A DNA stretch of 64,000 nt, taken from assembly GCA_020444175.1 (NCBI GenBank), contig JAHLLM010000005.1, forward strand, positions 68,210 to 132,209. Direction: 5' to 3'. Below are positions 1 through 64,000 of this stretch, in pieces; positions within the stretch are counted from its first letter, which is position 1; each line of letters starts with the position of its first letter. The notes beneath the pieces were generated by a model. The model was not told the DNA's origin. It ran no database searches and was given only the letters and a program-made list of their open reading frames with translations. The position numbers and the translations under genes are program-made. The stretch comes from Desulfobulbaceae bacterium. GTDB taxonomy: Bacteria > Desulfobacterota > Desulfobulbia > Desulfobulbales > SURF-16.

Positions 1-1
1 T

Positions 2-274
2 ATGGCGGATGTTTCAGACGGGACTCATTCATGCACCGGGCTGGTTTGCAACATTTCCAGGATTGGCATTGGTTTGATGGAGCTTCCTGAAAAAATTATG
101 CATGAGGCGGACAGATTTTCAGTTATTATTAAAAAACAGGGCAGCCATTATCCCATGTATTTGAACCCTCAATGGGTGGATAATACTGGACCAAACCTCA
201 AAATTGGCGGTTTGATTGAGCATGTCCCGGCAGACTGGGAAGATTTTGTTACACGTGGTCTGACTGCCAGGTGA
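2..274 (+). CDS. PilZ-domain protein, C-terminal part (5' truncated by window)
   Basis: NxSxxG motif (CNISRIGIGL) typical of PilZ; ORF runs off the window start. Confidence 0.6.
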   Translation: MADVSDGTHSCTGLVCNISRIGIGLMELPEKIMHEADRFSVIIKKQGSHYPMYLNPQWVDNTGPNLKIGGLIEHVPADWEDFVTRGLTAR

Positions 275-457
275 TTTTTAAAAGAATATTAAGGTTTTTT
301 TTATGTTGGAGTTTGCTTTTCAGAAGGCAGGCTCCTTTTTTTTGTGAGTGAGCGGCGGAGGATTCAATGTTTTGAAAAAAGTTATGACTTCAAGTACCGT
401 TAAATAAAGAGAAACATTTTTTTTTAATTATGCCCCCTTTCACCCAGGGAGAAAAAT

Positions 458-1882
458 GTGGTTGTTATCCTCAAGATAGTTGCATTCCTCATATGGGTTA
501 ACTTCCTGCCTCCTCTTGCCAGTGTGATTTTGGGAAATCGCTTTACCGCGGCAGTTGACGGTGGACTGCTGTTTTTTGACAAACGCCCTCTGCTCGGCAG
601 CAACAAAACAATTCGCGGAATTATTGTCAGCATAGTCGGGGCAACGGCATCCTCACCTCTCTTTGGTCTGCCTTGGGCTTATTCAGCCATAGCCGCCATA
701 TTGGCAATGACCGGCGATCTGATATCAAGTTTTTTCAAACGTCGTTTCAATATTTCCAAAGGCAGCACGGTGCCCGTGCTGGATCAATCTTTTGAGTCAT
801 TTTTACCAGCGCTCTATCTGGGGCATGTTCTTAAGCTGTCCCAAGTACACATACTTCTTGTAGTTTGCTGCTTCGTGCCTGTTTCTTATTACGGTTCGCG
901 TTTCTGGAATTATGTTATTTATCGTCCCTCTGTTAAAAATTATCCCCGTTTGATTCGTTCAACGGTTCGATTTCGTGAATGGCGGGCCTGTCACACTCCA
1001 CTGGCCCGCTGGCAGACGTTGCTTAATCTGACCAGTTTTCTGTCTGATCAGGTTTTTCTGACCTGGTTTTTCAAACTGACCGGATTGTACGAGGAGGGTG
1101 TAAAAAATACGCTAGATATCAAAGTTGAACATGAAACCTTCTGGTTTCCCGATCTGCCGGACAATTTCGACGGATTTCGCGTTCTTCTGCTTACGGATCT
1201 TCATCTGGACGGGCTTCCGGAGCTTACTCTTGAAATCGCCAAAAGGATTCAAACCATTGATGTCGACCTCTGCCTCGTTGGCGGCGATATCCGTATGCAG
1301 ACCTATGGCCCTATAGCACCCAGCCTTCGGCATCTTCGTTGTCTTGTGCCGCACGTGAATGCCCGCCACGGTACACTTGGCGTACTTGGAAACCATGACT
1401 GCATAGAAATGGCACCGGATCTGGAGGAAGCAGGGCTGGTGATGCTTATTAATGATTCGTGGGAGATTGAAAGGAACGGGCAGAAAATCTGGGTGGTGGG
1501 TGTTGACGACCCCCACTACTACAAGATGAATGATGCCCGGATGGGCTACCGGAATGTCCCTGAAAAAGGCTTCTCGCTCTTCCTGGCCCATTCGCCTGAA
1601 GCATATAAGCAGGCTGCAGATTTTCGGGCAAAACTCTATCTTTGCGGACACACCCATGGTGGACAGATTTGTCTGCCCGGAGCAAAACCGCTTTTAACCA
1701 ACAGCAGGGCACCCCGCCATACTGCGGCAGGCCGATGGCAGTTCCGGGGAATGACTGGCTACACAAGCCGTGGGGCAGGAGCATCCAGCGTTCCTCTCCG
1801 TTTCAACTGTCCGGGTGAAATAAGCGTTCTGACCCTGCGGAAAGGAATCGACGAGAATTCAGTTTCCTCTCATGTCGGCTAA
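458..1882 (+). CDS. Fusion: N-terminal CarS/CDP-alcohol cytidylyltransferase-like membrane domain + C-terminal calcineurin-like metallophosphoesterase
   Basis: N-term GSNKTIRG...GDLISSFFKRRFNISKGSTVPVLDQ resembles CarS; C-term DLHLDG, GGDI, GNHD, CGHTHGGQ are metallophosphoesterase motifs; probable GTG start. Confidence 0.75.
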   Translation: MVVILKIVAFLIWVNFLPPLASVILGNRFTAAVDGGLLFFDKRPLLGSNKTIRGIIVSIVGATASSPLFGLPWAYSAIAAILAMTGDLISSFFKRRFNISKGSTVPVLDQSFESFLPALYLGHVLKLSQVHILLVVCCFVPVSYYGSRFWNYVIYRPSVKNYPRLIRSTVRFREWRACHTPLARWQTLLNLTSFLSDQVFLTWFFKLTGLYEEGVKNTLDIKVEHETFWFPDLPDNFDGFRVLLLTDLHLDGLPELTLEIAKRIQTIDVDLCLVGGDIRMQTYGPIAPSLRHLRCLVPHVNARHGTLGVLGNHDCIEMAPDLEEAGLVMLINDSWEIERNGQKIWVVGVDDPHYYKMNDARMGYRNVPEKGFSLFLAHSPEAYKQAADFRAKLYLCGHTHGGQICLPGAKPLLTNSRAPRHTAAGRWQFRGMTGYTSRGAGASSVPLRFNCPGEISVLTLRKGIDENSVSSHVG

Positions 1883-1940
1883 GGCGTTTGTCTTTCCGGT
1901 ATTTGTTGAGTCAGCTGAAGATAAGTGGTGATGATCACGA

Positions 1941-4046
1941 TCAGGTAAAAATATCCTGAAGCGTCTTGACAAGCCTGGTGAAGGTATAGGGTTTGCCGAG
2001 ACACCCTTTGAAACCGTATTGGCTGAAATTTGCCATGACCGGATCGTTTGAATAACCGCTTGAGGCAATTACCCGGGTGTCCGGGTCTATTCGCAGCAGT
2101 TCTTCAACTGCTTCTTTGCCGCCCATGCCTCCGGGGATAGTTAGGTCCATAATGACAGCGTCAAACGGCTGAGCTCTTTCAAGGGCGTGGCGATACTGAT
2201 TTATGGCCTCACAGCCGTCGTGGGCCAGAGCAACATCGCAGCCTATTTCCTGGAGCATGAATGAAGCCACATCCCTGATATCCTTTTCATCATCCATAAT
2301 CAGTATTTTTTTATTCATTTTCTCCAGCTTTTCCGGTGATGATGATTTTTTACATTTTTGCTTTTTGGTCGCTGCCGGCAGGTAGATGTGGAAAGTCGTG
2401 CCGGTTCCGGATTCGGATTCCACTGAGATATGTCCGTTGTGATTCTTGACAATGGAATAACAGGTCGCAAGCCCCAGTCCGCTTCCTTGTTGTTTTGTTG
2501 TAAAATAGGGATCAAAAATTTTTGAGATGTGTTCAACTGAGACACCGCATCCCTGATCACCTACTGAAATAAGGATATAGTGTCCTTCCTGTAAGGGCAG
2601 ATTGCAATCTGGCGAAGTGAGGAAATTGTTTGCGGTTATTGTGATCTGGCCGCCTTCAGGCATGGCCTGGGTGGCATTGAGCAAAAGATTCTGAAATACC
2701 TGGCTGATCTGACCTTCGTCGACTTCGGCACTCCAGAGGTCGTCCGGCAGGAGAAAACGGCAGGCGATGTTGGAACCGTGCAGAAGGAAATCGGTGGTCT
2801 CCTTGATAATGCAGGGAAGGTCAACGCTCTTCCGTACAGGCATTCCCCCTTTGGAAAAGGTGAGCAATTGCTGGGTGAGGTCTTGGGCACGGCAAGATGC
2901 TTTTTTTGCGTTTGTCAAATATCTATGGAGCTTTTTGTCTTGGTTGGCGAGTCTTCCGGCAAGGGAGATATTGCCGAGGATCCCGGTAAGTAGATTGTTG
3001 AAATCATGGGCAATGCCGCCGGCAAGGATTGCAATGGATTCAAGTTTCTGCGCCTTGAGCAGTTCCTGTTCCATCTTTTGTCGTTCCGTGAGATCGCGAC
3101 CAATTGCAATGATAAGGGGTTGGGCGTCAAGAGGATTTTGTACCAGAGCTGCGGAATATTCGAAAGGAATTTGCTGGCGGTCCTTGGATATAAGTGATAA
3201 CTCCACAGATGCTTTTCCATGTCGTTTTAATAAGTCAATAACCGCAGCGGCTTTATTCTTTTCTTCTGCAGAATAATAAAAATCAGGTGCCTTGTTTGAG
3301 GCGATTTCCTGATCCGTGTAACCACTTATTTTGTTGAATATCTTATTCCAGCGCCTGGCACGTCCGGTATCAGCTTCAAAAACAAAAAAGGTGTCGCTGA
3401 GGGCGTTTATCAAGGTTTCCATGAAGTTTTGCTCGGCCTTTAGGGTTGATTCCGCCTCCTGAAGCTGTTTGAAAAGCTGGGCATTGAGAATTGCCGATCC
3501 GACATGGGCGCCAATTGCCGCAATCAGGGAAATTTCCTGCTCGCGTAAAATCTCCGGCTTACGGGTCAGGATGTTCATGACGCCGATGATTTCATCACCC
3601 GCATAAAGGGGGACCCCGATAAAGGAATTGAACTTTTCATTTGCCACTATTTGGCGTGCTATGCGTGGATCATGGGATGAGTCTTCCTGTATGTATATCG
3701 GTTCCCCTGTCTGGGCGATAATACCCGTCAGCCCCTCGCCATGCCTGATATTTTTGTTGCGAAAATCGGCCACGAACTCCTCAGACAGGCCAAGAGAGGC
3801 ACCCCATTTGAAAAGTCTTGATTTCGGATCCTTGAGAAATATCATGCCAACAGAAGCGCCTGCCGCCTCTGTCGTTCCTTTAAGGATTCTTTGCAGCACG
3901 ACATCCAGATTGGGCGAGGAGGTGGCGAGCAGTCCGAGTTCCTTGACGGCTTTCAGTCTCTTTTGGGACAACAGCAGTTCTTCTTCTTTTTGATCTGTCG
4001 TTTGTTGCTGAGATTTTTCATGGGGAAGTTGATCATTCATAGGCAT
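1941..4046 (-). CDS. Hybrid sensor histidine kinase: GAF-PAS-HisKA-HATPase-REC
   Basis: GAF region, GGIAHDFNNLLTGILGN H-box, GQGSGLGLATCYSIV-type ATPase region, C-terminal receiver (ILIMDDEKDIRDV...VIMDLTIPGGMGG). Confidence 0.88.
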   Translation of the reverse strand: MPMNDQLPHEKSQQQTTDQKEEELLLSQKRLKAVKELGLLATSSPNLDVVLQRILKGTTEAAGASVGMIFLKDPKSRLFKWGASLGLSEEFVADFRNKNIRHGEGLTGIIAQTGEPIYIQEDSSHDPRIARQIVANEKFNSFIGVPLYAGDEIIGVMNILTRKPEILREQEISLIAAIGAHVGSAILNAQLFKQLQEAESTLKAEQNFMETLINALSDTFFVFEADTGRARRWNKIFNKISGYTDQEIASNKAPDFYYSAEEKNKAAAVIDLLKRHGKASVELSLISKDRQQIPFEYSAALVQNPLDAQPLIIAIGRDLTERQKMEQELLKAQKLESIAILAGGIAHDFNNLLTGILGNISLAGRLANQDKKLHRYLTNAKKASCRAQDLTQQLLTFSKGGMPVRKSVDLPCIIKETTDFLLHGSNIACRFLLPDDLWSAEVDEGQISQVFQNLLLNATQAMPEGGQITITANNFLTSPDCNLPLQEGHYILISVGDQGCGVSVEHISKIFDPYFTTKQQGSGLGLATCYSIVKNHNGHISVESESGTGTTFHIYLPAATKKQKCKKSSSPEKLEKMNKKILIMDDEKDIRDVASFMLQEIGCDVALAHDGCEAINQYRHALERAQPFDAVIMDLTIPGGMGGKEAVEELLRIDPDTRVIASSGYSNDPVMANFSQYGFKGCLGKPYTFTRLVKTLQDIFT

Positions 4047-4212
4047 ACATTTCCTGGCAACAAAAAAGGTTTTCCGGCAGATTTAATTTCTTTTTCAAGT
4101 CTCATGAACATGTTTTAAGGGTCTGCGATTTATTCTGTAGCTTAATTTATTTACTGATTCTCATGACAGACATGGGAAAGGTCGAAGTAAAAAATATACG
4201 GCTTAGACATTA

Positions 4213-4932
4213 TTAGTGACCTGCATTAAGGCAATCAGCAAAATCAAGAAAAACGCACACTGTTTTGAACAGGAGAAAAAAGCTCCAAAGCAATAAGGCT
4301 GTCAGTATCCCACGGCGAACCCACAGTTTAAAAGAGGCTCGACGGTTTTCAACTTGTTCCTTGATAATCTGCCGGTCCATTGCTTCCAGCTTCTTCGCCT
4401 CAGCTTCCCTGATCAGGCTTTCCATTTGAAAAGAATAACCGGAAGAGTTCTGGCTTGCCAGTTTTGCCATGGTCTCGTCAAGAGACAGATCCAGTATGCG
4501 ATAAACAAATTCTTCTATGACCTGATAACTTGTTGATTTCAGAGTCATGAATCTCAAACCTAAGCCTATTTGGCGGTCATTGCGCCTGACTTCACGTACT
4601 ACTTCCGCTCCAACGCTGATAGGGGGGAGATGTTTGAGATTAGGGAGGTTAAACGTTAATTTTAATGGAGATCCAGGTTCGATTGATTCCTGGGTCCGGA
4701 GCAACATGCCGGTGGAGCTGATGTTCTGGGAGGTGTCCTCGTACCATTGACTGCTGCCGGCAATGCTCCATTTTATTTTTGTTCCCATGGGAGCCCGATG
4801 TGCTCCGCGCAATTCATTGGCTTCAGTCATGTGTTTAGGGGTGTCCTCTTTGTCAATCACAGCTGATATGATTTTTTTTATAGATGAATAATGATTTCTG
4901 GAAAAATTGGAGAAATTATCATTAAATAGCAA
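4213..4932 (-). CDS. PilZ-domain protein with C-terminal TM segment
   Basis: RGAHR (RxxxR) and NISSTG (NxSxxG) PilZ motifs; hydrophobic GILTALLLWSFFLLF near C-terminus. Confidence 0.75.
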   Translation of the reverse strand: MLFNDNFSNFSRNHYSSIKKIISAVIDKEDTPKHMTEANELRGAHRAPMGTKIKWSIAGSSQWYEDTSQNISSTGMLLRTQESIEPGSPLKLTFNLPNLKHLPPISVGAEVVREVRRNDRQIGLGLRFMTLKSTSYQVIEEFVYRILDLSLDETMAKLASQNSSGYSFQMESLIREAEAKKLEAMDRQIIKEQVENRRASFKLWVRRGILTALLLWSFFLLFKTVCVFLDFADCLNAGH

Positions 4933-5056
4933 GAGCTACTCTAAGGTAATACAAAACAGCTCGACTTCCAAAGCGGCACTTTGTCGCACCATGTGGTAAA
5001 TTGGGAAAAAAATTTTTTCTCTCCATTTAAACTGGGCGATGGTGAAGGTTTTTGGG

Positions 5057-5077
5057 CCAAAACACGAAGTGTTTTGG
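5057..5077. repeat. Small perfect hairpin CCAAAACAC-gaa-GTGTTTTGG
   Basis: 9-bp arms 5057-5065 and 5069-5077 read directly. Confidence 0.6.
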
Positions 5078-5454
5078 TGTGTTAACTTTTTGAAAACACA
5101 TGAAATGTTGTTGGCGTATTGTTTTCTGGAAAGATATCTGCCTCGAAAACCATGGATGGTTTTTTTTGAGTAATCGTGTGAAAAAAGTCACTTTATCTTT
5201 CTCATGGAGTATTGAACTCCTTTCAATCATCCACTTTCCTTATGGTGGACTGCTTGAAAATAGTTGCATGAGAGTGATTAAAGAAGTAGGTTGCGAGGTT
5301 GTTTTAGGCTACTCTTTTTGGCGGTTTCGTAAAAGTCGCTCAAGTCCCGCTGCCGCATGTGAAATTTGTTAAGGAAACGTCGGCGGGTGGACTGCTTCCG
5401 AGCTTTGGGACTCCGTCATAATTTCAATTTGTTGATTTTATTTAGGGGATAAAA

Positions 5455-6618
5455 ATGTCGAATTATCTTTTTACATCTGAATCAGTTTCTGAAGGGCATC
5501 CCGATAAGGTTGCCGATCAGATTTCTGATGCCGTTCTTGATGCAATCCTGACACAGGATAAGAATTCTCGTGTTGCCTGTGAAACTATGGTGAATACCGG
5601 TATGGCCATTGTTTCAGGAGAAATAACAACAACCGCCTGGGTTGATATTCCCCAGATCGTAAGGGATACAATAAAGGAAATCGGCTATAATTCCTCAGAA
5701 ATGGGTTTTGACTTCCAGTCATGTGCGGTTCTGACAAGTATAGATAAGCAGTCTGCTGATATCGCCGTGGGGGTAAATGAAGGCAGCGGACTTGATCTTG
5801 ATCAGGGGGCGGGCGACCAGGGACTGATGTTTGGTTATGCCTGCAATGAAACCAAGGTGTTGATGCCCATGCCCATTACCTATGCGCACAGGTTAACAAA
5901 ACGCCAGGCCGAGGTACGGAAAACAGGTCGTCTTCCCTGGTTGCGTCCGGATGCCAAAAGCCAGGTTACCATTGAATACGAGGATAATTTCCCCAAGAGA
6001 ATTGAGGCTGTTGTTCTTTCCACCCAGCATGATGCCATCGTTGATTACGAGGATCTGAAAGAGGGGGTTATGGAGGAAATCATTAAACCGGTGCTGCCGG
6101 AAGTAATGATTGATTCCAAGACAAAGTTTTTCATTAACCCCACGGGGCGCTTTGTAATCGGTGGTCCTGTCGGCGACTGTGGTGTTACTGGTCGAAAAAT
6201 CATAGTTGATACCTATGGCGGCATGGGGTCCCATGGCGGCGGTGCTTTCTCGGGTAAAGATCCATCCAAGGTTGACCGCTCATCTTCCTATATGGGGCGC
6301 TATGTGGCAAAAAATCTTGTTGCGGCCGGGCTTGCCGATAAGCTGGAAATTCAGGTAGCCTATGCAATCGGTATCTCGAAACCCTTGTCTATAAATATAA
6401 ATACCTTTGGTACCGGCAAAATCAGTGAGCAAAGGATAAAGGAGCTGGTTGTCGAGCATTTTGATTTACGGCCCAAAGCGATCATCCAGCAGCTGGATCT
6501 TTTACGTCCAATTTATCACAAGACCGCATCGTATGGCCATTTTGGCAGGGAACGTGCCGAGTTTACCTGGGAAAAGGTCGATCGTGCTGAAGAGCTGCGT
6601 ATTGCAGCAGGAATATAA
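5455..6618 (+). CDS. metK: S-adenosylmethionine synthetase
   Basis: [51 protein letters not shown] signatures; full length. Confidence 0.98.
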
Positions 6619-6732
6619 TATTTTAAGAAGAACTAAACCTCCGCATGTTTTAGATCTCTTTATAGAGGCTACTGAAAAGAGTCCAGGGGTGCTGGACCAG
6701 GAGTGACGGTTTTTTTTAATAAGGAGTTTTAA

Positions 6733-8028
6733 ATGAGTGAATTTAGTGATTATAAAGTAGCGGATATCGGACTTGCCGAATGGGGCCGTAAAGAGGTGGC
6801 CATTGCTGAAACGGAAATGCCTGGACTGATGGCGGTCCGAGAGGAATATGCAGACCAGAAGCCCCTCAAAGGAGCTCGAATAGCAGGCTGCCTGCATATG
6901 ACGATCCAGACCGCTGTTCTTATGGAAACCCTGGTTGAGCTGGGAGCTGAAGTTCGCTGGTCTTCTTGCAATATTTTTTCCACTCAGGACCATGCCGCAT
7001 CGGCCATGGCAGCAGCCGAGATTCCTGTTTTTGCCTGGAAGGGCGAAACTGAAGAGGAATTCTGGTGGTGCATTGATCAGACTATCTTTGGCCCTGATGG
7101 CTGGCGGCCGAACATGATTCTTGACGACGGCGGAGATTTGACCCTGATCATGCATGAGAAATATGCCGATCTCATGAAAGACGTGAAGGGGATCAGTGAA
7201 GAGACCACCACCGGTGTGCACAGACTCAATGAAATGATGCGTGACGAGAAACTTCTGGCTCCTGCTTTTAATGTCAATGACTCTGTTACCAAATCAAAAT
7301 TTGATAATCTTTATGGCTGCCGCGAATCCCTGATTGACGGTATCAAACGGGCAACAGATGTTATGATTGCCGGTAAAACAGCGGTTGTCTGCGGCTATGG
7401 CGACGTTGGTAAAGGTTGTGCCCAGGCCTTGCGCGGCATGGGAGCCACTGTTCTGGTCACGGAAATTGATCCCATATGCGCTCTGCAGGCAACCATGGAA
7501 GGCTACCGGGTCATGACAATGGAAGAGGCGGCTCCGATGGGTGAGATTTTTGTAACCTGCACAGGTAATCTCAGCGTCATTACCCGGGCTCATATGGAAG
7601 TCATGAAGGATCAGTCAATTGTCTGCAACATTGGCCATTTTGACAGTGAGATTGACATTGCCTCGATTCGTGATCTGCCATGGGAAAATATCAAGCCCCA
7701 GGTTGACCACGTTATTTTTCCTGACGGCAAACGCCTCATCGTGCTGGCGGAAGGGCGTCTTGTCAATCTTGGCTGCGCCACCGGGCACCCCAGTTTTGTC
7801 ATGAGCAATTCGTTCACCAATCAGGTTATGGCCCAGATTGAACTCTGGCAGAATCCTGGAAAGTTCGAAAATAAAGTCTACTTCCTGCCGAAGCATCTCG
7901 ATGAGAAGGTTGCCCGTCTCCATCTTGGTAAGATCGGCGCTCATCTGACCACCCTGTCTGCAAAACAGGCTGACTATATAGGCGTATCCGTCGATGGACC
8001 CTATAAACCAGAGTACTACCGTTATTAA
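6733..8028 (+). CDS. ahcY: Adenosylhomocysteinase
   Basis: [39 protein letters not shown]-terminal [10 protein letters not shown]. Confidence 0.98.
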
Positions 8029-8052
8029 TTAGTGATTTAAAAATTGCTCTTC

Positions 8053-8126
8053 AACCACGAAGGACACGAAGAGCACGAAGATTTCGTTTTAAATTTTACT
8101 TCGTGCTCTTCGTGTCCTTCGTGGTT
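8053..8126. repeat. Perfect 28-bp inverted repeat AACCACGAAGGACACGAAGAGCACGAAG with 18-nt loop
   Basis: Arms 8053-8080 and 8099-8126 are exact reverse complements. Confidence 0.95.
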
Positions 8127-8134
8127 TACAGTTT

Positions 8135-9166
8135 TTGACCACAAACCTATCTAAAGATACCATGACCTCTAATCTCCCTGATTTTATCTCCTATTTTCTT
8201 GATCCCAGCCATTTCGATCATCCGGTGCAAAAGGTTGACCTCGTTCAGACCCATATTTCTTACGTGCTCCTTGCCGGTGATTTTGTCTATAAGTTTAAAA
8301 AACCTGTTGATTTCGGGTTTCTGGATTTTACGACACTGGAAAAACGATCCCATTACTGCAAGCAGGAACTTGCCTTGAACAGCCGCCTCTGCCCTGATAT
8401 TTATCTTGAGGTGGTATCCGTTTGTAGAGACAATTCCGGATTTCGTTTGAATGGCCAGGGGGAGCCCCTGGAGTACGGGGTGAAAATGAAGATGATGCCC
8501 CTGGAGCGGATGATGGGAAAAGTCATCGAAAACGGTGAGCTGAACCGCGATCATATAAGGCAGATAGTTGCAACCCTGGTGCCTTTTTATGACAAGGCTG
8601 CCGGCGGAGATGCGTTGGCCGGTTTTGGTACGGCGGAGGCCGTCAGTGTCAATGTGATTGAAAATTTTGATCAGACCAGAGGATTCATCGGTAAAGGTGC
8701 TCTGTCCCAGAAACAGTTTGATGATATCAGTGCATTTTCAAAGGCATTTCTGCAAAATGAGGGGCTTTTTCTGGAGCGCAGTAAAACCAGAGTAAAAGAT
8801 TGTCACGGAGATCTTTATTCCGCCAATATCTGTCTTGCTGATAAGATCTATATTTTTGACTGCATCGAATTCAACGAGAGGTTCCGCTTTTGCGATGTGG
8901 CAAGTGATATCTCCTTTCTGGCAATGGATCTCGATTTTCACGGCCTGACCAATCTTTCCGAGTTTTTTATTAGTAGTTTTGTTGAGGCAAGCGGGGATAG
9001 CGGTTTACTGGAGGTTCTGCCCTTTTATAAGTGTTACAGAGCCTATGTCCGCGGCAAGATAGGTCTTTTTACGGCCCACGCCCCGGAGGTGGATGAGGCA
9101 ACCAGAGAGCAGTCCCTGGCAATGGCTGAAAAATATTTTCTTCTTGCCGAAAGATATGCCTCCTAG
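8135..9166 (+). CDS. Aminoglycoside-phosphotransferase-like kinase (COG2187-type); true start may be 8162
   Basis: VKDCHGDLYSANICL...IFDCIEFNERFRFCDVASDISFLAMDLD resembles APH-type kinase catalytic motifs. Confidence 0.75.
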   Translation: MTTNLSKDTMTSNLPDFISYFLDPSHFDHPVQKVDLVQTHISYVLLAGDFVYKFKKPVDFGFLDFTTLEKRSHYCKQELALNSRLCPDIYLEVVSVCRDNSGFRLNGQGEPLEYGVKMKMMPLERMMGKVIENGELNRDHIRQIVATLVPFYDKAAGGDALAGFGTAEAVSVNVIENFDQTRGFIGKGALSQKQFDDISAFSKAFLQNEGLFLERSKTRVKDCHGDLYSANICLADKIYIFDCIEFNERFRFCDVASDISFLAMDLDFHGLTNLSEFFISSFVEASGDSGLLEVLPFYKCYRAYVRGKIGLFTAHAPEVDEATREQSLAMAEKYFLLAERYAS

Positions 9167-9719
9167 GCTCTATGTTTTCATGGGCCTTATTGCAAGCGGC
9201 AAAAGTACACTTGCCCAGGCCTTTGCCAAGGAGTTTTCATTTCCTTATTACAACAGTGATGTTGTTCGTAAAGAATTGGCGGGCAAGTCTCCGAGTTCCC
9301 GCCAGGGAGCAGGACTCAATCAAGGGATTTACACTCCTGAATTTTCCAGGCTGACTTACGAGGCCCTGCTTGATCATGCAAGCCGGGAGCTGGCATCAAT
9401 GCGCTCCGTTGTGCTTGACGGATCGTACCAGAGCCGCAGTGAAAGACAGCGTATTATTGATTGCGCAACACGCTGTAAGGCTTTTTTTTCTTTCATACTC
9501 TGTCAGTGCGATGATGATGAAACCCGCAGACGTCTGGAGAAACGCTCCCTGGACCCAAATGCAGTTTCAGACGGCACATGGCAGATCTATCAGCGCCAGA
9601 GAGAATCATTCCACTATCCCGACGAAATTGATCCCCTGAATTTCTATTTGATTGACACTGCTAAACCTATCCCTGAACTCACAGAGGAACTCCGGCGACA
9701 TTTTTCCCTGCCTCAATAA
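9156..9719 (+). CDS. P-loop kinase (AAA_33 / COG0645-like)
   Basis: MPPRLYVFMGLIASGKSTLAQAFAKEF Walker A at N-term; start overlaps preceding stop by 11 nt. Confidence 0.75.
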   Translation: MPPRLYVFMGLIASGKSTLAQAFAKEFSFPYYNSDVVRKELAGKSPSSRQGAGLNQGIYTPEFSRLTYEALLDHASRELASMRSVVLDGSYQSRSERQRIIDCATRCKAFFSFILCQCDDDETRRRLEKRSLDPNAVSDGTWQIYQRQRESFHYPDEIDPLNFYLIDTAKPIPELTEELRRHFSLPQ

Positions 9720-9759
9720 AAAATTTCTCGTTTTTCCCACATAAGCCAATAAACTTTCT

Positions 9760-9808
9760 CAGCCCTCAGCCCTCAGCCCTCAGCCCTCAGCCCTCAGCCC
9801 TCAGCCCT
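9760..9808. repeat. Tandem heptamer CAGCCCT x7
   Basis: Seven consecutive exact 7-bp copies. Confidence 0.98.
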
Positions 9809-9919
9809 TGCAATTTAAAAAAAATCCATTATCGTTAAATTTTTCTGCTATAATTTTAAAGAGATAGCTTCAGGATCTTCTTTGAGACTCGATTTTTTTA
9901 TTACGCAAAAGGTATTTTA

Positions 9920-10261
9920 ATGTCTGTAAAGAATGTACAGAGTGAGAACGGCAGTGGTCAATTCGGTGCCAAAACCACGGGGAAAGCTGATAAAAACGGT
10001 TATTGGAAGGCTAAAAGTGAAATGGAGAAAAAGGGGAAAAAATTCTTCAGCCAGACCATTTTCTATGACTGGTGCAAGGCATGCGGCATCTGTATAGCTT
10101 TTTGCCCCCAGAATGTCTTTACACGGAGCGAGACAGGGAAGCCTCTGGTTGAAAATTCCGATGAGTGCATAGGCTGCCGGTTCTGTGAATTGCACTGTCC
10201 CGATTTTGCCATCACAATCAGCAGCCGTTACCTTGACCGCAGGAAAGACGATGAGGAGTAA
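9920..10261 (+). CDS. korD: 4Fe-4S ferredoxin, delta subunit of 2-oxoacid:acceptor oxidoreductase
   Basis: CKACGICIAFCPQNVF and CIGCRFCELHCPDFAI; first gene of a kor-type cluster. Confidence 0.85.
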   Translation: MSVKNVQSENGSGQFGAKTTGKADKNGYWKAKSEMEKKGKKFFSQTIFYDWCKACGICIAFCPQNVFTRSETGKPLVENSDECIGCRFCELHCPDFAITISSRYLDRRKDDEE

Positions 10262-10394
10262 AAGGTTCCCGTCATCGTGGGGCGTGCTGCAAGCCTGATA
10301 GATCGGTAAAAAATTATGAAACGTGACATGCGTCAGGAATAGGCGTGTCACGGAGGCAGTTGTGTCTGGTGGATACGAGGGCAAGGAGAATGTT

Positions 10395-11540
10395 GTGAAC
10401 ATTGAGCAGAGTGAAAATCGTCTGGTTTTACAGGGAAATGAGGCAATTGTTGAAGGTGCCCTGGCTTCCGGCTGCCGTTTTTTTGCCGGCTATCCGATAA
10501 CTCCGGCATCGGAGATTGCCGAACTCATGTCCTTTAAACTTCCCGCCGTCGGAGGATCGTTTATTCAGATGGAAGATGAGATAGCCAGCATGGGGGCTAT
10601 CATCGGAGCTTCGCTGGCCGGAGTCAAAAGTCTGACTGCCACAAGCGGTCCCGGTTTTTCTCTTATGCAGGAAAACCTCGGTTTTGCCTGCGTGGCTGAA
10701 GTGCCCTGCGTTGTTGTCAATGTCATGCGCGGAGGTCCGAGCACGGGTTTGCCGACTTCTCCGTCCCAGGGGGATGTCATGCAGGCCCGATGGGGCACCC
10801 ATGGCGATCACCCAATCATCGTGCTGGCTGTTTCTTCGGTTCGGGACTGCTTTGAAATTACGGTTCATGCCTTTAATTTGTCCGAGAAATACAGGGTGCC
10901 GGTTATTCTGCTTTCAGACGAAGTCGTGGCCCATACCAGGGAAGATATTATTTTGCCTGAGCTTAAAAATTTAGAGGTGGTGGAGAGAATTCGGCCCAGT
11001 GTTCCACCTGAATGGTACATCCCTTATGAAGATAACAGCCGCGGTGTGCCTGCCATGGCTGATATCGGCAGTGGATACCGTCACCATGTAACCGGTCTTA
11101 TCCATGACGCCAAAGGTTTTCCCACCCAGCGTTCGGATGAAATTGACGCTTTTACCAGGAGACAGTTCAGAAAGATCACCAATGGTTTTTGTGAAATCCA
11201 GATGACCAAATCCCTGATGATGGATGATGCCGAAATTGCCGTTATTGCCTATGGGGCGGTTTCACGATCAGCCCTGCGGGCCATCAGGATAGCCCGGGAA
11301 AGGGGAGTCAAGGCTGGACTGTTGCAGCTTATTACCCTTTTTCCCTTCCCTAAAAAGGCGGTTGACCCGGTGTTACGCCAATGCAGGGCAGTTTTGGTCC
11401 CGGAAATGAATATGGGGCAGATCATACGCGAGGTCAAACGGGTCAATCTCTCGTCAAAAGTCGTGAAATACAGCAGGGTAGATGGTCAGTTTATTACTCC
11501 TGATGAGATATTTGAACAGTTGCTTGCGATGTATATGTAA
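10395..11540 (+). CDS. korA: 2-oxoacid:ferredoxin oxidoreductase alpha subunit
   Basis: GNEAIVEGALASGCRFFAGYPITPASEIAE; GTG start at 10395 after AAGGAG, in frame with ORF 10323-11540. Confidence 0.9.
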   Translation: MNIEQSENRLVLQGNEAIVEGALASGCRFFAGYPITPASEIAELMSFKLPAVGGSFIQMEDEIASMGAIIGASLAGVKSLTATSGPGFSLMQENLGFACVAEVPCVVVNVMRGGPSTGLPTSPSQGDVMQARWGTHGDHPIIVLAVSSVRDCFEITVHAFNLSEKYRVPVILLSDEVVAHTREDIILPELKNLEVVERIRPSVPPEWYIPYEDNSRGVPAMADIGSGYRHHVTGLIHDAKGFPTQRSDEIDAFTRRQFRKITNGFCEIQMTKSLMMDDAEIAVIAYGAVSRSALRAIRIARERGVKAGLLQLITLFPFPKKAVDPVLRQCRAVLVPEMNMGQIIREVKRVNLSSKVVKYSRVDGQFITPDEIFEQLLAMYM

Positions 11541-11745
11541 TATCGTCAGGACGTGCGAGTGCTGTGCGTTTCATTTCCCTGGTTACATGGCGGAAAATCG
11601 GCAGGCTGTTTCTGCTGGGTCCTCCTGTCTCTCCTGTCCCGTGCAGCCCGGAACAGCATGGAGTGAGTGGTCATTCTACATCGCCGTCACTTCGTTGGAG
11701 TTATGAATGAGAAAACGATAAAACAGCCTACAAGAGAGGGGTTTT

Positions 11746-12576
11746 ATGGATGAAAAGTTTGCAGGTCTGCGTCACGATTATCTCAGGCATGATAAGAAAT
11801 TTCCCCATGTCTGGTGTCCTGGATGCGGCAATGGTATTGTGCTTGGGGCATTAATTCGGGCCATTGACAGGCTGGAGTTGGAAAAAGATGAGCTGGTGCT
11901 GGCTTCCGGCATTGGATGTGCCGGAAGAATGCCTGTTTATGTTGATTTCAATACCCTGCATACAACCCACGGCAGGGCTCTTACCTTTGCAACCGGGATA
12001 AAACTTGCCAAGCCTGAGTTGAATGTTATTACGGTGATGGGTGATGGTGATGCCACGGCAATCGGCGGCAATCATTTTATTCATGCCGCCAGGAGGAATC
12101 TGGATCTCACCGCCATAATAATCAACAATCAGATCTATGGCATGACCGGCGGCCAGTATTCACCGACAACTCCCTACGGGGCCATAGCTTCAACAGCCAT
12201 GCATGGTCATATCGAACACGCATTTTCCATTGCGGAACTGGCAATAACTGCCGGGGCCTCTTTCGTGGCACGGGGGACTGTCTATCATGCCGCCATGCTG
12301 GATACTTTACTGGCAAAGGGTATTGCAAAGACAGGGTTTTCCGTTATTGAGGTGATGTCAAACTGCCATACCCAATACGGCAGAAAAAACCAGATGGGTG
12401 ATCCGGTGACGATGATGAAGTGGTTTAAGGAAAATGGCGTTTCCAAGGAAAAGGCTGCCAGGTTGTCGGAAGAGGAAATGGCCGGAAAATTCACCATCGG
12501 TGTCTTGGCTGATGTGGATAAACCCAATTACATTGAAGAGTATGAAAAAATCAGGGAGAAAGCGGGGGCTGTTTAA
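11746..12576 (+). CDS. korB: 2-oxoacid:ferredoxin oxidoreductase beta subunit (TPP-binding)
   Basis: HVWCPGCGNGIVLGAL, GIGCAGRMPVY, TVMGDGDATAIGGNHFIHAARRN TPP motif. Confidence 0.93.
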   Translation: MDEKFAGLRHDYLRHDKKFPHVWCPGCGNGIVLGALIRAIDRLELEKDELVLASGIGCAGRMPVYVDFNTLHTTHGRALTFATGIKLAKPELNVITVMGDGDATAIGGNHFIHAARRNLDLTAIIINNQIYGMTGGQYSPTTPYGAIASTAMHGHIEHAFSIAELAITAGASFVARGTVYHAAMLDTLLAKGIAKTGFSVIEVMSNCHTQYGRKNQMGDPVTMMKWFKENGVSKEKAARLSEEEMAGKFTIGVLADVDKPNYIEEYEKIREKAGAV

Positions 12577-12694
12577 TTGGTTTGATTGGTCCAATCGGTT
12601 CTGTTGGTTAGTTGGACAGACCTGCACAAGCCAAGCAGCCAACCAGCCAATTGAACCAATCAACCAATAAAACCAATCAACCAATAAAACCAAA
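12575..12694. repeat. Imperfect palindromic low-complexity element (GGTTTGATTGGT.../...ACCAATCAACCAATAAA) with 17-bp direct repeat x2 at 12655-12688
   Basis: Direct reading of korB-korC spacer. Confidence 0.85.
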
Positions 12695-12700
12695 TTAGCT

Positions 12701-13288
12701 ATGAAAGATGATCGATATGAAATTCGTTTTGGAGGTTCCGGGGGGCAGGGTATTATTCTGGCAGCGGTGATCTTTGCCGAAGCAGCTGTTTATGAAGGAT
12801 ATCATGTCTGCCAGACCCAGAGTTACGGTCCGGAAGCCAGGGGGGGGAAAAGTAAGGCAGAGGTCATAATCAGCCAGAGTGAGATTGATTACCCCAAGGT
12901 TATTAAAATGGATCTTTTCCTGGCTATGAACCAGGCTGCCCTGGATGCTTATTTTTTTGATTTCAAGCCAAACGGCATTCTGATTTCCGATGCCACTTTT
13001 GTCGAGCAGTTGCCGACAAGCCGGGCTTTTGTGCTTCCCTTTACCAGGATTGCCAGGGATGATCTTGGCAAGGAAATCGTTGCCAATATTGTTGCCCTGG
13101 GGGCGGTGGGCAGACTGTGTGACAAGGTTTCAATGCCTGCCCTGGAAAAGGCGGTGAGCGCAAAAGTTCCTGCCAAGTTCAGGGAGTTAAATGTCGAAGC
13201 GTTACGCGCCGGGGCTAAAGCTGCGGATACCGTGGATGTATCGCTCCTGCCCCGGTCCATTGTCTCGGATGAAGAAGCCGAGGTCTGA
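12701..13288 (+). CDS. korC: 2-oxoacid:ferredoxin oxidoreductase gamma subunit
   Basis: IRFGGSGGQGIILAAVIFAEAAVYEGYHVCQTQSYGPEARGGKSKAEVIIS. Confidence 0.92.
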   Translation: MKDDRYEIRFGGSGGQGIILAAVIFAEAAVYEGYHVCQTQSYGPEARGGKSKAEVIISQSEIDYPKVIKMDLFLAMNQAALDAYFFDFKPNGILISDATFVEQLPTSRAFVLPFTRIARDDLGKEIVANIVALGAVGRLCDKVSMPALEKAVSAKVPAKFRELNVEALRAGAKAADTVDVSLLPRSIVSDEEAEV

Positions 13289-13319
13289 CCCTGCTCCGGG
13301 ATGAAACATCACAGAAATT

Positions 13320-16271
13320 ATGGATGATAAAGAAATAAGACTGGATGTTGCATCAGATTTTCAGGCATATCACGAATTAATGTCGCGTAAAATTCGTGAT
13401 ATTCTCCTGGTTTCGAGCCCTTATGATGCCTTTATAATGGAAGAGGACGGCAGCATTGCTTCCCGTATCGTTAATGAATATCAGGGCCTGAATCTCAGTC
13501 ATCCTCCGCGCCTTCAGCGAGTCAATTCCGCAAGCCAGGCCCTTGAAGTCGTTAAAGGGAAGAAGTTTGATCTTGTCATCACCATGCCCCATGTCGATGA
13601 CATGGATGCCCCGAGTCTTGGCATCGCCTTGAAAAAAATCATTCCCGGTATTCCCGTTGTCTTGCTGGCCCACTCTCTGCGTTCCGTATCTTTCCAGCCT
13701 GAAACCGATTTTTGTGAAGGCATAGATCATTTTTTTATCTGGTCAACCGATCCGTCGCTTCTCCTGGCTATCATAAAAAATGTTGAAGACCATCTTAACG
13801 TAGCCAGAGATACGGCAAAGGCACAGGTTCCTGTTCTCATCATGGTGGAGGATTCTCCTCATTACAGCTCCTATATGCTGCCGTTGATCTATCAGGAGGT
13901 TGTCAGCCAGACCCAGGCCGTTATGGCGGAAAGCTTGAATTATGAACATCGACTCCTGAAAATGAGGGCCAGGCCGAAAATTCTGGTGGCCCGGAATTTT
14001 GAGGAGGCCCTTGAGCTTTATAACGAATATCGAGCTTACGTATTCGGCGTGCTTGCCGACGCGCGATTTCCCCGTAAGGGAAAAATCGATGGAAAAGCCG
14101 GACTTTTGCTGCTCTCTCATATTCGTGAAAACAAGAGCGACCTGCCTCTGCTTTTAATGAGTGCTGAATCATCCAACCGTGAAAAAGCCTTGGTCGTACC
14201 CGCGGTTTTTCTTGATAAGAATTCGACGTCATTAAAGAATGAAATTCATGATTTTTTTCTCAGTCAGCTTGGTTTTGGTGATTTCGTTTTTCGTATGCCC
14301 GACGGCAGGCAGGTCGGCTGGGCTGATAACCTGCGTTCATTTGAAGAAAAAATATCCACTCTGCCTGAAGAGTCCTTGGTCTATCATGCCATGCGCAATC
14401 ACTTTTCCAATTGGATCATGGCCCGTTCGGAGGTTGCCGTGGCCAACCTCCTGAGAAAAATACAGGTTGATCATTTTGCTTCACCACGGGAAATGCGTGC
14501 CTTTCTGGTGGATTGTATTCATAATCTGCGGAAATTGAGACAAAAGGGGATCGTTGCACAATTTTCTCTCCATGAATTTGACCATGAGATTATGGATTTT
14601 GTCAAAATAGGCAAGGGCTCGATCGGTGGCAAGGCACGAGGACTGGCATTCATGGCAAACCAGCTTGCCTTACCGGAAAATCAGGTCTGTATCAAGGGCT
14701 TGGAGATTAAATTCCCCAAGACGCTTGTCATAAGCTCGGATGGCTATGATTCTTTTATTCTTGAGAATGATTTGCAGAAAAACGATGAGAGTGAAAGTGA
14801 CGAATCCATAGCGACCCGTTTTCTGGCGGGAGTGATGCCTTCCTGGTTGCTCGAAAGGCTGAAAGCCTATCTTCTTCAGGTTGTGGGACCTCTTTCCATC
14901 AGGTCCTCCAGTCTGCTTGAGGATGCCCAGTTCAGACCGTATGCCGGGCTCTACAGTACATATATGCTGCCCAATAATCATCAGGATTTCTCGGTTCGGT
15001 TGGATCAGTTTCTGTCAGCTGTCAAGCTTGTCTACGCCTCCACCTTTTTTGCCGGACCCCAGGCCTTTGCCCGAAGTACCCGCTCTGTTCATTCCGGCGA
15101 TGATAGAATGGCAATCATTATCCAGAAGGTGGTGGGCTGTACCTATGGTGATTATTTTTACCCGGCTGTTTCAGGAGTGGCCCAGTCTCATAATTTTTAC
15201 CCGGTATCCCACATGCTTCCGGAGGAGGGAGTGGCCACAATAGCTCTTGGACTTGGTAAAACGGTTGTCGAGGGTGAGAAGAGCTTGCGTTTTTCTCCCA
15301 GATATCCCCAGGTTCTTCCTCAGTTTTCATCTGTTGATGATATTCTGTCCCAGGCGCAACGATTCTTCTATGCCCTTAAAATGGTTGATTATCCGCAAAT
15401 CATCGCATTCGATCAGCAGGGAAATCTCGCAAGGCTGGAAGTTAATGACGTGGCAGACGAATTTCCTGTAAAAACGCTGTCAAGTTCCTATGTAAGCGAC
15501 GAGCATCGCATCCGGGATGGAGAGCATGGCGGAATAAAAATTTTGACATTTGCCAATATTTTGAAATACCAGCTCATTCCTCTGCCTGAGGTTCTTACCA
15601 GGCTTCTGGAAATTGGCCGCAGGAGCATGGGGTGCCCGGTGGAAATCGAGTTTGCCGTTGATATTAAATATGATGCTGGTTCAAGCGAGCTCTATTTTCT
15701 GCAGATGCGGCCCATGGTGGTTGGGGGAAGCGGATCTGGTGATGTAATTATCAGCGAAGAGGAAATGCAGACTGCTTTCTGTAGTTCCAGAAATGCATTA
15801 GGTCATGGTCAGTTTTCTGATATACATGATATTGTTTATGTAAAGCCTGCAGCATTTGAGCCATCCCGAACTGGAGAAATCGCCAGAGAAATAGGTCGAC
15901 TGAACGGTGCACTCCACCGTAAAGATCTTCCTTATCTGCTTATTGGTCCGGGGCGTTGGGGGTCGGCTGACCGTTGGCTTGGCATCGGTGTGCAATGGCA
16001 GGATATTTCAGGGGTGGGGGCAATTATTGAGCTTAGAACAGAAAAGCTTAAAAGCGATCCTTCCCAGGGAACGCATTTTTTCCATAATATTACTTCCATG
16101 GGCATTCCCTATATAACCGTCACAGAAGGTGAAAACCGTTTGGACTGGAACTGGCTTGACAGCATGCCGGTGAGAGAGGAAACAACTTTTTTACGTCATG
16201 TGCACTGTGACGCCCCTCTTCTTATCAAAATAAATGGCAAAGACTCTCTCTGTGTGATTAAAACAGGCTAA
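13320..16271 (+). CDS. Receiver-like N-terminal domains + PEP/pyruvate-binding (PPDK_N) ATP-grasp domain
   Basis: Receiver-like segments (DILLVSSPYDA..., VLIMVEDSPHYSSYML...); KGSIGGKARGLAFM and PLSIRSSSLLEDAQFRPYAGLYSTY typical of PPDK_N; ends without a recognisable PEP-utilising domain. Confidence 0.75.
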   Translation: MDDKEIRLDVASDFQAYHELMSRKIRDILLVSSPYDAFIMEEDGSIASRIVNEYQGLNLSHPPRLQRVNSASQALEVVKGKKFDLVITMPHVDDMDAPSLGIALKKIIPGIPVVLLAHSLRSVSFQPETDFCEGIDHFFIWSTDPSLLLAIIKNVEDHLNVARDTAKAQVPVLIMVEDSPHYSSYMLPLIYQEVVSQTQAVMAESLNYEHRLLKMRARPKILVARNFEEALELYNEYRAYVFGVLADARFPRKGKIDGKAGLLLLSHIRENKSDLPLLLMSAESSNREKALVVPAVFLDKNSTSLKNEIHDFFLSQLGFGDFVFRMPDGRQVGWADNLRSFEEKISTLPEESLVYHAMRNHFSNWIMARSEVAVANLLRKIQVDHFASPREMRAFLVDCIHNLRKLRQKGIVAQFSLHEFDHEIMDFVKIGKGSIGGKARGLAFMANQLALPENQVCIKGLEIKFPKTLVISSDGYDSFILENDLQKNDESESDESIATRFLAGVMPSWLLERLKAYLLQVVGPLSIRSSSLLEDAQFRPYAGLYSTYMLPNNHQDFSVRLDQFLSAVKLVYASTFFAGPQAFARSTRSVHSGDDRMAIIIQKVVGCTYGDYFYPAVSGVAQSHNFYPVSHMLPEEGVATIALGLGKTVVEGEKSLRFSPRYPQVLPQFSSVDDILSQAQRFFYALKMVDYPQIIAFDQQGNLARLEVNDVADEFPVKTLSSSYVSDEHRIRDGEHGGIKILTFANILKYQLIPLPEVLTRLLEIGRRSMGCPVEIEFAVDIKYDAGSSELYFLQMRPMVVGGSGSGDVIISEEEMQTAFCSSRNALGHGQFSDIHDIVYVKPAAFEPSRTGEIAREIGRLNGALHRKDLPYLLIGPGRWGSADRWLGIGVQWQDISGVGAIIELRTEKLKSDPSQGTHFFHNITSMGIPYITVTEGENRLDWNWLDSMPVREETTFLRHVHCDAPLLIKINGKDSLCVIKTG

Positions 16272-16349
16272 GAAATTTTTATTTGCCTCCATTGTCTCCA
16301 TTATGTCACAATGTTACCTGTTGACCTGTTTCCACTTTAAAAACAGAGA

Positions 16350-17735
16350 TTGGATGGAAGAATGTCTGCAGCAAGAATAGTTATAGTTGATGACAGTAAG
16401 ACAGCCCGCAAAGGAGTCAAGCTGATCCTTTCCGAGATTGATGCCGTTTTTACGGAGGCTGAAAACGGCCGGGATGCCTTGGAGAAAATTGCTGAGAATC
16501 CGGATATTGATCTCATTATCACGGATGTCGATATGCCGGTAATGGACGGTATAGAGCTCTGCAAACATCTGAAAATGACAGATGCCACGAGTGCAATTCC
16601 CGTTGTCATTCTCAGTATGTTTGATTCCGAAATGCAGATTGAAAGAGGGTTTGAAGCAGGGGCGGATGCATATGTCGTTAAAAAGAATTTTCAGACAGCA
16701 CTTCTGCCGGCGGTAAAACAAAATCTGGAAAAATCGGTCAGGAGACAGAATTGTCTCGTTATGCTGGTTGATGATTCCCGGGTTGTCAGGTTAAGCATAG
16801 AGTCATTTCTTGTTGAGCAGGGCTTTCAGGTTGTGACGGCGGAAAACGGCAAAGAAGCCCTTTCGCTTATGGAAGTAAAAAAACCTGATATCTGTGTCAG
16901 TGACTATGAAATGCCTGTTATGGACGGACTTTCATTCTGTCGGGCCATAAAAGCGAAAGAAGAATATCGAGACATCCCCTTTGTTGTCATGAGTGTTCAT
17001 GATGATCAGGGAAAGATGAAGCGATTTATCCAGAACGGTGCCGCAGCCTATATAACCAAACCCTTCAACTTCAATGAATTGTCCATCCTTATCGATAAAA
17101 TTATTTCCGACCATTTTCAGATTCTTCTGAGGGAAAGAGAGCGCCTGGAAGTTGAACGGAGTTCAATGCTTGCCAGTATCGCCAGTCTGGTTGAAGCTCT
17201 TGAGGCGCGGGATGCCTATACCCGCGGACACTCAGAGGCTGTGGCCAAACTGGTTTGCGATATGCTTAGCTTCTGCGGAGCAAGCGACAAGGAATTAGAA
17301 ACTGCATTTGTTGGAGGCAGACTCCATGACATTGGTAAAATCGGCGTGCGTGATGAAATTCTTTTCAGTGTTGAAAAGTTAACAGATGATGACTGGGTTC
17401 AAATAAAAAAACATCCTGTTATCGGAGCGCAAATCCTGCAAATGGTTCCCTGTCTGGGTGCAATAATGCCCATCGTGCTTCACCATCATGAGCGCTATGA
17501 CGGAGGAGGTTATCCCGACGGATTGAAGGGCAAAGAAATTCCTTACCTGGCAAGACTCACTGCTGTGGCAGATACCTTCAGCGCATTGACGGAAAACAGA
17601 CCCTATCGTGACGGCATGAAGAAGGAAAAAGCTTTGCTCGTCGTCAAGGAGGTCAGCGGCACCCAGCTCTGTCCTGAGTGCACTGATATCTTTTTTAGGC
17701 TGATGGAGAAAAAATCAGGATGTGAAGAGTGTTAG
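16350..17735 (+). CDS. Two receiver domains + HD-GYP phosphodiesterase
   Basis: IVIVDDSKTARKG, VMLVDDSRVVRLS; HDIGKIGVRDEIL and HHHERYDGGGYPDGL. Confidence 0.92.
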   Translation: MDGRMSAARIVIVDDSKTARKGVKLILSEIDAVFTEAENGRDALEKIAENPDIDLIITDVDMPVMDGIELCKHLKMTDATSAIPVVILSMFDSEMQIERGFEAGADAYVVKKNFQTALLPAVKQNLEKSVRRQNCLVMLVDDSRVVRLSIESFLVEQGFQVVTAENGKEALSLMEVKKPDICVSDYEMPVMDGLSFCRAIKAKEEYRDIPFVVMSVHDDQGKMKRFIQNGAAAYITKPFNFNELSILIDKIISDHFQILLRERERLEVERSSMLASIASLVEALEARDAYTRGHSEAVAKLVCDMLSFCGASDKELETAFVGGRLHDIGKIGVRDEILFSVEKLTDDDWVQIKKHPVIGAQILQMVPCLGAIMPIVLHHHERYDGGGYPDGLKGKEIPYLARLTAVADTFSALTENRPYRDGMKKEKALLVVKEVSGTQLCPECTDIFFRLMEKKSGCEEC

Positions 17736-17741
17736 CTCGTC

Positions 17742-17771
17742 CCTTATGCCGGGCCTGTGGCCGGCATAAGG
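17742..17771. terminator. Terminator-like hairpin without U-tract
   Basis: CCTTATGCCGG...CCGGCATAAGG stem between convergent genes. Confidence 0.5.
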
Positions 17772-17802
17772 CTCGAAAGGCTTGCGTCCGCCCCTGCAAA
17801 TG

Positions 17803-18024
17803 CTATTTCCACCAAATTTGACGTTTGGCCGGGTTCCCGATAAGGTCAAAGGAATCACCTGATTCATTTAATACCGCATCAAATTCTTCAAGGCTGAAAT
17901 CGTAGCCGTCGCTATTTGCCAGAGCCACAAAATCTTCTTTTGTTTTAAGGACATCGTACTTAGACTGGACACTCGAATTTTCTCCACCGGCAATCAAAAG
18001 TGCTTCTACGTTTTTCTTGGACAT
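17803..18024 (-). CDS. Nif11-type leader peptide family RiPP precursor candidate
   Basis: EDFVALANSDGYDFSLEEFDAVLNE matches the recalled Nif11 leader pattern; 73 aa; clear RBS AGGAG before ATG. Confidence 0.7.
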   Translation of the reverse strand: MSKKNVEALLIAGGENSSVQSKYDVLKTKEDFVALANSDGYDFSLEEFDAVLNESGDSFDLIGNPAKRQIWWK

Positions 18025-18608
18025 ATTTTTCTCCTTTTTTATTTAGTTTTGTGACACACACGATGTGTTGTTCCTTATTCGCAATAGCAAACTCTGTACC
18101 ATAAAATTGAGCAGGAGCATTTTTCATGGGAATACTGGGCTCAGAGAACAATATGTAAAGAACAGAGTTTGGCAGATCGAATCTGAAGAGACAAAAATGT
18201 AGGAAAGATGACAATAACGTTCTGTTGCTGGCACAAAAAAGGCCGAGAAATGCAAATGTTCACTGACATTCTCTTGCTTGCATATCGCGAATTTAATCTG
18301 CTTATTTCCCTGATCCGGTTTAAGAAAGCCTGACGAGCATGGGTGGTATGTTGCTGGAATGCATCGTGGCCTGCTCTTTGGCATTTCCTGAAAAGAGGTT
18401 GACCGAATGTCTTATAAATTATAGCATTTTATACGTATTGTCAGCGTTCTCCCCTTGAATAAAAGCTGATTGTTGAACAGCAATCAGAACTGACGCACTT
18501 GATGGTAATGGCACCGCTTCAACTGCTTTTGTCGATTCTTGCAGTTAAATTTCTTCATTTAATCGACTTGCGGTAATGAGTAGTGTGGAAATAGGATGAA
18601 GAGAGGCG

Positions 18609-20075
18609 ATGAAAGAACAGTTCCTTGATAAATTTTCGGTGGCGTACAGGGTGATCTTTGCCGTTTTCGTCGCCCTCACTGTTTCGTTGCTCGTTTGTAT
18701 TTTTCTGTTGAATGGTTTTGTTGAGCGACAGATGAGCCATATCTATATTGACTCAATCCAGACTCTATTCAGCTCCCTTGAAGATGGTGTCAAGGGGTCG
18801 CTGGAAAGAGGGCAGATGCGAAATTTCCAGAAACTTCTCGTCAGCCAGAAAAAAATCAAGGGCGTCATCGAAGTTGCTCTTTTTGACCGCAACGGCGAGA
18901 TCAATCTCTCCTCTAATGGTGACAGCGGCCGGAAAAGGCTGGAGCCGGAAATGTTGGCGCAACTCAAGAAAGAGATGAAGCCGGTATGGAAAGAGGATGG
19001 CTCAATACTGCATATATCAGCGCCTCAGGAAGTTGTCTCTGATTGTATTCGCTGCCACCCGCTGTGGAAAGAGGGTGAAATAGGCGGCACTCTGTCTCTT
19101 GATTTTGACCTCAGAGCACTTGATGAAACCGTTGGCCGGCTTCAGTTTCTCATGTCAGCAGGTGCCTTGCTGCTTCTTGTTTTTGTCAGTGTCATCATTT
19201 TTGCTGCCATGCGGAAGGTGGTCACTACACCGATCAATACAATCATTGAACACCTGAACAAGAGCGCCAAAAGTGTGGGCGAGGCCTCCCATCAGTCAGC
19301 TTTAAGCAGTGAGTCTCTTTCTGAGAATGCCTCGCAACAGGCTACGTCTCTTGAGGAGACTTCCGCTTCTTTGGAGGAGTTGGCCTCCATGACCAGAATG
19401 AGCGCTGAAAATGCAGTTCAGGCAGATCAGTTGATGATCGAGACCAATCAGGTAATGACTGATTCCAACGAGGTAATGGATAAATTGCAGAATGCCATGG
19501 TCAAAATTGATGAAAGCAACAAGGAAACCTCATCTATCCTTGAGACCATTGATCAAATAGCATTTCAGACGAATCTACTGGCCTTGAATGCAGCAGTTGA
19601 GGCGGCCAGGGCTGGTGAAGCAGGAGCTGGTTTTGCCGTTGTGGCTGATGAAGTGCGAAACCTTGCCCTGAGAACCGCTGAAGCTGCCAGGAATGTTACT
19701 GAAATGCTCGAACAGAATGGTGAAAGGGTGGCAACCGGTGTCGAGTTTGTCACCCAGGCAGGTGAGGCCTTTGTCAATTCAGCCGGCAAGACCCAAAAAG
19801 CAGCCCAGCTTCTTGGAAAAATTGCTACAGCCTCCAGACAGCAGACAGACGATATTGATCAATTGACAAAAGCTGTGCATGACCTGGATGTCGTGACGCA
19901 ACAGAATGCCGCAGGAGCGGATAACGCCTCAAAGGTGGCACGGGAAATGGAGCAGCAGTTTGCTTCTCTCTCGGAGGATATCGGCACCCTCGTTCAACTC
20001 GTAAAAGGCAGAGGAGCTCGGCTTGAAACCGAGAAGGAGCAGGTCACCGACGGCCGGAAGATGTTGATGCGTTAG
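18609..20075 (+). CDS. Methyl-accepting chemotaxis protein with periplasmic CXXCH (heme c) sensor domain
   Basis: TM helices flank a domain with CIRCHP; cytoplasmic [42 protein letters not shown]. Confidence 0.9.
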
Positions 20076-20111
20076 GGAAGCAGGGCAGGATATTGAGTTA
20101 TATGCTTATAA

Positions 20112-20250
20112 ACAATTCTCAGTTAAAAATTGCCACTTTGCTGTCGCCAAGTTTCCAATACTGGATTCCCGCCTCCGCGGGAATGACATAACCAAGCCCC
20201 CCGTCACTCCCGCGGAGGCGGGAGTCTAGAGGTAGGCTACTGAGAATTGT
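20112..20250. repeat. Palindromic element: 12-bp terminal inverted repeats ACAATTCTCAGT enclosing two GGATTCCCGCCTCCGCGGGAATGAC-type repeats
   Basis: TIRs at 20112-20123 and 20239-20250; inner inverted arms around 20162-20230. Confidence 0.85.
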
Positions 20251-20325
20251 ATAGAGGCAAATTGAGTTATTTCTGATCGGTCCGTCGTGGGCTTGTCGTA
20301 CAGAATGAACGTTTTTTTTGTCGGG

Positions 20326-20367
20326 ACCCATTGCAAAGGAGTTTTTTTGGCCTCCTTTGCAATGGGT
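20326..20367. repeat. Perfect 16-bp hairpin ACCCATTGCAAAGGAG/CTCCTTTGCAATGGGT
   Basis: Arms 20326-20341 and 20352-20367. Confidence 0.8.
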
Positions 20368-20376
20368 AACAGTCTG

Positions 20377-20784
20377 CTAGAATGGTACTTCATCGCCGGG
20401 GCGTGGTTCCGGAGGAGGAGGACCTTCTGAAGACTGGTTGCCGCCGCCGGAAGATGCGCCTCTGGAATCGAGCATTTTCATCTCACGCGCCACGATTTCC
20501 GTTGTATACCTTTTGTTGCCGTCCTTGTCTTCCCATGATCTTGTTTGGATTCGTCCTTCAATGTAAACCTTTGACCCTTTGGAAAGATATTCGCCACAGA
20601 TTTCACCAAGTCTGGCAAAGGCTACAATTTTATGCCATTCTGTCTGTTCCTGCATCTGACCGTCCTGGCCCTTCCATTTTTCCGTTGTGGCTATACTGAA
20701 ATTTGCCACTGCCGTGCCGCTCTGGGTGTAGCGAACTTCGGGATCTCCGCCTAGATTGCCAATGAGAATGGCCTTGTTAATCAT
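20377..20784 (-). CDS. ssb: Single-stranded DNA-binding protein
   Basis: [36 protein letters not shown]-terminal acidic DEVPF tail. Confidence 0.97.
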
Positions 20785-20945
20785 AAAAATGCTCCTTCAG
20801 ATATTCTTGAGTTTTTAAAACTGGTTCGTTGCTAAATCACAAACCTTGTGAGGCATCTGTAATTGATGGGGATCACGTATTGCGGTCACCATTGGTTTCG
20901 GATTTTAATAGATAGCGGCAAAGACGCAATAAAGAAATAAAAAAA

Positions 20946-22082
20946 TCAGTCCAGCTTTGCCACTGCAGCATCAAGGGCCAGAGGGAGGTTATTTGCCTCA
21001 CCGGCTTCAAAGCCGCATTCCCGCCATATTTCTTCACTTTCCATGCAAAAATAAACACAGGTTGATGGATGTACCCTTTTTCTTAAAAGATGCAGAAGGT
21101 GTTTGTACAGTTCAACCCGCAGACTCCGGAAATACCGATATTTGCCGTCAAGGCCCATGATAAATTCTTCATGGAAAAAACTGGAGTTGGGAAAACGGGT
21201 AAGTGCGGTTGGACGCAAAGCCGGTAAAAATCGTAAGGCTCCAAGGCTGATCCAGGCAATACGATCAGCAGGAACCGTGTTGAACAGTTTGTTTATTGTT
21301 TCAGCATATCCTTCCCGCCAGCCGGGATGAAAAATGATAGGATCGAAATGGAAGGCGAGTTTGTAGCCCCAGTCGGCACATTGAACAGCTGCGGCCAGCC
21401 GCTCGTCAAGGGATGCTGTTCTGAATTCTTCACCTTTCATGATGGTCGGACTGTTCAGTGACCAGGCAATTATTGTTCTTCCGCCATGATCCAGATTTTC
21501 AAGATGCCCGATGGAGACACTTTTGGTTTTGAGCTCAAGAACGCCTTTTTGTTTATCCGCCATATAATGGACCAGGTTTTTGCTCAGCCCGGTAAGAGAA
21601 TCAAGGGCCAGGCTGTCGGTAAACTCGCCGGTGCCGATTCTCCAGAATTGATTTTGGCTGGCAAAGGCCAGGTCGAGTTCGGCGATAAGATCATTAATGT
21701 TGACAAAAAAGGAGAGCCAGGGGTTATTGAGATAGGCCTGCAGAATGCAATAAACGCAGTCCATGGGGCAATTCATGCCGATGTTTAAAACCTGGTAATC
21801 GCAGCAGCAGTATTCCCGCGTGCCAGGACAGGGTTTAAAGAAACTGCCGCGGTTTTCGCAAAGAAAAAGATTCTGTTTGCCCAGGGCAAGACTGCGTGGA
21901 TAAGGCCCGGCGTTTAAGGAGGGCACGGTGCGGTCTTTAATTACCTCAACAGGAATTTCCTTTGCCCGGCCGAGGATTTCTTTGGTATAGGGGAGATCAC
22001 GGCAGCTTTGCGCAACGAAAATTTTTCGGATATGGCTTGCTGGATCATAGGGATGGCGATTATAGTCCTTTTTTTTTAGCAT
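20946..22082 (-). CDS. Spore-photoproduct-lyase-like radical SAM protein
   Basis: NIGMNCPMDCVYCILQAYLN (CxxxCxxC), SplB-family organisation. Confidence 0.82.
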   Translation of the reverse strand: MLKKKDYNRHPYDPASHIRKIFVAQSCRDLPYTKEILGRAKEIPVEVIKDRTVPSLNAGPYPRSLALGKQNLFLCENRGSFFKPCPGTREYCCCDYQVLNIGMNCPMDCVYCILQAYLNNPWLSFFVNINDLIAELDLAFASQNQFWRIGTGEFTDSLALDSLTGLSKNLVHYMADKQKGVLELKTKSVSIGHLENLDHGGRTIIAWSLNSPTIMKGEEFRTASLDERLAAAVQCADWGYKLAFHFDPIIFHPGWREGYAETINKLFNTVPADRIAWISLGALRFLPALRPTALTRFPNSSFFHEEFIMGLDGKYRYFRSLRVELYKHLLHLLRKRVHPSTCVYFCMESEEIWRECGFEAGEANNLPLALDAAVAKLD

Positions 22083-22382
22083 GGCCCACCATACCTCAGA
22101 GGAAAGGACGGGACAAATAATTTTTTTTTCTTCGGGAAGAGAGCCGTCATCGACTGATTAGAAACTGCGGGGAAAAAAGTGTGGAGCGGGATTAAGATAC
22201 ATTTCTCTTCATACCTTGATAAAGTGATAAAAAACATGAAGCTGATCAGGCGGCCTTGCAATGCGGAGAAGCTCCGGACGTGGAGAAATAAGTGGACAGA
22301 CCGCTTTTTTACCTTCAACGGGCAAAAAATATGAAACTTTTCCTCTTTAAAATGACAACATTGACCGGAAAAAGAAATCCTT

Positions 22383-24353
22383 ATGCCTTTTTTTGAAAGT
22401 ACATCCTTTCGCCATAAGGGACAGGACCGTATCCGCTGCCGGCGTGTGTATTTGATACGGGTTTTCCTCTTTTCTTTTCTTTTTCTGAGTCATTTTTTGA
22501 TTCAGCCTGATTTTCTGCGTGCCGCCTCTCTGCCACTCCATGATATTCTCGTCCTCCATTCTTACCATAGCGGGCTATCCTGGACTGAAAGCGTCAATGA
22601 AGGCATTGAGGAGATCCTTCTTGCAAAAGATCGCCAGGATGTTGAACTTCACATCGAATATCTGGACGGTTTGCGTCGGCCGGGAGACAAAAATTTCGAA
22701 CATTTTTTCAGGTATTTAGCTGAAAAATACAGGGACAAGCATTTTGAGGCAGTCATCGGGGTTGACATCATTGCCGTTGATTTTCTCAAGCGTTTTCATT
22801 CTTCGCTTTTTCCGATGATTCCGGTTGTGTATTGCGGGGTGAGTTGCATGGACCCTGCCGGCATGGACGATGAGAACAGGCTTTTTCCCGGAGTTTGCGA
22901 AAAGGTAGATATGGAAGCAACGATCAGGGCAGGGCTGCATCTGTACCCTGATACAAAGGAAGTTGTCATCATAAACGACCATACTGCTGATGGTGTGATT
23001 TATGACCGAATAGCCAGGCAAACAATCAAAGCGTTTCCTGATAGCCTTTCTTTCCAGTTTTGGGATGACCTTACCATGGAAGAGCTGCAGCAAAAAGTAC
23101 AGGCAATTCAGCAAGGGACGCTTGTGCTGCTGCTCAATTTTACCCTTGATAAGGCCGGTGACACCTTTTCGTACGAAAGGAGTCTCGGGCTTATCTCGGC
23201 AAAATGCAAGGTGCCGATTTTTTCCATGTGGCAGTTTTATCTCGGCAACGGCATTCTGGGCGGCATGATGGTTGACGGACCCGCCCAGGGCCGTCAGGTT
23301 GCAAAACTCGTTATTGACATTCTCATGGATGAGCCGGTTGAGAATTTGATGGTTGAGAGGACATCGGCCAACAAGCTTATTTTCGACTACACCAGGATGA
23401 AGCGTTTTGAAATTTCATACAGTGATCTGCCGGAAGGAAGAATTGTTACCGAAGAGCCGCAATCAGTACTCTGGAAATATAAGAAGGTCGGCCTGACTGC
23501 CCTTGGCATAGCACTCGCCCTGGAGGCAACCGTTATTATTCTTTCCGTTGTCACCTATAAGAGTAAGAAGGCTGAACAGGAACTTGAAGTACTTGTCAAC
23601 AAGCGTACCCATGAATTGACCTCAGCCAATGAACAGCTCAAGGCTGAGATCATAGAACGCAAGAAGGTTGAGGAGGCACTTATAGAATCTGAAGAAACTC
23701 TGCATCAACTTTCTGTTAACCTTCTGACAGTTCAGGAAAATGAACGTCGCCGTATTTCGGTTGAGCTGCATGATGAATTGGGACAATCCCTTGCTGCATT
23801 AAAGATGCAGGTTGGTTCATTCCGTAAGCAACTGAACAGAGAGAAGCCTGTCTTGCTTATGGACGGCTGTGACGACTTGCGGGAGAGTATAAATCTAATT
23901 ATTGAAAATGTCAGGAGGCTCTCGCGTGACTTGAGTCCGGTTGCATTGGACGATCTTGGTATTGATGCCGCACTTGAATATTTGATTACCAATTTTGCCA
24001 AACTCCATGAAATCGAAGTTGTGCACTCCCTTGCTGAAATAACGCACCTTTTCTGCCAGGGCGCCCAGCGTCATATTTACAGGATAATTCAGGAATCCTT
24101 AAACAATATCGGCAAGCATGCAAATGCCAGTCATGTAGAAATTCGTATCGAAAAAATGAGAAATCGTATATTTCTCATTGTGAAAGATAATGGAAATGGG
24201 TTTAATGCCGATGAGGTGCAGCGCCGAAAGACTCCGGAAAGCGGCATAGGATTGACTGCTATGGCTGAACGTGTAAGGATTCTGGAAGGACTCCTTGATA
24301 TAGAAAGCGAGGTGGGCAAGGGGACAACCGTTACGGTGAGCCTGCCGGTATAG
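22383..24353 (+). CDS. Sensor histidine kinase: ABC-type substrate-binding-like periplasmic domain, TM, HisKA_3/HATPase
   Basis: ILVLHSYHSGLSWTESVNEGI N-term; ERRRISVELHDELGQSLAALKMQ HisKA_3 H-box. Confidence 0.88.
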   Translation: MPFFESTSFRHKGQDRIRCRRVYLIRVFLFSFLFLSHFLIQPDFLRAASLPLHDILVLHSYHSGLSWTESVNEGIEEILLAKDRQDVELHIEYLDGLRRPGDKNFEHFFRYLAEKYRDKHFEAVIGVDIIAVDFLKRFHSSLFPMIPVVYCGVSCMDPAGMDDENRLFPGVCEKVDMEATIRAGLHLYPDTKEVVIINDHTADGVIYDRIARQTIKAFPDSLSFQFWDDLTMEELQQKVQAIQQGTLVLLLNFTLDKAGDTFSYERSLGLISAKCKVPIFSMWQFYLGNGILGGMMVDGPAQGRQVAKLVIDILMDEPVENLMVERTSANKLIFDYTRMKRFEISYSDLPEGRIVTEEPQSVLWKYKKVGLTALGIALALEATVIILSVVTYKSKKAEQELEVLVNKRTHELTSANEQLKAEIIERKKVEEALIESEETLHQLSVNLLTVQENERRRISVELHDELGQSLAALKMQVGSFRKQLNREKPVLLMDGCDDLRESINLIIENVRRLSRDLSPVALDDLGIDAALEYLITNFAKLHEIEVVHSLAEITHLFCQGAQRHIYRIIQESLNNIGKHANASHVEIRIEKMRNRIFLIVKDNGNGFNADEVQRRKTPESGIGLTAMAERVRILEGLLDIESEVGKGTTVTVSLPV

Positions 24354-24523
24354 TGGCATTAAGACGAGAAGATCGATTTACATCTTTTCTTCGTGCTCTC
24401 TGTGTGCATCGTGGTGTATTATTGTACGTTGGTTTTATTAGAGAGGCCGGGTCTTGGTTTCGGTTGTGTTGTTGAATAGTTGCTGAAGTTGATGTTAACG
24501 GTTTACAGTTTTAGAGGGGAATT

Positions 24524-25180
24524 ATGGAAATTCATCGTGTTTTGCTTGCAGATGATCACGTGTTGATCCGTCACGGAATTCAGAAAATTATTGAATCAGA
24601 GCCGTCCCTGGAGGTTATAGGCCAGGTAGGTGATGGTCTGGAACTCCTGAATCTGATGAAGGAGGTGACACCGGATATAGTTCTGCTTGACATTTCCATG
24701 CCTAACCTTCGAGGGATTGAGGCAATTGGTGAAGCCAAAAAAATCTGTCCCAATGTGAAAATTGTTATACTGACAATGCATAAGAGTAAACAGTATCTCT
24801 GCCATGCCATAGCTGCCGGGGCTGACGGCTATGTTTTGAAAGAGGATTCTGACAGCGAGCTGTTAACTGCAATTAACCAGGTGCTGAAAGGCGAGGTCTT
24901 TATTTCGCCGGTGCTGTCAAAAGAATTTTCGCACTCGGATGTTGATTCGTGCCGGAAAAAGAAAGAGTTCCCATCTGACTCCCTGACTCCCCGCGAACGG
25001 CAGGTGCTTAAAATGGTTGCCGAAGGGAGAACCAGCAGGGATATTGCCGAGCTCTTGTCAATCAGTACGCGCACGGTTGAACATCATCGCGCTAATCTTT
25101 TAAAGAAATTGAACATCAATAACACCGCCGATCTGATAAAATATGCCATTGATATGGGCTATATCCTTCCTAACCCGTAA
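24524..25180 (+). CDS. NarL/FixJ-family response regulator, partner of upstream kinase
   Basis: VLLADDHVLIRHGIQKI receiver; LTPRERQVLKMVAEGRTSRDIAELLSISTRTVEHHRANLLKKL HTH_LuxR. Confidence 0.93.
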   Translation: MEIHRVLLADDHVLIRHGIQKIIESEPSLEVIGQVGDGLELLNLMKEVTPDIVLLDISMPNLRGIEAIGEAKKICPNVKIVILTMHKSKQYLCHAIAAGADGYVLKEDSDSELLTAINQVLKGEVFISPVLSKEFSHSDVDSCRKKKEFPSDSLTPRERQVLKMVAEGRTSRDIAELLSISTRTVEHHRANLLKKLNINNTADLIKYAIDMGYILPNP

Positions 25181-25441
25181 TGGGTCGGACTTTGTTCTCA
25201 AATGGGGTAATTTCCACGTCAAGAGGGCATACATAACAAAGCCGTCATAATTTCTTCCTCGTCAATTTTTCAGATTCGTGATTCCCTGCATGGGATTCGT
25301 AATTTTGTTGTCTGAAATCCGGCTTCAGAAGGGGGAAATTTCCATCTCTTTTTAATGCGGGAAAAAAATCTGTAGCTATCTCCTTGATTTAAAAAAAACT
25401 CTTAAAAAGTAGATTTTCAGAGTAATTAAATTCTTTGACTT

Positions 25442-25489
25442 CTGCTTTATCTTGTGCTTTGATCTCTCTGGGTACACAATATTATGTAT
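25442..25489. promoter_or_regulatory. Candidate tandem NrdR boxes upstream of class II RNR
   Basis: 25474-25489 ACACAATATTATGTAT (13/16 to recalled ACACWATATATWGTGT); weaker 25442-25457 (10/16), 32 bp apart. Confidence 0.4.
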
Positions 25490-25598
25490 GCCTTTTGTCT
25501 TTTGGGGGATTGTGTAGTCAGGGATATAATCTTTTTGATGAATGATCTTTTTGTGCAAAATTTGTTGCCGGTACATCCGGGTTTGAGGAGTATTTTTT

Positions 25599-27851
25599 AT
25601 GGGAAGAAAAATGGAGCTAGGAGAAATGAAAATTCCAGCCGGTGCCACAAAACCGATATTTGCTGATAATGCCCTGTCCGTACTTGAACGCCGTTATTTG
25701 ATGAAGGATCAGGAGGGAAATGTTGTTGAAACGCCTGCCGAGATGCTTTGGCGAGTGGCCCGTTCAATTGCTGTGGCGGACTCAATATATGACCAGCACG
25801 CTGATATTGAAGAGCTGGCATTATCTTTTTATGAAATGATGGCTGCCAGGGATTTTATGCCCAACTCTCCTACCTTGATGAATGCCGGGCGTGAGCTTGG
25901 TCAGCTTTCCGCCTGTTTTGTCCTGCCCGTTGAAGACACGATGGAAAGCATTTTCGAGGCAGTGAAGCAAACGGCGCTCATTCATAAAAGTGGAGGAGGC
26001 ACCGGCTTCTCATTTTCACGAATCCGTCCCCATCATGATCTGGTTCACTCCACCCGTGGCGTTTCAAGTGGTCCACTGTCATTTATGTCTGTATTTGACT
26101 GCGCAACCGAGACCATTAAACAGGGTGGCACCAGAAGGGGAGCCAATATGGCCATGCTCCAGGTTGACCATCCCGATATTATGGATTTTATCAAGATAAA
26201 ATCCGACCTTTCCGTTCTCAACAATTTTAACATTTCCGTGGCAGTAACCGATTCCTTCATGGCAGCCGTGGAAAATGATGATGAATATGATCTGATTAAT
26301 CCGCGTAACAATGAGCCTGTAAAACGTCAGAGCGCTGTCAAGGTTTTCCGCCAGATTGTCAAGCAGGCCTGGTACTCCGGTGAACCCGGCATTGTTTTTA
26401 TTGATCGGATGAATGAGGGCAATCCTACCCCTGAAGTCGGTCTTTTCGAGAGCACCAATCCCTGCGGAGAGCAGCCGCTTCTCCCCCATGAGTCCTGCAA
26501 CCTGGGATCGATCAATCTGTCTCATATGGTTGAAGACGGTGAAATCAACTACACAAAACTTGGAGATACCGTAGCTAAGGCAGTTCATTTCCTTGATAAC
26601 GTTGTTGATGTCAATCGCTATCCGTTGCCTGAAATTGAGGAAAAAACCAAGCAGAACCGCAAGATCGGCCTTGGTGTCATGGGTTTTGCCGATATGCTGC
26701 TTAAACTTGGCATTCCGTATTCATCTCCTGAGGCTGTGGAAACAGCCGAAAAAGTAATGAAGTTTTTTGACACGTCCGCCTTTAAGGCATCCAGTCGCCT
26801 GGGTGCTGAAAGAGGATCGTTTCCGAATTTTGATAAAAGTATTTACGGGAAGAGCCCGGATGTTCCGGTCAGAAATGCCACCAGAACAACCATTGCCCCC
26901 ACCGGGACCATAAGCATTATTGGCGGCTGCTCCAGTGGCGTTGAGCCGTTATTCGCTGTGTCCTATGTGCGCCGTGTAATGGACAATGATGAATTTTTTG
27001 AGGTGAATCCTGTTTTTGAGGAAGTCGCTCTGGCAAATGGTTTTTATTCCGCCGAGCTTCTTAAAAAGATTTCCCACAGCGGCAGCGTGCAGGGCATTGA
27101 GGATATTCCGCAGAAATTCCGGCGTGTTTTTGAAACAGCCCACGACATCAGCCCGAGAAATCATATTAATATCCAGGCAGCTTTTCAGAAAAGTACCAAT
27201 AATGCGGTAAGCAAGACCATTAATTTCAGCCAATCAGCCACGGTTGACGACGTCAAAGAGACTTTTTTGCTCGCCTATAAATTACGCTGCAAAGGGGTGA
27301 CCATTTACCGTGACGGCTGCCGCGACAATCAGGTACTCAGCATCGGCAAAACCGATAAAAAGAAAGCTGTAACCGGAGAAGGGCGTCGACCTGTTAAAAA
27401 AGACCGGCCAAGGAGTCTCAGTGGTTCGACATACCAGATGACCACCGGCTGCGGTCCCATGTATGTAACCATTAATGAAGACGATAAACAGCTTTTTGAG
27501 CTTTTCAATACCGTAGGCAAGGCGGGTGGCTGTGCTGCAAGTCAGTGTGAAGCCATCGGGCGTCTGGTGTCCCTGGCCTGGAGGAGCGGTATGAATCCCG
27601 AGCCGATCGTCAAGCAACTTATTGGAATCAGCTGCCATAAGCCTGCCGGATTCGGAAAAAATAAGGTTGTTTCCTGTGCTGATGCCATTGCCCAGGCAAT
27701 CAGGCAGCATCTGGAAAAGGCGAACGGTTGCCGGGATGAAAGCCTGTCCGAGCAAAATATGTTCGGTGCCTGCCCTGAGTGCGGTGGTGTGGTGGAGCAT
27801 GAGGGCGGTTGCTGTGTCTGCCATTCGTGCGGATATTCCGAATGCGCCTGA
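25599..27851 (+). CDS. nrdJ: Adenosylcobalamin-dependent ribonucleoside-diphosphate reductase (class II)
   Basis: DFMPNSPTLMNAGRELGQLSACFVLPVEDTMESIF, GGGTGFSFSRIRP, NPCGEQPLLPHESCNLGSINL; C-terminal Cys cluster CPECGG...CHSCGYSEC. Confidence 0.95.
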   Translation: MGRKMELGEMKIPAGATKPIFADNALSVLERRYLMKDQEGNVVETPAEMLWRVARSIAVADSIYDQHADIEELALSFYEMMAARDFMPNSPTLMNAGRELGQLSACFVLPVEDTMESIFEAVKQTALIHKSGGGTGFSFSRIRPHHDLVHSTRGVSSGPLSFMSVFDCATETIKQGGTRRGANMAMLQVDHPDIMDFIKIKSDLSVLNNFNISVAVTDSFMAAVENDDEYDLINPRNNEPVKRQSAVKVFRQIVKQAWYSGEPGIVFIDRMNEGNPTPEVGLFESTNPCGEQPLLPHESCNLGSINLSHMVEDGEINYTKLGDTVAKAVHFLDNVVDVNRYPLPEIEEKTKQNRKIGLGVMGFADMLLKLGIPYSSPEAVETAEKVMKFFDTSAFKASSRLGAERGSFPNFDKSIYGKSPDVPVRNATRTTIAPTGTISIIGGCSSGVEPLFAVSYVRRVMDNDEFFEVNPVFEEVALANGFYSAELLKKISHSGSVQGIEDIPQKFRRVFETAHDISPRNHINIQAAFQKSTNNAVSKTINFSQSATVDDVKETFLLAYKLRCKGVTIYRDGCRDNQVLSIGKTDKKKAVTGEGRRPVKKDRPRSLSGSTYQMTTGCGPMYVTINEDDKQLFELFNTVGKAGGCAASQCEAIGRLVSLAWRSGMNPEPIVKQLIGISCHKPAGFGKNKVVSCADAIAQAIRQHLEKANGCRDESLSEQNMFGACPECGGVVEHEGGCCVCHSCGYSECA

Positions 27852-27891
27852 TCTGCTCTTTCAGATGACTCTTTTTTGCAAGGATAAAATG

Positions 27892-27953
27892 AGGCGACTC
27901 GAAGCAGAGCAGTGAGAACGGCTGACTAGCCGGCCCGAAAGGGCGAGTCGCCT
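27892..27953. repeat. Hairpin-forming intergenic element, 10-bp arms AGGCGACTCG/CGAGTCGCCT
   Basis: Arms 27892-27901 and 27944-27953. Confidence 0.7.
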
Positions 27954-28346
27954 GCGACGAGTAGAAAGCGCAGTTTACATGGAGTAAATGGGTATTTCGG
28001 AGTCTCACACTCTGTTCGCTTACCTGAGCTGAATGGTGACACCGTATCCGCAGAGAGTGAACAAAGGGAGACTACTTCGGGCGCAGTAGTTTTTCAACAG
28101 CCTGATAGAGGTGAGAAAAGGTACCTTTTGCCACCTGGCGCGGAAGGCCAGGTCTGCATCGCTTTCTGTGAAATCGATGCCTGTTTTGTTTCCTGGGGAG
28201 GGCATTGGGTGAATGGTAGTATTTTACAGTTTGATTTTTTTTTAATATACTCTGTAAAGAGTCAGGCGAGATAGTTTATAAGCCTCTGGACAGTTTTCCG
28301 GAATAACTCTCGGTGTACTTCAAAAAAAGCCATTAAACATGACCCT

Positions 28347-29255
28347 ATGCTCCAGGATATAAAATTGATGAAAAACCATAATGTAAAGATCCTTGTGGTT
28401 GATGATGATCAGTTGGTTCTTGATGCTTTGAGTATGCTTGTGGCCTCATTTGGTTACAAGTGTGCCATTGCTGCAAATGGACTTGAGGCCATTGACAAAC
28501 TGAAAGTGGATGATTTTGACATTGTTGTTACTGATGTGGTCATGCCTGGAATGGACGGGCTGGAGCTTCTGAAATATATCAAGGAACATTATACCGGCAC
28601 TGATGTGATCGTGGCCACCGGTTATACGGACAAATCGAGCTATGCTGATGTTATTCATGCCGGGGCCATCGATTTTATCAAAAAACCCTTTGAGCGGGAC
28701 GAGCTGGAGGCAAAACTGAGTCGGGTTGAGAGAGAGCGTTTGATGGTGCGCAAGCTTGAAAAGCTTTCAATGTGCGATTCTCTCACCGGACTTTTCAATC
28801 GACGCTCTTTTGATCTGAAATTGGGTGAAGAGGTGCAGCGTGCCTATCGCCAGGATTATCAAGTGTATCTTGCCATGCTTGATATCGATAACTTCAAGGG
28901 CTACAATGATAGTTTTGGCCATCCTGCCGGGGACAAGGTTTTGAATGCCGTTGGTATGATTTTGAATGACTGCACCCGGCATAACGTTGATTTTACTTTC
29001 CGCTATGGCGGTGACGAGTTTGCTGCTATTCTCACGCAGACCTCCATTGAGCAGGCTGAAAAGATTATGCACCGGGTGCTCGCCTGCTACATGCAGGCCG
29101 GTTTTGAAGGAACCAGCCTGAGCGCCGGCCTGGTCGCCTGTAAACGTAACGAGGATTTGCCCTGGATTGAGAATGCCGCTGAGATGATTGAACGTGCCGA
29201 TAAGGCACTCTATGAGGCCAAAAACAAAGGCAAAAACAAGGTAGTTGTCAAATAA
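28347..29255 (+). CDS. Response regulator diguanylate cyclase (REC-GGDEF)
   Basis: ILVVDDDQLVLDAL receiver; CDSLTGLFNRRSFD and FRYGGDEFAAIL (intact GGDEF). Confidence 0.95.
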   Translation: MLQDIKLMKNHNVKILVVDDDQLVLDALSMLVASFGYKCAIAANGLEAIDKLKVDDFDIVVTDVVMPGMDGLELLKYIKEHYTGTDVIVATGYTDKSSYADVIHAGAIDFIKKPFERDELEAKLSRVERERLMVRKLEKLSMCDSLTGLFNRRSFDLKLGEEVQRAYRQDYQVYLAMLDIDNFKGYNDSFGHPAGDKVLNAVGMILNDCTRHNVDFTFRYGGDEFAAILTQTSIEQAEKIMHRVLACYMQAGFEGTSLSAGLVACKRNEDLPWIENAAEMIERADKALYEAKNKGKNKVVVK

Positions 29256-29366
29256 CTCGGCCCGCCGTCCGGCGACCGACCGATTCGTTCTTTTCCCCAA
29301 GTAATCTCTTCTGTTGTTTTATGACTGATCCCCCTTTTTTTTTATTGCAAAATTTCTTTAGTTCGC

Positions 29367-29390
29367 TAGTATGACCACCTGGTCATACTA
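29367..29390. promoter_or_regulatory. Palindromic operator TAGTATGACCA-CC-TGGTCATACTA abutting tetR start codon
   Basis: 11-bp perfect inverted repeat, 2-bp spacer; last base is the A of the ATG. Confidence 0.85.
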
Positions 29391-30058
29391 TGGGCGATTC
29401 TCTTTCTTTACCTCGACATACATTTAATAATCTGCCTGCCGAGAAGCGGGACAAGATTGTTGGGGCTGCGATGCGGGAGTTTTCTCGCCAGGGATATCAG
29501 AAGGCGAGCATTAATACTATTGTCAAAGCCGCTGGTATCTCAAAGGGATCCCTGTATCAATATTTTGACAATAAGGAAGCGCTTTTCTTTTTTATATTTG
29601 ACAGTTTTACCGAGCTTGTCAAAAAAACAGTCAAACAGGTTAACAAGCAGGAAAAGGAATTTTTCGGACAGGTCAGGTATGTATTGCAGGCCGGAATAGA
29701 ATTTATTGACCAGTATCCGGAGTATTTCCAGATTTATCTGAAAGTGCTTTTTGAGCAGGATATCCCCCACAGGGAAAAGCTGCTTGCCCAGGTCCGGCTT
29801 TTCTCCAGGGAGTATTTTGGTCCGCTTTGCGCCCGGGCACAGAAGCAGCAAGCCATCAGGCAGGATATCCCTCTTGAGGTTGTTATTTTCATCCTGGATG
29901 CAACACTGGATCGTTTTCTGCAAAGTTACGCGCGCAGTTATCTCGATTGCGGACTTGATCTTACTCGAAAGAAGAGAGAGGAACTTTTCGCTGTGGTCGA
30001 TATGATTCTTCAGGTGTTGCAGGAAGGACTGAAAGAACGAGTTAAAATTGATAATTGA
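29390..30058 (+). CDS. TetR/AcrR-family regulator
   Basis: KRDKIVGAAMREFSRQGYQKASINTIVKAAGISKGSLYQYFDNKEALFFFIFD. Confidence 0.95.
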   Translation: MGDSLSLPRHTFNNLPAEKRDKIVGAAMREFSRQGYQKASINTIVKAAGISKGSLYQYFDNKEALFFFIFDSFTELVKKTVKQVNKQEKEFFGQVRYVLQAGIEFIDQYPEYFQIYLKVLFEQDIPHREKLLAQVRLFSREYFGPLCARAQKQQAIRQDIPLEVVIFILDATLDRFLQSYARSYLDCGLDLTRKKREELFAVVDMILQVLQEGLKERVKIDN

Positions 30059-30163
30059 TAATGGCAGATTATGGTGTTTCAGGCCGTTGAATTGTGTCTG
30101 TCTTGCAAAAAGTCGAAAACGCAGCCGGAGCAATACACTCAAGCAACAACTTAAGAAATCCTG

Positions 30164-30201
30164 AACCTGGTGAAATCGTATTTTGCCGATTTCACCAGGT
30201 T
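30164..30201. promoter_or_regulatory. 15-bp perfect stem-loop in tetR-mqnE spacer
   Basis: AACCTGGTGAAATCG (30164-30178) / CGATTTCACCAGGTT (30187-30201), 8-nt loop. Confidence 0.8.
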
Positions 30202-30224
30202 TGAATAAGAATTGGAGACTACCC

Positions 30225-31319
30225 ATGGAAGAATATATTGAGAAGGCCGGGCTTGGCGATATACTTGAAAAAGTACGCAATCAGGAGCGGCTCAGCAAAG
30301 AAGACGGCATCAGGCTCTATAAATCCCCGGATCTTCTGGCTGTGGGGTATCTCGGTAATCTTGTCAGGGAGCGTTTAAACGGCGATAACGCTTATTTTAT
30401 CTATAACCAGCACATCAACTACTCAAACATCTGCACCAATCTCTGTAAATTCTGTGCTTTTGGCAAGGACAAGTCTTCCGACAAGGCCTATGAGATGACG
30501 GTGGAAGATGTGGGCAACAAGGTCAGGGAAAGATTGGATGAACCGATTTTCGAGATACACATGGTCGGCGGCATCCATCCTGATCTTCCATTTCAATATT
30601 ACCTGGATATTTTAAGGGAAATAAAATCGATCCGGCCTGATATTCATATCCAGGCCTTTACCTGTGTTGAGATTGATCATCTGGCAAAGCTTGCTGCGAA
30701 ACCGGTTGATGAAACGCTGCGTATTCTCATGGAAGCAGGTCTTGACTCAATTCCCGGTGGAGGAGCGGAGGTTTTCAGTCCCCGTATCCGTAAATTGACC
30801 TGTGAGGACAAGCTGTCCGGAGAAGGATGGCTTGAGGTTGCCAAAACAGCCCACAGGCTCGGGTTGAAAACAAATGCCACCATGCTCTATGGCCATGTCG
30901 AAACAATTGAGGAGCGTGTTCTGCATCTTGCCGCCCTTCGCGAGGCCCAGGATGAAACCGGAGGTTTTCTTGCCTTTATTCCCCTGGCATTCCATCCAAA
31001 GAACACGGAAATGTCGGATCTATCCCGCACTTCCGGAATGGATGATCTGAAAAATATCGCGGTTGCCCGTTGTTTCCTTGATAATTTTCCCCACATTAAG
31101 GCCTACTGGGTGATGATCGGACCCAAAATGGCTCAGGTGGCCCTCTCCTTTGGTGCGGATGATGTGGACGGCACCGTAAAGGAAGAGATTATCACCCATA
31201 TGGCCGGAGCGGAGACGGAGCAGGCCATGTCAATTAATGCCCTGGTTGGCATAATCAAGGAAGCCGGCCGGGTTCCAGTCCAGCGCGGCACCTTGTATGA
31301 CGTTATTGAAAAATATTAG
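30225..31319 (+). CDS. mqnE: Aminofutalosine synthase (radical SAM)
   Basis: NINYSNICTNLCKFCAFGK-type CxxxCxxC, MVGGIHPDLPFQYYLDILREIK, AGLDSIPGGGAEVFSP; ATG at 30225 in frame. Confidence 0.92.
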   Translation: MEEYIEKAGLGDILEKVRNQERLSKEDGIRLYKSPDLLAVGYLGNLVRERLNGDNAYFIYNQHINYSNICTNLCKFCAFGKDKSSDKAYEMTVEDVGNKVRERLDEPIFEIHMVGGIHPDLPFQYYLDILREIKSIRPDIHIQAFTCVEIDHLAKLAAKPVDETLRILMEAGLDSIPGGGAEVFSPRIRKLTCEDKLSGEGWLEVAKTAHRLGLKTNATMLYGHVETIEERVLHLAALREAQDETGGFLAFIPLAFHPKNTEMSDLSRTSGMDDLKNIAVARCFLDNFPHIKAYWVMIGPKMAQVALSFGADDVDGTVKEEIITHMAGAETEQAMSINALVGIIKEAGRVPVQRGTLYDVIEKY

Positions 31320-31334
31320 TTTGGTTTCCTGCCA

Positions 31335-32390
31335 ATGAAGACAATTATAAGAAAAATAGAAGCCGGAGAGCGCATCAACGCGGAAGATGGCTTGCAGCTC
31401 TTGCGTGATGCCGACCTGTATCAGCTTGGATTTCTAGCTGATATGATACGAAAAAGACTTCACCCCACTCCTCTGGTTACCTATGTAATCGACCGCAATA
31501 TCAACTACACCGATATCTGCATTTCCGCCTGCAAGTTCTGCGCTTTCTATAAGTCTCCAGAAGATAAAAACGGCTCTGTCCTCTCCTTTGACGAGCTCGG
31601 GGAAAAAATAAGCGAGACAAAGGAATTGGGCGGTACACAGATCCTTTTGCAGGGGGGGTTGCATCCGGACAAGCCTTTTGAGTTCTACGAGGATATGTTG
31701 CGTTTTATCAAAGGCCACGACATACATATCCATGGCTTTTCGCCTCCAGAGGTCTGTCATTTTGCCACTCTGTCCGGATTGTCCGTGACAGAGGTGCTTG
31801 AACGCCTTCGCCGCGCAGGACTTGATTCCATTCCCGGGGGAGGGGCGGAAATTCTCTCCGACCGCGTCAGGCAGGAATGCGCTCCGCGTAAATGTTCGGC
31901 AGATGAGTGGATAGGGGTTATGGAAGAGGCGCACAATCAGGGCATGCGTACCACTGCCACCATGATGTTCGGTCATATTGAAACCCTGGAGGAAAGGTTT
32001 GAGCATCTGCAGCGGGTCCGCGACTTGCAGGACAGGACAGGAGGTTTTACGGCATTCATTCCCTGGCCGTTTCAGCCTGATAATACGGTTTACGCCGGTA
32101 TGCCCAAAGCCACGGCTTTCGCCTATTTGAAGATGCTGGCTGTGTCGCGTATTTTTCTTGATAATGTTGCAAATATTCAGGCTTCCTGGGTGACTCAGGG
32201 ACCCAAGATAGCCCAGGTTTCTCTTTTCTTCGGGGCCAATGATTTTGGCAGCACCATGATCGAGGAAAATGTCGTTGCCGCCGCCGGAGTCAGTTTTCGT
32301 CTGTCGGAAGACGAAATCCGTAAGATTGTTGCAGGAGCCGGTTTCATACCGAAGCAGAGGTCCATGGATTATACCCTGGTGGCTGATTGA
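31335..32390 (+). CDS. mqnC: Cyclic dehypoxanthinyl futalosine synthase (radical SAM)
   Basis: RNINYTDICISACKFCAFYK, LLQGGLHPDKPFEFYEDMLRFIK, MRTTATMMFGHIET. Confidence 0.93.
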   Translation: MKTIIRKIEAGERINAEDGLQLLRDADLYQLGFLADMIRKRLHPTPLVTYVIDRNINYTDICISACKFCAFYKSPEDKNGSVLSFDELGEKISETKELGGTQILLQGGLHPDKPFEFYEDMLRFIKGHDIHIHGFSPPEVCHFATLSGLSVTEVLERLRRAGLDSIPGGGAEILSDRVRQECAPRKCSADEWIGVMEEAHNQGMRTTATMMFGHIETLEERFEHLQRVRDLQDRTGGFTAFIPWPFQPDNTVYAGMPKATAFAYLKMLAVSRIFLDNVANIQASWVTQGPKIAQVSLFFGANDFGSTMIEENVVAAAGVSFRLSEDEIRKIVAGAGFIPKQRSMDYTLVAD

Positions 32391-33589
32391 TGAAAGTGCT
32401 CCATAGAGCATCATTTGTCGTGCCTGTAGCATCGCCCCTGCTTGAAGTTGGCGCGGTGCTCACGGAAAATGGCAGGATTCTTGAGGTTGGACTGTATAAA
32501 AATCTACGCGGAAAGGGCAAACTCGTAGATCATGGAAGATCAATTCTCACACCGGCACTCATAAACTGTCATGCCCATCTCGAATTATCCCACTTGGCTG
32601 AATTGGGGAAAAGAAAACACCAGGGGGAAATGCCGGATTGGATAGCCAGTCTTCTCGCCATGCGCGAAGCCAATGCAAATGATGAGCAACTGCATACATT
32701 GGCAAGAGATGCCCTGCATGTTCTTGAAAAAAGCGGAGTGGCCCTGGTTGCTGATATCGGCAACTCCATAGAAAGCAGGAACTATGGAGAGAATGCGGAG
32801 GTCGAGGTGCTCTTTTTTCTTGAATTGCTTGGCCTGAGCAGTTCGTCTGTGCCGAAAAACATTGAGAGGCTTGCCGAACTTGATGTGCCCTGTACGGCAC
32901 ATGCCCTTTATTCCACAGCGGGAAGTTTGGTAAAAAAAATAAAACACAAGGCCAGGGAAAGAAACACCTTGTTTCCGATCCATGTGGCTGAATCCCGGGC
33001 TGAATTGCAGTTTCTGGCTGATGCAACCGGTCCTTTCCGTTCCTTTATCGAGGAAAGAGCAGGCTGGGACAGCTCTTTTCAACCGCCGGGTTGCGGGGCG
33101 GTGGAGTATCTTGATCGGCTTGGCGTGCTTGATGAGAAGACGCTGTGCGTTCATTGCGTTCATGTCTCGGATGAAGAGATAGAACTCATTGGCCGTCGAA
33201 AGGCTCATATATGCCTCTGTCCGGGAAGCAACAGGCTTCTTGGTGTTGGACGGGCACCGGTGGCAAAAATGGTGTCAGCAGGCATTATACCCTGTCTTGG
33301 CACCGATAGCCTGGCAAGTAATCCTGTGTTGAACCTGTGGCAGGAGATGAAGATTTTGCGGGAGGAGAACCCGCTGCTCGACCCATTTCTTGTTTTTGCA
33401 ATGGCTACAAGCGCTGGTGCATCCGCTTTGCATGCCGGTCATTTAGGAGAACTCGCTCCAGGAAAATCCGCATCCTTTCTCCGTGTTACAGCAGGAGACA
33501 ATATGACGGCTGAAACAGTGTATGATTTTTTGACAGACAGTGGTGCAGGGCTTTCCGTCAACTGGGTGGAGGAGAGAGGCAAAGCATGA
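32390..33589 (+). CDS. Amidohydrolase, probable aminodeoxyfutalosine deaminase
   Basis: LTPALINCHAHLELSHL metal motif; LCVHCVHVSDEEIELI; CPGSNRLLG; CLGTDSLASNP; located in mqn cluster. Confidence 0.8.
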   Translation: MKVLHRASFVVPVASPLLEVGAVLTENGRILEVGLYKNLRGKGKLVDHGRSILTPALINCHAHLELSHLAELGKRKHQGEMPDWIASLLAMREANANDEQLHTLARDALHVLEKSGVALVADIGNSIESRNYGENAEVEVLFFLELLGLSSSSVPKNIERLAELDVPCTAHALYSTAGSLVKKIKHKARERNTLFPIHVAESRAELQFLADATGPFRSFIEERAGWDSSFQPPGCGAVEYLDRLGVLDEKTLCVHCVHVSDEEIELIGRRKAHICLCPGSNRLLGVGRAPVAKMVSAGIIPCLGTDSLASNPVLNLWQEMKILREENPLLDPFLVFAMATSAGASALHAGHLGELAPGKSASFLRVTAGDNMTAETVYDFLTDSGAGLSVNWVEERGKA

Positions 33590-34407
33590 AAGCGCGTATC
33601 GGCATGGTAAATTTTATTAACACGGCACCTCTTTATTGTATCTGGAAAAAAAGAGTAAAACGCGATGACTGGCTGGTTACAGAAGCCCCTCCGACAACAC
33701 TCAACAGGATGCTCTGCAAAAATGAGCTTGATCTCGGCTTTGTTTCATCCCATGAGTACGCCGTTCATCCGCACCTGTATAACATTTTAGCTGATATCAC
33801 CATAAGTGCCACGGGCGCGGTAGGCAGTGTCTTCTTGTTTTCAAAGCTGAAACCGCAGGACCTTTCGGATAAACTCATCAGGCTGAGCGGCCAGTCACAG
33901 ACCTCTGTTGCCCTGGTCAAAATTATTCTTGATGAGTTTTACAAGGTGACGCCATTATATGTGGACGAAAATGAGGGACAGCCGAAAGGGTTAGAAGAGT
34001 GTGCGATTCTTGCTATCGGAGATGAGGCTCTACGTCTGAAGCAGCAGGGACAATACCCCTATTGCCTCGATTTGAGCGAGGAATGGCAGAAGCATACGGA
34101 GCTTCCCTTTGTTTTTGCGGTTTGGGCGGTTCGTAAGGAATTTTGTGAAAAAAATGCGCCTCTGGTGCGCGAGATTCATCGGGAGCTATTGACCTGTATA
34201 AAGCAAGGGAAAAAAGAGCTGCGGGCAATTTGCAGTCTTGTGGCCCCGCGGATCCCCATGGAGGTTGATTCCTGTTATGAGTATCTTTGCAGCATTGAAT
34301 ATGATCTGAGCCCTGAAAAGAAAAAAGGACTTGAGCTTTTTTTCGATTTTCTGGTTAAGCGGGGTGAGGCCCCCCCGGAAGCGTTGCCCGTCAAGATGTG
34401 CGGGTAG
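33586..34407 (+). CDS. mqnA: Chorismate dehydratase
   Basis: RIGMVNFINTAPLYCIWKK, ELDLGFVSSHEYA; cluster context; ATGA overlap with upstream gene. Confidence 0.88.
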   Translation: MKARIGMVNFINTAPLYCIWKKRVKRDDWLVTEAPPTTLNRMLCKNELDLGFVSSHEYAVHPHLYNILADITISATGAVGSVFLFSKLKPQDLSDKLIRLSGQSQTSVALVKIILDEFYKVTPLYVDENEGQPKGLEECAILAIGDEALRLKQQGQYPYCLDLSEEWQKHTELPFVFAVWAVRKEFCEKNAPLVREIHRELLTCIKQGKKELRAICSLVAPRIPMEVDSCYEYLCSIEYDLSPEKKKGLELFFDFLVKRGEAPPEALPVKMCG

Positions 34408-34533
34408 GTTTTTTTTTGACTTCATGTTTTTTGTGATATTTGTTGTAAAAGTGTTTTAATTTTCGTAGTTTTTTGATTGTTGCCTGATCCTGACTTAAGG
34501 GTTGCGCAATAAAAATTTAAAGTGGAAAAATGA

Positions 34534-35241
34534 ATGAAAACTGCAGATGAAAAGAAAATCTTTGTTAAAGAAAAATTTTCTTCCATCAGTCATAAATATG
34601 ATTTTTTAAACTCTGTGCTCAGCTTCCAGATTGATCGCTACTGGCGATGGATTACTACCAGAGAATTAAAGATATTTCCGGAAGGCGCGGTGCTCGACCT
34701 CTGTGCCGGCACCCTGCCGCTTTCCCTTGAGTTGACCAGGCAAGCGCCCAAAAGGCAGGTTGTTGCCATTGATTTTTGTGAGGATATGCTTCGGGCAGGG
34801 CTCAAAACATTGCCCAACGACAAGAGGCGTCAGAGAATTTCTCCGGTCTGTGGTGACGGTGAAAAAATTCCAGCCAGAGACAAAAGTTTCTGGGGTATAA
34901 CCGTGGCGTTTGGGGTCAGAAATCTTGGCAGGACACAGGATGGGCTTAATGAGATGTACCGTGTCCTGAAACCACAGGGGAAACTTCTTATCCTTGAGTT
35001 TTCCCGACCCCGCAATCCCATTGTTAAACCGATCTACGGCTTTTATCTGAATAAGGTCTTACCCAAGGTCGCCGGTCTGGTTTCTGGAGACAAAGAGGCC
35101 TATGAATATCTGGCGAGCTCTATTGCCCAGTTTTACGAGCCTGAGGAATTGATGGGGATGATGCGAAAGGCGGGGTTTTCCCATGTTTCCCGCCGACCGC
35201 TTACTTTTGGTGTTGTTTCTGTCTATATAGGGGTGAAATGA
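34534..35241 (+). CDS. ubiE: Demethylmenaquinone methyltransferase (UbiE/MenG)
   Basis: KYDFLNSVLSFQIDRYWRW, VLDLCAGTLPLSLEL, VAFGVRNLGRTQDGLNEMYRVLKPQGKLLILEFSRP. Confidence 0.93.
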   Translation: MKTADEKKIFVKEKFSSISHKYDFLNSVLSFQIDRYWRWITTRELKIFPEGAVLDLCAGTLPLSLELTRQAPKRQVVAIDFCEDMLRAGLKTLPNDKRRQRISPVCGDGEKIPARDKSFWGITVAFGVRNLGRTQDGLNEMYRVLKPQGKLLILEFSRPRNPIVKPIYGFYLNKVLPKVAGLVSGDKEAYEYLASSIAQFYEPEELMGMMRKAGFSHVSRRPLTFGVVSVYIGVK

Positions 35242-35801
35242 AAAAAATTATTCTTGCAATCACTGGGGCCAGCGGTTCTCTCTATGCGCTTGAGTTCGTT
35301 AAAATGCTGCAGGGACTCGATGTGACAATACATGGCATCATCTCTGAGGCTGGTGAAAAAGTATTGCACCTTGAAGAGAATGTGGCTCCCTCGGACTTAA
35401 GCGGAGTCCGGAAATGGTTTTCCATAAAGAATTTTGCTGCTCCCATGGCGAGCGGCTCTGCCCGCTATGATGCCATGGTTGTCCTTCCCTGTACCATGGG
35501 GACCTTGGGATCTATAGCCAACGGTTTGTCTCAGAATCTCATTCACCGTGCCGCCGATGTCATTTTAAAAGAGAGAAAGCCTCTTGTGCTGGCAGTGCGG
35601 GAGACTCCTTTTAACAGGAATCATCTGAGAAATATGCTGCAACTGAATGACGCCGGAGCGATCATCTGCCCTGCCATGCCTGCTTTTTATCACAAGCCGA
35701 AAAGCCTTTCCGAAATGGCCCGTCATTTTGCAGGCAGAGTTGCCTGTCAGGCAGGAATTGATGTTCCAGGTCTGAAAGAGTGGAGTGGTCTTGATGTTTA
35801 G
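35238..35801 (+). CDS. ubiX: UbiX-family flavin prenyltransferase
   Basis: ILAITGASGSLYALEFVK, ASGSARYDAMVVLPCTMGTLGSIANGLSQNLIHRAADVILKERKPLVLAVRETPFNRNHLRNM. Confidence 0.95.
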   Translation: MKKIILAITGASGSLYALEFVKMLQGLDVTIHGIISEAGEKVLHLEENVAPSDLSGVRKWFSIKNFAAPMASGSARYDAMVVLPCTMGTLGSIANGLSQNLIHRAADVILKERKPLVLAVRETPFNRNHLRNMLQLNDAGAIICPAMPAFYHKPKSLSEMARHFAGRVACQAGIDVPGLKEWSGLDV

Positions 35802-36648
35802 GAAAATATCCATCCTGCTTGAAATGATAAAATTCAAGCATACTGTTTTTGCTTTGCCTTTTGCTTTTATGGGGGCCTTTCTGGGGCAGGGGGGCGTGCC
35901 CGGTGTGACAATATTCTGCTGGGTGGTGCTGGCCATGGCCGGAGCCCGTACTTGCGCCATGGGATTTAACCGCATCGTGGACTGGCGTTTTGATAAGGCG
36001 AATCCCCGTACGGAAAATCGCGCAATTCCGGCAGGCGATGTCAAGATGTGGGAGGCCTGGACAATGGTTGTGCTGGCCGCTTTTGTCTTTTTTTTCGCGT
36101 GTTATCAGCTGAACCGGCTGACACTTCTGCTTTCTCCCATTGCCCTGTCGTTAACGCTTCTCTACTCCCTTACCAAACGTTTCACATGGCTCTGCCATGT
36201 TGTTCTCGGGGTGGCCCTGGCCTTTTCACCCCTGGGCGGCTTTGTCGCTGTTAAAGGTTCGCTGGCTGGCTTTCCCTGGGTGCTTTCCCTGGGGGTTCTT
36301 TTCTGGGTGGCGGGGTTTGATACGGTTTATGCCTGTCTGGACGCTGATTTCGACCGTAAGGCTGGACTGCAGTCACTTCCCGCCCGCTTTGGCAGGCAAA
36401 ATGCCTTTAGGCTGGCCGTTTTTTTTCATGTTCTGGCTTTTGCTCTTTTCCTGGCTACAGGTGTCGTGTGCGAGCTGAATCTCTTTTACTATGCCGGTCT
36501 GGCCTTGACAGGGGCGGCTCTTTTTTATCAACATCTGATCGTGAATCCCAGAGATCTGTCGCGCATCAGTATGTCTTTTTTCACCATGAACGGTATCATC
36601 AGCCTGACCCTCTTTGTTGTCACCTGGCTGTCTCTGGCTACTTCCTGA
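35785..36648 (+). CDS. UbiA-family prenyltransferase (MqnP-like)
   Basis: MGFNRIVDWRFDKANPRTENRAIPAG (NxxxDxxxD) and YACLDADFDRKAGLQSLPARFG; multiple TM. Confidence 0.92.
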   Translation: MVLMFRKISILLEMIKFKHTVFALPFAFMGAFLGQGGVPGVTIFCWVVLAMAGARTCAMGFNRIVDWRFDKANPRTENRAIPAGDVKMWEAWTMVVLAAFVFFFACYQLNRLTLLLSPIALSLTLLYSLTKRFTWLCHVVLGVALAFSPLGGFVAVKGSLAGFPWVLSLGVLFWVAGFDTVYACLDADFDRKAGLQSLPARFGRQNAFRLAVFFHVLAFALFLATGVVCELNLFYYAGLALTGAALFYQHLIVNPRDLSRISMSFFTMNGIISLTLFVVTWLSLATS

Positions 36649-36745
36649 AATCAAGAAACTTCATAGGGGCGCAGAGCAAAGGGCATTCTCATGAAGCAGG
36701 CTGTATTTTCGTGCCATGCTTCATGAGGAACCGGATTTTCTCTTC

Positions 36746-37474
36746 TTATTTTTCCTGCGCCACAAATTTCTGCAGGAGCCTTGGAAAGTTGCTCAGTGAA
36801 TTAAGATGGCTGTAAATCCAGGCAAATTCGCCTTTTCTGAAAATTTGAAGGGCTTTTTCATCACTGAGATCCAGAAGCTTTTCTTCGCTAATAACGTAAA
36901 GACCTGTCATCCTGAACTTTTTGCTGCCATCCTGTGTACCGAACTCGGCGTTGAATTCTTCAAGAAGATCATTTTCGGCCAGGCTGGCGCAAAATTCAGC
37001 AGTGATTTTCATCTGTAAGTGGTAATCCTGGATCAGTTTGACAGCCTCTTCAAGCATTGGGCTGGGAGATCCGTCTTCATTAAATAGGCGGTCTCCGTCT
37101 TCTGCGTCAAATCCGGGAAATTTTTCGTCGATGCAGATGTTCAATCTTTCTTTATCTTCTCCGACCGAAGGAACAAAAGGATAGCGGCGGACATAGGCCG
37201 GCAGGTAGAAGGCATTCCATTTTCCATCTTCAGAGACAAAAAGGTTCTGGGCGTCCTGAAGGCCGAGTATCACTGTCGGAATATATATGCCTTTGTTGTT
37301 TTTGATAAAGGTAACGGGATATTCTTTTGATGCCTCGAGGAACTCCACGCAGGCGACAGGTATTGAATTCGCTTCAGAGGTAAATGAGTAGTCTCGAATC
37401 TTGCCTATTTTGGTATCCTTGTGTTGAACGGAATCAATGACGGCAATACTTTCATAGAACATCATCTCGGACAT
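36746..37474 (-). CDS. SapC-family protein
   Basis: AFYLPAYVRRYPFVPS, LNICIDEKFPGFDAEDGDRLFNEDGSPSPMLEEA are SapC-like. Confidence 0.8.
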   Translation of the reverse strand: MSEMMFYESIAVIDSVQHKDTKIGKIRDYSFTSEANSIPVACVEFLEASKEYPVTFIKNNKGIYIPTVILGLQDAQNLFVSEDGKWNAFYLPAYVRRYPFVPSVGEDKERLNICIDEKFPGFDAEDGDRLFNEDGSPSPMLEEAVKLIQDYHLQMKITAEFCASLAENDLLEEFNAEFGTQDGSKKFRMTGLYVISEEKLLDLSDEKALQIFRKGEFAWIYSHLNSLSNFPRLLQKFVAQEK

Positions 37475-37755
37475 ATTTTTCTCCTGTTATGAATTGAGCT
37501 TCCGGTCAATTTGAAGCAGTTCTGTATATGATTCAATCTTCTTATTAAATCATAAAATTTTTATAAGAGTCTAGCAAGAAGCTAACCACGTTCAGGCTCT
37601 ATGTGATAGAGAAATTTTATAATCTTTTAATTCCAGCTAGTTACGATGTGTGAAAAAAGAAGATAAAATGCATGTTTTAGGGGGGGGAGGGTGATATGCC
37701 CCAGTGGGAGTTGGGGGAAAGACAATATGTTAACTACACATTGCTGATTGAGAGT

Positions 37756-37794
37756 CTCACCCGGCAGCTTTTCAGAAAATAATGCCGGGTGAGA
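37756..37794. terminator. Hairpin TCTCACCCGGCA...TGCCGGGTGAGA downstream of 37816-38220 (no U-tract)
   Basis: 12-bp perfect arms. Confidence 0.5.
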
Positions 37795-37815
37795 GGTTAT
37801 TCCGATTCCCCACTT

Positions 37816-38220
37816 TTATTGAGTGTTTCCTGCCGCTGGTTTTGAGCTTAATGCTTTTTTTCTGTGCAGAGCAACCTGGGCTTCTGAATTGGTCATGGCC
37901 GGGCCTTCGCAGTAGCATCCTTCAAGTCCTTCGATCAGGGCTGTTTTATATCTGGTGATGATCACTTTCTGGTCCGCTGCAATGAATGAGTCCTTGTCAA
38001 CCATGCCTTCATTCATCATTGCTTCCATATTTATTCGAGCGTCATTCTTGGCAAGGAGAGTTTTCTGACCGGCTTCGCAATTATATGATATCCCCTCGGA
38101 CATGAGTGATTCCATGTCCTCGCATTCAGCAAATGTGGTTCCTGCAGTACCACATGTAATCAATGCGGCAACAGTCAGGCTGCTTGTCAAAAATTGTATA
38201 AGAGATTTCTTCTTCATCAC
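37816..38220 (-). CDS. Small secreted/periplasmic hypothetical protein
   Basis: N-terminal signal peptide (KKKSLIQFLTSSLTVAALITCGTAGTTFA); RBS GGAGG; no family recognised. Confidence 0.6.
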   Translation of the reverse strand: MMKKKSLIQFLTSSLTVAALITCGTAGTTFAECEDMESLMSEGISYNCEAGQKTLLAKNDARINMEAMMNEGMVDKDSFIAADQKVIITRYKTALIEGLEGCYCEGPAMTNSEAQVALHRKKALSSKPAAGNTQ

Positions 38221-38570
38221 TTCCTCCGGTTGTTAATTGTCAATTGTGCGGATTTATCCACGTGATTTTTTGGGTAAAGAACTTGTCAAATTATGGAATA
38301 CTATACTGGTGCAATGGGATTGGGGGTATCTGCCCACTCATAACATTATTTTGTTTTCATTTAAAAGAAAATTTTATTTTGGTACAGCAAGAATAAGGCC
38401 ATTATCTATATAAAATTATGCGTTTTTTTAGATTGTGTGATTGCAGGTGGTTAGATGCTTTTGGGGTGAGTACCGTGCGTGGTTGGGGTGAATGAAGGGG
38501 CTCCTTTGTGGGTAATTTGCCCCTGGTTTGGGTGTTATGAGCAACAAAATTGAGTGTATACGTTTTTTCT

Positions 38571-39857
38571 TCAGGAAAATCTGATTTCAGGATTGACCGG
38601 GAAGGTATCCTGAATTTTTACTATCTCCGATTTCTGAGAAAGAAAGAGATCAACCAGCGACGGGTCAAATTGATTCCCTTTGCCGTTTTCGACCTCGTGG
38701 AAGGCATCGTCGCTGTTCCAGGCGTGTTTGTAAGGTCTTTCCGAAGTGAGGGCGTCATAGACGTCACAAATTGCCGCAATGCGCCCGAATAAAGGGATTT
38801 CCTGGCTCTCAAGTCCGTATGGATAGCCTTTGCCGTCCCATCTTTCGTGGTGGGTGAGGGCTATTTTTTTTGCCATTTTCAAGAGTGGCATGTTGTTGCC
38901 GGATAAAAGCTTTGCGCCGATAATGCTGTGGGTTTTCATGATTTCAAATTCTTTGCTGCTGAGTTTTCCAGGTTTTTGAAGAATAGTTTCGGAGATGCCA
39001 ATCTTACCGACATCATGCATGGCGGTAGCGTGAAAAAGCAGCTCGCGGTTTTCAGTGTCCAGACCAATAGCCCGGGAAAGAATATCGCAATAGTGACTCA
39101 TTTTGGTGATGTGGAGCCCGATATGTCTGTCGCGAAGCCGGGAGGCCTCGGCAAGCCTGTATATCATATCGAGTTGGGCTTTCCAGAGTTCTTTGCTCTG
39201 TTTTTCCAGTTTGTTTTCAAGCTCATTCTGTTTTTTTCGAAGCAATTTTTCTTCTTCCTGGCGCTGCTCTTCTTTTTTCATCTCTTTGGTGACATCGATA
39301 AGCGCCCCAAGTGATAAACATATATGGTCATCAGGGTATGTTTCAATCGAAGCCTGGTCTTTCAGCCAGATGGATCTTTCGTTTTGCAGTGCGAGCTGGT
39401 AGACTGCTTCTACTGTACCATTCTGCTTGACTTCATAACGCAATTCGTCGCGAACTGTTGCAAGTTCGTCACTCTCCATTATTTTCATGCAAATTTTTTC
39501 AGAATCTGGCATATAGCTGTAAGCACATCTTTTTTTTATGCTGTCTCTGAAAATTTCAGCTACTTCACATGAGTTGCAGTTAAAGAGTGCGAGGAGACGC
39601 TGACCGGCAAATTCATACCAGACGCCAGTATTGTCATTTTCCTGCCAGGCGGAAATATAGGGTATGGAAGGATTGGCAGAGGTGTTGAAGTTCTGGAAGA
39701 TATTGATAAGCTGCGCAATTCTTGCTTTCAATTGCTTACTGTAATGCCCTTTAAGTATGCGGCCACAGTAATCATGGTCAAAAACCCAGTCAAAATCGTG
39801 TTGATTGTTCATCTGGTACCCCCTGTCCAAATTAACCCCAACAGAAAGACTCGTCAT
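38571..39857 (-). CDS. HD-GYP domain phosphodiesterase with N-terminal sensory region
   Basis: HDVGKIGISETILQKPGKLSSKEFEIMKTH and HHERWDGKGYPYGL. Confidence 0.9.
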   Translation of the reverse strand: MTSLSVGVNLDRGYQMNNQHDFDWVFDHDYCGRILKGHYSKQLKARIAQLINIFQNFNTSANPSIPYISAWQENDNTGVWYEFAGQRLLALFNCNSCEVAEIFRDSIKKRCAYSYMPDSEKICMKIMESDELATVRDELRYEVKQNGTVEAVYQLALQNERSIWLKDQASIETYPDDHICLSLGALIDVTKEMKKEEQRQEEEKLLRKKQNELENKLEKQSKELWKAQLDMIYRLAEASRLRDRHIGLHITKMSHYCDILSRAIGLDTENRELLFHATAMHDVGKIGISETILQKPGKLSSKEFEIMKTHSIIGAKLLSGNNMPLLKMAKKIALTHHERWDGKGYPYGLESQEIPLFGRIAAICDVYDALTSERPYKHAWNSDDAFHEVENGKGNQFDPSLVDLFLSQKSEIVKIQDTFPVNPEIRFS

Positions 39858-40219
39858 CTCATTGGATAGTGCAACTTATCGATACTGCTATACAGAAAAT
39901 CATAGCATCCTTTAATGACTGAAAGTCAAGTTTTTTTAATAAATAATGGCGGAGAGGCATTTTTTCTCTTGTCACTTTTCGTTCATTCCTTTAGTATGGC
40001 AAATTTTTCAGCCTATTTTGACGGTCTCGCAAACAAATCCCTCGACCGCCGCCGCAACGTGTGTAAATCTTTGATATTACGTAGGTGGATGATCAGATTC
40101 AGGACTTCTGGCGACTCTATCAATTTTTGACCACATTAAACATGATTATCGTTATGGCAGGCACCTTGTCAGTGAGGATCTCATTTCCTTTAGACTGGCT
40201 GTCTGTCGGAGATTAAAAA

Positions 40220-42010
40220 ATGGATAAAACCAAGATCAGGAACGTTGCAATTATTGCCCACGTTGACCACGGAAAAACAACCCTGGTAGACCAGCTTTTT
40301 CAGCAAAGCGGTATGTTTCGCGAAAACCAGGAGGTGGCTGAACGCCTTATGGACTCCATGGATCTTGAGCGGGAAAGGGGCATTACCATTGCTTCAAAAA
40401 ACGGTTCCTACCAATATAAAGATTACTGGATAAATATCATTGATACTCCCGGGCATGCCGATTTCGGCGGCCAGGTGGAAAGGGTTCTCCGAATGGCTGA
40501 TGGGTGTTTGCTTCTTGTTGATGCCCAAGAAGGTCCCATGCCCCAGACCTATTTTGTTCTGAAAAAGGCCCTTGCAAACTCACTGCCGGTCATTGTCGTT
40601 ATAAACAAGATTGATAAACCGGCGGCTCGCTGTGAATGGGCCGTGGATCAGGTCTTTGATCTGTTTGTCAAGCTCAATGCCCCTGATGAACTGCTTGATT
40701 TTCCGGTTGTCTATGCCTCTGCCAAGGAAGGTTTTGCCCAGGCTGAACTTGATAAGAAAAATGACGATATGACCCCCATATCCGATCAGATTATCGCCAC
40801 CATCCCGCCTCCCTCTGGAAGTGAAGATCTGCCTTTGCAGATGCAGGTCAATACCATTGACTATTCACCCTATCTTGGCAGGCTCGGTATCGGTAAAGTG
40901 ATAAACGGCACCTTGAAAATTAATAAGGATATCGCTGTAGCCCGCAGGGACGGTTCCATTTCTCCTATTCGTATTTCGAAGATTTTCCGTTTTGAAGGCA
41001 ATGAAAAAATAGCAGTTTCTGAAGCTGGTCCCGGTGAAATTATCGCAGTGGCCGGTATGGATGATGTGACTGTTGGGGTAACCTTTACCGACCCTCAAAA
41101 TCCCCAGCCCCTGCCGCTCATTGAAATTGATCCTCCGACGCTTTCCATGAATTTTGTGCCCAATGATTCACCTTTTGCCGGGCGCGAAGGAAAATATGTT
41201 ACCTCGCGGCATATCAAGGATCGTCTGGCCAAAGAGACCTTGTCAGATGTTGCTTTGCATGTTGAACCATTAACCGATGGAGTCGGCTATAAGGTTTCAG
41301 GAAGAGGTGAACTGCATCTTTCCATACTTATAGAAAAAATGCGTCGGGAGGGCTATGAGTTTCAGGTGACCAGACCCCAGGTCATTATGAAAGAAGAGAA
41401 CGGTGTGCAGCTTGAACCTTTTGAAGAGCTGACCATTGATGTGGATGATCAGTATCAGGGTGTGGTTATTGAAAAGCTCGGCAAGCTGAAAGGGCAGATG
41501 CTTGAGATGACAAATGAAAATAATATGGCAAAGCTCGTATTCAAAATTCCCACCCGCGGTCTGCTCGGATTTCGCTCCCGGTTTATGACAGACACCAAGG
41601 GCATGGGGATCATGAACTATGTTTTTGCTGAATATGCCCCCTATGCCGGGGAAATCATCAACAGGGTAAATGGGGTGCTTGTTGTCAAAGAACCCTGTAC
41701 CACAGTGGCCTATGCGCTTTTTAACCTGCAGGACAGAGGCAGGCTTTTTGTCGGGCCGGGTCTTGATGTCTATGCCGGTCAGATCATCGGCGAACATGTT
41801 CGTCCTGCCGACCTTGTGGTTAATCCAGCCAAAGGTAAGAAATTGACCAACATGCGCGCTTCTGGATCGGATGATGCCGTCATTTTGACCCCACCTATTC
41901 AGATGAGCCTGGAGGATTTTATTGCCTATATCAATGATGATGAGCTTGTTGAAGTGACACCGAACTCAATTCGTATACGGAAAAGTCGTGGAGGCAGTTG
42001 GAAACCATAA
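40220..42010 (+). CDS. typA: Translational GTPase TypA/BipA
   Basis: RNVAIIAHVDHGKTTLVDQLFQQSG, ERGITIASKNGS, full-length BipA sequence. Confidence 0.97.
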   Translation: MDKTKIRNVAIIAHVDHGKTTLVDQLFQQSGMFRENQEVAERLMDSMDLERERGITIASKNGSYQYKDYWINIIDTPGHADFGGQVERVLRMADGCLLLVDAQEGPMPQTYFVLKKALANSLPVIVVINKIDKPAARCEWAVDQVFDLFVKLNAPDELLDFPVVYASAKEGFAQAELDKKNDDMTPISDQIIATIPPPSGSEDLPLQMQVNTIDYSPYLGRLGIGKVINGTLKINKDIAVARRDGSISPIRISKIFRFEGNEKIAVSEAGPGEIIAVAGMDDVTVGVTFTDPQNPQPLPLIEIDPPTLSMNFVPNDSPFAGREGKYVTSRHIKDRLAKETLSDVALHVEPLTDGVGYKVSGRGELHLSILIEKMRREGYEFQVTRPQVIMKEENGVQLEPFEELTIDVDDQYQGVVIEKLGKLKGQMLEMTNENNMAKLVFKIPTRGLLGFRSRFMTDTKGMGIMNYVFAEYAPYAGEIINRVNGVLVVKEPCTTVAYALFNLQDRGRLFVGPGLDVYAGQIIGEHVRPADLVVNPAKGKKLTNMRASGSDDAVILTPPIQMSLEDFIAYINDDELVEVTPNSIRIRKSRGGSWKP

Positions 42011-42125
42011 GAATGTAGATTGACGTTTTTTCGGAAGAAACGCTCAATCGCGCCCGATCATGTATATAACTTGTTGGTAGTACCCTGGATGGTCAGCTTC
42101 AGGACATTTTTTACCCTGAAGGGAT

Positions 42126-42150
42126 GGGGACTCGTCTGGTGCGAGTCCCC
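42126..42150. terminator. Hairpin GGGGACTCG-tctggtg-CGAGTCCCC
   Basis: 9-bp arms between convergent genes; no U-tract. Confidence 0.5.
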
Positions 42151-42191
42151 CCGTCATAAAGAATAACTCATCAAAAAATCTCCAGGAGGAG

Positions 42192-43292
42192 CTAGCCCAG
42201 ACTGCCTCCTGCGTCGGGTTTTATAACCTCCGCATTCCCATTCCCGTCATAATGAATATCAAGCTGCGGAAAGGGTATTGTGACGCCTTCTCTGTCAAAG
42301 GCCTTGTAAATTTCTTTGAGCAGATAATGCATTTGAAGCCCTTTGTCTCTGGGGTCATTCACCCAGAGCAGAAGTTCAAAATCGAGGGATGAGTTTCCAA
42401 ATGCACGCATTCGCACTCGAGGTTCCGGTTCTCTGGATATTTCCTTACTGTCACCGGCAACCTTGAGGAGAATTTTTTCAACCTGGTCAATATCACTGCC
42501 ATAGGCAACGCCCACAGGTATTCTGATTCTGAAACGTGGGATTGGGGCACTTTCATTGATAATCTTTGAGTTTGCCAGGATAGAATTCGGAATGGTGATG
42601 ATGACGTCATCTCTTGTTTTAATGCTCGTGGAACGTATGCCGAGTTCCACCACTTCACCACGGTCGTTATTGTCAATGATGACATAGTCGCCCACCTTAA
42701 AGGTCTTATCCATGAAGAGGGTAATGCCCCCGAAAAAATTTGCCAGGGAGTCCTTGGCTGCCATGGCCACGGCAATACCGGCAATACCGGCAGAGGCAAA
42801 AAGAGGTGTCAGGTTGATTTCCCAGACAGACAGTATCCAGTAAAGTCCCGCAATGATGACGAGAATTTTAATGAGTTTGCGGGCAAGGTTGGCAAAATCG
42901 TGGCCGATTTTCTCCTGGGCAACCCTGGTAAATAGAGTTTGCGAAGAAAGAAAATGTATCATCTTCACACTGGTGATAAGCCAGATAAACAGGGTGATGC
43001 TCTTTGTCAGATTAGGTAATATATAATCCCAGAACGGTGAAAGAGACTGGAGGCTCAAGGCGTGGGTGACTCCCACTGCAAAAACGGACCAATAGATCGG
43101 GGTGTGGAGAAAATCGATGAGTTGTTCATCAAATTTCCAGGAGGTCCTGACTGCAATGCGACGCAAGATTTTATCAATAAATAAATCGACAATTTTGGCC
43201 AGCAGGGCGTAAATAAATAAGATTACGAGTTGCTTTGCCAGCAGGTGATCATTGAGGTATTCAAATCTGTTAATGAGTTCGTTGATTTTCAT
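42192..43292 (-). CDS. MscS-family mechanosensitive channel
   Basis: GIAGIAVAMAAKDSLANFFGGITLFMDKTFKVGDYVIID and VVELGIRSTSIKTRDDVIITIPNS. Confidence 0.93.
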   Translation of the reverse strand: MKINELINRFEYLNDHLLAKQLVILFIYALLAKIVDLFIDKILRRIAVRTSWKFDEQLIDFLHTPIYWSVFAVGVTHALSLQSLSPFWDYILPNLTKSITLFIWLITSVKMIHFLSSQTLFTRVAQEKIGHDFANLARKLIKILVIIAGLYWILSVWEINLTPLFASAGIAGIAVAMAAKDSLANFFGGITLFMDKTFKVGDYVIIDNNDRGEVVELGIRSTSIKTRDDVIITIPNSILANSKIINESAPIPRFRIRIPVGVAYGSDIDQVEKILLKVAGDSKEISREPEPRVRMRAFGNSSLDFELLLWVNDPRDKGLQMHYLLKEIYKAFDREGVTIPFPQLDIHYDGNGNAEVIKPDAGGSLG

Positions 43293-43684
43293 GCTTAATT
43301 TATTTTGGGTTCACAGTAAGAATGTTGGGGGTTGAACGTCAATTTGATTTCAATTGTATATAACGTAATTAAGAGAGAAGTTCAAAATTGTCTTGCATTG
43401 ATTCCTTAAAATAGTTTTCTTGGCATGTGCGACGAAAAGCATGAGGCGTTGTAATAAAATAAGTGTTCAGAATTGATAATGGTGGAAACGACTGATGAAG
43501 TCGCCAAAAAAAAATTAAAAACTGACCATTCGCCAATGTAATACCCGCAAGTTACATACAAACCGGCTGAGGTTGAGTGATTTTTCCCGAAACCATCAAG
43601 CTTGCAACTTGCAAGAGACTTACTATAATATAGATCGCAGTCCAATGAAATAGATGCTCAAAACAAATTCAGCCCCTCTTACTT

Positions 43685-44035
43685 ATGGAAAATTTTGATA
43701 AATATGTTGAAATCGCAGAGTGGCTTGCCCTGCCTCTGACCTATTTCATTCTTATCGCCCTTTTTCTTTTTTTTGTAGTGCGCCCTTTTTTTGCCTATCT
43801 CTTTGATGTGGAAAGGGTAAAAATGAATATGGATGAAAAAGAGGAAGGTAAAGAGGAAGAGGGTCCTGAATTTCCCGAGGAATTTTATGACACTGAGTTG
43901 CCTGACAGTGACGAAGTCATGGCGAAACCATCAGGAGTCAATGAAGATCGACAGAAAATCAATAAATTGGCTGAAAGCAATCCTGCTAAGGCAGGTGATC
44001 TTGTCAAACAGTGGTTGAAAAAGGATGAAGCTTAA
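43685..44035 (+). CDS. Single-TM protein with FliF C-terminus-like tail
   Basis: N-terminal TM then acidic linker; INKLAESNPAKAGDLVKQWLKKDEA resembles the FliG-binding FliF C-terminus. Confidence 0.6.
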   Translation: MENFDKYVEIAEWLALPLTYFILIALFLFFVVRPFFAYLFDVERVKMNMDEKEEGKEEEGPEFPEEFYDTELPDSDEVMAKPSGVNEDRQKINKLAESNPAKAGDLVKQWLKKDEA

Positions 44036-44474
44036 AGCATATTGTCGTTGACGGGCTCTGCTGAATGAAAGTATAACTCCAAGTTTGGTAACTCTGTTCA
44101 GCAAGGCCATACGCCTTGAAGTCTGCTTTTTCCAGCCATCGGCCTGTCCGTAATGAATATGAAATAACGACAGACCTCTTTCCCGAGACTTCTTGGGTGT
44201 TTCCTTGTAAACGTCTTTGCGGGGCTGCAGAGCACGTACAGATGGGTGTCTTAGAATTTATTTTTGTGCCAAAAATGGCAGTAAATATGAAAGAAGCAAG
44301 TTGCATCAGCTGTCTAAGTACTTATCCATGCCCGTAATCCCTTTTCCAGTTTGTCTGGGGTAGAGTTTCGCATATTTTTTTATTTCGGCTGCATTGTTGC
44401 ATTTGTTCCGAATTAGCTTAGTTTTTCGTCAGGTCATAACAGTTTTCTTATTGCATTTTATCGGTACTGATTCC

Positions 44475-45860
44475 ATGAAAGGAAAGGTTAAAAAAGAGCT
44501 TATCGGCAGTGAAGGTCTTGTCCTTCTCGATACTATCCGCCGTTTGAACAGGCGGAATGCCGTCGACCGCCTCATGAAGGTGCTGAACAAGACTCATCCG
44601 GCTGATATTGCCTGGGTTTTCCGTCATCTGACGACAAATGAACGCAATCATGTATTTAATATCATTGCCCAGAGCAGTGCTGTTGGAGAATTTTTGAGTG
44701 AACTTGATCAGGCTATCATGCTTGAGCTTGTGGAAAATCTGACTCCCAAATTCATGGTGGCTGTGATCAAGGAAATGGCATCAGATGATGCCGCTGATCT
44801 CCTTGAAGCCCTTCCCGGAGAAGTTGCTGCTGAAATCCGTAAATTAATGGGGCGTGAAGACCGTGAAGAGGTTGAAGAGCTCATGCAGTACCACCCGCAA
44901 ACAGCCGGTGGACTCATGTCGCCTGATTTCATGGCCCTTGATGGGGAGCTCAGTGTCGGGGATGCGATCAAAAAGGTGCAGGAGCGCAGCGAAGAGATGG
45001 AAATGGCCTTTTATCTCTATATCACGCATGGAGATGAAGGGCATCTTGCCGGTGTTCTTTCCCTGCGGGAGCTCTTGACGCACCCGCCTTACAGGCAACT
45101 GAAAAATATCATGAATCCCAACGTCATATCTGTTAACACGGATACAGACCAGGAGGAAGCCGCCCATGTGGTTTCCCAGTATAATATTCTGGCTGTCCCT
45201 GTTGTTGACGGCTCCTATAAACTCGTTGGTATCGTAACCGTTGATGACATCATTGATGTCATCCGAGAGGAAGCCACTGAAGATTTTCTGCAAATGGCCG
45301 GCGCTGGTAAAGACAGGGAGATTTTACTTAAATCTACTGTGTCGAATGCCTATACCCGGGCTCCGTGGCTTTTTGCCAGCTGGGTTGGTGGGATAGTGGC
45401 GGCAGTTGTCATCACCTTGTTTGAGGAGGAACTGCAAAAAGTTCTGGCCCTGGCTGCTTTTATTCCTATTGTCATGGGAATGGGAGGCAACATCGGCACC
45501 CAGTCAAGTACAATTGTTGTACGGGGCATTGCCACCGGACGCATCAACATGCAGGAACTGTCCAAGGTTATTTTCAAGGAGATGCGAGTCGGGCTTCTTC
45601 TCGGCACATTTTACGGTCTCATTCTTGGCGTTTTTGCCTTTTTTTCCTATTCGGAACCCGTAGAACTTGGATTGGTTGTAGGATTTTCCGTTCTTTTTGC
45701 CATGACCCTTGCTGCAACAGTCGGCACCTTTGTTCCTCTTGTATTAAAGAGGCTGGATGTTGATGCAGCAGTGGCTACAGGCCCTTTTGTGACGACCTCC
45801 ATCGATATTTTCGGCGTAATAACCTATTTTTTCATTGCAAAACTCTTTCTTGATATCTGA
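44475..45860 (+). CDS. mgtE: Magnesium transporter MgtE
   Basis: Helical MgtE_N (DAADLLEALPGEVAAEI), CBS pair, TM domain GMGGNIGTQSSTIVVRGIATG; start at 44475 preferred. Confidence 0.94.
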   Translation: MKGKVKKELIGSEGLVLLDTIRRLNRRNAVDRLMKVLNKTHPADIAWVFRHLTTNERNHVFNIIAQSSAVGEFLSELDQAIMLELVENLTPKFMVAVIKEMASDDAADLLEALPGEVAAEIRKLMGREDREEVEELMQYHPQTAGGLMSPDFMALDGELSVGDAIKKVQERSEEMEMAFYLYITHGDEGHLAGVLSLRELLTHPPYRQLKNIMNPNVISVNTDTDQEEAAHVVSQYNILAVPVVDGSYKLVGIVTVDDIIDVIREEATEDFLQMAGAGKDREILLKSTVSNAYTRAPWLFASWVGGIVAAVVITLFEEELQKVLALAAFIPIVMGMGGNIGTQSSTIVVRGIATGRINMQELSKVIFKEMRVGLLLGTFYGLILGVFAFFSYSEPVELGLVVGFSVLFAMTLAATVGTFVPLVLKRLDVDAAVATGPFVTTSIDIFGVITYFFIAKLFLDI

Positions 45861-45868
45861 TTTTTCTC

Positions 45869-46978
45869 ATGAATGACAAAAATCCCCGGAGAATTTCTCC
45901 TGTTATATATCTTGTTGTTGCCCTTGTCGCGATCTGGTGGTTCTGGGGGGGGCATAAATCACCCGTAAACAATCCGAGTCAGGTGCCCCGAGCAGTAACA
46001 GCTCGCGGAGATCTTGCTTCTGATGAAAGGAACACGATTGAGCTTTTCCAGGAAATTTCGCCCTCGGTTGTGTTTATTACCAGCGTTGAACTCCGCCGGA
46101 ATCTGTTCAGCCTTAATGTGTATGAAATACCAAAAGGAACCGGCTCGGGGTTTGTCTGGGATCAGGAAGGCCGCATTGTTACAAATTATCATGTTATTGA
46201 AGATGCCAGCCAGGTGCAGGTGACGCTGGCGGATAATACGACCTGGAAGGCTGTCCTTGTCGGAGCTTCACCTGACAAGGATATAGCCGTTCTGAAGATA
46301 TCCGCTCCAGCTTCGGGGCTCAAACCCATACCGGTCGGGGAATCGGGAACATTGCAGGTCGGCCAGAAAGTTTTTGCCATTGGTAATCCTTTTGGACTTG
46401 ATCAGACCATTACCGCTGGAATTGTCAGTGCCCTGGGACGCGAAATTCGCTCGGCAAACGGTATGACAATTCATAACGTCATTCAGACAGATGCTGCTAT
46501 CAATCCCGGCAATTCCGGTGGGCCTTTGCTTGACAGTGCCGGGCGCCTTATTGGCGTTAATACGGCAATTTACAGTCCAAGCGGCAGTAATGCCGGAATA
46601 GGGTTTGCCGTGCCGGCGGATGAAGTCAACAGAGTGGTCACGGAGCTGATAAAGCATGGAAAACTGATTCGACCCGGTCTGGGAATTTCCGTGGCCAACG
46701 AACGTTTGGTGGACCGGCTCGATATACAAGGCGTGCTGATCGTGCAGGTTGAAAGGGGAAGTGCTGCAGAAAAGGCTGGGTTACGGGGAGTTCGCAGAAT
46801 TTCGGGTGAACTTTTTATGGGAGATATTCTTGTCGGCTTAAATGGTGTGTCAATTACTTCTCTGGATGATTTGCTTCAGGAACTTGAAAAGTATAAGGTT
46901 GGGGACGAGGTGACTTTAAAGGTCATTCGAGATGGTCAGGAGTTTCAGGTCCAGGTCATTCTGGAACCTGTTGGCTGA
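45869..46978 (+). CDS. Trypsin-like serine protease with PDZ (DegP/HtrA family)
   Basis: NYHVIEDAS, DKDIAVLKI, QTDAAINPGNSGGPLLDSAGRLIGVNTAIYS catalytic triad; PDZ GDILVGLNGVSITSLDDL. Confidence 0.94.
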   Translation: MNDKNPRRISPVIYLVVALVAIWWFWGGHKSPVNNPSQVPRAVTARGDLASDERNTIELFQEISPSVVFITSVELRRNLFSLNVYEIPKGTGSGFVWDQEGRIVTNYHVIEDASQVQVTLADNTTWKAVLVGASPDKDIAVLKISAPASGLKPIPVGESGTLQVGQKVFAIGNPFGLDQTITAGIVSALGREIRSANGMTIHNVIQTDAAINPGNSGGPLLDSAGRLIGVNTAIYSPSGSNAGIGFAVPADEVNRVVTELIKHGKLIRPGLGISVANERLVDRLDIQGVLIVQVERGSAAEKAGLRGVRRISGELFMGDILVGLNGVSITSLDDLLQELEKYKVGDEVTLKVIRDGQEFQVQVILEPVG

Positions 46979-47133
46979 TTGCGGGTCTTTATAGGAAAGC
47001 GTTGCACAAACAGTCCGAGGTGTGGATGAGGGATAGTCGATATTGAAAAGAAATAACAATCGTCAGTTCAAATTCATGACGCAACGCTTTTTTCACGCTT
47101 CAGGATATTCGAGAGGAAAGTGAGTCGATAACA

Positions 47134-48498
47134 GTGACTTCCTGGTGGACGAGGGCATTAAAAAGTCTGATTTCGTTTGATGATGGAGCAAGGCTCGATT
47201 TATTCAGGATTTTTCCATCATTTCGCAGGTTCCTGGCTGCCAGGCATCATTACGCCCAGTTGCGGACGGCTGCAGATGTTCTCTTTGTGTTGGTGCTTCT
47301 CTCCGGTTTTTTCGGTCCTCAGAATGCAGAGAGAAACTTTGCCGTTTTTCTGACCTGGGGGATTTTGTGGCCGGCAATCGTGCTCTCCTGGTTTTTTGTC
47401 GGACGCATGTGGTGTGGAATTTGTCCGTTTCCCGGTCTTGGTGTTTTTCTGCAGAAAAAGGGCCTGACGTTTTCCATTAAGGTCCCTAAGATTTTACAGA
47501 AATACGGTGTCTACTGCTCTGTTTCCCTGCTCGCTCTTATTATCTGGTTTGAAACTGTCGGCGGTTTGGATCAATGGCCTGCGGGCACGTCTTATCTTAT
47601 CCTCGCCATAGCCCTTGGTTCGGCTATCATGGCCATCCTGTTTCCGGGGCAGGCCTGGTGTCGCCATCTCTGTCCTTTAGGGCGCATAAGCGGGGCAGCT
47701 GCCACTCTTTCCATCACGGAATTTCGCGCAGATCATGACAAGTGCCGCGGATGTGAAACTTTTGGCTGCAAAAAGGGAGTGGATGATAAGCGCGGCTGCC
47801 CTGTCTATCTTGGAGCGATTTCCGTCCAGCATAATCTTCATTGCCTGGTTTGCGGGCACTGTCTGCCTCTCTGTCATCGGGACTCACCGCAGCTGCTCAT
47901 TCGCAATCCTTATAATGAACTTATCAATAATGCAGGACGTTTTATCACCTGCACCTATACTGTTCCTTTTCTCATTGGCTCTCAGCTTGCCCGTTTTCTC
48001 AGGGAAAAGGCTGTGTACAGCAAGGCCATGGAGCTTTTGGCATTTTCCGATGCCTTGCTTTTCAGTCTGCTGCTCGGATTTTCAATTCTTGTTGTTCTCG
48101 GGATCATAAAACTTGGGAACTGGCTCTTTGGCGTCAAGGAGAAAGATCCCATCGTCGGCCGCCTGTCGCCCATGGTGCCTATTCTCATTCCCATGGCATT
48201 CACTGGCGAACTTGTTTACCGGCTCGCTCATTTTGCCGAGGGGATCGGTGATTTTATTCCAACATTCGGTAGACAGTTCGGACTGCAGGTTCTGGAGACC
48301 GTTGCTTTTTCCATACCTGTGTTTCCCGTTCAGGTCCTTTCCGCCTTTTTTATGATGAACGGCTCCATCGCAGGAGGATATATCCTCTGGCGGTATTGTC
48401 TTGGTCCCTTTGAAGGTGTTGTCAGTTTGAAGAATTTCATCATCATCCATATCCTTCTTGGCGCTACATTATCCGGCTACCTGATGGTTATTTTTTAG
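47134..48498 (+). CDS. Membrane 4Fe-4S polyferredoxin (NapH/CcoG/NosR-like)
   Basis: MWCGICPFPG, WCRHLCPLGRISG, CRGCETFGC, CLVCGHCLPLCH; multiple TM. Confidence 0.78.
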   Translation: MTSWWTRALKSLISFDDGARLDLFRIFPSFRRFLAARHHYAQLRTAADVLFVLVLLSGFFGPQNAERNFAVFLTWGILWPAIVLSWFFVGRMWCGICPFPGLGVFLQKKGLTFSIKVPKILQKYGVYCSVSLLALIIWFETVGGLDQWPAGTSYLILAIALGSAIMAILFPGQAWCRHLCPLGRISGAAATLSITEFRADHDKCRGCETFGCKKGVDDKRGCPVYLGAISVQHNLHCLVCGHCLPLCHRDSPQLLIRNPYNELINNAGRFITCTYTVPFLIGSQLARFLREKAVYSKAMELLAFSDALLFSLLLGFSILVVLGIIKLGNWLFGVKEKDPIVGRLSPMVPILIPMAFTGELVYRLAHFAEGIGDFIPTFGRQFGLQVLETVAFSIPVFPVQVLSAFFMMNGSIAGGYILWRYCLGPFEGVVSLKNFIIIHILLGATLSGYLMVIF

Positions 48499-48691
48499 GG
48501 GAGCCATCCTCTATTGTCCGGTTAATTTTTTTACATCATCAGTTTCAATCCTGAACTATCCTTCCAATGTATTCATTGCCTTGACGCATCGTAACAGATT
48601 CTGCCTGTTCCGGATGATTCTCTCCCCTATCTGTTTGCCGTACTTTTTAAGACGATTTTATGCGCCCGCCGACTTACCATATGATCTGTCG

Positions 48692-49792
48692 CTACAGAGG
48701 ATTCTTATCGGTTTCGCTGGGGGAGGAGGAGGTTTCTCCTTGGTTCTCTTCAGGGGGGATGGTGGGCATCATTTTTTTGCCTTTATCTCTGGCAAGCTGC
48801 CGCATGGTCTTTGAAGGATCGGATTCATCCAGGATCTCAAGGCCCACTATTTCTTCTATGATATCCTCAAGGCTGATGACGCCTGTCATGCCGCCATATT
48901 CGTCGACAACGCAGAAAAGGTGCTGACGGCGTTCGAAAAAATCAAGCATGACCTTATAAAGGCTGGCCGTTTCCGGAACAAAGTGGACAGGTTTCATAAA
49001 GGCGGCCAGTGACTGGTTTTCATTACCCTTCACCACGCTGAGGAAAACGTCTTTTCTCATGATTATGCCGACAATATCATTTGGCTCTCTGTTATAGATC
49101 GGCACACGGCTGTGTCTGTTCCACTGTTCGGTCAGGAGTTTTGCTTCACTGACTGTAAGATGTTTATCCAGGGTAAAGGTAACTGTTCGGGGAGTCATGG
49201 CCTGTCTGACCGTTTTTACCTTGAGATCAATAATGTTTTTTATAATTCCTTCCTGCTGATGATCAATTTTGCCTGATTTTCTGCTCAGAAGCGCCATGAT
49301 CTGGATCTCTTCGGCTGACACATGGTTATCCTGGGCTGATCCCGGTATAAGTCTGGTGGCGATTTGACAAATCCAGATAATAGGTGCAAGGATTTTAACA
49401 AGTATGGTCAGGGGCAGGGCAATGAAAGGGGCAATTTTTCTGTTGTAAACAACGCCAACGGTCTTGGGGAGTATTTCCGAGAACAGAAGGATAGTAAGTG
49501 TGAAGAGCGCTGAAAACAGGCTGAGATATTTTTCTCCAAAGACTACGGAAGCCGAAGCACCGGCTATTGCCGCGCCCATTGTGTTGGCAATAGTGTTTAA
49601 GGTCAGAATTGCGGTGATCGGCGGCTGGATGTTATCCTTTAATCGACGGAGTTGTTTGCCGGAAAGCTTGTTTGATTTGGCGAGGAGCTCAACCCGACTG
49701 ATGGGGACGGAATAGAGGACGGCCTCGAATATGCTGCAAAGGGCTGAAACAACAATGGCAATTCCAGCAGCAAGACAAAGTTTTATTATCAA
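48692..49792 (-). CDS. CNNM/HlyC-CorC family protein (DUF21 + CBS)
   Basis: DUF21-like TM domain; AMTPRTVTFTLD, DEYGGMTGVISLEDIIEEIVG. Confidence 0.88.
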   Translation of the reverse strand: MIIKLCLAAGIAIVVSALCSIFEAVLYSVPISRVELLAKSNKLSGKQLRRLKDNIQPPITAILTLNTIANTMGAAIAGASASVVFGEKYLSLFSALFTLTILLFSEILPKTVGVVYNRKIAPFIALPLTILVKILAPIIWICQIATRLIPGSAQDNHVSAEEIQIMALLSRKSGKIDHQQEGIIKNIIDLKVKTVRQAMTPRTVTFTLDKHLTVSEAKLLTEQWNRHSRVPIYNREPNDIVGIIMRKDVFLSVVKGNENQSLAAFMKPVHFVPETASLYKVMLDFFERRQHLFCVVDEYGGMTGVISLEDIIEEIVGLEILDESDPSKTMRQLARDKGKKMMPTIPPEENQGETSSSPSETDKNPL

Positions 49793-49819
49793 GGTATGAC
49801 TGTATTAATGTTTGGGTAA

Positions 49820-50203
49820 TTAATTTAATTGGGCGGTTTCCGCAGAATTCTCCGCCAGAAACGTTTCTAATTTTTCTATTTGCTCAGGTGTTAGATTATC
49901 AAACATGACGCCATTACGCCTGACAATGGTTGATCCTGTTGGATGGATAGGAGCTGAATCCGTAGATGTTACTGTTTTACAAGGAATATTTTCAAGGTAG
50001 AAGCCATTTGAACTGTTTAGAATACCCAGTTCTAGGAGCATATCCTGGGTAATTTCTTTGTTCGTTAAATAACGAAATGCAAGCCCTCCTTTACTGATAT
50101 TAATAATCTGTCCAAAAGTTGTTTCGTTAAAAACAAGAATATCATCAGAGAGTTGGTAGCGTTTGTGTTTCCTTCTTTCCTCAAGTCTTGTTTGATTTTC
50201 CAT
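49820..50203 (-). CDS. PilZ-domain protein
   Basis: RRKHKRYQL (RxxxR) and IINISKGGLAF (NxSxxG). Confidence 0.82.
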   Translation of the reverse strand: MENQTRLEERRKHKRYQLSDDILVFNETTFGQIINISKGGLAFRYLTNKEITQDMLLELGILNSSNGFYLENIPCKTVTSTDSAPIHPTGSTIVRRNGVMFDNLTPEQIEKLETFLAENSAETAQLN

Positions 50204-50598
50204 GGCTTTAACTCCGTCTTTGGTCAGTTTGTTAGGCGGGGTAAAATAAAGGCAATCTTAAATCAGATTATCATTTATAGGTTATAAATTTACTCATTCA
50301 TTGCAATTAAAGCAAGATATTCCTTGATTTTTGTCCGCCTGTACTATTATACGATAAAATCGTAAAAATTACGATTTTATCGTCTTCAGGCTCGTTAACT
50401 TATTGATTTGTCGAGTTGCTCGGCGCGTCTTGGGATTTTTCACCCTGAAGGGTATAAAAGCGACTCCTGCATTATTTGACGGTTTTGCAAAAAAAATCCA
50501 ACAGCATTTCACACTTTTCAATTTACATCGTAGAAAAAAATCTTGTTACAAAACAACGGATTAACAAGAAATAATGAGAATCTTCATTTTGAGTTATC

Positions 50599-51138
50599 AT
50601 GCTGAATGACAGGCAAATCGGTCAATTAATTCTTGAAATCAACGGGAAACGAGCTGGTGATTTTAAAAACTGGTTTTTTATGCCCGGAATGGGCTTTGAA
50701 GATTGTGAAAAGTGGTGGGGTGGTGGAGGGATGAGGGTTCGTCCCCATGAAGGAGTCGATCTCTGCTGCTATGAAGATAGAAAAGGAGAGAGACTGTTCT
50801 TGAGTGAGCAAACCCGAATTCCAAGTATTTCTTCGGGAGAAATTGTAGCAATCTGTAAAGATTTTCTCGGGCACACTGTTTTTGTTAAAAATGGGGAAGA
50901 GGATTTCGGCGAAATTATTATCGCCTATGCCCATATCCAACCATATTGCCAGCTTGGCGATTTTGTTCAAACAGGTGACCCTGTCGGAGAGATTTGTGCG
51001 ACGACAAGAGAGAAGATTTTACCTCATCTGCATCTTTCTCTCTTGCTGCCGCCGCCTGAACTCAAATATAAAGATCTGAATTGGCAGTATTTAAATAACT
51101 GTAAAAAGGATATCTTTTTGAATCCTTTCTGCCATTGA
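50599..51138 (+). CDS. M23 (LytM)-like peptidase domain protein, no signal peptide seen
   Basis: RPHEGVDLC (HxxxD) and LPHLHLSL (HxH) motifs. Confidence 0.7.
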   Translation: MLNDRQIGQLILEINGKRAGDFKNWFFMPGMGFEDCEKWWGGGGMRVRPHEGVDLCCYEDRKGERLFLSEQTRIPSISSGEIVAICKDFLGHTVFVKNGEEDFGEIIIAYAHIQPYCQLGDFVQTGDPVGEICATTREKILPHLHLSLLLPPPELKYKDLNWQYLNNCKKDIFLNPFCH

Positions 51139-51151
51139 TAAGGAGAATCAC

Positions 51152-51634
51152 ATGCCGTCTGAAATAGAAAGAAAATTTATTCCCACCCTTCGGGAGGGCG
51201 TTGATATGGTGAAGATGATTTTTTTCAAGGATTTGAAAAATTATCTCCAAAACAAATTCGAAGAAGAAGAGCCTGTTTATTGTGGAATGCTGGCTGCCGC
51301 CGTGATGAATGAACTCTTTGGAACGCCAAATCCTGATGAGAAGTTTAAATCCTTTGCCCATGATAACAGTGAGCGGATACGGCAGGAATTGGCAAATGTT
51401 GCCCATGAATTCAAAGATTTATGTATTTTGCTCACCGATGCCCTACGCATACATTTTCTCTGTAACCATCAGGAGGGGATAGAGGATAATAACGAGGCAA
51501 TTCTGAAGAAGGCAAAAGAGTACGGAATACTCATAGAGGAGAGGGATGTCCCGCTGCCAAAAGGTTTTATGGAGCTGATCTACACTGTTGGCAAAGCCCA
51601 TGGTCTCATTGTTGAGCAGACGCGGACAAGTTAA
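51152..51634 (+). CDS. Hypothetical protein
   Basis: 160-aa ORF 13 nt after the M23-like gene with AAGGAGAA RBS. Confidence 0.65.
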   Translation: MPSEIERKFIPTLREGVDMVKMIFFKDLKNYLQNKFEEEEPVYCGMLAAAVMNELFGTPNPDEKFKSFAHDNSERIRQELANVAHEFKDLCILLTDALRIHFLCNHQEGIEDNNEAILKKAKEYGILIEERDVPLPKGFMELIYTVGKAHGLIVEQTRTS

Positions 51635-51653
51635 ACAATTACAGTCACATATC

Positions 51654-52145
51654 CTATAATTCGTAAAGGGTTTCGTCCTGAACAGGAGGAGTTTTTTTTC
51701 GCATAATTTTCTTTTTCATCTTGCCGAAAGGATCTTCGTTTTCCAGAAGATCTCCCATGTCCTGTTCGATTTTATCAGGATCTTCGCCCGCTTCCATGCG
51801 ACTTAATGCCTCCTCCATGCCATCTCCCAGATTGAGTCCGGTTTCGTGGGAAAATTTTCTCATGAGCCGGGCCATCTGGCGTGGATCATCTTCATTGATA
51901 TTTTCGGCTTCATGGGCAAGCCCGGCCATGACACGCTCCATCTGCGATTCATCAATGTCGGGCATGAAATCATCCTCACTCTCTTTGGCCTTGCCCACAG
52001 TGGAAAAGAGAGACATTTGACGCTTCAGGCTACCCTTGCATTTCGGGCAGGATGGTTTTGCCTCGGTATTGGGCCTGGTTGAGAAAAAATTAAAAATGGT
52101 ATGGCACTCTTTGCAGTAAAATTCATATATCGGCATACTTTTCAC
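51654..52145 (-). CDS. FmdB-family zinc ribbon protein
   Basis: MPIYEFYCKECHTIFNFF...KPSCPKCKGSLKRQMS. Confidence 0.85.
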   Translation of the reverse strand: MKSMPIYEFYCKECHTIFNFFSTRPNTEAKPSCPKCKGSLKRQMSLFSTVGKAKESEDDFMPDIDESQMERVMAGLAHEAENINEDDPRQMARLMRKFSHETGLNLGDGMEEALSRMEAGEDPDKIEQDMGDLLENEDPFGKMKKKIMRKKTPPVQDETLYEL

Positions 52146-52188
52146 TCAGACTGTTTTAATTTCCTTGAATCTTGAACACAAGAGGAGC

Positions 52189-53973
52189 TCACTGATTCCG
52201 TGCTTCCAGCTCCTCCCACCGGGCGTAGAGCGCTTCAACTTTTTCCTGGGCAGGCTGCAGTAGTTGACACCATTTGGCAAGTTCCTCAGCGTTTTCGATA
52301 ACAGCCGGATCCTCTATCTGTTCCTGGCATTTCTGCAGCTCTTCTTCTGCTGCGAGAATTGTCTCTTCAATGGCGGCAAGTTCAAGGCGCTCCTTATATG
52401 TAATTTTGTAAGCACCTGCTTTTTTGGGCTTTTCCTTTTTGGGCGATTTTTTTACAGGTGGGGCTTTGGGGGTCTGTTCATTGAGCCATTGATCAAATCC
52501 GGCATACATGCATGACCTTCCGTCACCATGAAAACCCAGAATTTGAGTTGTAACCTTATCGAGAAAAAAACGATCATGGCTGACCAGAACCACAGCCCCG
52601 GAAAATTCCATCAGACTCTCTTCGAGTATGGAAAGAGAGGGAATATCAAGATCGTTGCCTGGCTCATCAAGTAAAAGAATATCTGCGGGCATAAGCATGA
52701 GACGGGCAATGAGGATACGGGCCTGCTCTCCGCCTGAAAGCCGGCTGACCGGCTGTTCAAGCTGGTCCGGGCTGAAAAGAAAGCGTTTTGCCCATGTGAC
52801 AATGTGGACAGGATTGTCATTAAAAATCACTGTGTCACCGGCAGGAGAAAGAGCCTGGCGCAAGGTTTCCTGCTGGTTGATCTGTTCCCGTTTCTGGTCA
52901 AAAAGAACGACACGAAGACCATCAACCCGAACGACCTCTCCAGTGTCAGGTTGGAGCCTGTCTGCCAGGATATGCATGAGGGTCGTTTTTCCGCAGCCGT
53001 TTGCCCCCATCAGACCAAAGCGGCTTTTGGGTGACAGATCAAAAGAAAGATTTGAAAAAAGTTCACAACCTCCCAGGGATTTTGAGATATTTTTTACTGA
53101 CAGCAATTTTTTTGTTTTGCGGCCAGTTGCGGTAAAGTCAATCTTGACTTTTTTGTTTGCCTGGTTTCTGGCCGTGACATCCGTTAATTCATTTTGCAGA
53201 TCATGGGCTTTGTCGATACGGAATTTGGCTTTTGTGGTGCGGGCCTTGGGGCCGCGTCGAAGCCATTCTATTTCCCGCCGCACTTTATTGGACAGAGAAG
53301 ATTGCACTTGTTGCTGATTTTCCAGAAAGGTCTCCCGCTTGTCCAGGAAGCGGCTGTAGTTGCCTGAAACACGAAAGAATCCATCCGGGTAGCAACGATT
53401 TAATTCGATGATATGATTTGTGGTGTTTTCGAGAAAGGCTCTGTCGTGACTGATAAGGATAAAGGCAAAAGCAGCATTCTGCAGAATTTTTTCTAGCCAG
53501 AGGATGCCATGGATATCCAGATGATTGGTCGGCTCGTCCAGGAGAAGAATATCGGGATTCTGTATGAATGCCCTGGCAATGGCAAGCCTTTTCCGCCAGC
53601 CGCCGGAAAGAGAAGAGACGTTTTGCGCAGGATCTCCCAGTTCGGTCTGGCTTATCATCATGCTGACTCGATTGTGCCTGGAGATGTCATCAGGATCTTC
53701 GGCAATTGCTGCAGCAAGAACAGTTTCTACGGTGTCTTCCGGCCCAAAGATGTCCTCCTGGGCCAGGTAGACAATTTTTGTCCCTTTGCGGATATTGATT
53801 TTTCCCGTGTCAGCTGTTTCCAGTCCTGCCATTATTTTGAGTAATGTTGACTTGCCTGAGCCGTTTGGTCCTATAAGGCCCAGCTTCTCATCACTTGAAA
53901 AGGTCAGGGAGATATCATTGAAGAGCTGCTGGATTCCGAATGCTTTACTGATTGTTTGGCAACTTATGAGCAT
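52189..53973 (-). CDS. ABC-F family ATPase (Uup-like)
   Basis: Two Walker A (GPNGSGKST, GANGCGKTT), two LSGG signatures, Uup-like C-terminal coiled coil. Confidence 0.93.
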   Translation of the reverse strand: MLISCQTISKAFGIQQLFNDISLTFSSDEKLGLIGPNGSGKSTLLKIMAGLETADTGKINIRKGTKIVYLAQEDIFGPEDTVETVLAAAIAEDPDDISRHNRVSMMISQTELGDPAQNVSSLSGGWRKRLAIARAFIQNPDILLLDEPTNHLDIHGILWLEKILQNAAFAFILISHDRAFLENTTNHIIELNRCYPDGFFRVSGNYSRFLDKRETFLENQQQVQSSLSNKVRREIEWLRRGPKARTTKAKFRIDKAHDLQNELTDVTARNQANKKVKIDFTATGRKTKKLLSVKNISKSLGGCELFSNLSFDLSPKSRFGLMGANGCGKTTLMHILADRLQPDTGEVVRVDGLRVVLFDQKREQINQQETLRQALSPAGDTVIFNDNPVHIVTWAKRFLFSPDQLEQPVSRLSGGEQARILIARLMLMPADILLLDEPGNDLDIPSLSILEESLMEFSGAVVLVSHDRFFLDKVTTQILGFHGDGRSCMYAGFDQWLNEQTPKAPPVKKSPKKEKPKKAGAYKITYKERLELAAIEETILAAEEELQKCQEQIEDPAVIENAEELAKWCQLLQPAQEKVEALYARWEELEARNQ

Positions 53974-54299
53974 AAAGATGGGGTGTAATATTCCTTAGGT
54001 TAAAAAATGATCTGGGGATTGTTTCTTGGATAATGTAATATTTTTTACTTAAAAAGAAAATAAAGCACTTCATTTTCTTTTTGTTATCAGAACAGACGGG
54101 TTACATGTTTTGTTTCCTGTTTTATTGGTAAAATTATTGACAGCTTAAGATCGTTTCAGGCAAGATAGTCATTGCAGGAAGTCATTTCAAATAACCATGA
54201 GTTTTTTTCTTTTGTAACAACTATAAGCTATAGCCTGAAGTAAAGGCTTGTTTCGGGCCTTTACTGAATAGATACCAATTTTTTATTAAGGGGAAAAAT

Positions 54300-54836
54300 A
54301 TGCCGCCAGAGCCGCAAACTATAGATATTATTGCAAGTATTTTTAGTCAAGCCATTAAGAAGACCCTGGAGAAAGGGACCAAGAAAACAATTAAATTTTC
54401 AAAAACTTTCCAGGCAATTCCACGGGTAAGTCTCCAGCCCGAAGTCGGGTGTTTTGTACAGTTCTCCGGGGACTATAACGGGCTTGTTGTCATGAATTTC
54501 AGCGATGAGGCAGCAATGGAAATTTATTCAAGTTATATGCTGACCATGGGCTTGCCGGAGAGTGATCTTGCCAAAGACTGTACGTCAAATGAAGTTATAG
54601 ACACAATGGGAGAAATGACCAACCAGATGATGGGACGCTCCATGAGTATGGTTGAGTCGAAATTTGATCTTACCTCATACTGTGGCCAGCCAAAAGCCTT
54701 GTCTTTGAACAATGCCATTACCCTGACTCCTGATATGAATTACCAGGATAACCGGCGTGTTTCATTTTCCATCGGCACCAGCAGGTTCCAGATGGAGCTG
54801 GCATTGGAGCAGACGCAGTTTATTCCTGTTAAATAG
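54300..54836 (+). CDS. CheX-like / DUF3334-type protein
   Basis: EVIDTMGEMTNQMMGRSM resembles CheC/CheX motif; followed by MCP gene. Confidence 0.65.
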   Translation: MPPEPQTIDIIASIFSQAIKKTLEKGTKKTIKFSKTFQAIPRVSLQPEVGCFVQFSGDYNGLVVMNFSDEAAMEIYSSYMLTMGLPESDLAKDCTSNEVIDTMGEMTNQMMGRSMSMVESKFDLTSYCGQPKALSLNNAITLTPDMNYQDNRRVSFSIGTSRFQMELALEQTQFIPVK

Positions 54837-54908
54837 CGCCGTTTGTCGCTCTCGTAAAAAAAACAGGAGTACTGTTGAAATGAAGGGAGCTTGAACTTGT
54901 TTCAAAAA

Positions 54909-54945
54909 TGAACCCCGCTGCAGCCTTTTGCTGCAGCGGGGTTCA
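54909..54945. terminator. Strong terminator between convergent genes
   Basis: TGAACCCCGCTGCAG-ccttttg-CTGCAGCGGGGTTCA then ATTTTTTT. Confidence 0.9.
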
Positions 54946-54980
54946 TTTTTTTAAGCGCTGGTGTGCCGTTCTTATGGCAT

Positions 54981-56552
54981 TCAGTGAACACCCTTTTCAT
55001 TCAGGAAAGGTCCATATTGCTTATCCTGGACCAGAATGTGGTTTTGCAGCCAGTCCTTCAGGAAGGTGAGCACTTCAATAAGATTGACATCCTGGCCTTC
55101 GTTTATCTGGGTAATTATATCAGAAACCCGGGTCAGGAGTTTTTTGTGAACAGCCTTATGCTTTTCGGTTTCAGGGTACTGAAACTGGTCGAAATATTTT
55201 TCTTCAGTGGCAAAATGATCCACCGTAAATTTTGCCATATCCCCAAGAATTTTCTTAATATCAGCAATGGGGCTGTCATTTTTGACTGCATCATGGACCT
55301 GGTTGATGAAATCCATGATTTTTTTATGCTGATCGTCAATTCCGCTGACCCCGACACTGAATTCTTGTGAAAAGGTGATGAATTTTCTATGGAGATTGAC
55401 CCCGCTCTTTTTGTACTTGTCCGGAATACTGAATTTTTGTACCAGCTGGTCGATATTTTTGCCAAGGCTTGCCACTTCCATTCCCCGGGCGTAGACCTTT
55501 GTCGAGTCGGCTTTGATGAGGTCGCTTTCCTTGGAGATTTCCATCATGGATTCGGCAACCAGATGAGCCAGCTGGGCTGAATCGGAAATAAGCCTGTTGG
55601 CCTCTGTCACCGATTCTGTTGTCGTAACAACAGCGGAAGTCATATCATGGATTCCGTCACTGACCCGAACGATATTTTCAGCTATATCCTTCGTTGTAAC
55701 TGATTGTTCCTCAACGGCTGCAGCTATGGTGGATACAACCGAATTGACGTCATTAATAACTTCTTGAATCCCGCTTATTTCCATTATTGTTAATTCCGAA
55801 GCTGCCTGGATAGCATTGACCTTGTTGCGAATTTCTTCCGTTGCCTTACTTGTCTGGGTCGCAAGGTCTTTCACCTCATTGGCAACCACGGCAAAGCCTT
55901 TGCCTGCTTCTCCGGCCCGGGCTGCTTCAATGGTGGCATTCAGCGCCAGAAGTTTTGTCTGGTCCGATATCTCGGTAATAACGGAAATGACATTATTTAT
56001 TTCAGTTGCTGCTGTTCCCAGGCTATTGACTTTTTCTGAAGCTGCAGACACGGATTGAGTGGCCTTTTCCGCTATGGTGCGGGCATGCTCGGAGTTCTGG
56101 GCAATTTCGGTGATGGTGGCTGACATTTCTTCCGTTGCCGCCGAGACGGTGTTTAGGTTGTCCGATGATTCTGAAGCCTTGGTCGAGACTGAATCCATGT
56201 TCTTGGTCAAGCGGGTTGCGACCATGGAAATGGTTTGCAGGTTCTCTTCCATTTCCTGAGTCGAAGCATCAACTTCGGTGGTGTGTTTTGCCATTGCATC
56301 GGCAGCGGAACGCATCTGAGAGGAAAGCTTTTCAAGCTCATCAGAGGCAAAGCTTAAATCCTTACTGTCCGTCATTACTGCGCCAATTATTTGTGCCAGG
56401 TTTTCCTGCATGTTGGCAATTGAATGGAGGATAGAAGATTGCGTACTTTGGTCAATAGGAGTAGACAGTTCTCCTTTTGCCATATTTTCGATTATTTTTT
56501 CTACATCTTTCAGGGAAACTCCACCTGAAGAAAACAGGCCTTTGCCAAACAT
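54981..56552 (-). CDS. Cytoplasmic methyl-accepting chemotaxis protein with C-terminal hemerythrin domain
   Basis: [33 protein letters not shown]; hemerythrin ligands DDQH, HFATEE, HKAVH, HILVQD; no TM seen. Confidence 0.92.
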   Translation of the reverse strand: MFGKGLFSSGGVSLKDVEKIIENMAKGELSTPIDQSTQSSILHSIANMQENLAQIIGAVMTDSKDLSFASDELEKLSSQMRSAADAMAKHTTEVDASTQEMEENLQTISMVATRLTKNMDSVSTKASESSDNLNTVSAATEEMSATITEIAQNSEHARTIAEKATQSVSAASEKVNSLGTAATEINNVISVITEISDQTKLLALNATIEAARAGEAGKGFAVVANEVKDLATQTSKATEEIRNKVNAIQAASELTIMEISGIQEVINDVNSVVSTIAAAVEEQSVTTKDIAENIVRVSDGIHDMTSAVVTTTESVTEANRLISDSAQLAHLVAESMMEISKESDLIKADSTKVYARGMEVASLGKNIDQLVQKFSIPDKYKKSGVNLHRKFITFSQEFSVGVSGIDDQHKKIMDFINQVHDAVKNDSPIADIKKILGDMAKFTVDHFATEEKYFDQFQYPETEKHKAVHKKLLTRVSDIITQINEGQDVNLIEVLTFLKDWLQNHILVQDKQYGPFLNEKGVH

Positions 56553-56774
56553 AAATACCTCACATTTAAAATTCCTGAACGAATCGGGCTTAAGAAATAG
56601 GTGGACAATGGGAAACTCTGTTTTATCTTATGATGAACTGTTTAATGAAATCAAGATCCTTTTCTCGTCTTGTTAAAAAGAATCAATTTAGGTTTTAAAA
56701 TTGTTTTTGATGAAGTAGTATGTCTTGGTTTGACTTGGCTCCGAGCCAATTACTGCAAAATATCAAAAAGTTAT

Positions 56775-56883
56775 GTAACTATTCAGCTGCACATCATCTT
56801 TGAACGATCAGGCCTGCTCACATAGACGGGCTATAGCCTCGCAGGCCTGCTTGTCCAAATCTAAGGCACATCTGAATAGTTAC
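56775..56883. repeat. Palindromic element with 12-bp terminal inverted repeats GTAACTATTCAG/CTGAATAGTTAC
   Basis: Arms 56775-56786 and 56872-56883; internal GCAGGCCTGC palindrome. Confidence 0.8.
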
Positions 56884-56979
56884 GGCCTGGAGTTGAGGCC
56901 CATTTCGAGCCCTCGCTGAATAGATACAAAGTTATTTCTTTTTTTAAATATTCATTTTTACCTGTATGGAGGAAAAAAT

Positions 56980-57927
56980 ATGGGAAGTTCATGTGGAAGT
57001 GGCAGCAGTTGCAGCAGCGGGTCGTGTGGTTCTGCTGATGCGGCTATAGCGCAACAGGATATGGCTATTACTTCGTCTCTTGGCAAAATAAAAAACAAAA
57101 TTCTTGTTATGAGCGGCAAGGGAGGGGTTGGCAAGAGCACCGTTTCAACTAATCTTGCCCTGGGGCTTGCCAAAAAAGGATATAAAGTCGGGTTGATGGA
57201 TGTGGATCTTCACGGTCCTGATATCTGCAGGATGTTGAATCTGACAGATAAGTTGCATGAGTCACAGACCCAGGGGCGCAACCTGATCCCTCCCATGCAG
57301 TATGGTGATAATCTTAAAGTGATTTCCCTTGAATATATGATGGAAGACAGGGATGATCCGATTATCTGGCGCGGGCCCTTGAAAGTACAGGCAATTCGTC
57401 AATTTGTAGCGGATATGGACTGGGGTGATCTCGACTATCTAATCATTGACGCCCCTCCAGGGACCGGTGATGAACCCCTCACCGTGGCCCAGACAATTAA
57501 GGATGCCCATGCCCTGGTTGTCACCACCCCTCAGGAAGTAGCCCTTGCCGATGTGCGTAAGTCTTTAAACTTCTGCAAGCAAGTTAAGATGAAAGTCATT
57601 GGTATGGTTGAAAATATGAGTGGCTTTATCTGCCCGCATTGCGAAGAAACGGTGGAGATATTTAAATCAGGCGGCGGCGAAAAAACGGCTGCAGAATTTG
57701 GCGTTACATTTCTTGGCAAGGTGCCTATTGATCCCCGGGTCGTCGTTGGTGGAGATGATGGCAGCCCATACCTGAGCTCCGAAGAGGAAAGTCCTGCCAT
57801 TGCGGCCTTTGCTTCAGTTATCAGCAACGTTGAAAAGGAAGTGGCAAACAAACCGGTAACCCTGGGCAATATCGATTCAGGTTGCGGTTGCGGTGGCACA
57901 TGTAATCCTGACACTTGCGATTGCTGA
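56980..57927 (+). CDS. Mrp/NBP35-family Fe-S carrier P-loop ATPase
   Basis: VMSGKGGVGKSTVSTNLALGLAKKGYKVGLMDVDLHGPDI; CPHC motif; Cys-rich N- and C-termini. Confidence 0.93.
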   Translation: MGSSCGSGSSCSSGSCGSADAAIAQQDMAITSSLGKIKNKILVMSGKGGVGKSTVSTNLALGLAKKGYKVGLMDVDLHGPDICRMLNLTDKLHESQTQGRNLIPPMQYGDNLKVISLEYMMEDRDDPIIWRGPLKVQAIRQFVADMDWGDLDYLIIDAPPGTGDEPLTVAQTIKDAHALVVTTPQEVALADVRKSLNFCKQVKMKVIGMVENMSGFICPHCEETVEIFKSGGGEKTAAEFGVTFLGKVPIDPRVVVGGDDGSPYLSSEEESPAIAAFASVISNVEKEVANKPVTLGNIDSGCGCGGTCNPDTCDC

Positions 57928-58079
57928 TTCACTTAACTGAAGGGGGATGCTTTTGTGGTGTATCCCCCTCTTTTTATTCCAAACGCTTTACCTGTCCACC
58001 GATATTCCCATTTGAAACAATGGATCTATAATTGAAAATGTGACGTGGGAAAGGGACGTCAGTAGAAAAATGGTGAAAT

Positions 58080-58718
58080 ATGCTTGTTAAACAGATCACG
58101 GTTGGCAGCATGGCAGTTTGCTGCTATCTGGTTGCCTGTGAAGAAACCAAAAAGGCTCTAGTTATTGATCCCGGTGGGAATGAGAATGACATTCTTGCCA
58201 TGATAAAAAAAGAAGGGGTTTCCCTTGAGTATATTGTGAATACCCACGGCCACCCTGATCACGTCTGCGCAAACGGTCCTCTGAAAAAGGCTACGGGCGC
58301 TCCCATAGTCATGCATGAAGCTGATGCCGCTTTTTTTGCCCAGCCGGATATTGAAAAATATTTTTCCATGCTTGGGCTTGCCGCTTCACCTCCCCCGGAT
58401 AAACTTGTCAAAGATGGCGATATTATTGAAGTCGGGACCCTGTCTTTCAAAGTGATCCATACTCCCGGACACACTCCGGGGGGAATGTGTCTCTACTGTG
58501 CTCCACATCTTTTTACCGGCGATACGCTTTTTGTCGGTGCCGTTGGTCGTACTGATTTCCCCGGAGGGGATCTGCGGCTTTTTATGCGATCCATACATGA
58601 ACGGCTTCTAGGTCTTCCTGACGATACCATTGTCTGGCCGGGACACGGCTATGGAGGGTCACGATCCACAATAGGCGATGAGAAACGGACAAACCCCTAT
58701 CTTAATGGAGATTTTTAG
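58080..58718 (+). CDS. MBL-fold (glyoxalase II-like) hydrolase
   Basis: VNTHGHPDHVCANGPLKK, HTPGHTPGGMCLY, GHGYGG. Confidence 0.92.
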   Translation: MLVKQITVGSMAVCCYLVACEETKKALVIDPGGNENDILAMIKKEGVSLEYIVNTHGHPDHVCANGPLKKATGAPIVMHEADAAFFAQPDIEKYFSMLGLAASPPPDKLVKDGDIIEVGTLSFKVIHTPGHTPGGMCLYCAPHLFTGDTLFVGAVGRTDFPGGDLRLFMRSIHERLLGLPDDTIVWPGHGYGGSRSTIGDEKRTNPYLNGDF

Positions 58719-58720
58719 GT

Positions 58721-60634
58721 ATGAGGGAAATTGTCCTTGGAACCGCTGGTCACGTGGACCATGGAAAAACCAGTCTCGTTCGTGCTCTGACAGGCATTGA
58801 CACGGACCGTCTCAAGGAAGAGAAAAAGAGGGGCATTACCATTGAACTTGGTTTTGCTTATCTTGATCTTGAATGCGGCCATCGGCTGGGAATCATCGAT
58901 GTTCCCGGCCATGAGCGTTTTGTCAAGAATATGGTGGCAGGTGTTGCCGGCATTGATCTCGTTGCCTTTGTTATTGCCGCTGACGAAGGGATCATGCCGC
59001 AAACCAGAGAGCATTTTGAGATCTGCCGTCTTCTCGGAGTTGAAAGGGGCCTTATTGTCATTACCAAAAAAGACATGGTTGAGCCGGATTGGCTCGAACT
59101 TGTTGAAGAAGAGGTGCGGGAATTTTTTACCGGCAGTTTTCTGGAGGATGCTCCTCTGGTCAAAGTTTCCTCCACCACGGGTGACGGTATTGATGAAGCC
59201 CGCAGTACCCTGGACAGTCTTGTTGCTGCCTGCGAGTTTGATGAGGCTTATGGACCTTTCCGGCTGGCCATTGATCGCATTTTCAGCATGAAGGGGTTCG
59301 GTTCCGTGGTAACCGGAACATCGCTCTCCGGTCGAGTTGCAGTGGGAGATGATATCCTTATTTATCCCAAAAAACTGAAAGGGAAAATCCGGGGTATTCA
59401 GGTGCATGGCCAAAGTGTTGAGCTTGTGGAGGCCGGCAACAGGACGGCAATCAATGTGCAGGGAGTTGAAAAAGAGATGATCGAAAGGGGTAATGTGCTG
59501 GCCACTCCTGATTGCCTGAATCCGTCATATGTGCTGGATGCCGATTTTCTTTATCTTTCATCCAATGAAAAAAAACTGAAAAACAGAACCCGCGTTCGTG
59601 TGCATCTCGGTACGGCAGAGATTATGGGACGCGTGGCTCTCCTCGAAGACGAAGAACTTGCTCCTGGAGCATCCGCCAATGTCCAGCTCTTGCTTGAAGA
59701 GACTGTGGGAGTTTGGCCGGGAGACCATTATGTTGTTCGCCGATATTCCCCGGTGACGACTATCGGCGGTGGCATTGTGCGTAATAATTCCGCTCCCAAG
59801 CGAAAGCGTTTTAAGGAAGTGAATAAAGAAATTTTTTCATTTTACCATGACGGCACACCTGAAGATCTCGTTCTTTTCCATGTCCGGGAAAGCGGGTTTG
59901 CCGGCATTGCCGGGCCTGATCTTTCCGTGAAAGTCGCCTGTTTTGGAAATCGTTTCAAAAAATTGATAAATGGCCCGATTTCATCCCGGAAAATTGTGGT
60001 TGTTGATTCTGAAAAACAACTCCTCCTGTCAAGTGAGATATATCAAGATCTTCTTGAAAAGATTCTTTTTCATTTAGCAGAATTCCATAAGGAAAATCCT
60101 TTGCAGCCCGGACTGGCTAAGGATAACCTGAGAAACAGGGTAATGAGGGGACTTGGCCAGAAAGTCTTTCAGTTAGGCTTAAGTGATCTGAGTAAAAAAG
60201 GCTCTGTTGTCTTTGAGGAAGGGATTGTACGTCTGGCCAGCCATCGTGTTTCGCTGCAGGCCGATGAAAAGGAAATCAGAAAAAAAATGGAAGCGCTTTT
60301 TGCCGGAGCCGGACTGAAAGCCCCTACATTAAAAGAGATGTATGCCGCTTTTCCCGATGTCCCGCAGTCGCTGCTCATGGAAGTTTTAAGTCTGCTTGTC
60401 AAAGAAAATCTGGTGACCAAGGTTACCAATGACTTTTATTTCAACGCCAAAGATCTCAATGAGCTGCAGGAACGAGTGGTAACGTTTCTTGAAAAGGAAG
60501 GCGATATTGATGCGCCCCGTTTTAAAGAACTCAGCGGACTGACCAGAAAATTTTCTATCCCACTCCTTGAGTATTTCGATAAAATCAAACTTACTTTGCG
60601 GGTTGGCGATAAGCGTATACTGCGAAAAAAATAA
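58721..60634 (+). CDS. selB: Selenocysteine-specific elongation factor
   Basis: [62 protein letters not shown]-terminal winged-helix region. Confidence 0.95.
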
Positions 60635-60666
60635 TTGTATCATGTGCCCTGAAGATAACGGATTTT

Positions 60667-60737
60667 AACCACAAAGGCACAAAGAACACAAAGAGTCTAT
60701 CTTGGGATTTCTTTGTGTTCTTTGTGCCTTTGTGGTT
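60667..60737. repeat. Perfect 27-bp inverted repeat AACCACAAAGGCACAAAGAACACAAAG with 17-nt loop
   Basis: Arms 60667-60693 and 60711-60737 are exact reverse complements. Confidence 0.95.
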
Positions 60738-62428
60738 GTCAGGCTTTTGGGGGAATTGATCACTGTATTGTAAGGATAAAACGTATTCGAAATCTAACCG
60801 GAAATATTCGTGGTCTGAAGCAGGCCCAGTTAAAACGACTTGAACGCCTCGGCAACCGGAGAGTGGCTGCAGAGCAGATCGTTTCTCCTGAAATGGCGCG
60901 GGAACTTGCTGATATCTCTTCCGATGTAGGGCGCCAGGTGGGTGTCCTGCTGAGTCGTTCAGGCAAGGTTGAAACCGTTATCGTCGGTGATCGTAAAAAA
61001 ATTGTCATCCCGGCTCTTTCCCAGCTGCGTTCCACCAGCGGCCGCCTGAAGGGATTGCGCTGTGTTCATACCCATCTGGCAGGGGAGGACCTGACAGAAG
61101 ATGATTTGATGGATCTTCTTTTTCTGCGACTCGATCTCATGGCAATGATCAAGGTGGTTGACAGCCTTCCCGAGCGTCTTTATGCTGTCCATCTTGTCCC
61201 GGTTCCCGTCCAGGGAAAAAGTTGGCATTTTTTGCCCCCCGTCGTTCCCTCCCAGCAAAAGACGAATTTTCGTGAGCTGATTGCGGCCCTTGAAGATGAG
61301 TTTGCCCGTCAGCGTTCGTCCAGGGAAATTGATGCCCAGGACCGGGCAATACTGATCAGCGTCACCACACAGTTGAAAAGCAGAGCCCAGGAGTCTATGG
61401 ATGAACTCAAGGAGCTGGTCCGCTCAGATGATGTGGAGGTGATGGATACCTTTATTCAGCGACGGGACAGAATTAATGCCAAATTTATCCTCGGGAAAGG
61501 AAAGCTTGGTGAAATTATGCTGTCCGCTCTCAAGCATAATGCTAATCTGCTTATTTTCGATCAGGAACTGAATCCATCCCAGGTCAGGTCAATCACGGAT
61601 CACACGGAATTACGCGTCATTGACAGAACCCAGCTTATTCTTGATATTTTTGCCCGGCGTGCGCTCAGCCGTGAGGGGAAGCTGCAGATTGAAATGGCTC
61701 AGCTCAAGTATCTGCTACCCCGCCTTGGACAGCGTGATGACGCGCTGTCCCGTTTAACAGGGGGGATAGGCGGCAGGGGACCGGGTGAAACTAAACTGGA
61801 AGTTGACAGGCGCAGGATCAATGACCGATTGACTAATCTTGGTAAGCGTTTGAAAAAAGTTGGAAAAGAACGTCATCATCGCCGTTCCCGGCGTCGAAAA
61901 AAAGACTTGCCGGTTATCTCCCTTGTGGGGTACACAAATGCTGGGAAGTCAACGCTGTTAAACAGTCTGACGAGCAGCAATATCCTGGCTGAAGACAAGC
62001 TTTTTGCCACCCTTGACCCGACGAGCCGTAGATTGCGTTTTCCAGAAGACGTTGAGGTTATTATTACTGATACCGTCGGCTTTATCAGAGATCTGCCTGA
62101 TGAGTTGCTCCAGGCTTTTAAAGCAACGCTTGAAGAACTGCATGAGGCTGATCTGCTGGTTCATGTGATCGATATAAGCAATCCTCGATTTGCAGCGCAA
62201 ATGAAAGTGGTGGATGAGTTGCTCTATGAACTTGAACTTTCCGACATAGCTAAAATGCTCGTTTTCAATAAAATTGATCTGGTGGATCCCGCCTTTCTCC
62301 GGGAGGAGCTTGCGAGACACGACGCAGTGGCTTTGTCTGCACTGGATCCTTCGACTTTTGGCGGTTTTCTTGATAGAGCAAGAAAACAGATTCTCAAAAA
62401 ATGGGATGGATATTCCAATGAAGCATGA
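60713..62428 (+). CDS. hflX: GTPase HflX (true start uncertain, probably ~60760-60790)
   Basis: RLERLGNRRVAAEQIVSPEMARELADISSDVGRQVGVL, GGIGGRGPGETKLEVDRRRI, SLVGYTNAGKSTLLNSLT. Confidence 0.93.
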   Translation: MCSLCLCGCQAFGGIDHCIVRIKRIRNLTGNIRGLKQAQLKRLERLGNRRVAAEQIVSPEMARELADISSDVGRQVGVLLSRSGKVETVIVGDRKKIVIPALSQLRSTSGRLKGLRCVHTHLAGEDLTEDDLMDLLFLRLDLMAMIKVVDSLPERLYAVHLVPVPVQGKSWHFLPPVVPSQQKTNFRELIAALEDEFARQRSSREIDAQDRAILISVTTQLKSRAQESMDELKELVRSDDVEVMDTFIQRRDRINAKFILGKGKLGEIMLSALKHNANLLIFDQELNPSQVRSITDHTELRVIDRTQLILDIFARRALSREGKLQIEMAQLKYLLPRLGQRDDALSRLTGGIGGRGPGETKLEVDRRRINDRLTNLGKRLKKVGKERHHRRSRRRKKDLPVISLVGYTNAGKSTLLNSLTSSNILAEDKLFATLDPTSRRLRFPEDVEVIITDTVGFIRDLPDELLQAFKATLEELHEADLLVHVIDISNPRFAAQMKVVDELLYELELSDIAKMLVFNKIDLVDPAFLREELARHDAVALSALDPSTFGGFLDRARKQILKKWDGYSNEA

Positions 62429-63077
62429 TGTCCCCAAACGCTGTACGCTTTGTCTTTCTTTTTCAGGGAACCGTCCTCACAATGACTGTGTGGTTTGCCG
62501 GGATCAGCATATGGCAGAGACTTTTCTCTGTGATATTGTAAGAAAAAACACGAAGCCAGGTTCCTCTTTTGCCTGCCAGACCTTTCGGCCTCGTCTTACT
62601 CTGGTGGGACAGAAAAAATCTCACTTAGATGATGAAATTCCGGTCTGCCAGGACAAAAACACCTATTTTGCCGAAGTTGTTCGTTCCATAGCATCGTCTG
62701 GTTGCGGGAGTGGGGGATGCGGTGCCTGCCAGTCATCAGGGAAAACAGGCGTTTCCTCCCGAAAATTTCATATTGTCTGGAGCGTGTATCAGAGAAGAGC
62801 AGTTTTTGCCGACCCTGGTCCCTATGTCTCCTTTTTGCACGATATCTTCATGTCCTGCGGGCGTCTCATGGCAGGAAAAGCCTTACTGGTCTGGCTGGCA
62901 AACGATCACCTGCATCTTTATCTTGAAATTGGCACAAAGGAAAAAATGGAACACGTTGTTGAGGATTTACAGGGACTGGTTCAGGACGCCCTGTTTCAGA
63001 AATTTGAGCAGGTCGCCAAGGAGTTTGACCAGACAAAGATGTGGGAAAGCGACTATTTTTTTGAAGAAATCGTGTAA
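62406..63077 (+). CDS. Cys-rich N-terminal domain + IS200/Y1 HUH-transposase-like domain (possible domesticated protein)
   Basis: CTLC/CVVC/CGSGGCGAC cysteines; FHIVWSVYQRRAVF...LVWLANDHLHLYLE matches Y1 transposase HUH region; MWESDYFFEEIV resembles LWxxxYFVxTV; starts inside hflX. Confidence 0.65.
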   Translation: MDIPMKHDVPKRCTLCLSFSGNRPHNDCVVCRDQHMAETFLCDIVRKNTKPGSSFACQTFRPRLTLVGQKKSHLDDEIPVCQDKNTYFAEVVRSIASSGCGSGGCGACQSSGKTGVSSRKFHIVWSVYQRRAVFADPGPYVSFLHDIFMSCGRLMAGKALLVWLANDHLHLYLEIGTKEKMEHVVEDLQGLVQDALFQKFEQVAKEFDQTKMWESDYFFEEIV

Positions 63078-63083
63078 AGTCCT

Positions 63084-63698
63084 ATGCTTTTATGTGAAAA
63101 AAATACAATAAAGGGAATCGTGAGAAGTCTGATCCTTATATTGCTGGTGCTTTTTTCTTCATTTCCCCTGCAGGCAAAAGAAACAGGGCAGGTCGGCGAT
63201 GTTGCCCTTGTAAATTCAGAAAAGGACCTTCTTCTTTATTTCACAGTTCATAATGCTTTTACCCCTGAGATGGAAAATGGCATCAAGAACGGTATTCCGG
63301 TTACCTTTACTTTTCTTGTCAAGCTTTTTCAGGTCAATAACGGCTCCCTTGATGGTGAAATGCTCTCCTCCTCTTTTGACCATACTCTGCAGTATGATTC
63401 GTTGAAACAGGAGTACAGGGTGGATATGGAGGAAAATGGAGTCACAAGTGTTGCTGTTGCCGATCTCGGAGAAGCGAAGGCGCTTATGTCTGAGATTCAT
63501 GATTTTAAACTTGCGGATCTGGCTTTACTGACCGAAGGCCGGAAATATGGCGTCAAAGTAAAAGCCAAACTCGCTAAAAAAAAGCTGCCCCTGAATTTTC
63601 AATATATTATTCCCTTCTGGCAGCTTTGGAAATTCGAGACCGACTGGAATACAGTGACCTTCACCTATGGAAGCCCAGGACAATCTAAAACGAGATGA
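63084..63698 (+). CDS. DUF4390-type exported protein
   Basis: Signal-like N-term; VALVNSEKDLLLYFTVHNAFTPEMENGIKNGIPVTFTF; precedes NtrY-like kinase. Confidence 0.72.
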   Translation: MLLCEKNTIKGIVRSLILILLVLFSSFPLQAKETGQVGDVALVNSEKDLLLYFTVHNAFTPEMENGIKNGIPVTFTFLVKLFQVNNGSLDGEMLSSSFDHTLQYDSLKQEYRVDMEENGVTSVAVADLGEAKALMSEIHDFKLADLALLTEGRKYGVKVKAKLAKKKLPLNFQYIIPFWQLWKFETDWNTVTFTYGSPGQSKTR

Positions 63699-64000
63699 AC
63701 AGAAGAGGAGGCGGGTATGGGCGGTTATCTTCAGCTGTCTGTTTTTAATTCCTCTTTTAACTTTTGTTGAAACAAAGGTTTTTCAGCTCGGTACAATTCC
63801 TTTTCCGGTCAGTGGAAACGTCCTTGTTTTCGTTCTTATAAATTTTAATATTATCTTGTTGCTGCTCATGGTTTTTCTGGTCTTGAGAAACCTTGCCCAG
63901 CTTATTTTTGAACGAAAAAAACAGATTCTCGGCACAAAGCTGCGATCAAAACTTGTCATTTCCTTTGTTTCCCTTTCCCTTATTCCGACGGCTCTACTTT
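63667..64000 (+). CDS. NtrY-like sensor histidine kinase, N-terminal part (truncated by window)
   Basis: My translation MEAQDNLKRDEQKRRRVWAVIFSCLFLIPLLTFVETKVFQLG...LRSKLVISFVSLSLIPTALL is typical of NtrY N-termini; open to window end. Confidence 0.7.
   Translation, partial: MEAQDNLKRDEQKRRRVWAVIFSCLFLIPLLTFVETKVFQLGTIPFPVSGNVLVFVLINFNIILLLLMVFLVLRNLAQLIFERKKQILGTKLRSKLVISFVSLSLIPTALL

Follow-up and report, generated by a model that had tools for sequence, protein, structure and literature searches.

What does an HUH protein do once it has lost the tyrosine with which such enzymes cut DNA? The stretch of 64,000 nucleotides analysed here (the window) raises this question, as it carries, directly behind the ribosome-rescue gene hflX, a gene for a cysteine-rich protein with an IS200/Y1-type HUH domain that ends before the catalytic tyrosine helix (Table 1). 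The open reading frame was confirmed at 62406-63077, and its 223-aa product contains CTLC, CVVC and CGSGGCGAC, together with DHLHLYLE, so that the Cys motifs lie ahead of the Y1-type pattern as the initial annotation had described. Orthologs favour the second ATG as the start codon, giving a 219-aa protein; the 23-nt overlap with hflX that had been described therefore holds for the first ATG, but shrinks to 11 nt for the ortholog-favoured one.

Table 1. Features of the Tyr-less HUH gene and its locus (window positions)
Feature	Position	Strand	Description
hflX	60788..62428	+	upstream; 11-nt overlap with HUH gene (23 nt from ATG 62406)
Tyr-less HUH gene	62418..63077	+	219 aa from conserved ATG 62418; 223 aa from ATG 62406
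N-terminal six-Cys segment	62442..62576	+	residues 9-53; C-x2-C-x11-C-x2-C-x10-C-x14-C; putative zinc-binding
DKxxY motif, Tyr83	62652..62666	+	predicted low-confidence helix before first HUH strand
Second Cys cluster CGSGGCGAC	62703..62729	+	limited to the window's own family
Y1/IS200-type HUH domain	62751..63074	+	runs to strand W..YF.E.I, where the stop codon lies, without Tyr helix
Altered metal-site strand D163-H164-L-H166-L-Y168-L-E170	62904..62927	+	conservation in 21 members
DUF4390 gene	63084..63698	+	downstream neighbour in gene-bearing family genomes

The HUH domain and its C-terminal end

The HUH/Y1 fold, first read from the sequence pattern, is borne out by profile searches and by structure prediction. 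The Pfam Y1_Tnp profile matches residues 116-220 of the 223-aa protein (E 5.8e-11, with 43 bits where the cut-off is 23), and it matches all 21 members of the protein family described below; the score against the NCBIfam transpos_IS200 equivalog was 39.7 bits, under the cut-off of 55. By phmmer and profile search against the PDB, IS200-type TnpAs were the sole convincing matches. The AlphaFold model gives the HUH domain a pLDDT of about 80-90, and its top Foldseek matches are the TnpAs of ISDra2 (TMt 0.72), S. tokodaii and IS608, whereas the RAYT structure 4er8 is matched far more weakly (TMt 0.43 and 0.41). The protein is thus a genuine Y1/IS200-type HUH domain preceded by an N-terminal six-Cys segment.

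The window protein stops right past the W..YF strand and so lacks the helix with the catalytic Tyr and the Gln that serves as metal ligand; the Y1_Tnp profile is covered at positions 2-104 of 121, and its uncovered end is the Tyr helix. The same holds across the family. Neither Y-x3-Q/N nor Y-x4-Q follows the HUH motif in any of the 21 members, the RAYT-type Y-x3-NP motif was not found in them, and all stop within a few residues of the YF.E.I strand, their C-termini lying 50-59 residues past the D of D-H-x-H versus 72-102 in TnpAs. The 34 ordinary TnpAs used for comparison were selected by a pattern of which the Tyr motif is a part, and its presence in 34/34 is therefore true by construction; among six further TnpA hits outside this pattern, those displayed had an intact Tyr helix or were stop-interrupted or contig-cut, and one (L088) gave no segment to inspect. 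That diverged genomes have this C-terminal end in common makes an error of sequencing unlikely, and because the DUF4390 gene starts 6 nt past the stop codon in the window, the Tyr helix is not concealed downstream in another frame. The missing helix that had been noted for the window protein is therefore a property of all 21 members. Since the cutting Tyr is gone from every relative found, the protein cannot move DNA in the usual way, and Tyr-mediated transposition by it is very unlikely.

Distribution, selection and genomic context

In the window's own family of sulphur bacteria, 15 of the 22 genomes, the window genome counted, hold full-length orthologs, 38-59% identical, whereas the order's other families yielded none (258 genomes); the named ortholog records are Desulfobulbaceae/Desulfurivibrio-type MAGs. 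Beyond the order, a full-length member is present in four out of about 390 genomes sampled from the phylum and on two further MAG contigs (L046 and L047) whose records state Deltaproteobacteria only; the contig search gave no matches with a single sequence and found members with an alignment. The 21 members are thus 15 from the family and six remote ones, at least four of the latter from other families of the phylum. Architecture and C-terminal end are alike in the 15 full-length family members and the six remote ones, so that chance does not account for the resemblance. In an unrooted tree that leaves out the RAYTs, the 21 members lie on one side of a branch from the 34 ordinary TnpAs, with support 100/100.

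A truncated, decaying IS200 transposase gene would account for an IS200-type domain cut off before its catalytic helix, and ordinary IS200-type TnpAs are numerous in the order, one of them lying in the same genome with an intact Tyr motif, YIKNQ (L002, G000:C51:18255-18551), where it offers a ready comparison to the Tyr-less protein. However, the 21 diverged members end alike and share an added Cys segment, dN/dS is 0.10-0.23 (from 13 of the 14 closest pairs, the pair with saturated dS being left out), which indicates purifying selection, and the gene is single-copy, in the window genome (where other matches are weak) as in the other family genomes that carry it, and keeps a conserved place. 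Decay is hardly credible on these grounds, and was rejected by selection, synteny and the common C-terminal end. No IS ends were found at the window gene, in agreement with the initial annotation, the scan being one for perfect hairpins of at least 14 nt, and no second copy turned up in the genome; the phage, plasmid and viral collections gave no match to the protein at the sensitivity used.

In the family loci with enough contig, the gene order is selB-hflX-HUH-DUF4390-kinase (contig ends cut the comparison in L039, L042, L043 and L045), and in the seven genomes without the HUH gene it is selB-hflX-DUF4390-kinase, with DUF4390 directly after hflX. The overlaps between hflX and the HUH gene measure 4, 11 or 23 nt and recur across several genera, which upholds the operon-like place behind hflX proposed earlier. 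Presence and absence map to one change on the HflX tree, a gain or a loss alike, at a branch with bootstrap 50 and SH-aLRT 100. Therefore, from purifying selection, conserved order and this one gain or loss, the HUH gene is a stable host gene, and the domestication suggested at the outset has good support.

The remote members occupy neighbourhoods other than the hflX locus, so that the function is not defined by the link to hflX. In G521 (L115:306-3516) the HUH gene is third in an hsdM-hsdS-HUH run with 4-nt overlaps, from which it seems to be co-translated with the specificity subunit of a type I restriction-modification system. HicAB adjoins the gene in G303; in G577 (L116:6370-11396) it lies between dinB (Pol IV) and lexA, with pRiA4b ORF-3-like and small endonuclease-like genes, both assigned by eye, adjoining it; AAA_21 and RloB lie downstream of it in L046; and pyrG is beside it in G590. 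Restriction-modification, toxin-antitoxin or SOS genes next to remote members could mark the protein as a stress or defence component, and these neighbourhoods are suggestive, though too few for a claim. They amount to four of six remote loci with no recurring partner, none of the PADLOC models rose above noise (one member at E 0.014), and the main family holds the gene in the housekeeping context of hflX; a stress or defence role is accordingly judged improbable.

The altered metal-site strand and the mode of action

Although the Tyr helix is lost, the metal-site strand is not. D163, H164, H166 and Y168 are invariant in the 21 members, and E170 is kept in 19, with D or N in the remaining two. 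In ordinary TnpAs, the place of Y168 is taken by Leu or Phe in 28/34 and by Tyr in 1/34, and that of E170 by Ser in 25/34 and by Glu in 3/34. The five positions fall in one strand predicted by AlphaFold with alternating side chains, and from this alternation they probably have the former active-site face in common. The best reading of the strand is that the metal site is retained but altered, as D-H-x-H-x-Tyr-x-Glu, forming a predicted metal or phosphate site.

In the N-terminal segment all six Cys are likewise invariant (21/21), with the spacing in Table 1 read from the window protein. Neither Pfam nor the PDB gave a significant match to this segment; three members touch the DZR_2 double zinc ribbon of Pfam at a non-significant E of about 0.05, and its pLDDT in the AlphaFold model is below 50. 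To judge from the Cys pattern, the segment probably binds zinc. In the second cluster, CGSGGCGAC, two Cys are invariant in the 15 family members, and the cluster is absent from the remote ones.

We propose, with moderate confidence, that the protein is a host-domesticated IS200-type HUH domain with a six-Cys segment, which binds single-stranded nucleic acid and is no longer a transposase. Its targets, on which it would act in trans, would be hairpins or single strands of DNA and possibly of RNA, held by the face of the HUH sheet, with its bound metal, and by the Cys domain; covalent tyrosine cleavage would not be involved, and the protein would serve as a host regulator or accessory factor that has given up the transposase function. 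The likeliest mode of action would be binding without cleavage. One point tells against pure binding, namely that both HUH His and the new Tyr and Glu are conserved more strictly than binding needs, and the D-H-x-H-x-Y-x-E strand leaves room for a Tyr-independent activity.

Such an activity could be that of a metal phosphodiesterase or nuclease, in which the HUH metal centre is re-tuned as H-x-H-x-Y-x-E and water or another nucleophile replaces the tyrosine. The near-invariance of the five residues, the rarity of this Tyr and Glu in TnpAs and the expected common face would suit it, but the third metal ligand of TnpAs, a Gln or Asn, has disappeared together with the helix, and the conservation of the strand may come from folding or binding; we know of no HUH hydrolase with Tyr-independent metal chemistry. 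This possibility is considered unlikely.

Another way to restore cleavage would be a rearrangement. In the relaxases TraI and TrwC the catalytic Tyr is found on the N-terminal side of the HUH motif, and the HUH protein likewise has a conserved Tyr ahead of the first HUH strand, that of a DK(x)xY-like motif, in 21/21 members (the DK in most), inside a predicted helix. This Tyr is a candidate for the role only. From one subgroup to another, its distance to the first strand varies by about 12 residues, it is followed by no shared Gln, Asn or His ligand, and confidence in the helix is low; moreover, the protein has no third His, unlike the relaxases, and these were not among the top PDB matches of either model by Foldseek. 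Replacement of the lost Tyr in a relaxase-like manner is thus very improbable. Taking both kinds of rebuilt active site together, the H-x-H-x-Y-x-E strand or the Tyr of the preceding helix, a host enzyme that processes ssDNA or RNA by chemistry new to HUH proteins appears rather unlikely.

Candidate targets and relation to known HUH proteins

For the proposed binding protein, the hairpins of the window had been put forward as possible partners. There are two perfect ones, at 8053-8126 and 60667-60737, with 28-nt arms. Each is built from three CTTYGTG units whose one- or two-base spacers are free, and although the two sequences differ from one another, both are self-complementary throughout. 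They belong to a repeat family of CTTYGTG units, and the sequence CTTCGTGTCCTTCGTGG was not found in the literature searched. The pattern was searched for in 45 genomes and in 395 genomes. Its exact form occurs in 21/395 genomes of the phylum, with up to 25 counts per genome and 0 counts for a reversed-pattern control. The HUH gene is absent from 19 of these 21 genomes, and the hairpin is absent from five of the seven gene-bearing genomes of the phylum (Fisher p = 0.048); within the family, with one mismatch allowed, the hairpin is present in 6/15 gene-bearing and 1/7 gene-less genomes (Fisher p 0.35). A scan around the family orthologs, out to about 4 kb and for perfect hairpins of at least 14 nt, which leaves shorter IS-type hairpins outside, gave none that flanks the gene consistently, and no REP-like arrangement was seen at the gene. 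In G590 a copy about 125 bp away from the HUH gene looks accidental. The suggested partnership with the window hairpins therefore finds no support, given the hairpin genomes without the gene and the want of a consistent flanking copy. Some other hairpin could still be a target of the protein.

With the TnpAs of IS200/IS605 (ISDra2, IS608, and 2ec2 of S. tokodaii), the protein has the HUH fold, D-H-hydrophobic-H and the W..YF strand in common; in contrast to them, it lacks the Tyr/Gln helix, IS ends and multicopy spread, and adds the six-Cys N-terminal segment and the Tyr and Glu on the metal-site strand. The genes of the TnpA-REP/RAYT proteins are likewise chromosomal HUH genes that occur in single copy and show no IS features, but Y-x3-NP and flanking REP are not seen here and the match to 4er8 is weak. 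Y1 proteins have been divided into three classes and twelve subclasses, with TnpA-REP/RAYT as class 2, and the D-H-L-H and W-E/D signatures of the HUH protein resemble those of subclass 2.2 (Quentin et al., 2018; PMC6006769, Table 1). In the same work, Y1 sequences without the HuH or Y motif were set aside as probably non-functional (Quentin et al., 2018). A limited search of the literature on HUH, Y1 and domestication did not find a Tyr-less Y1 family.

Here, a Tyr-less Y1 protein is conserved across genera and families of a phylum, with the metal-site His kept. If confirmed, this would represent host adoption of the TnpA half of IS200/IS605, alongside the better-known adoption of TnpB, and the family would test the need of HUH chemistry for its tyrosine.
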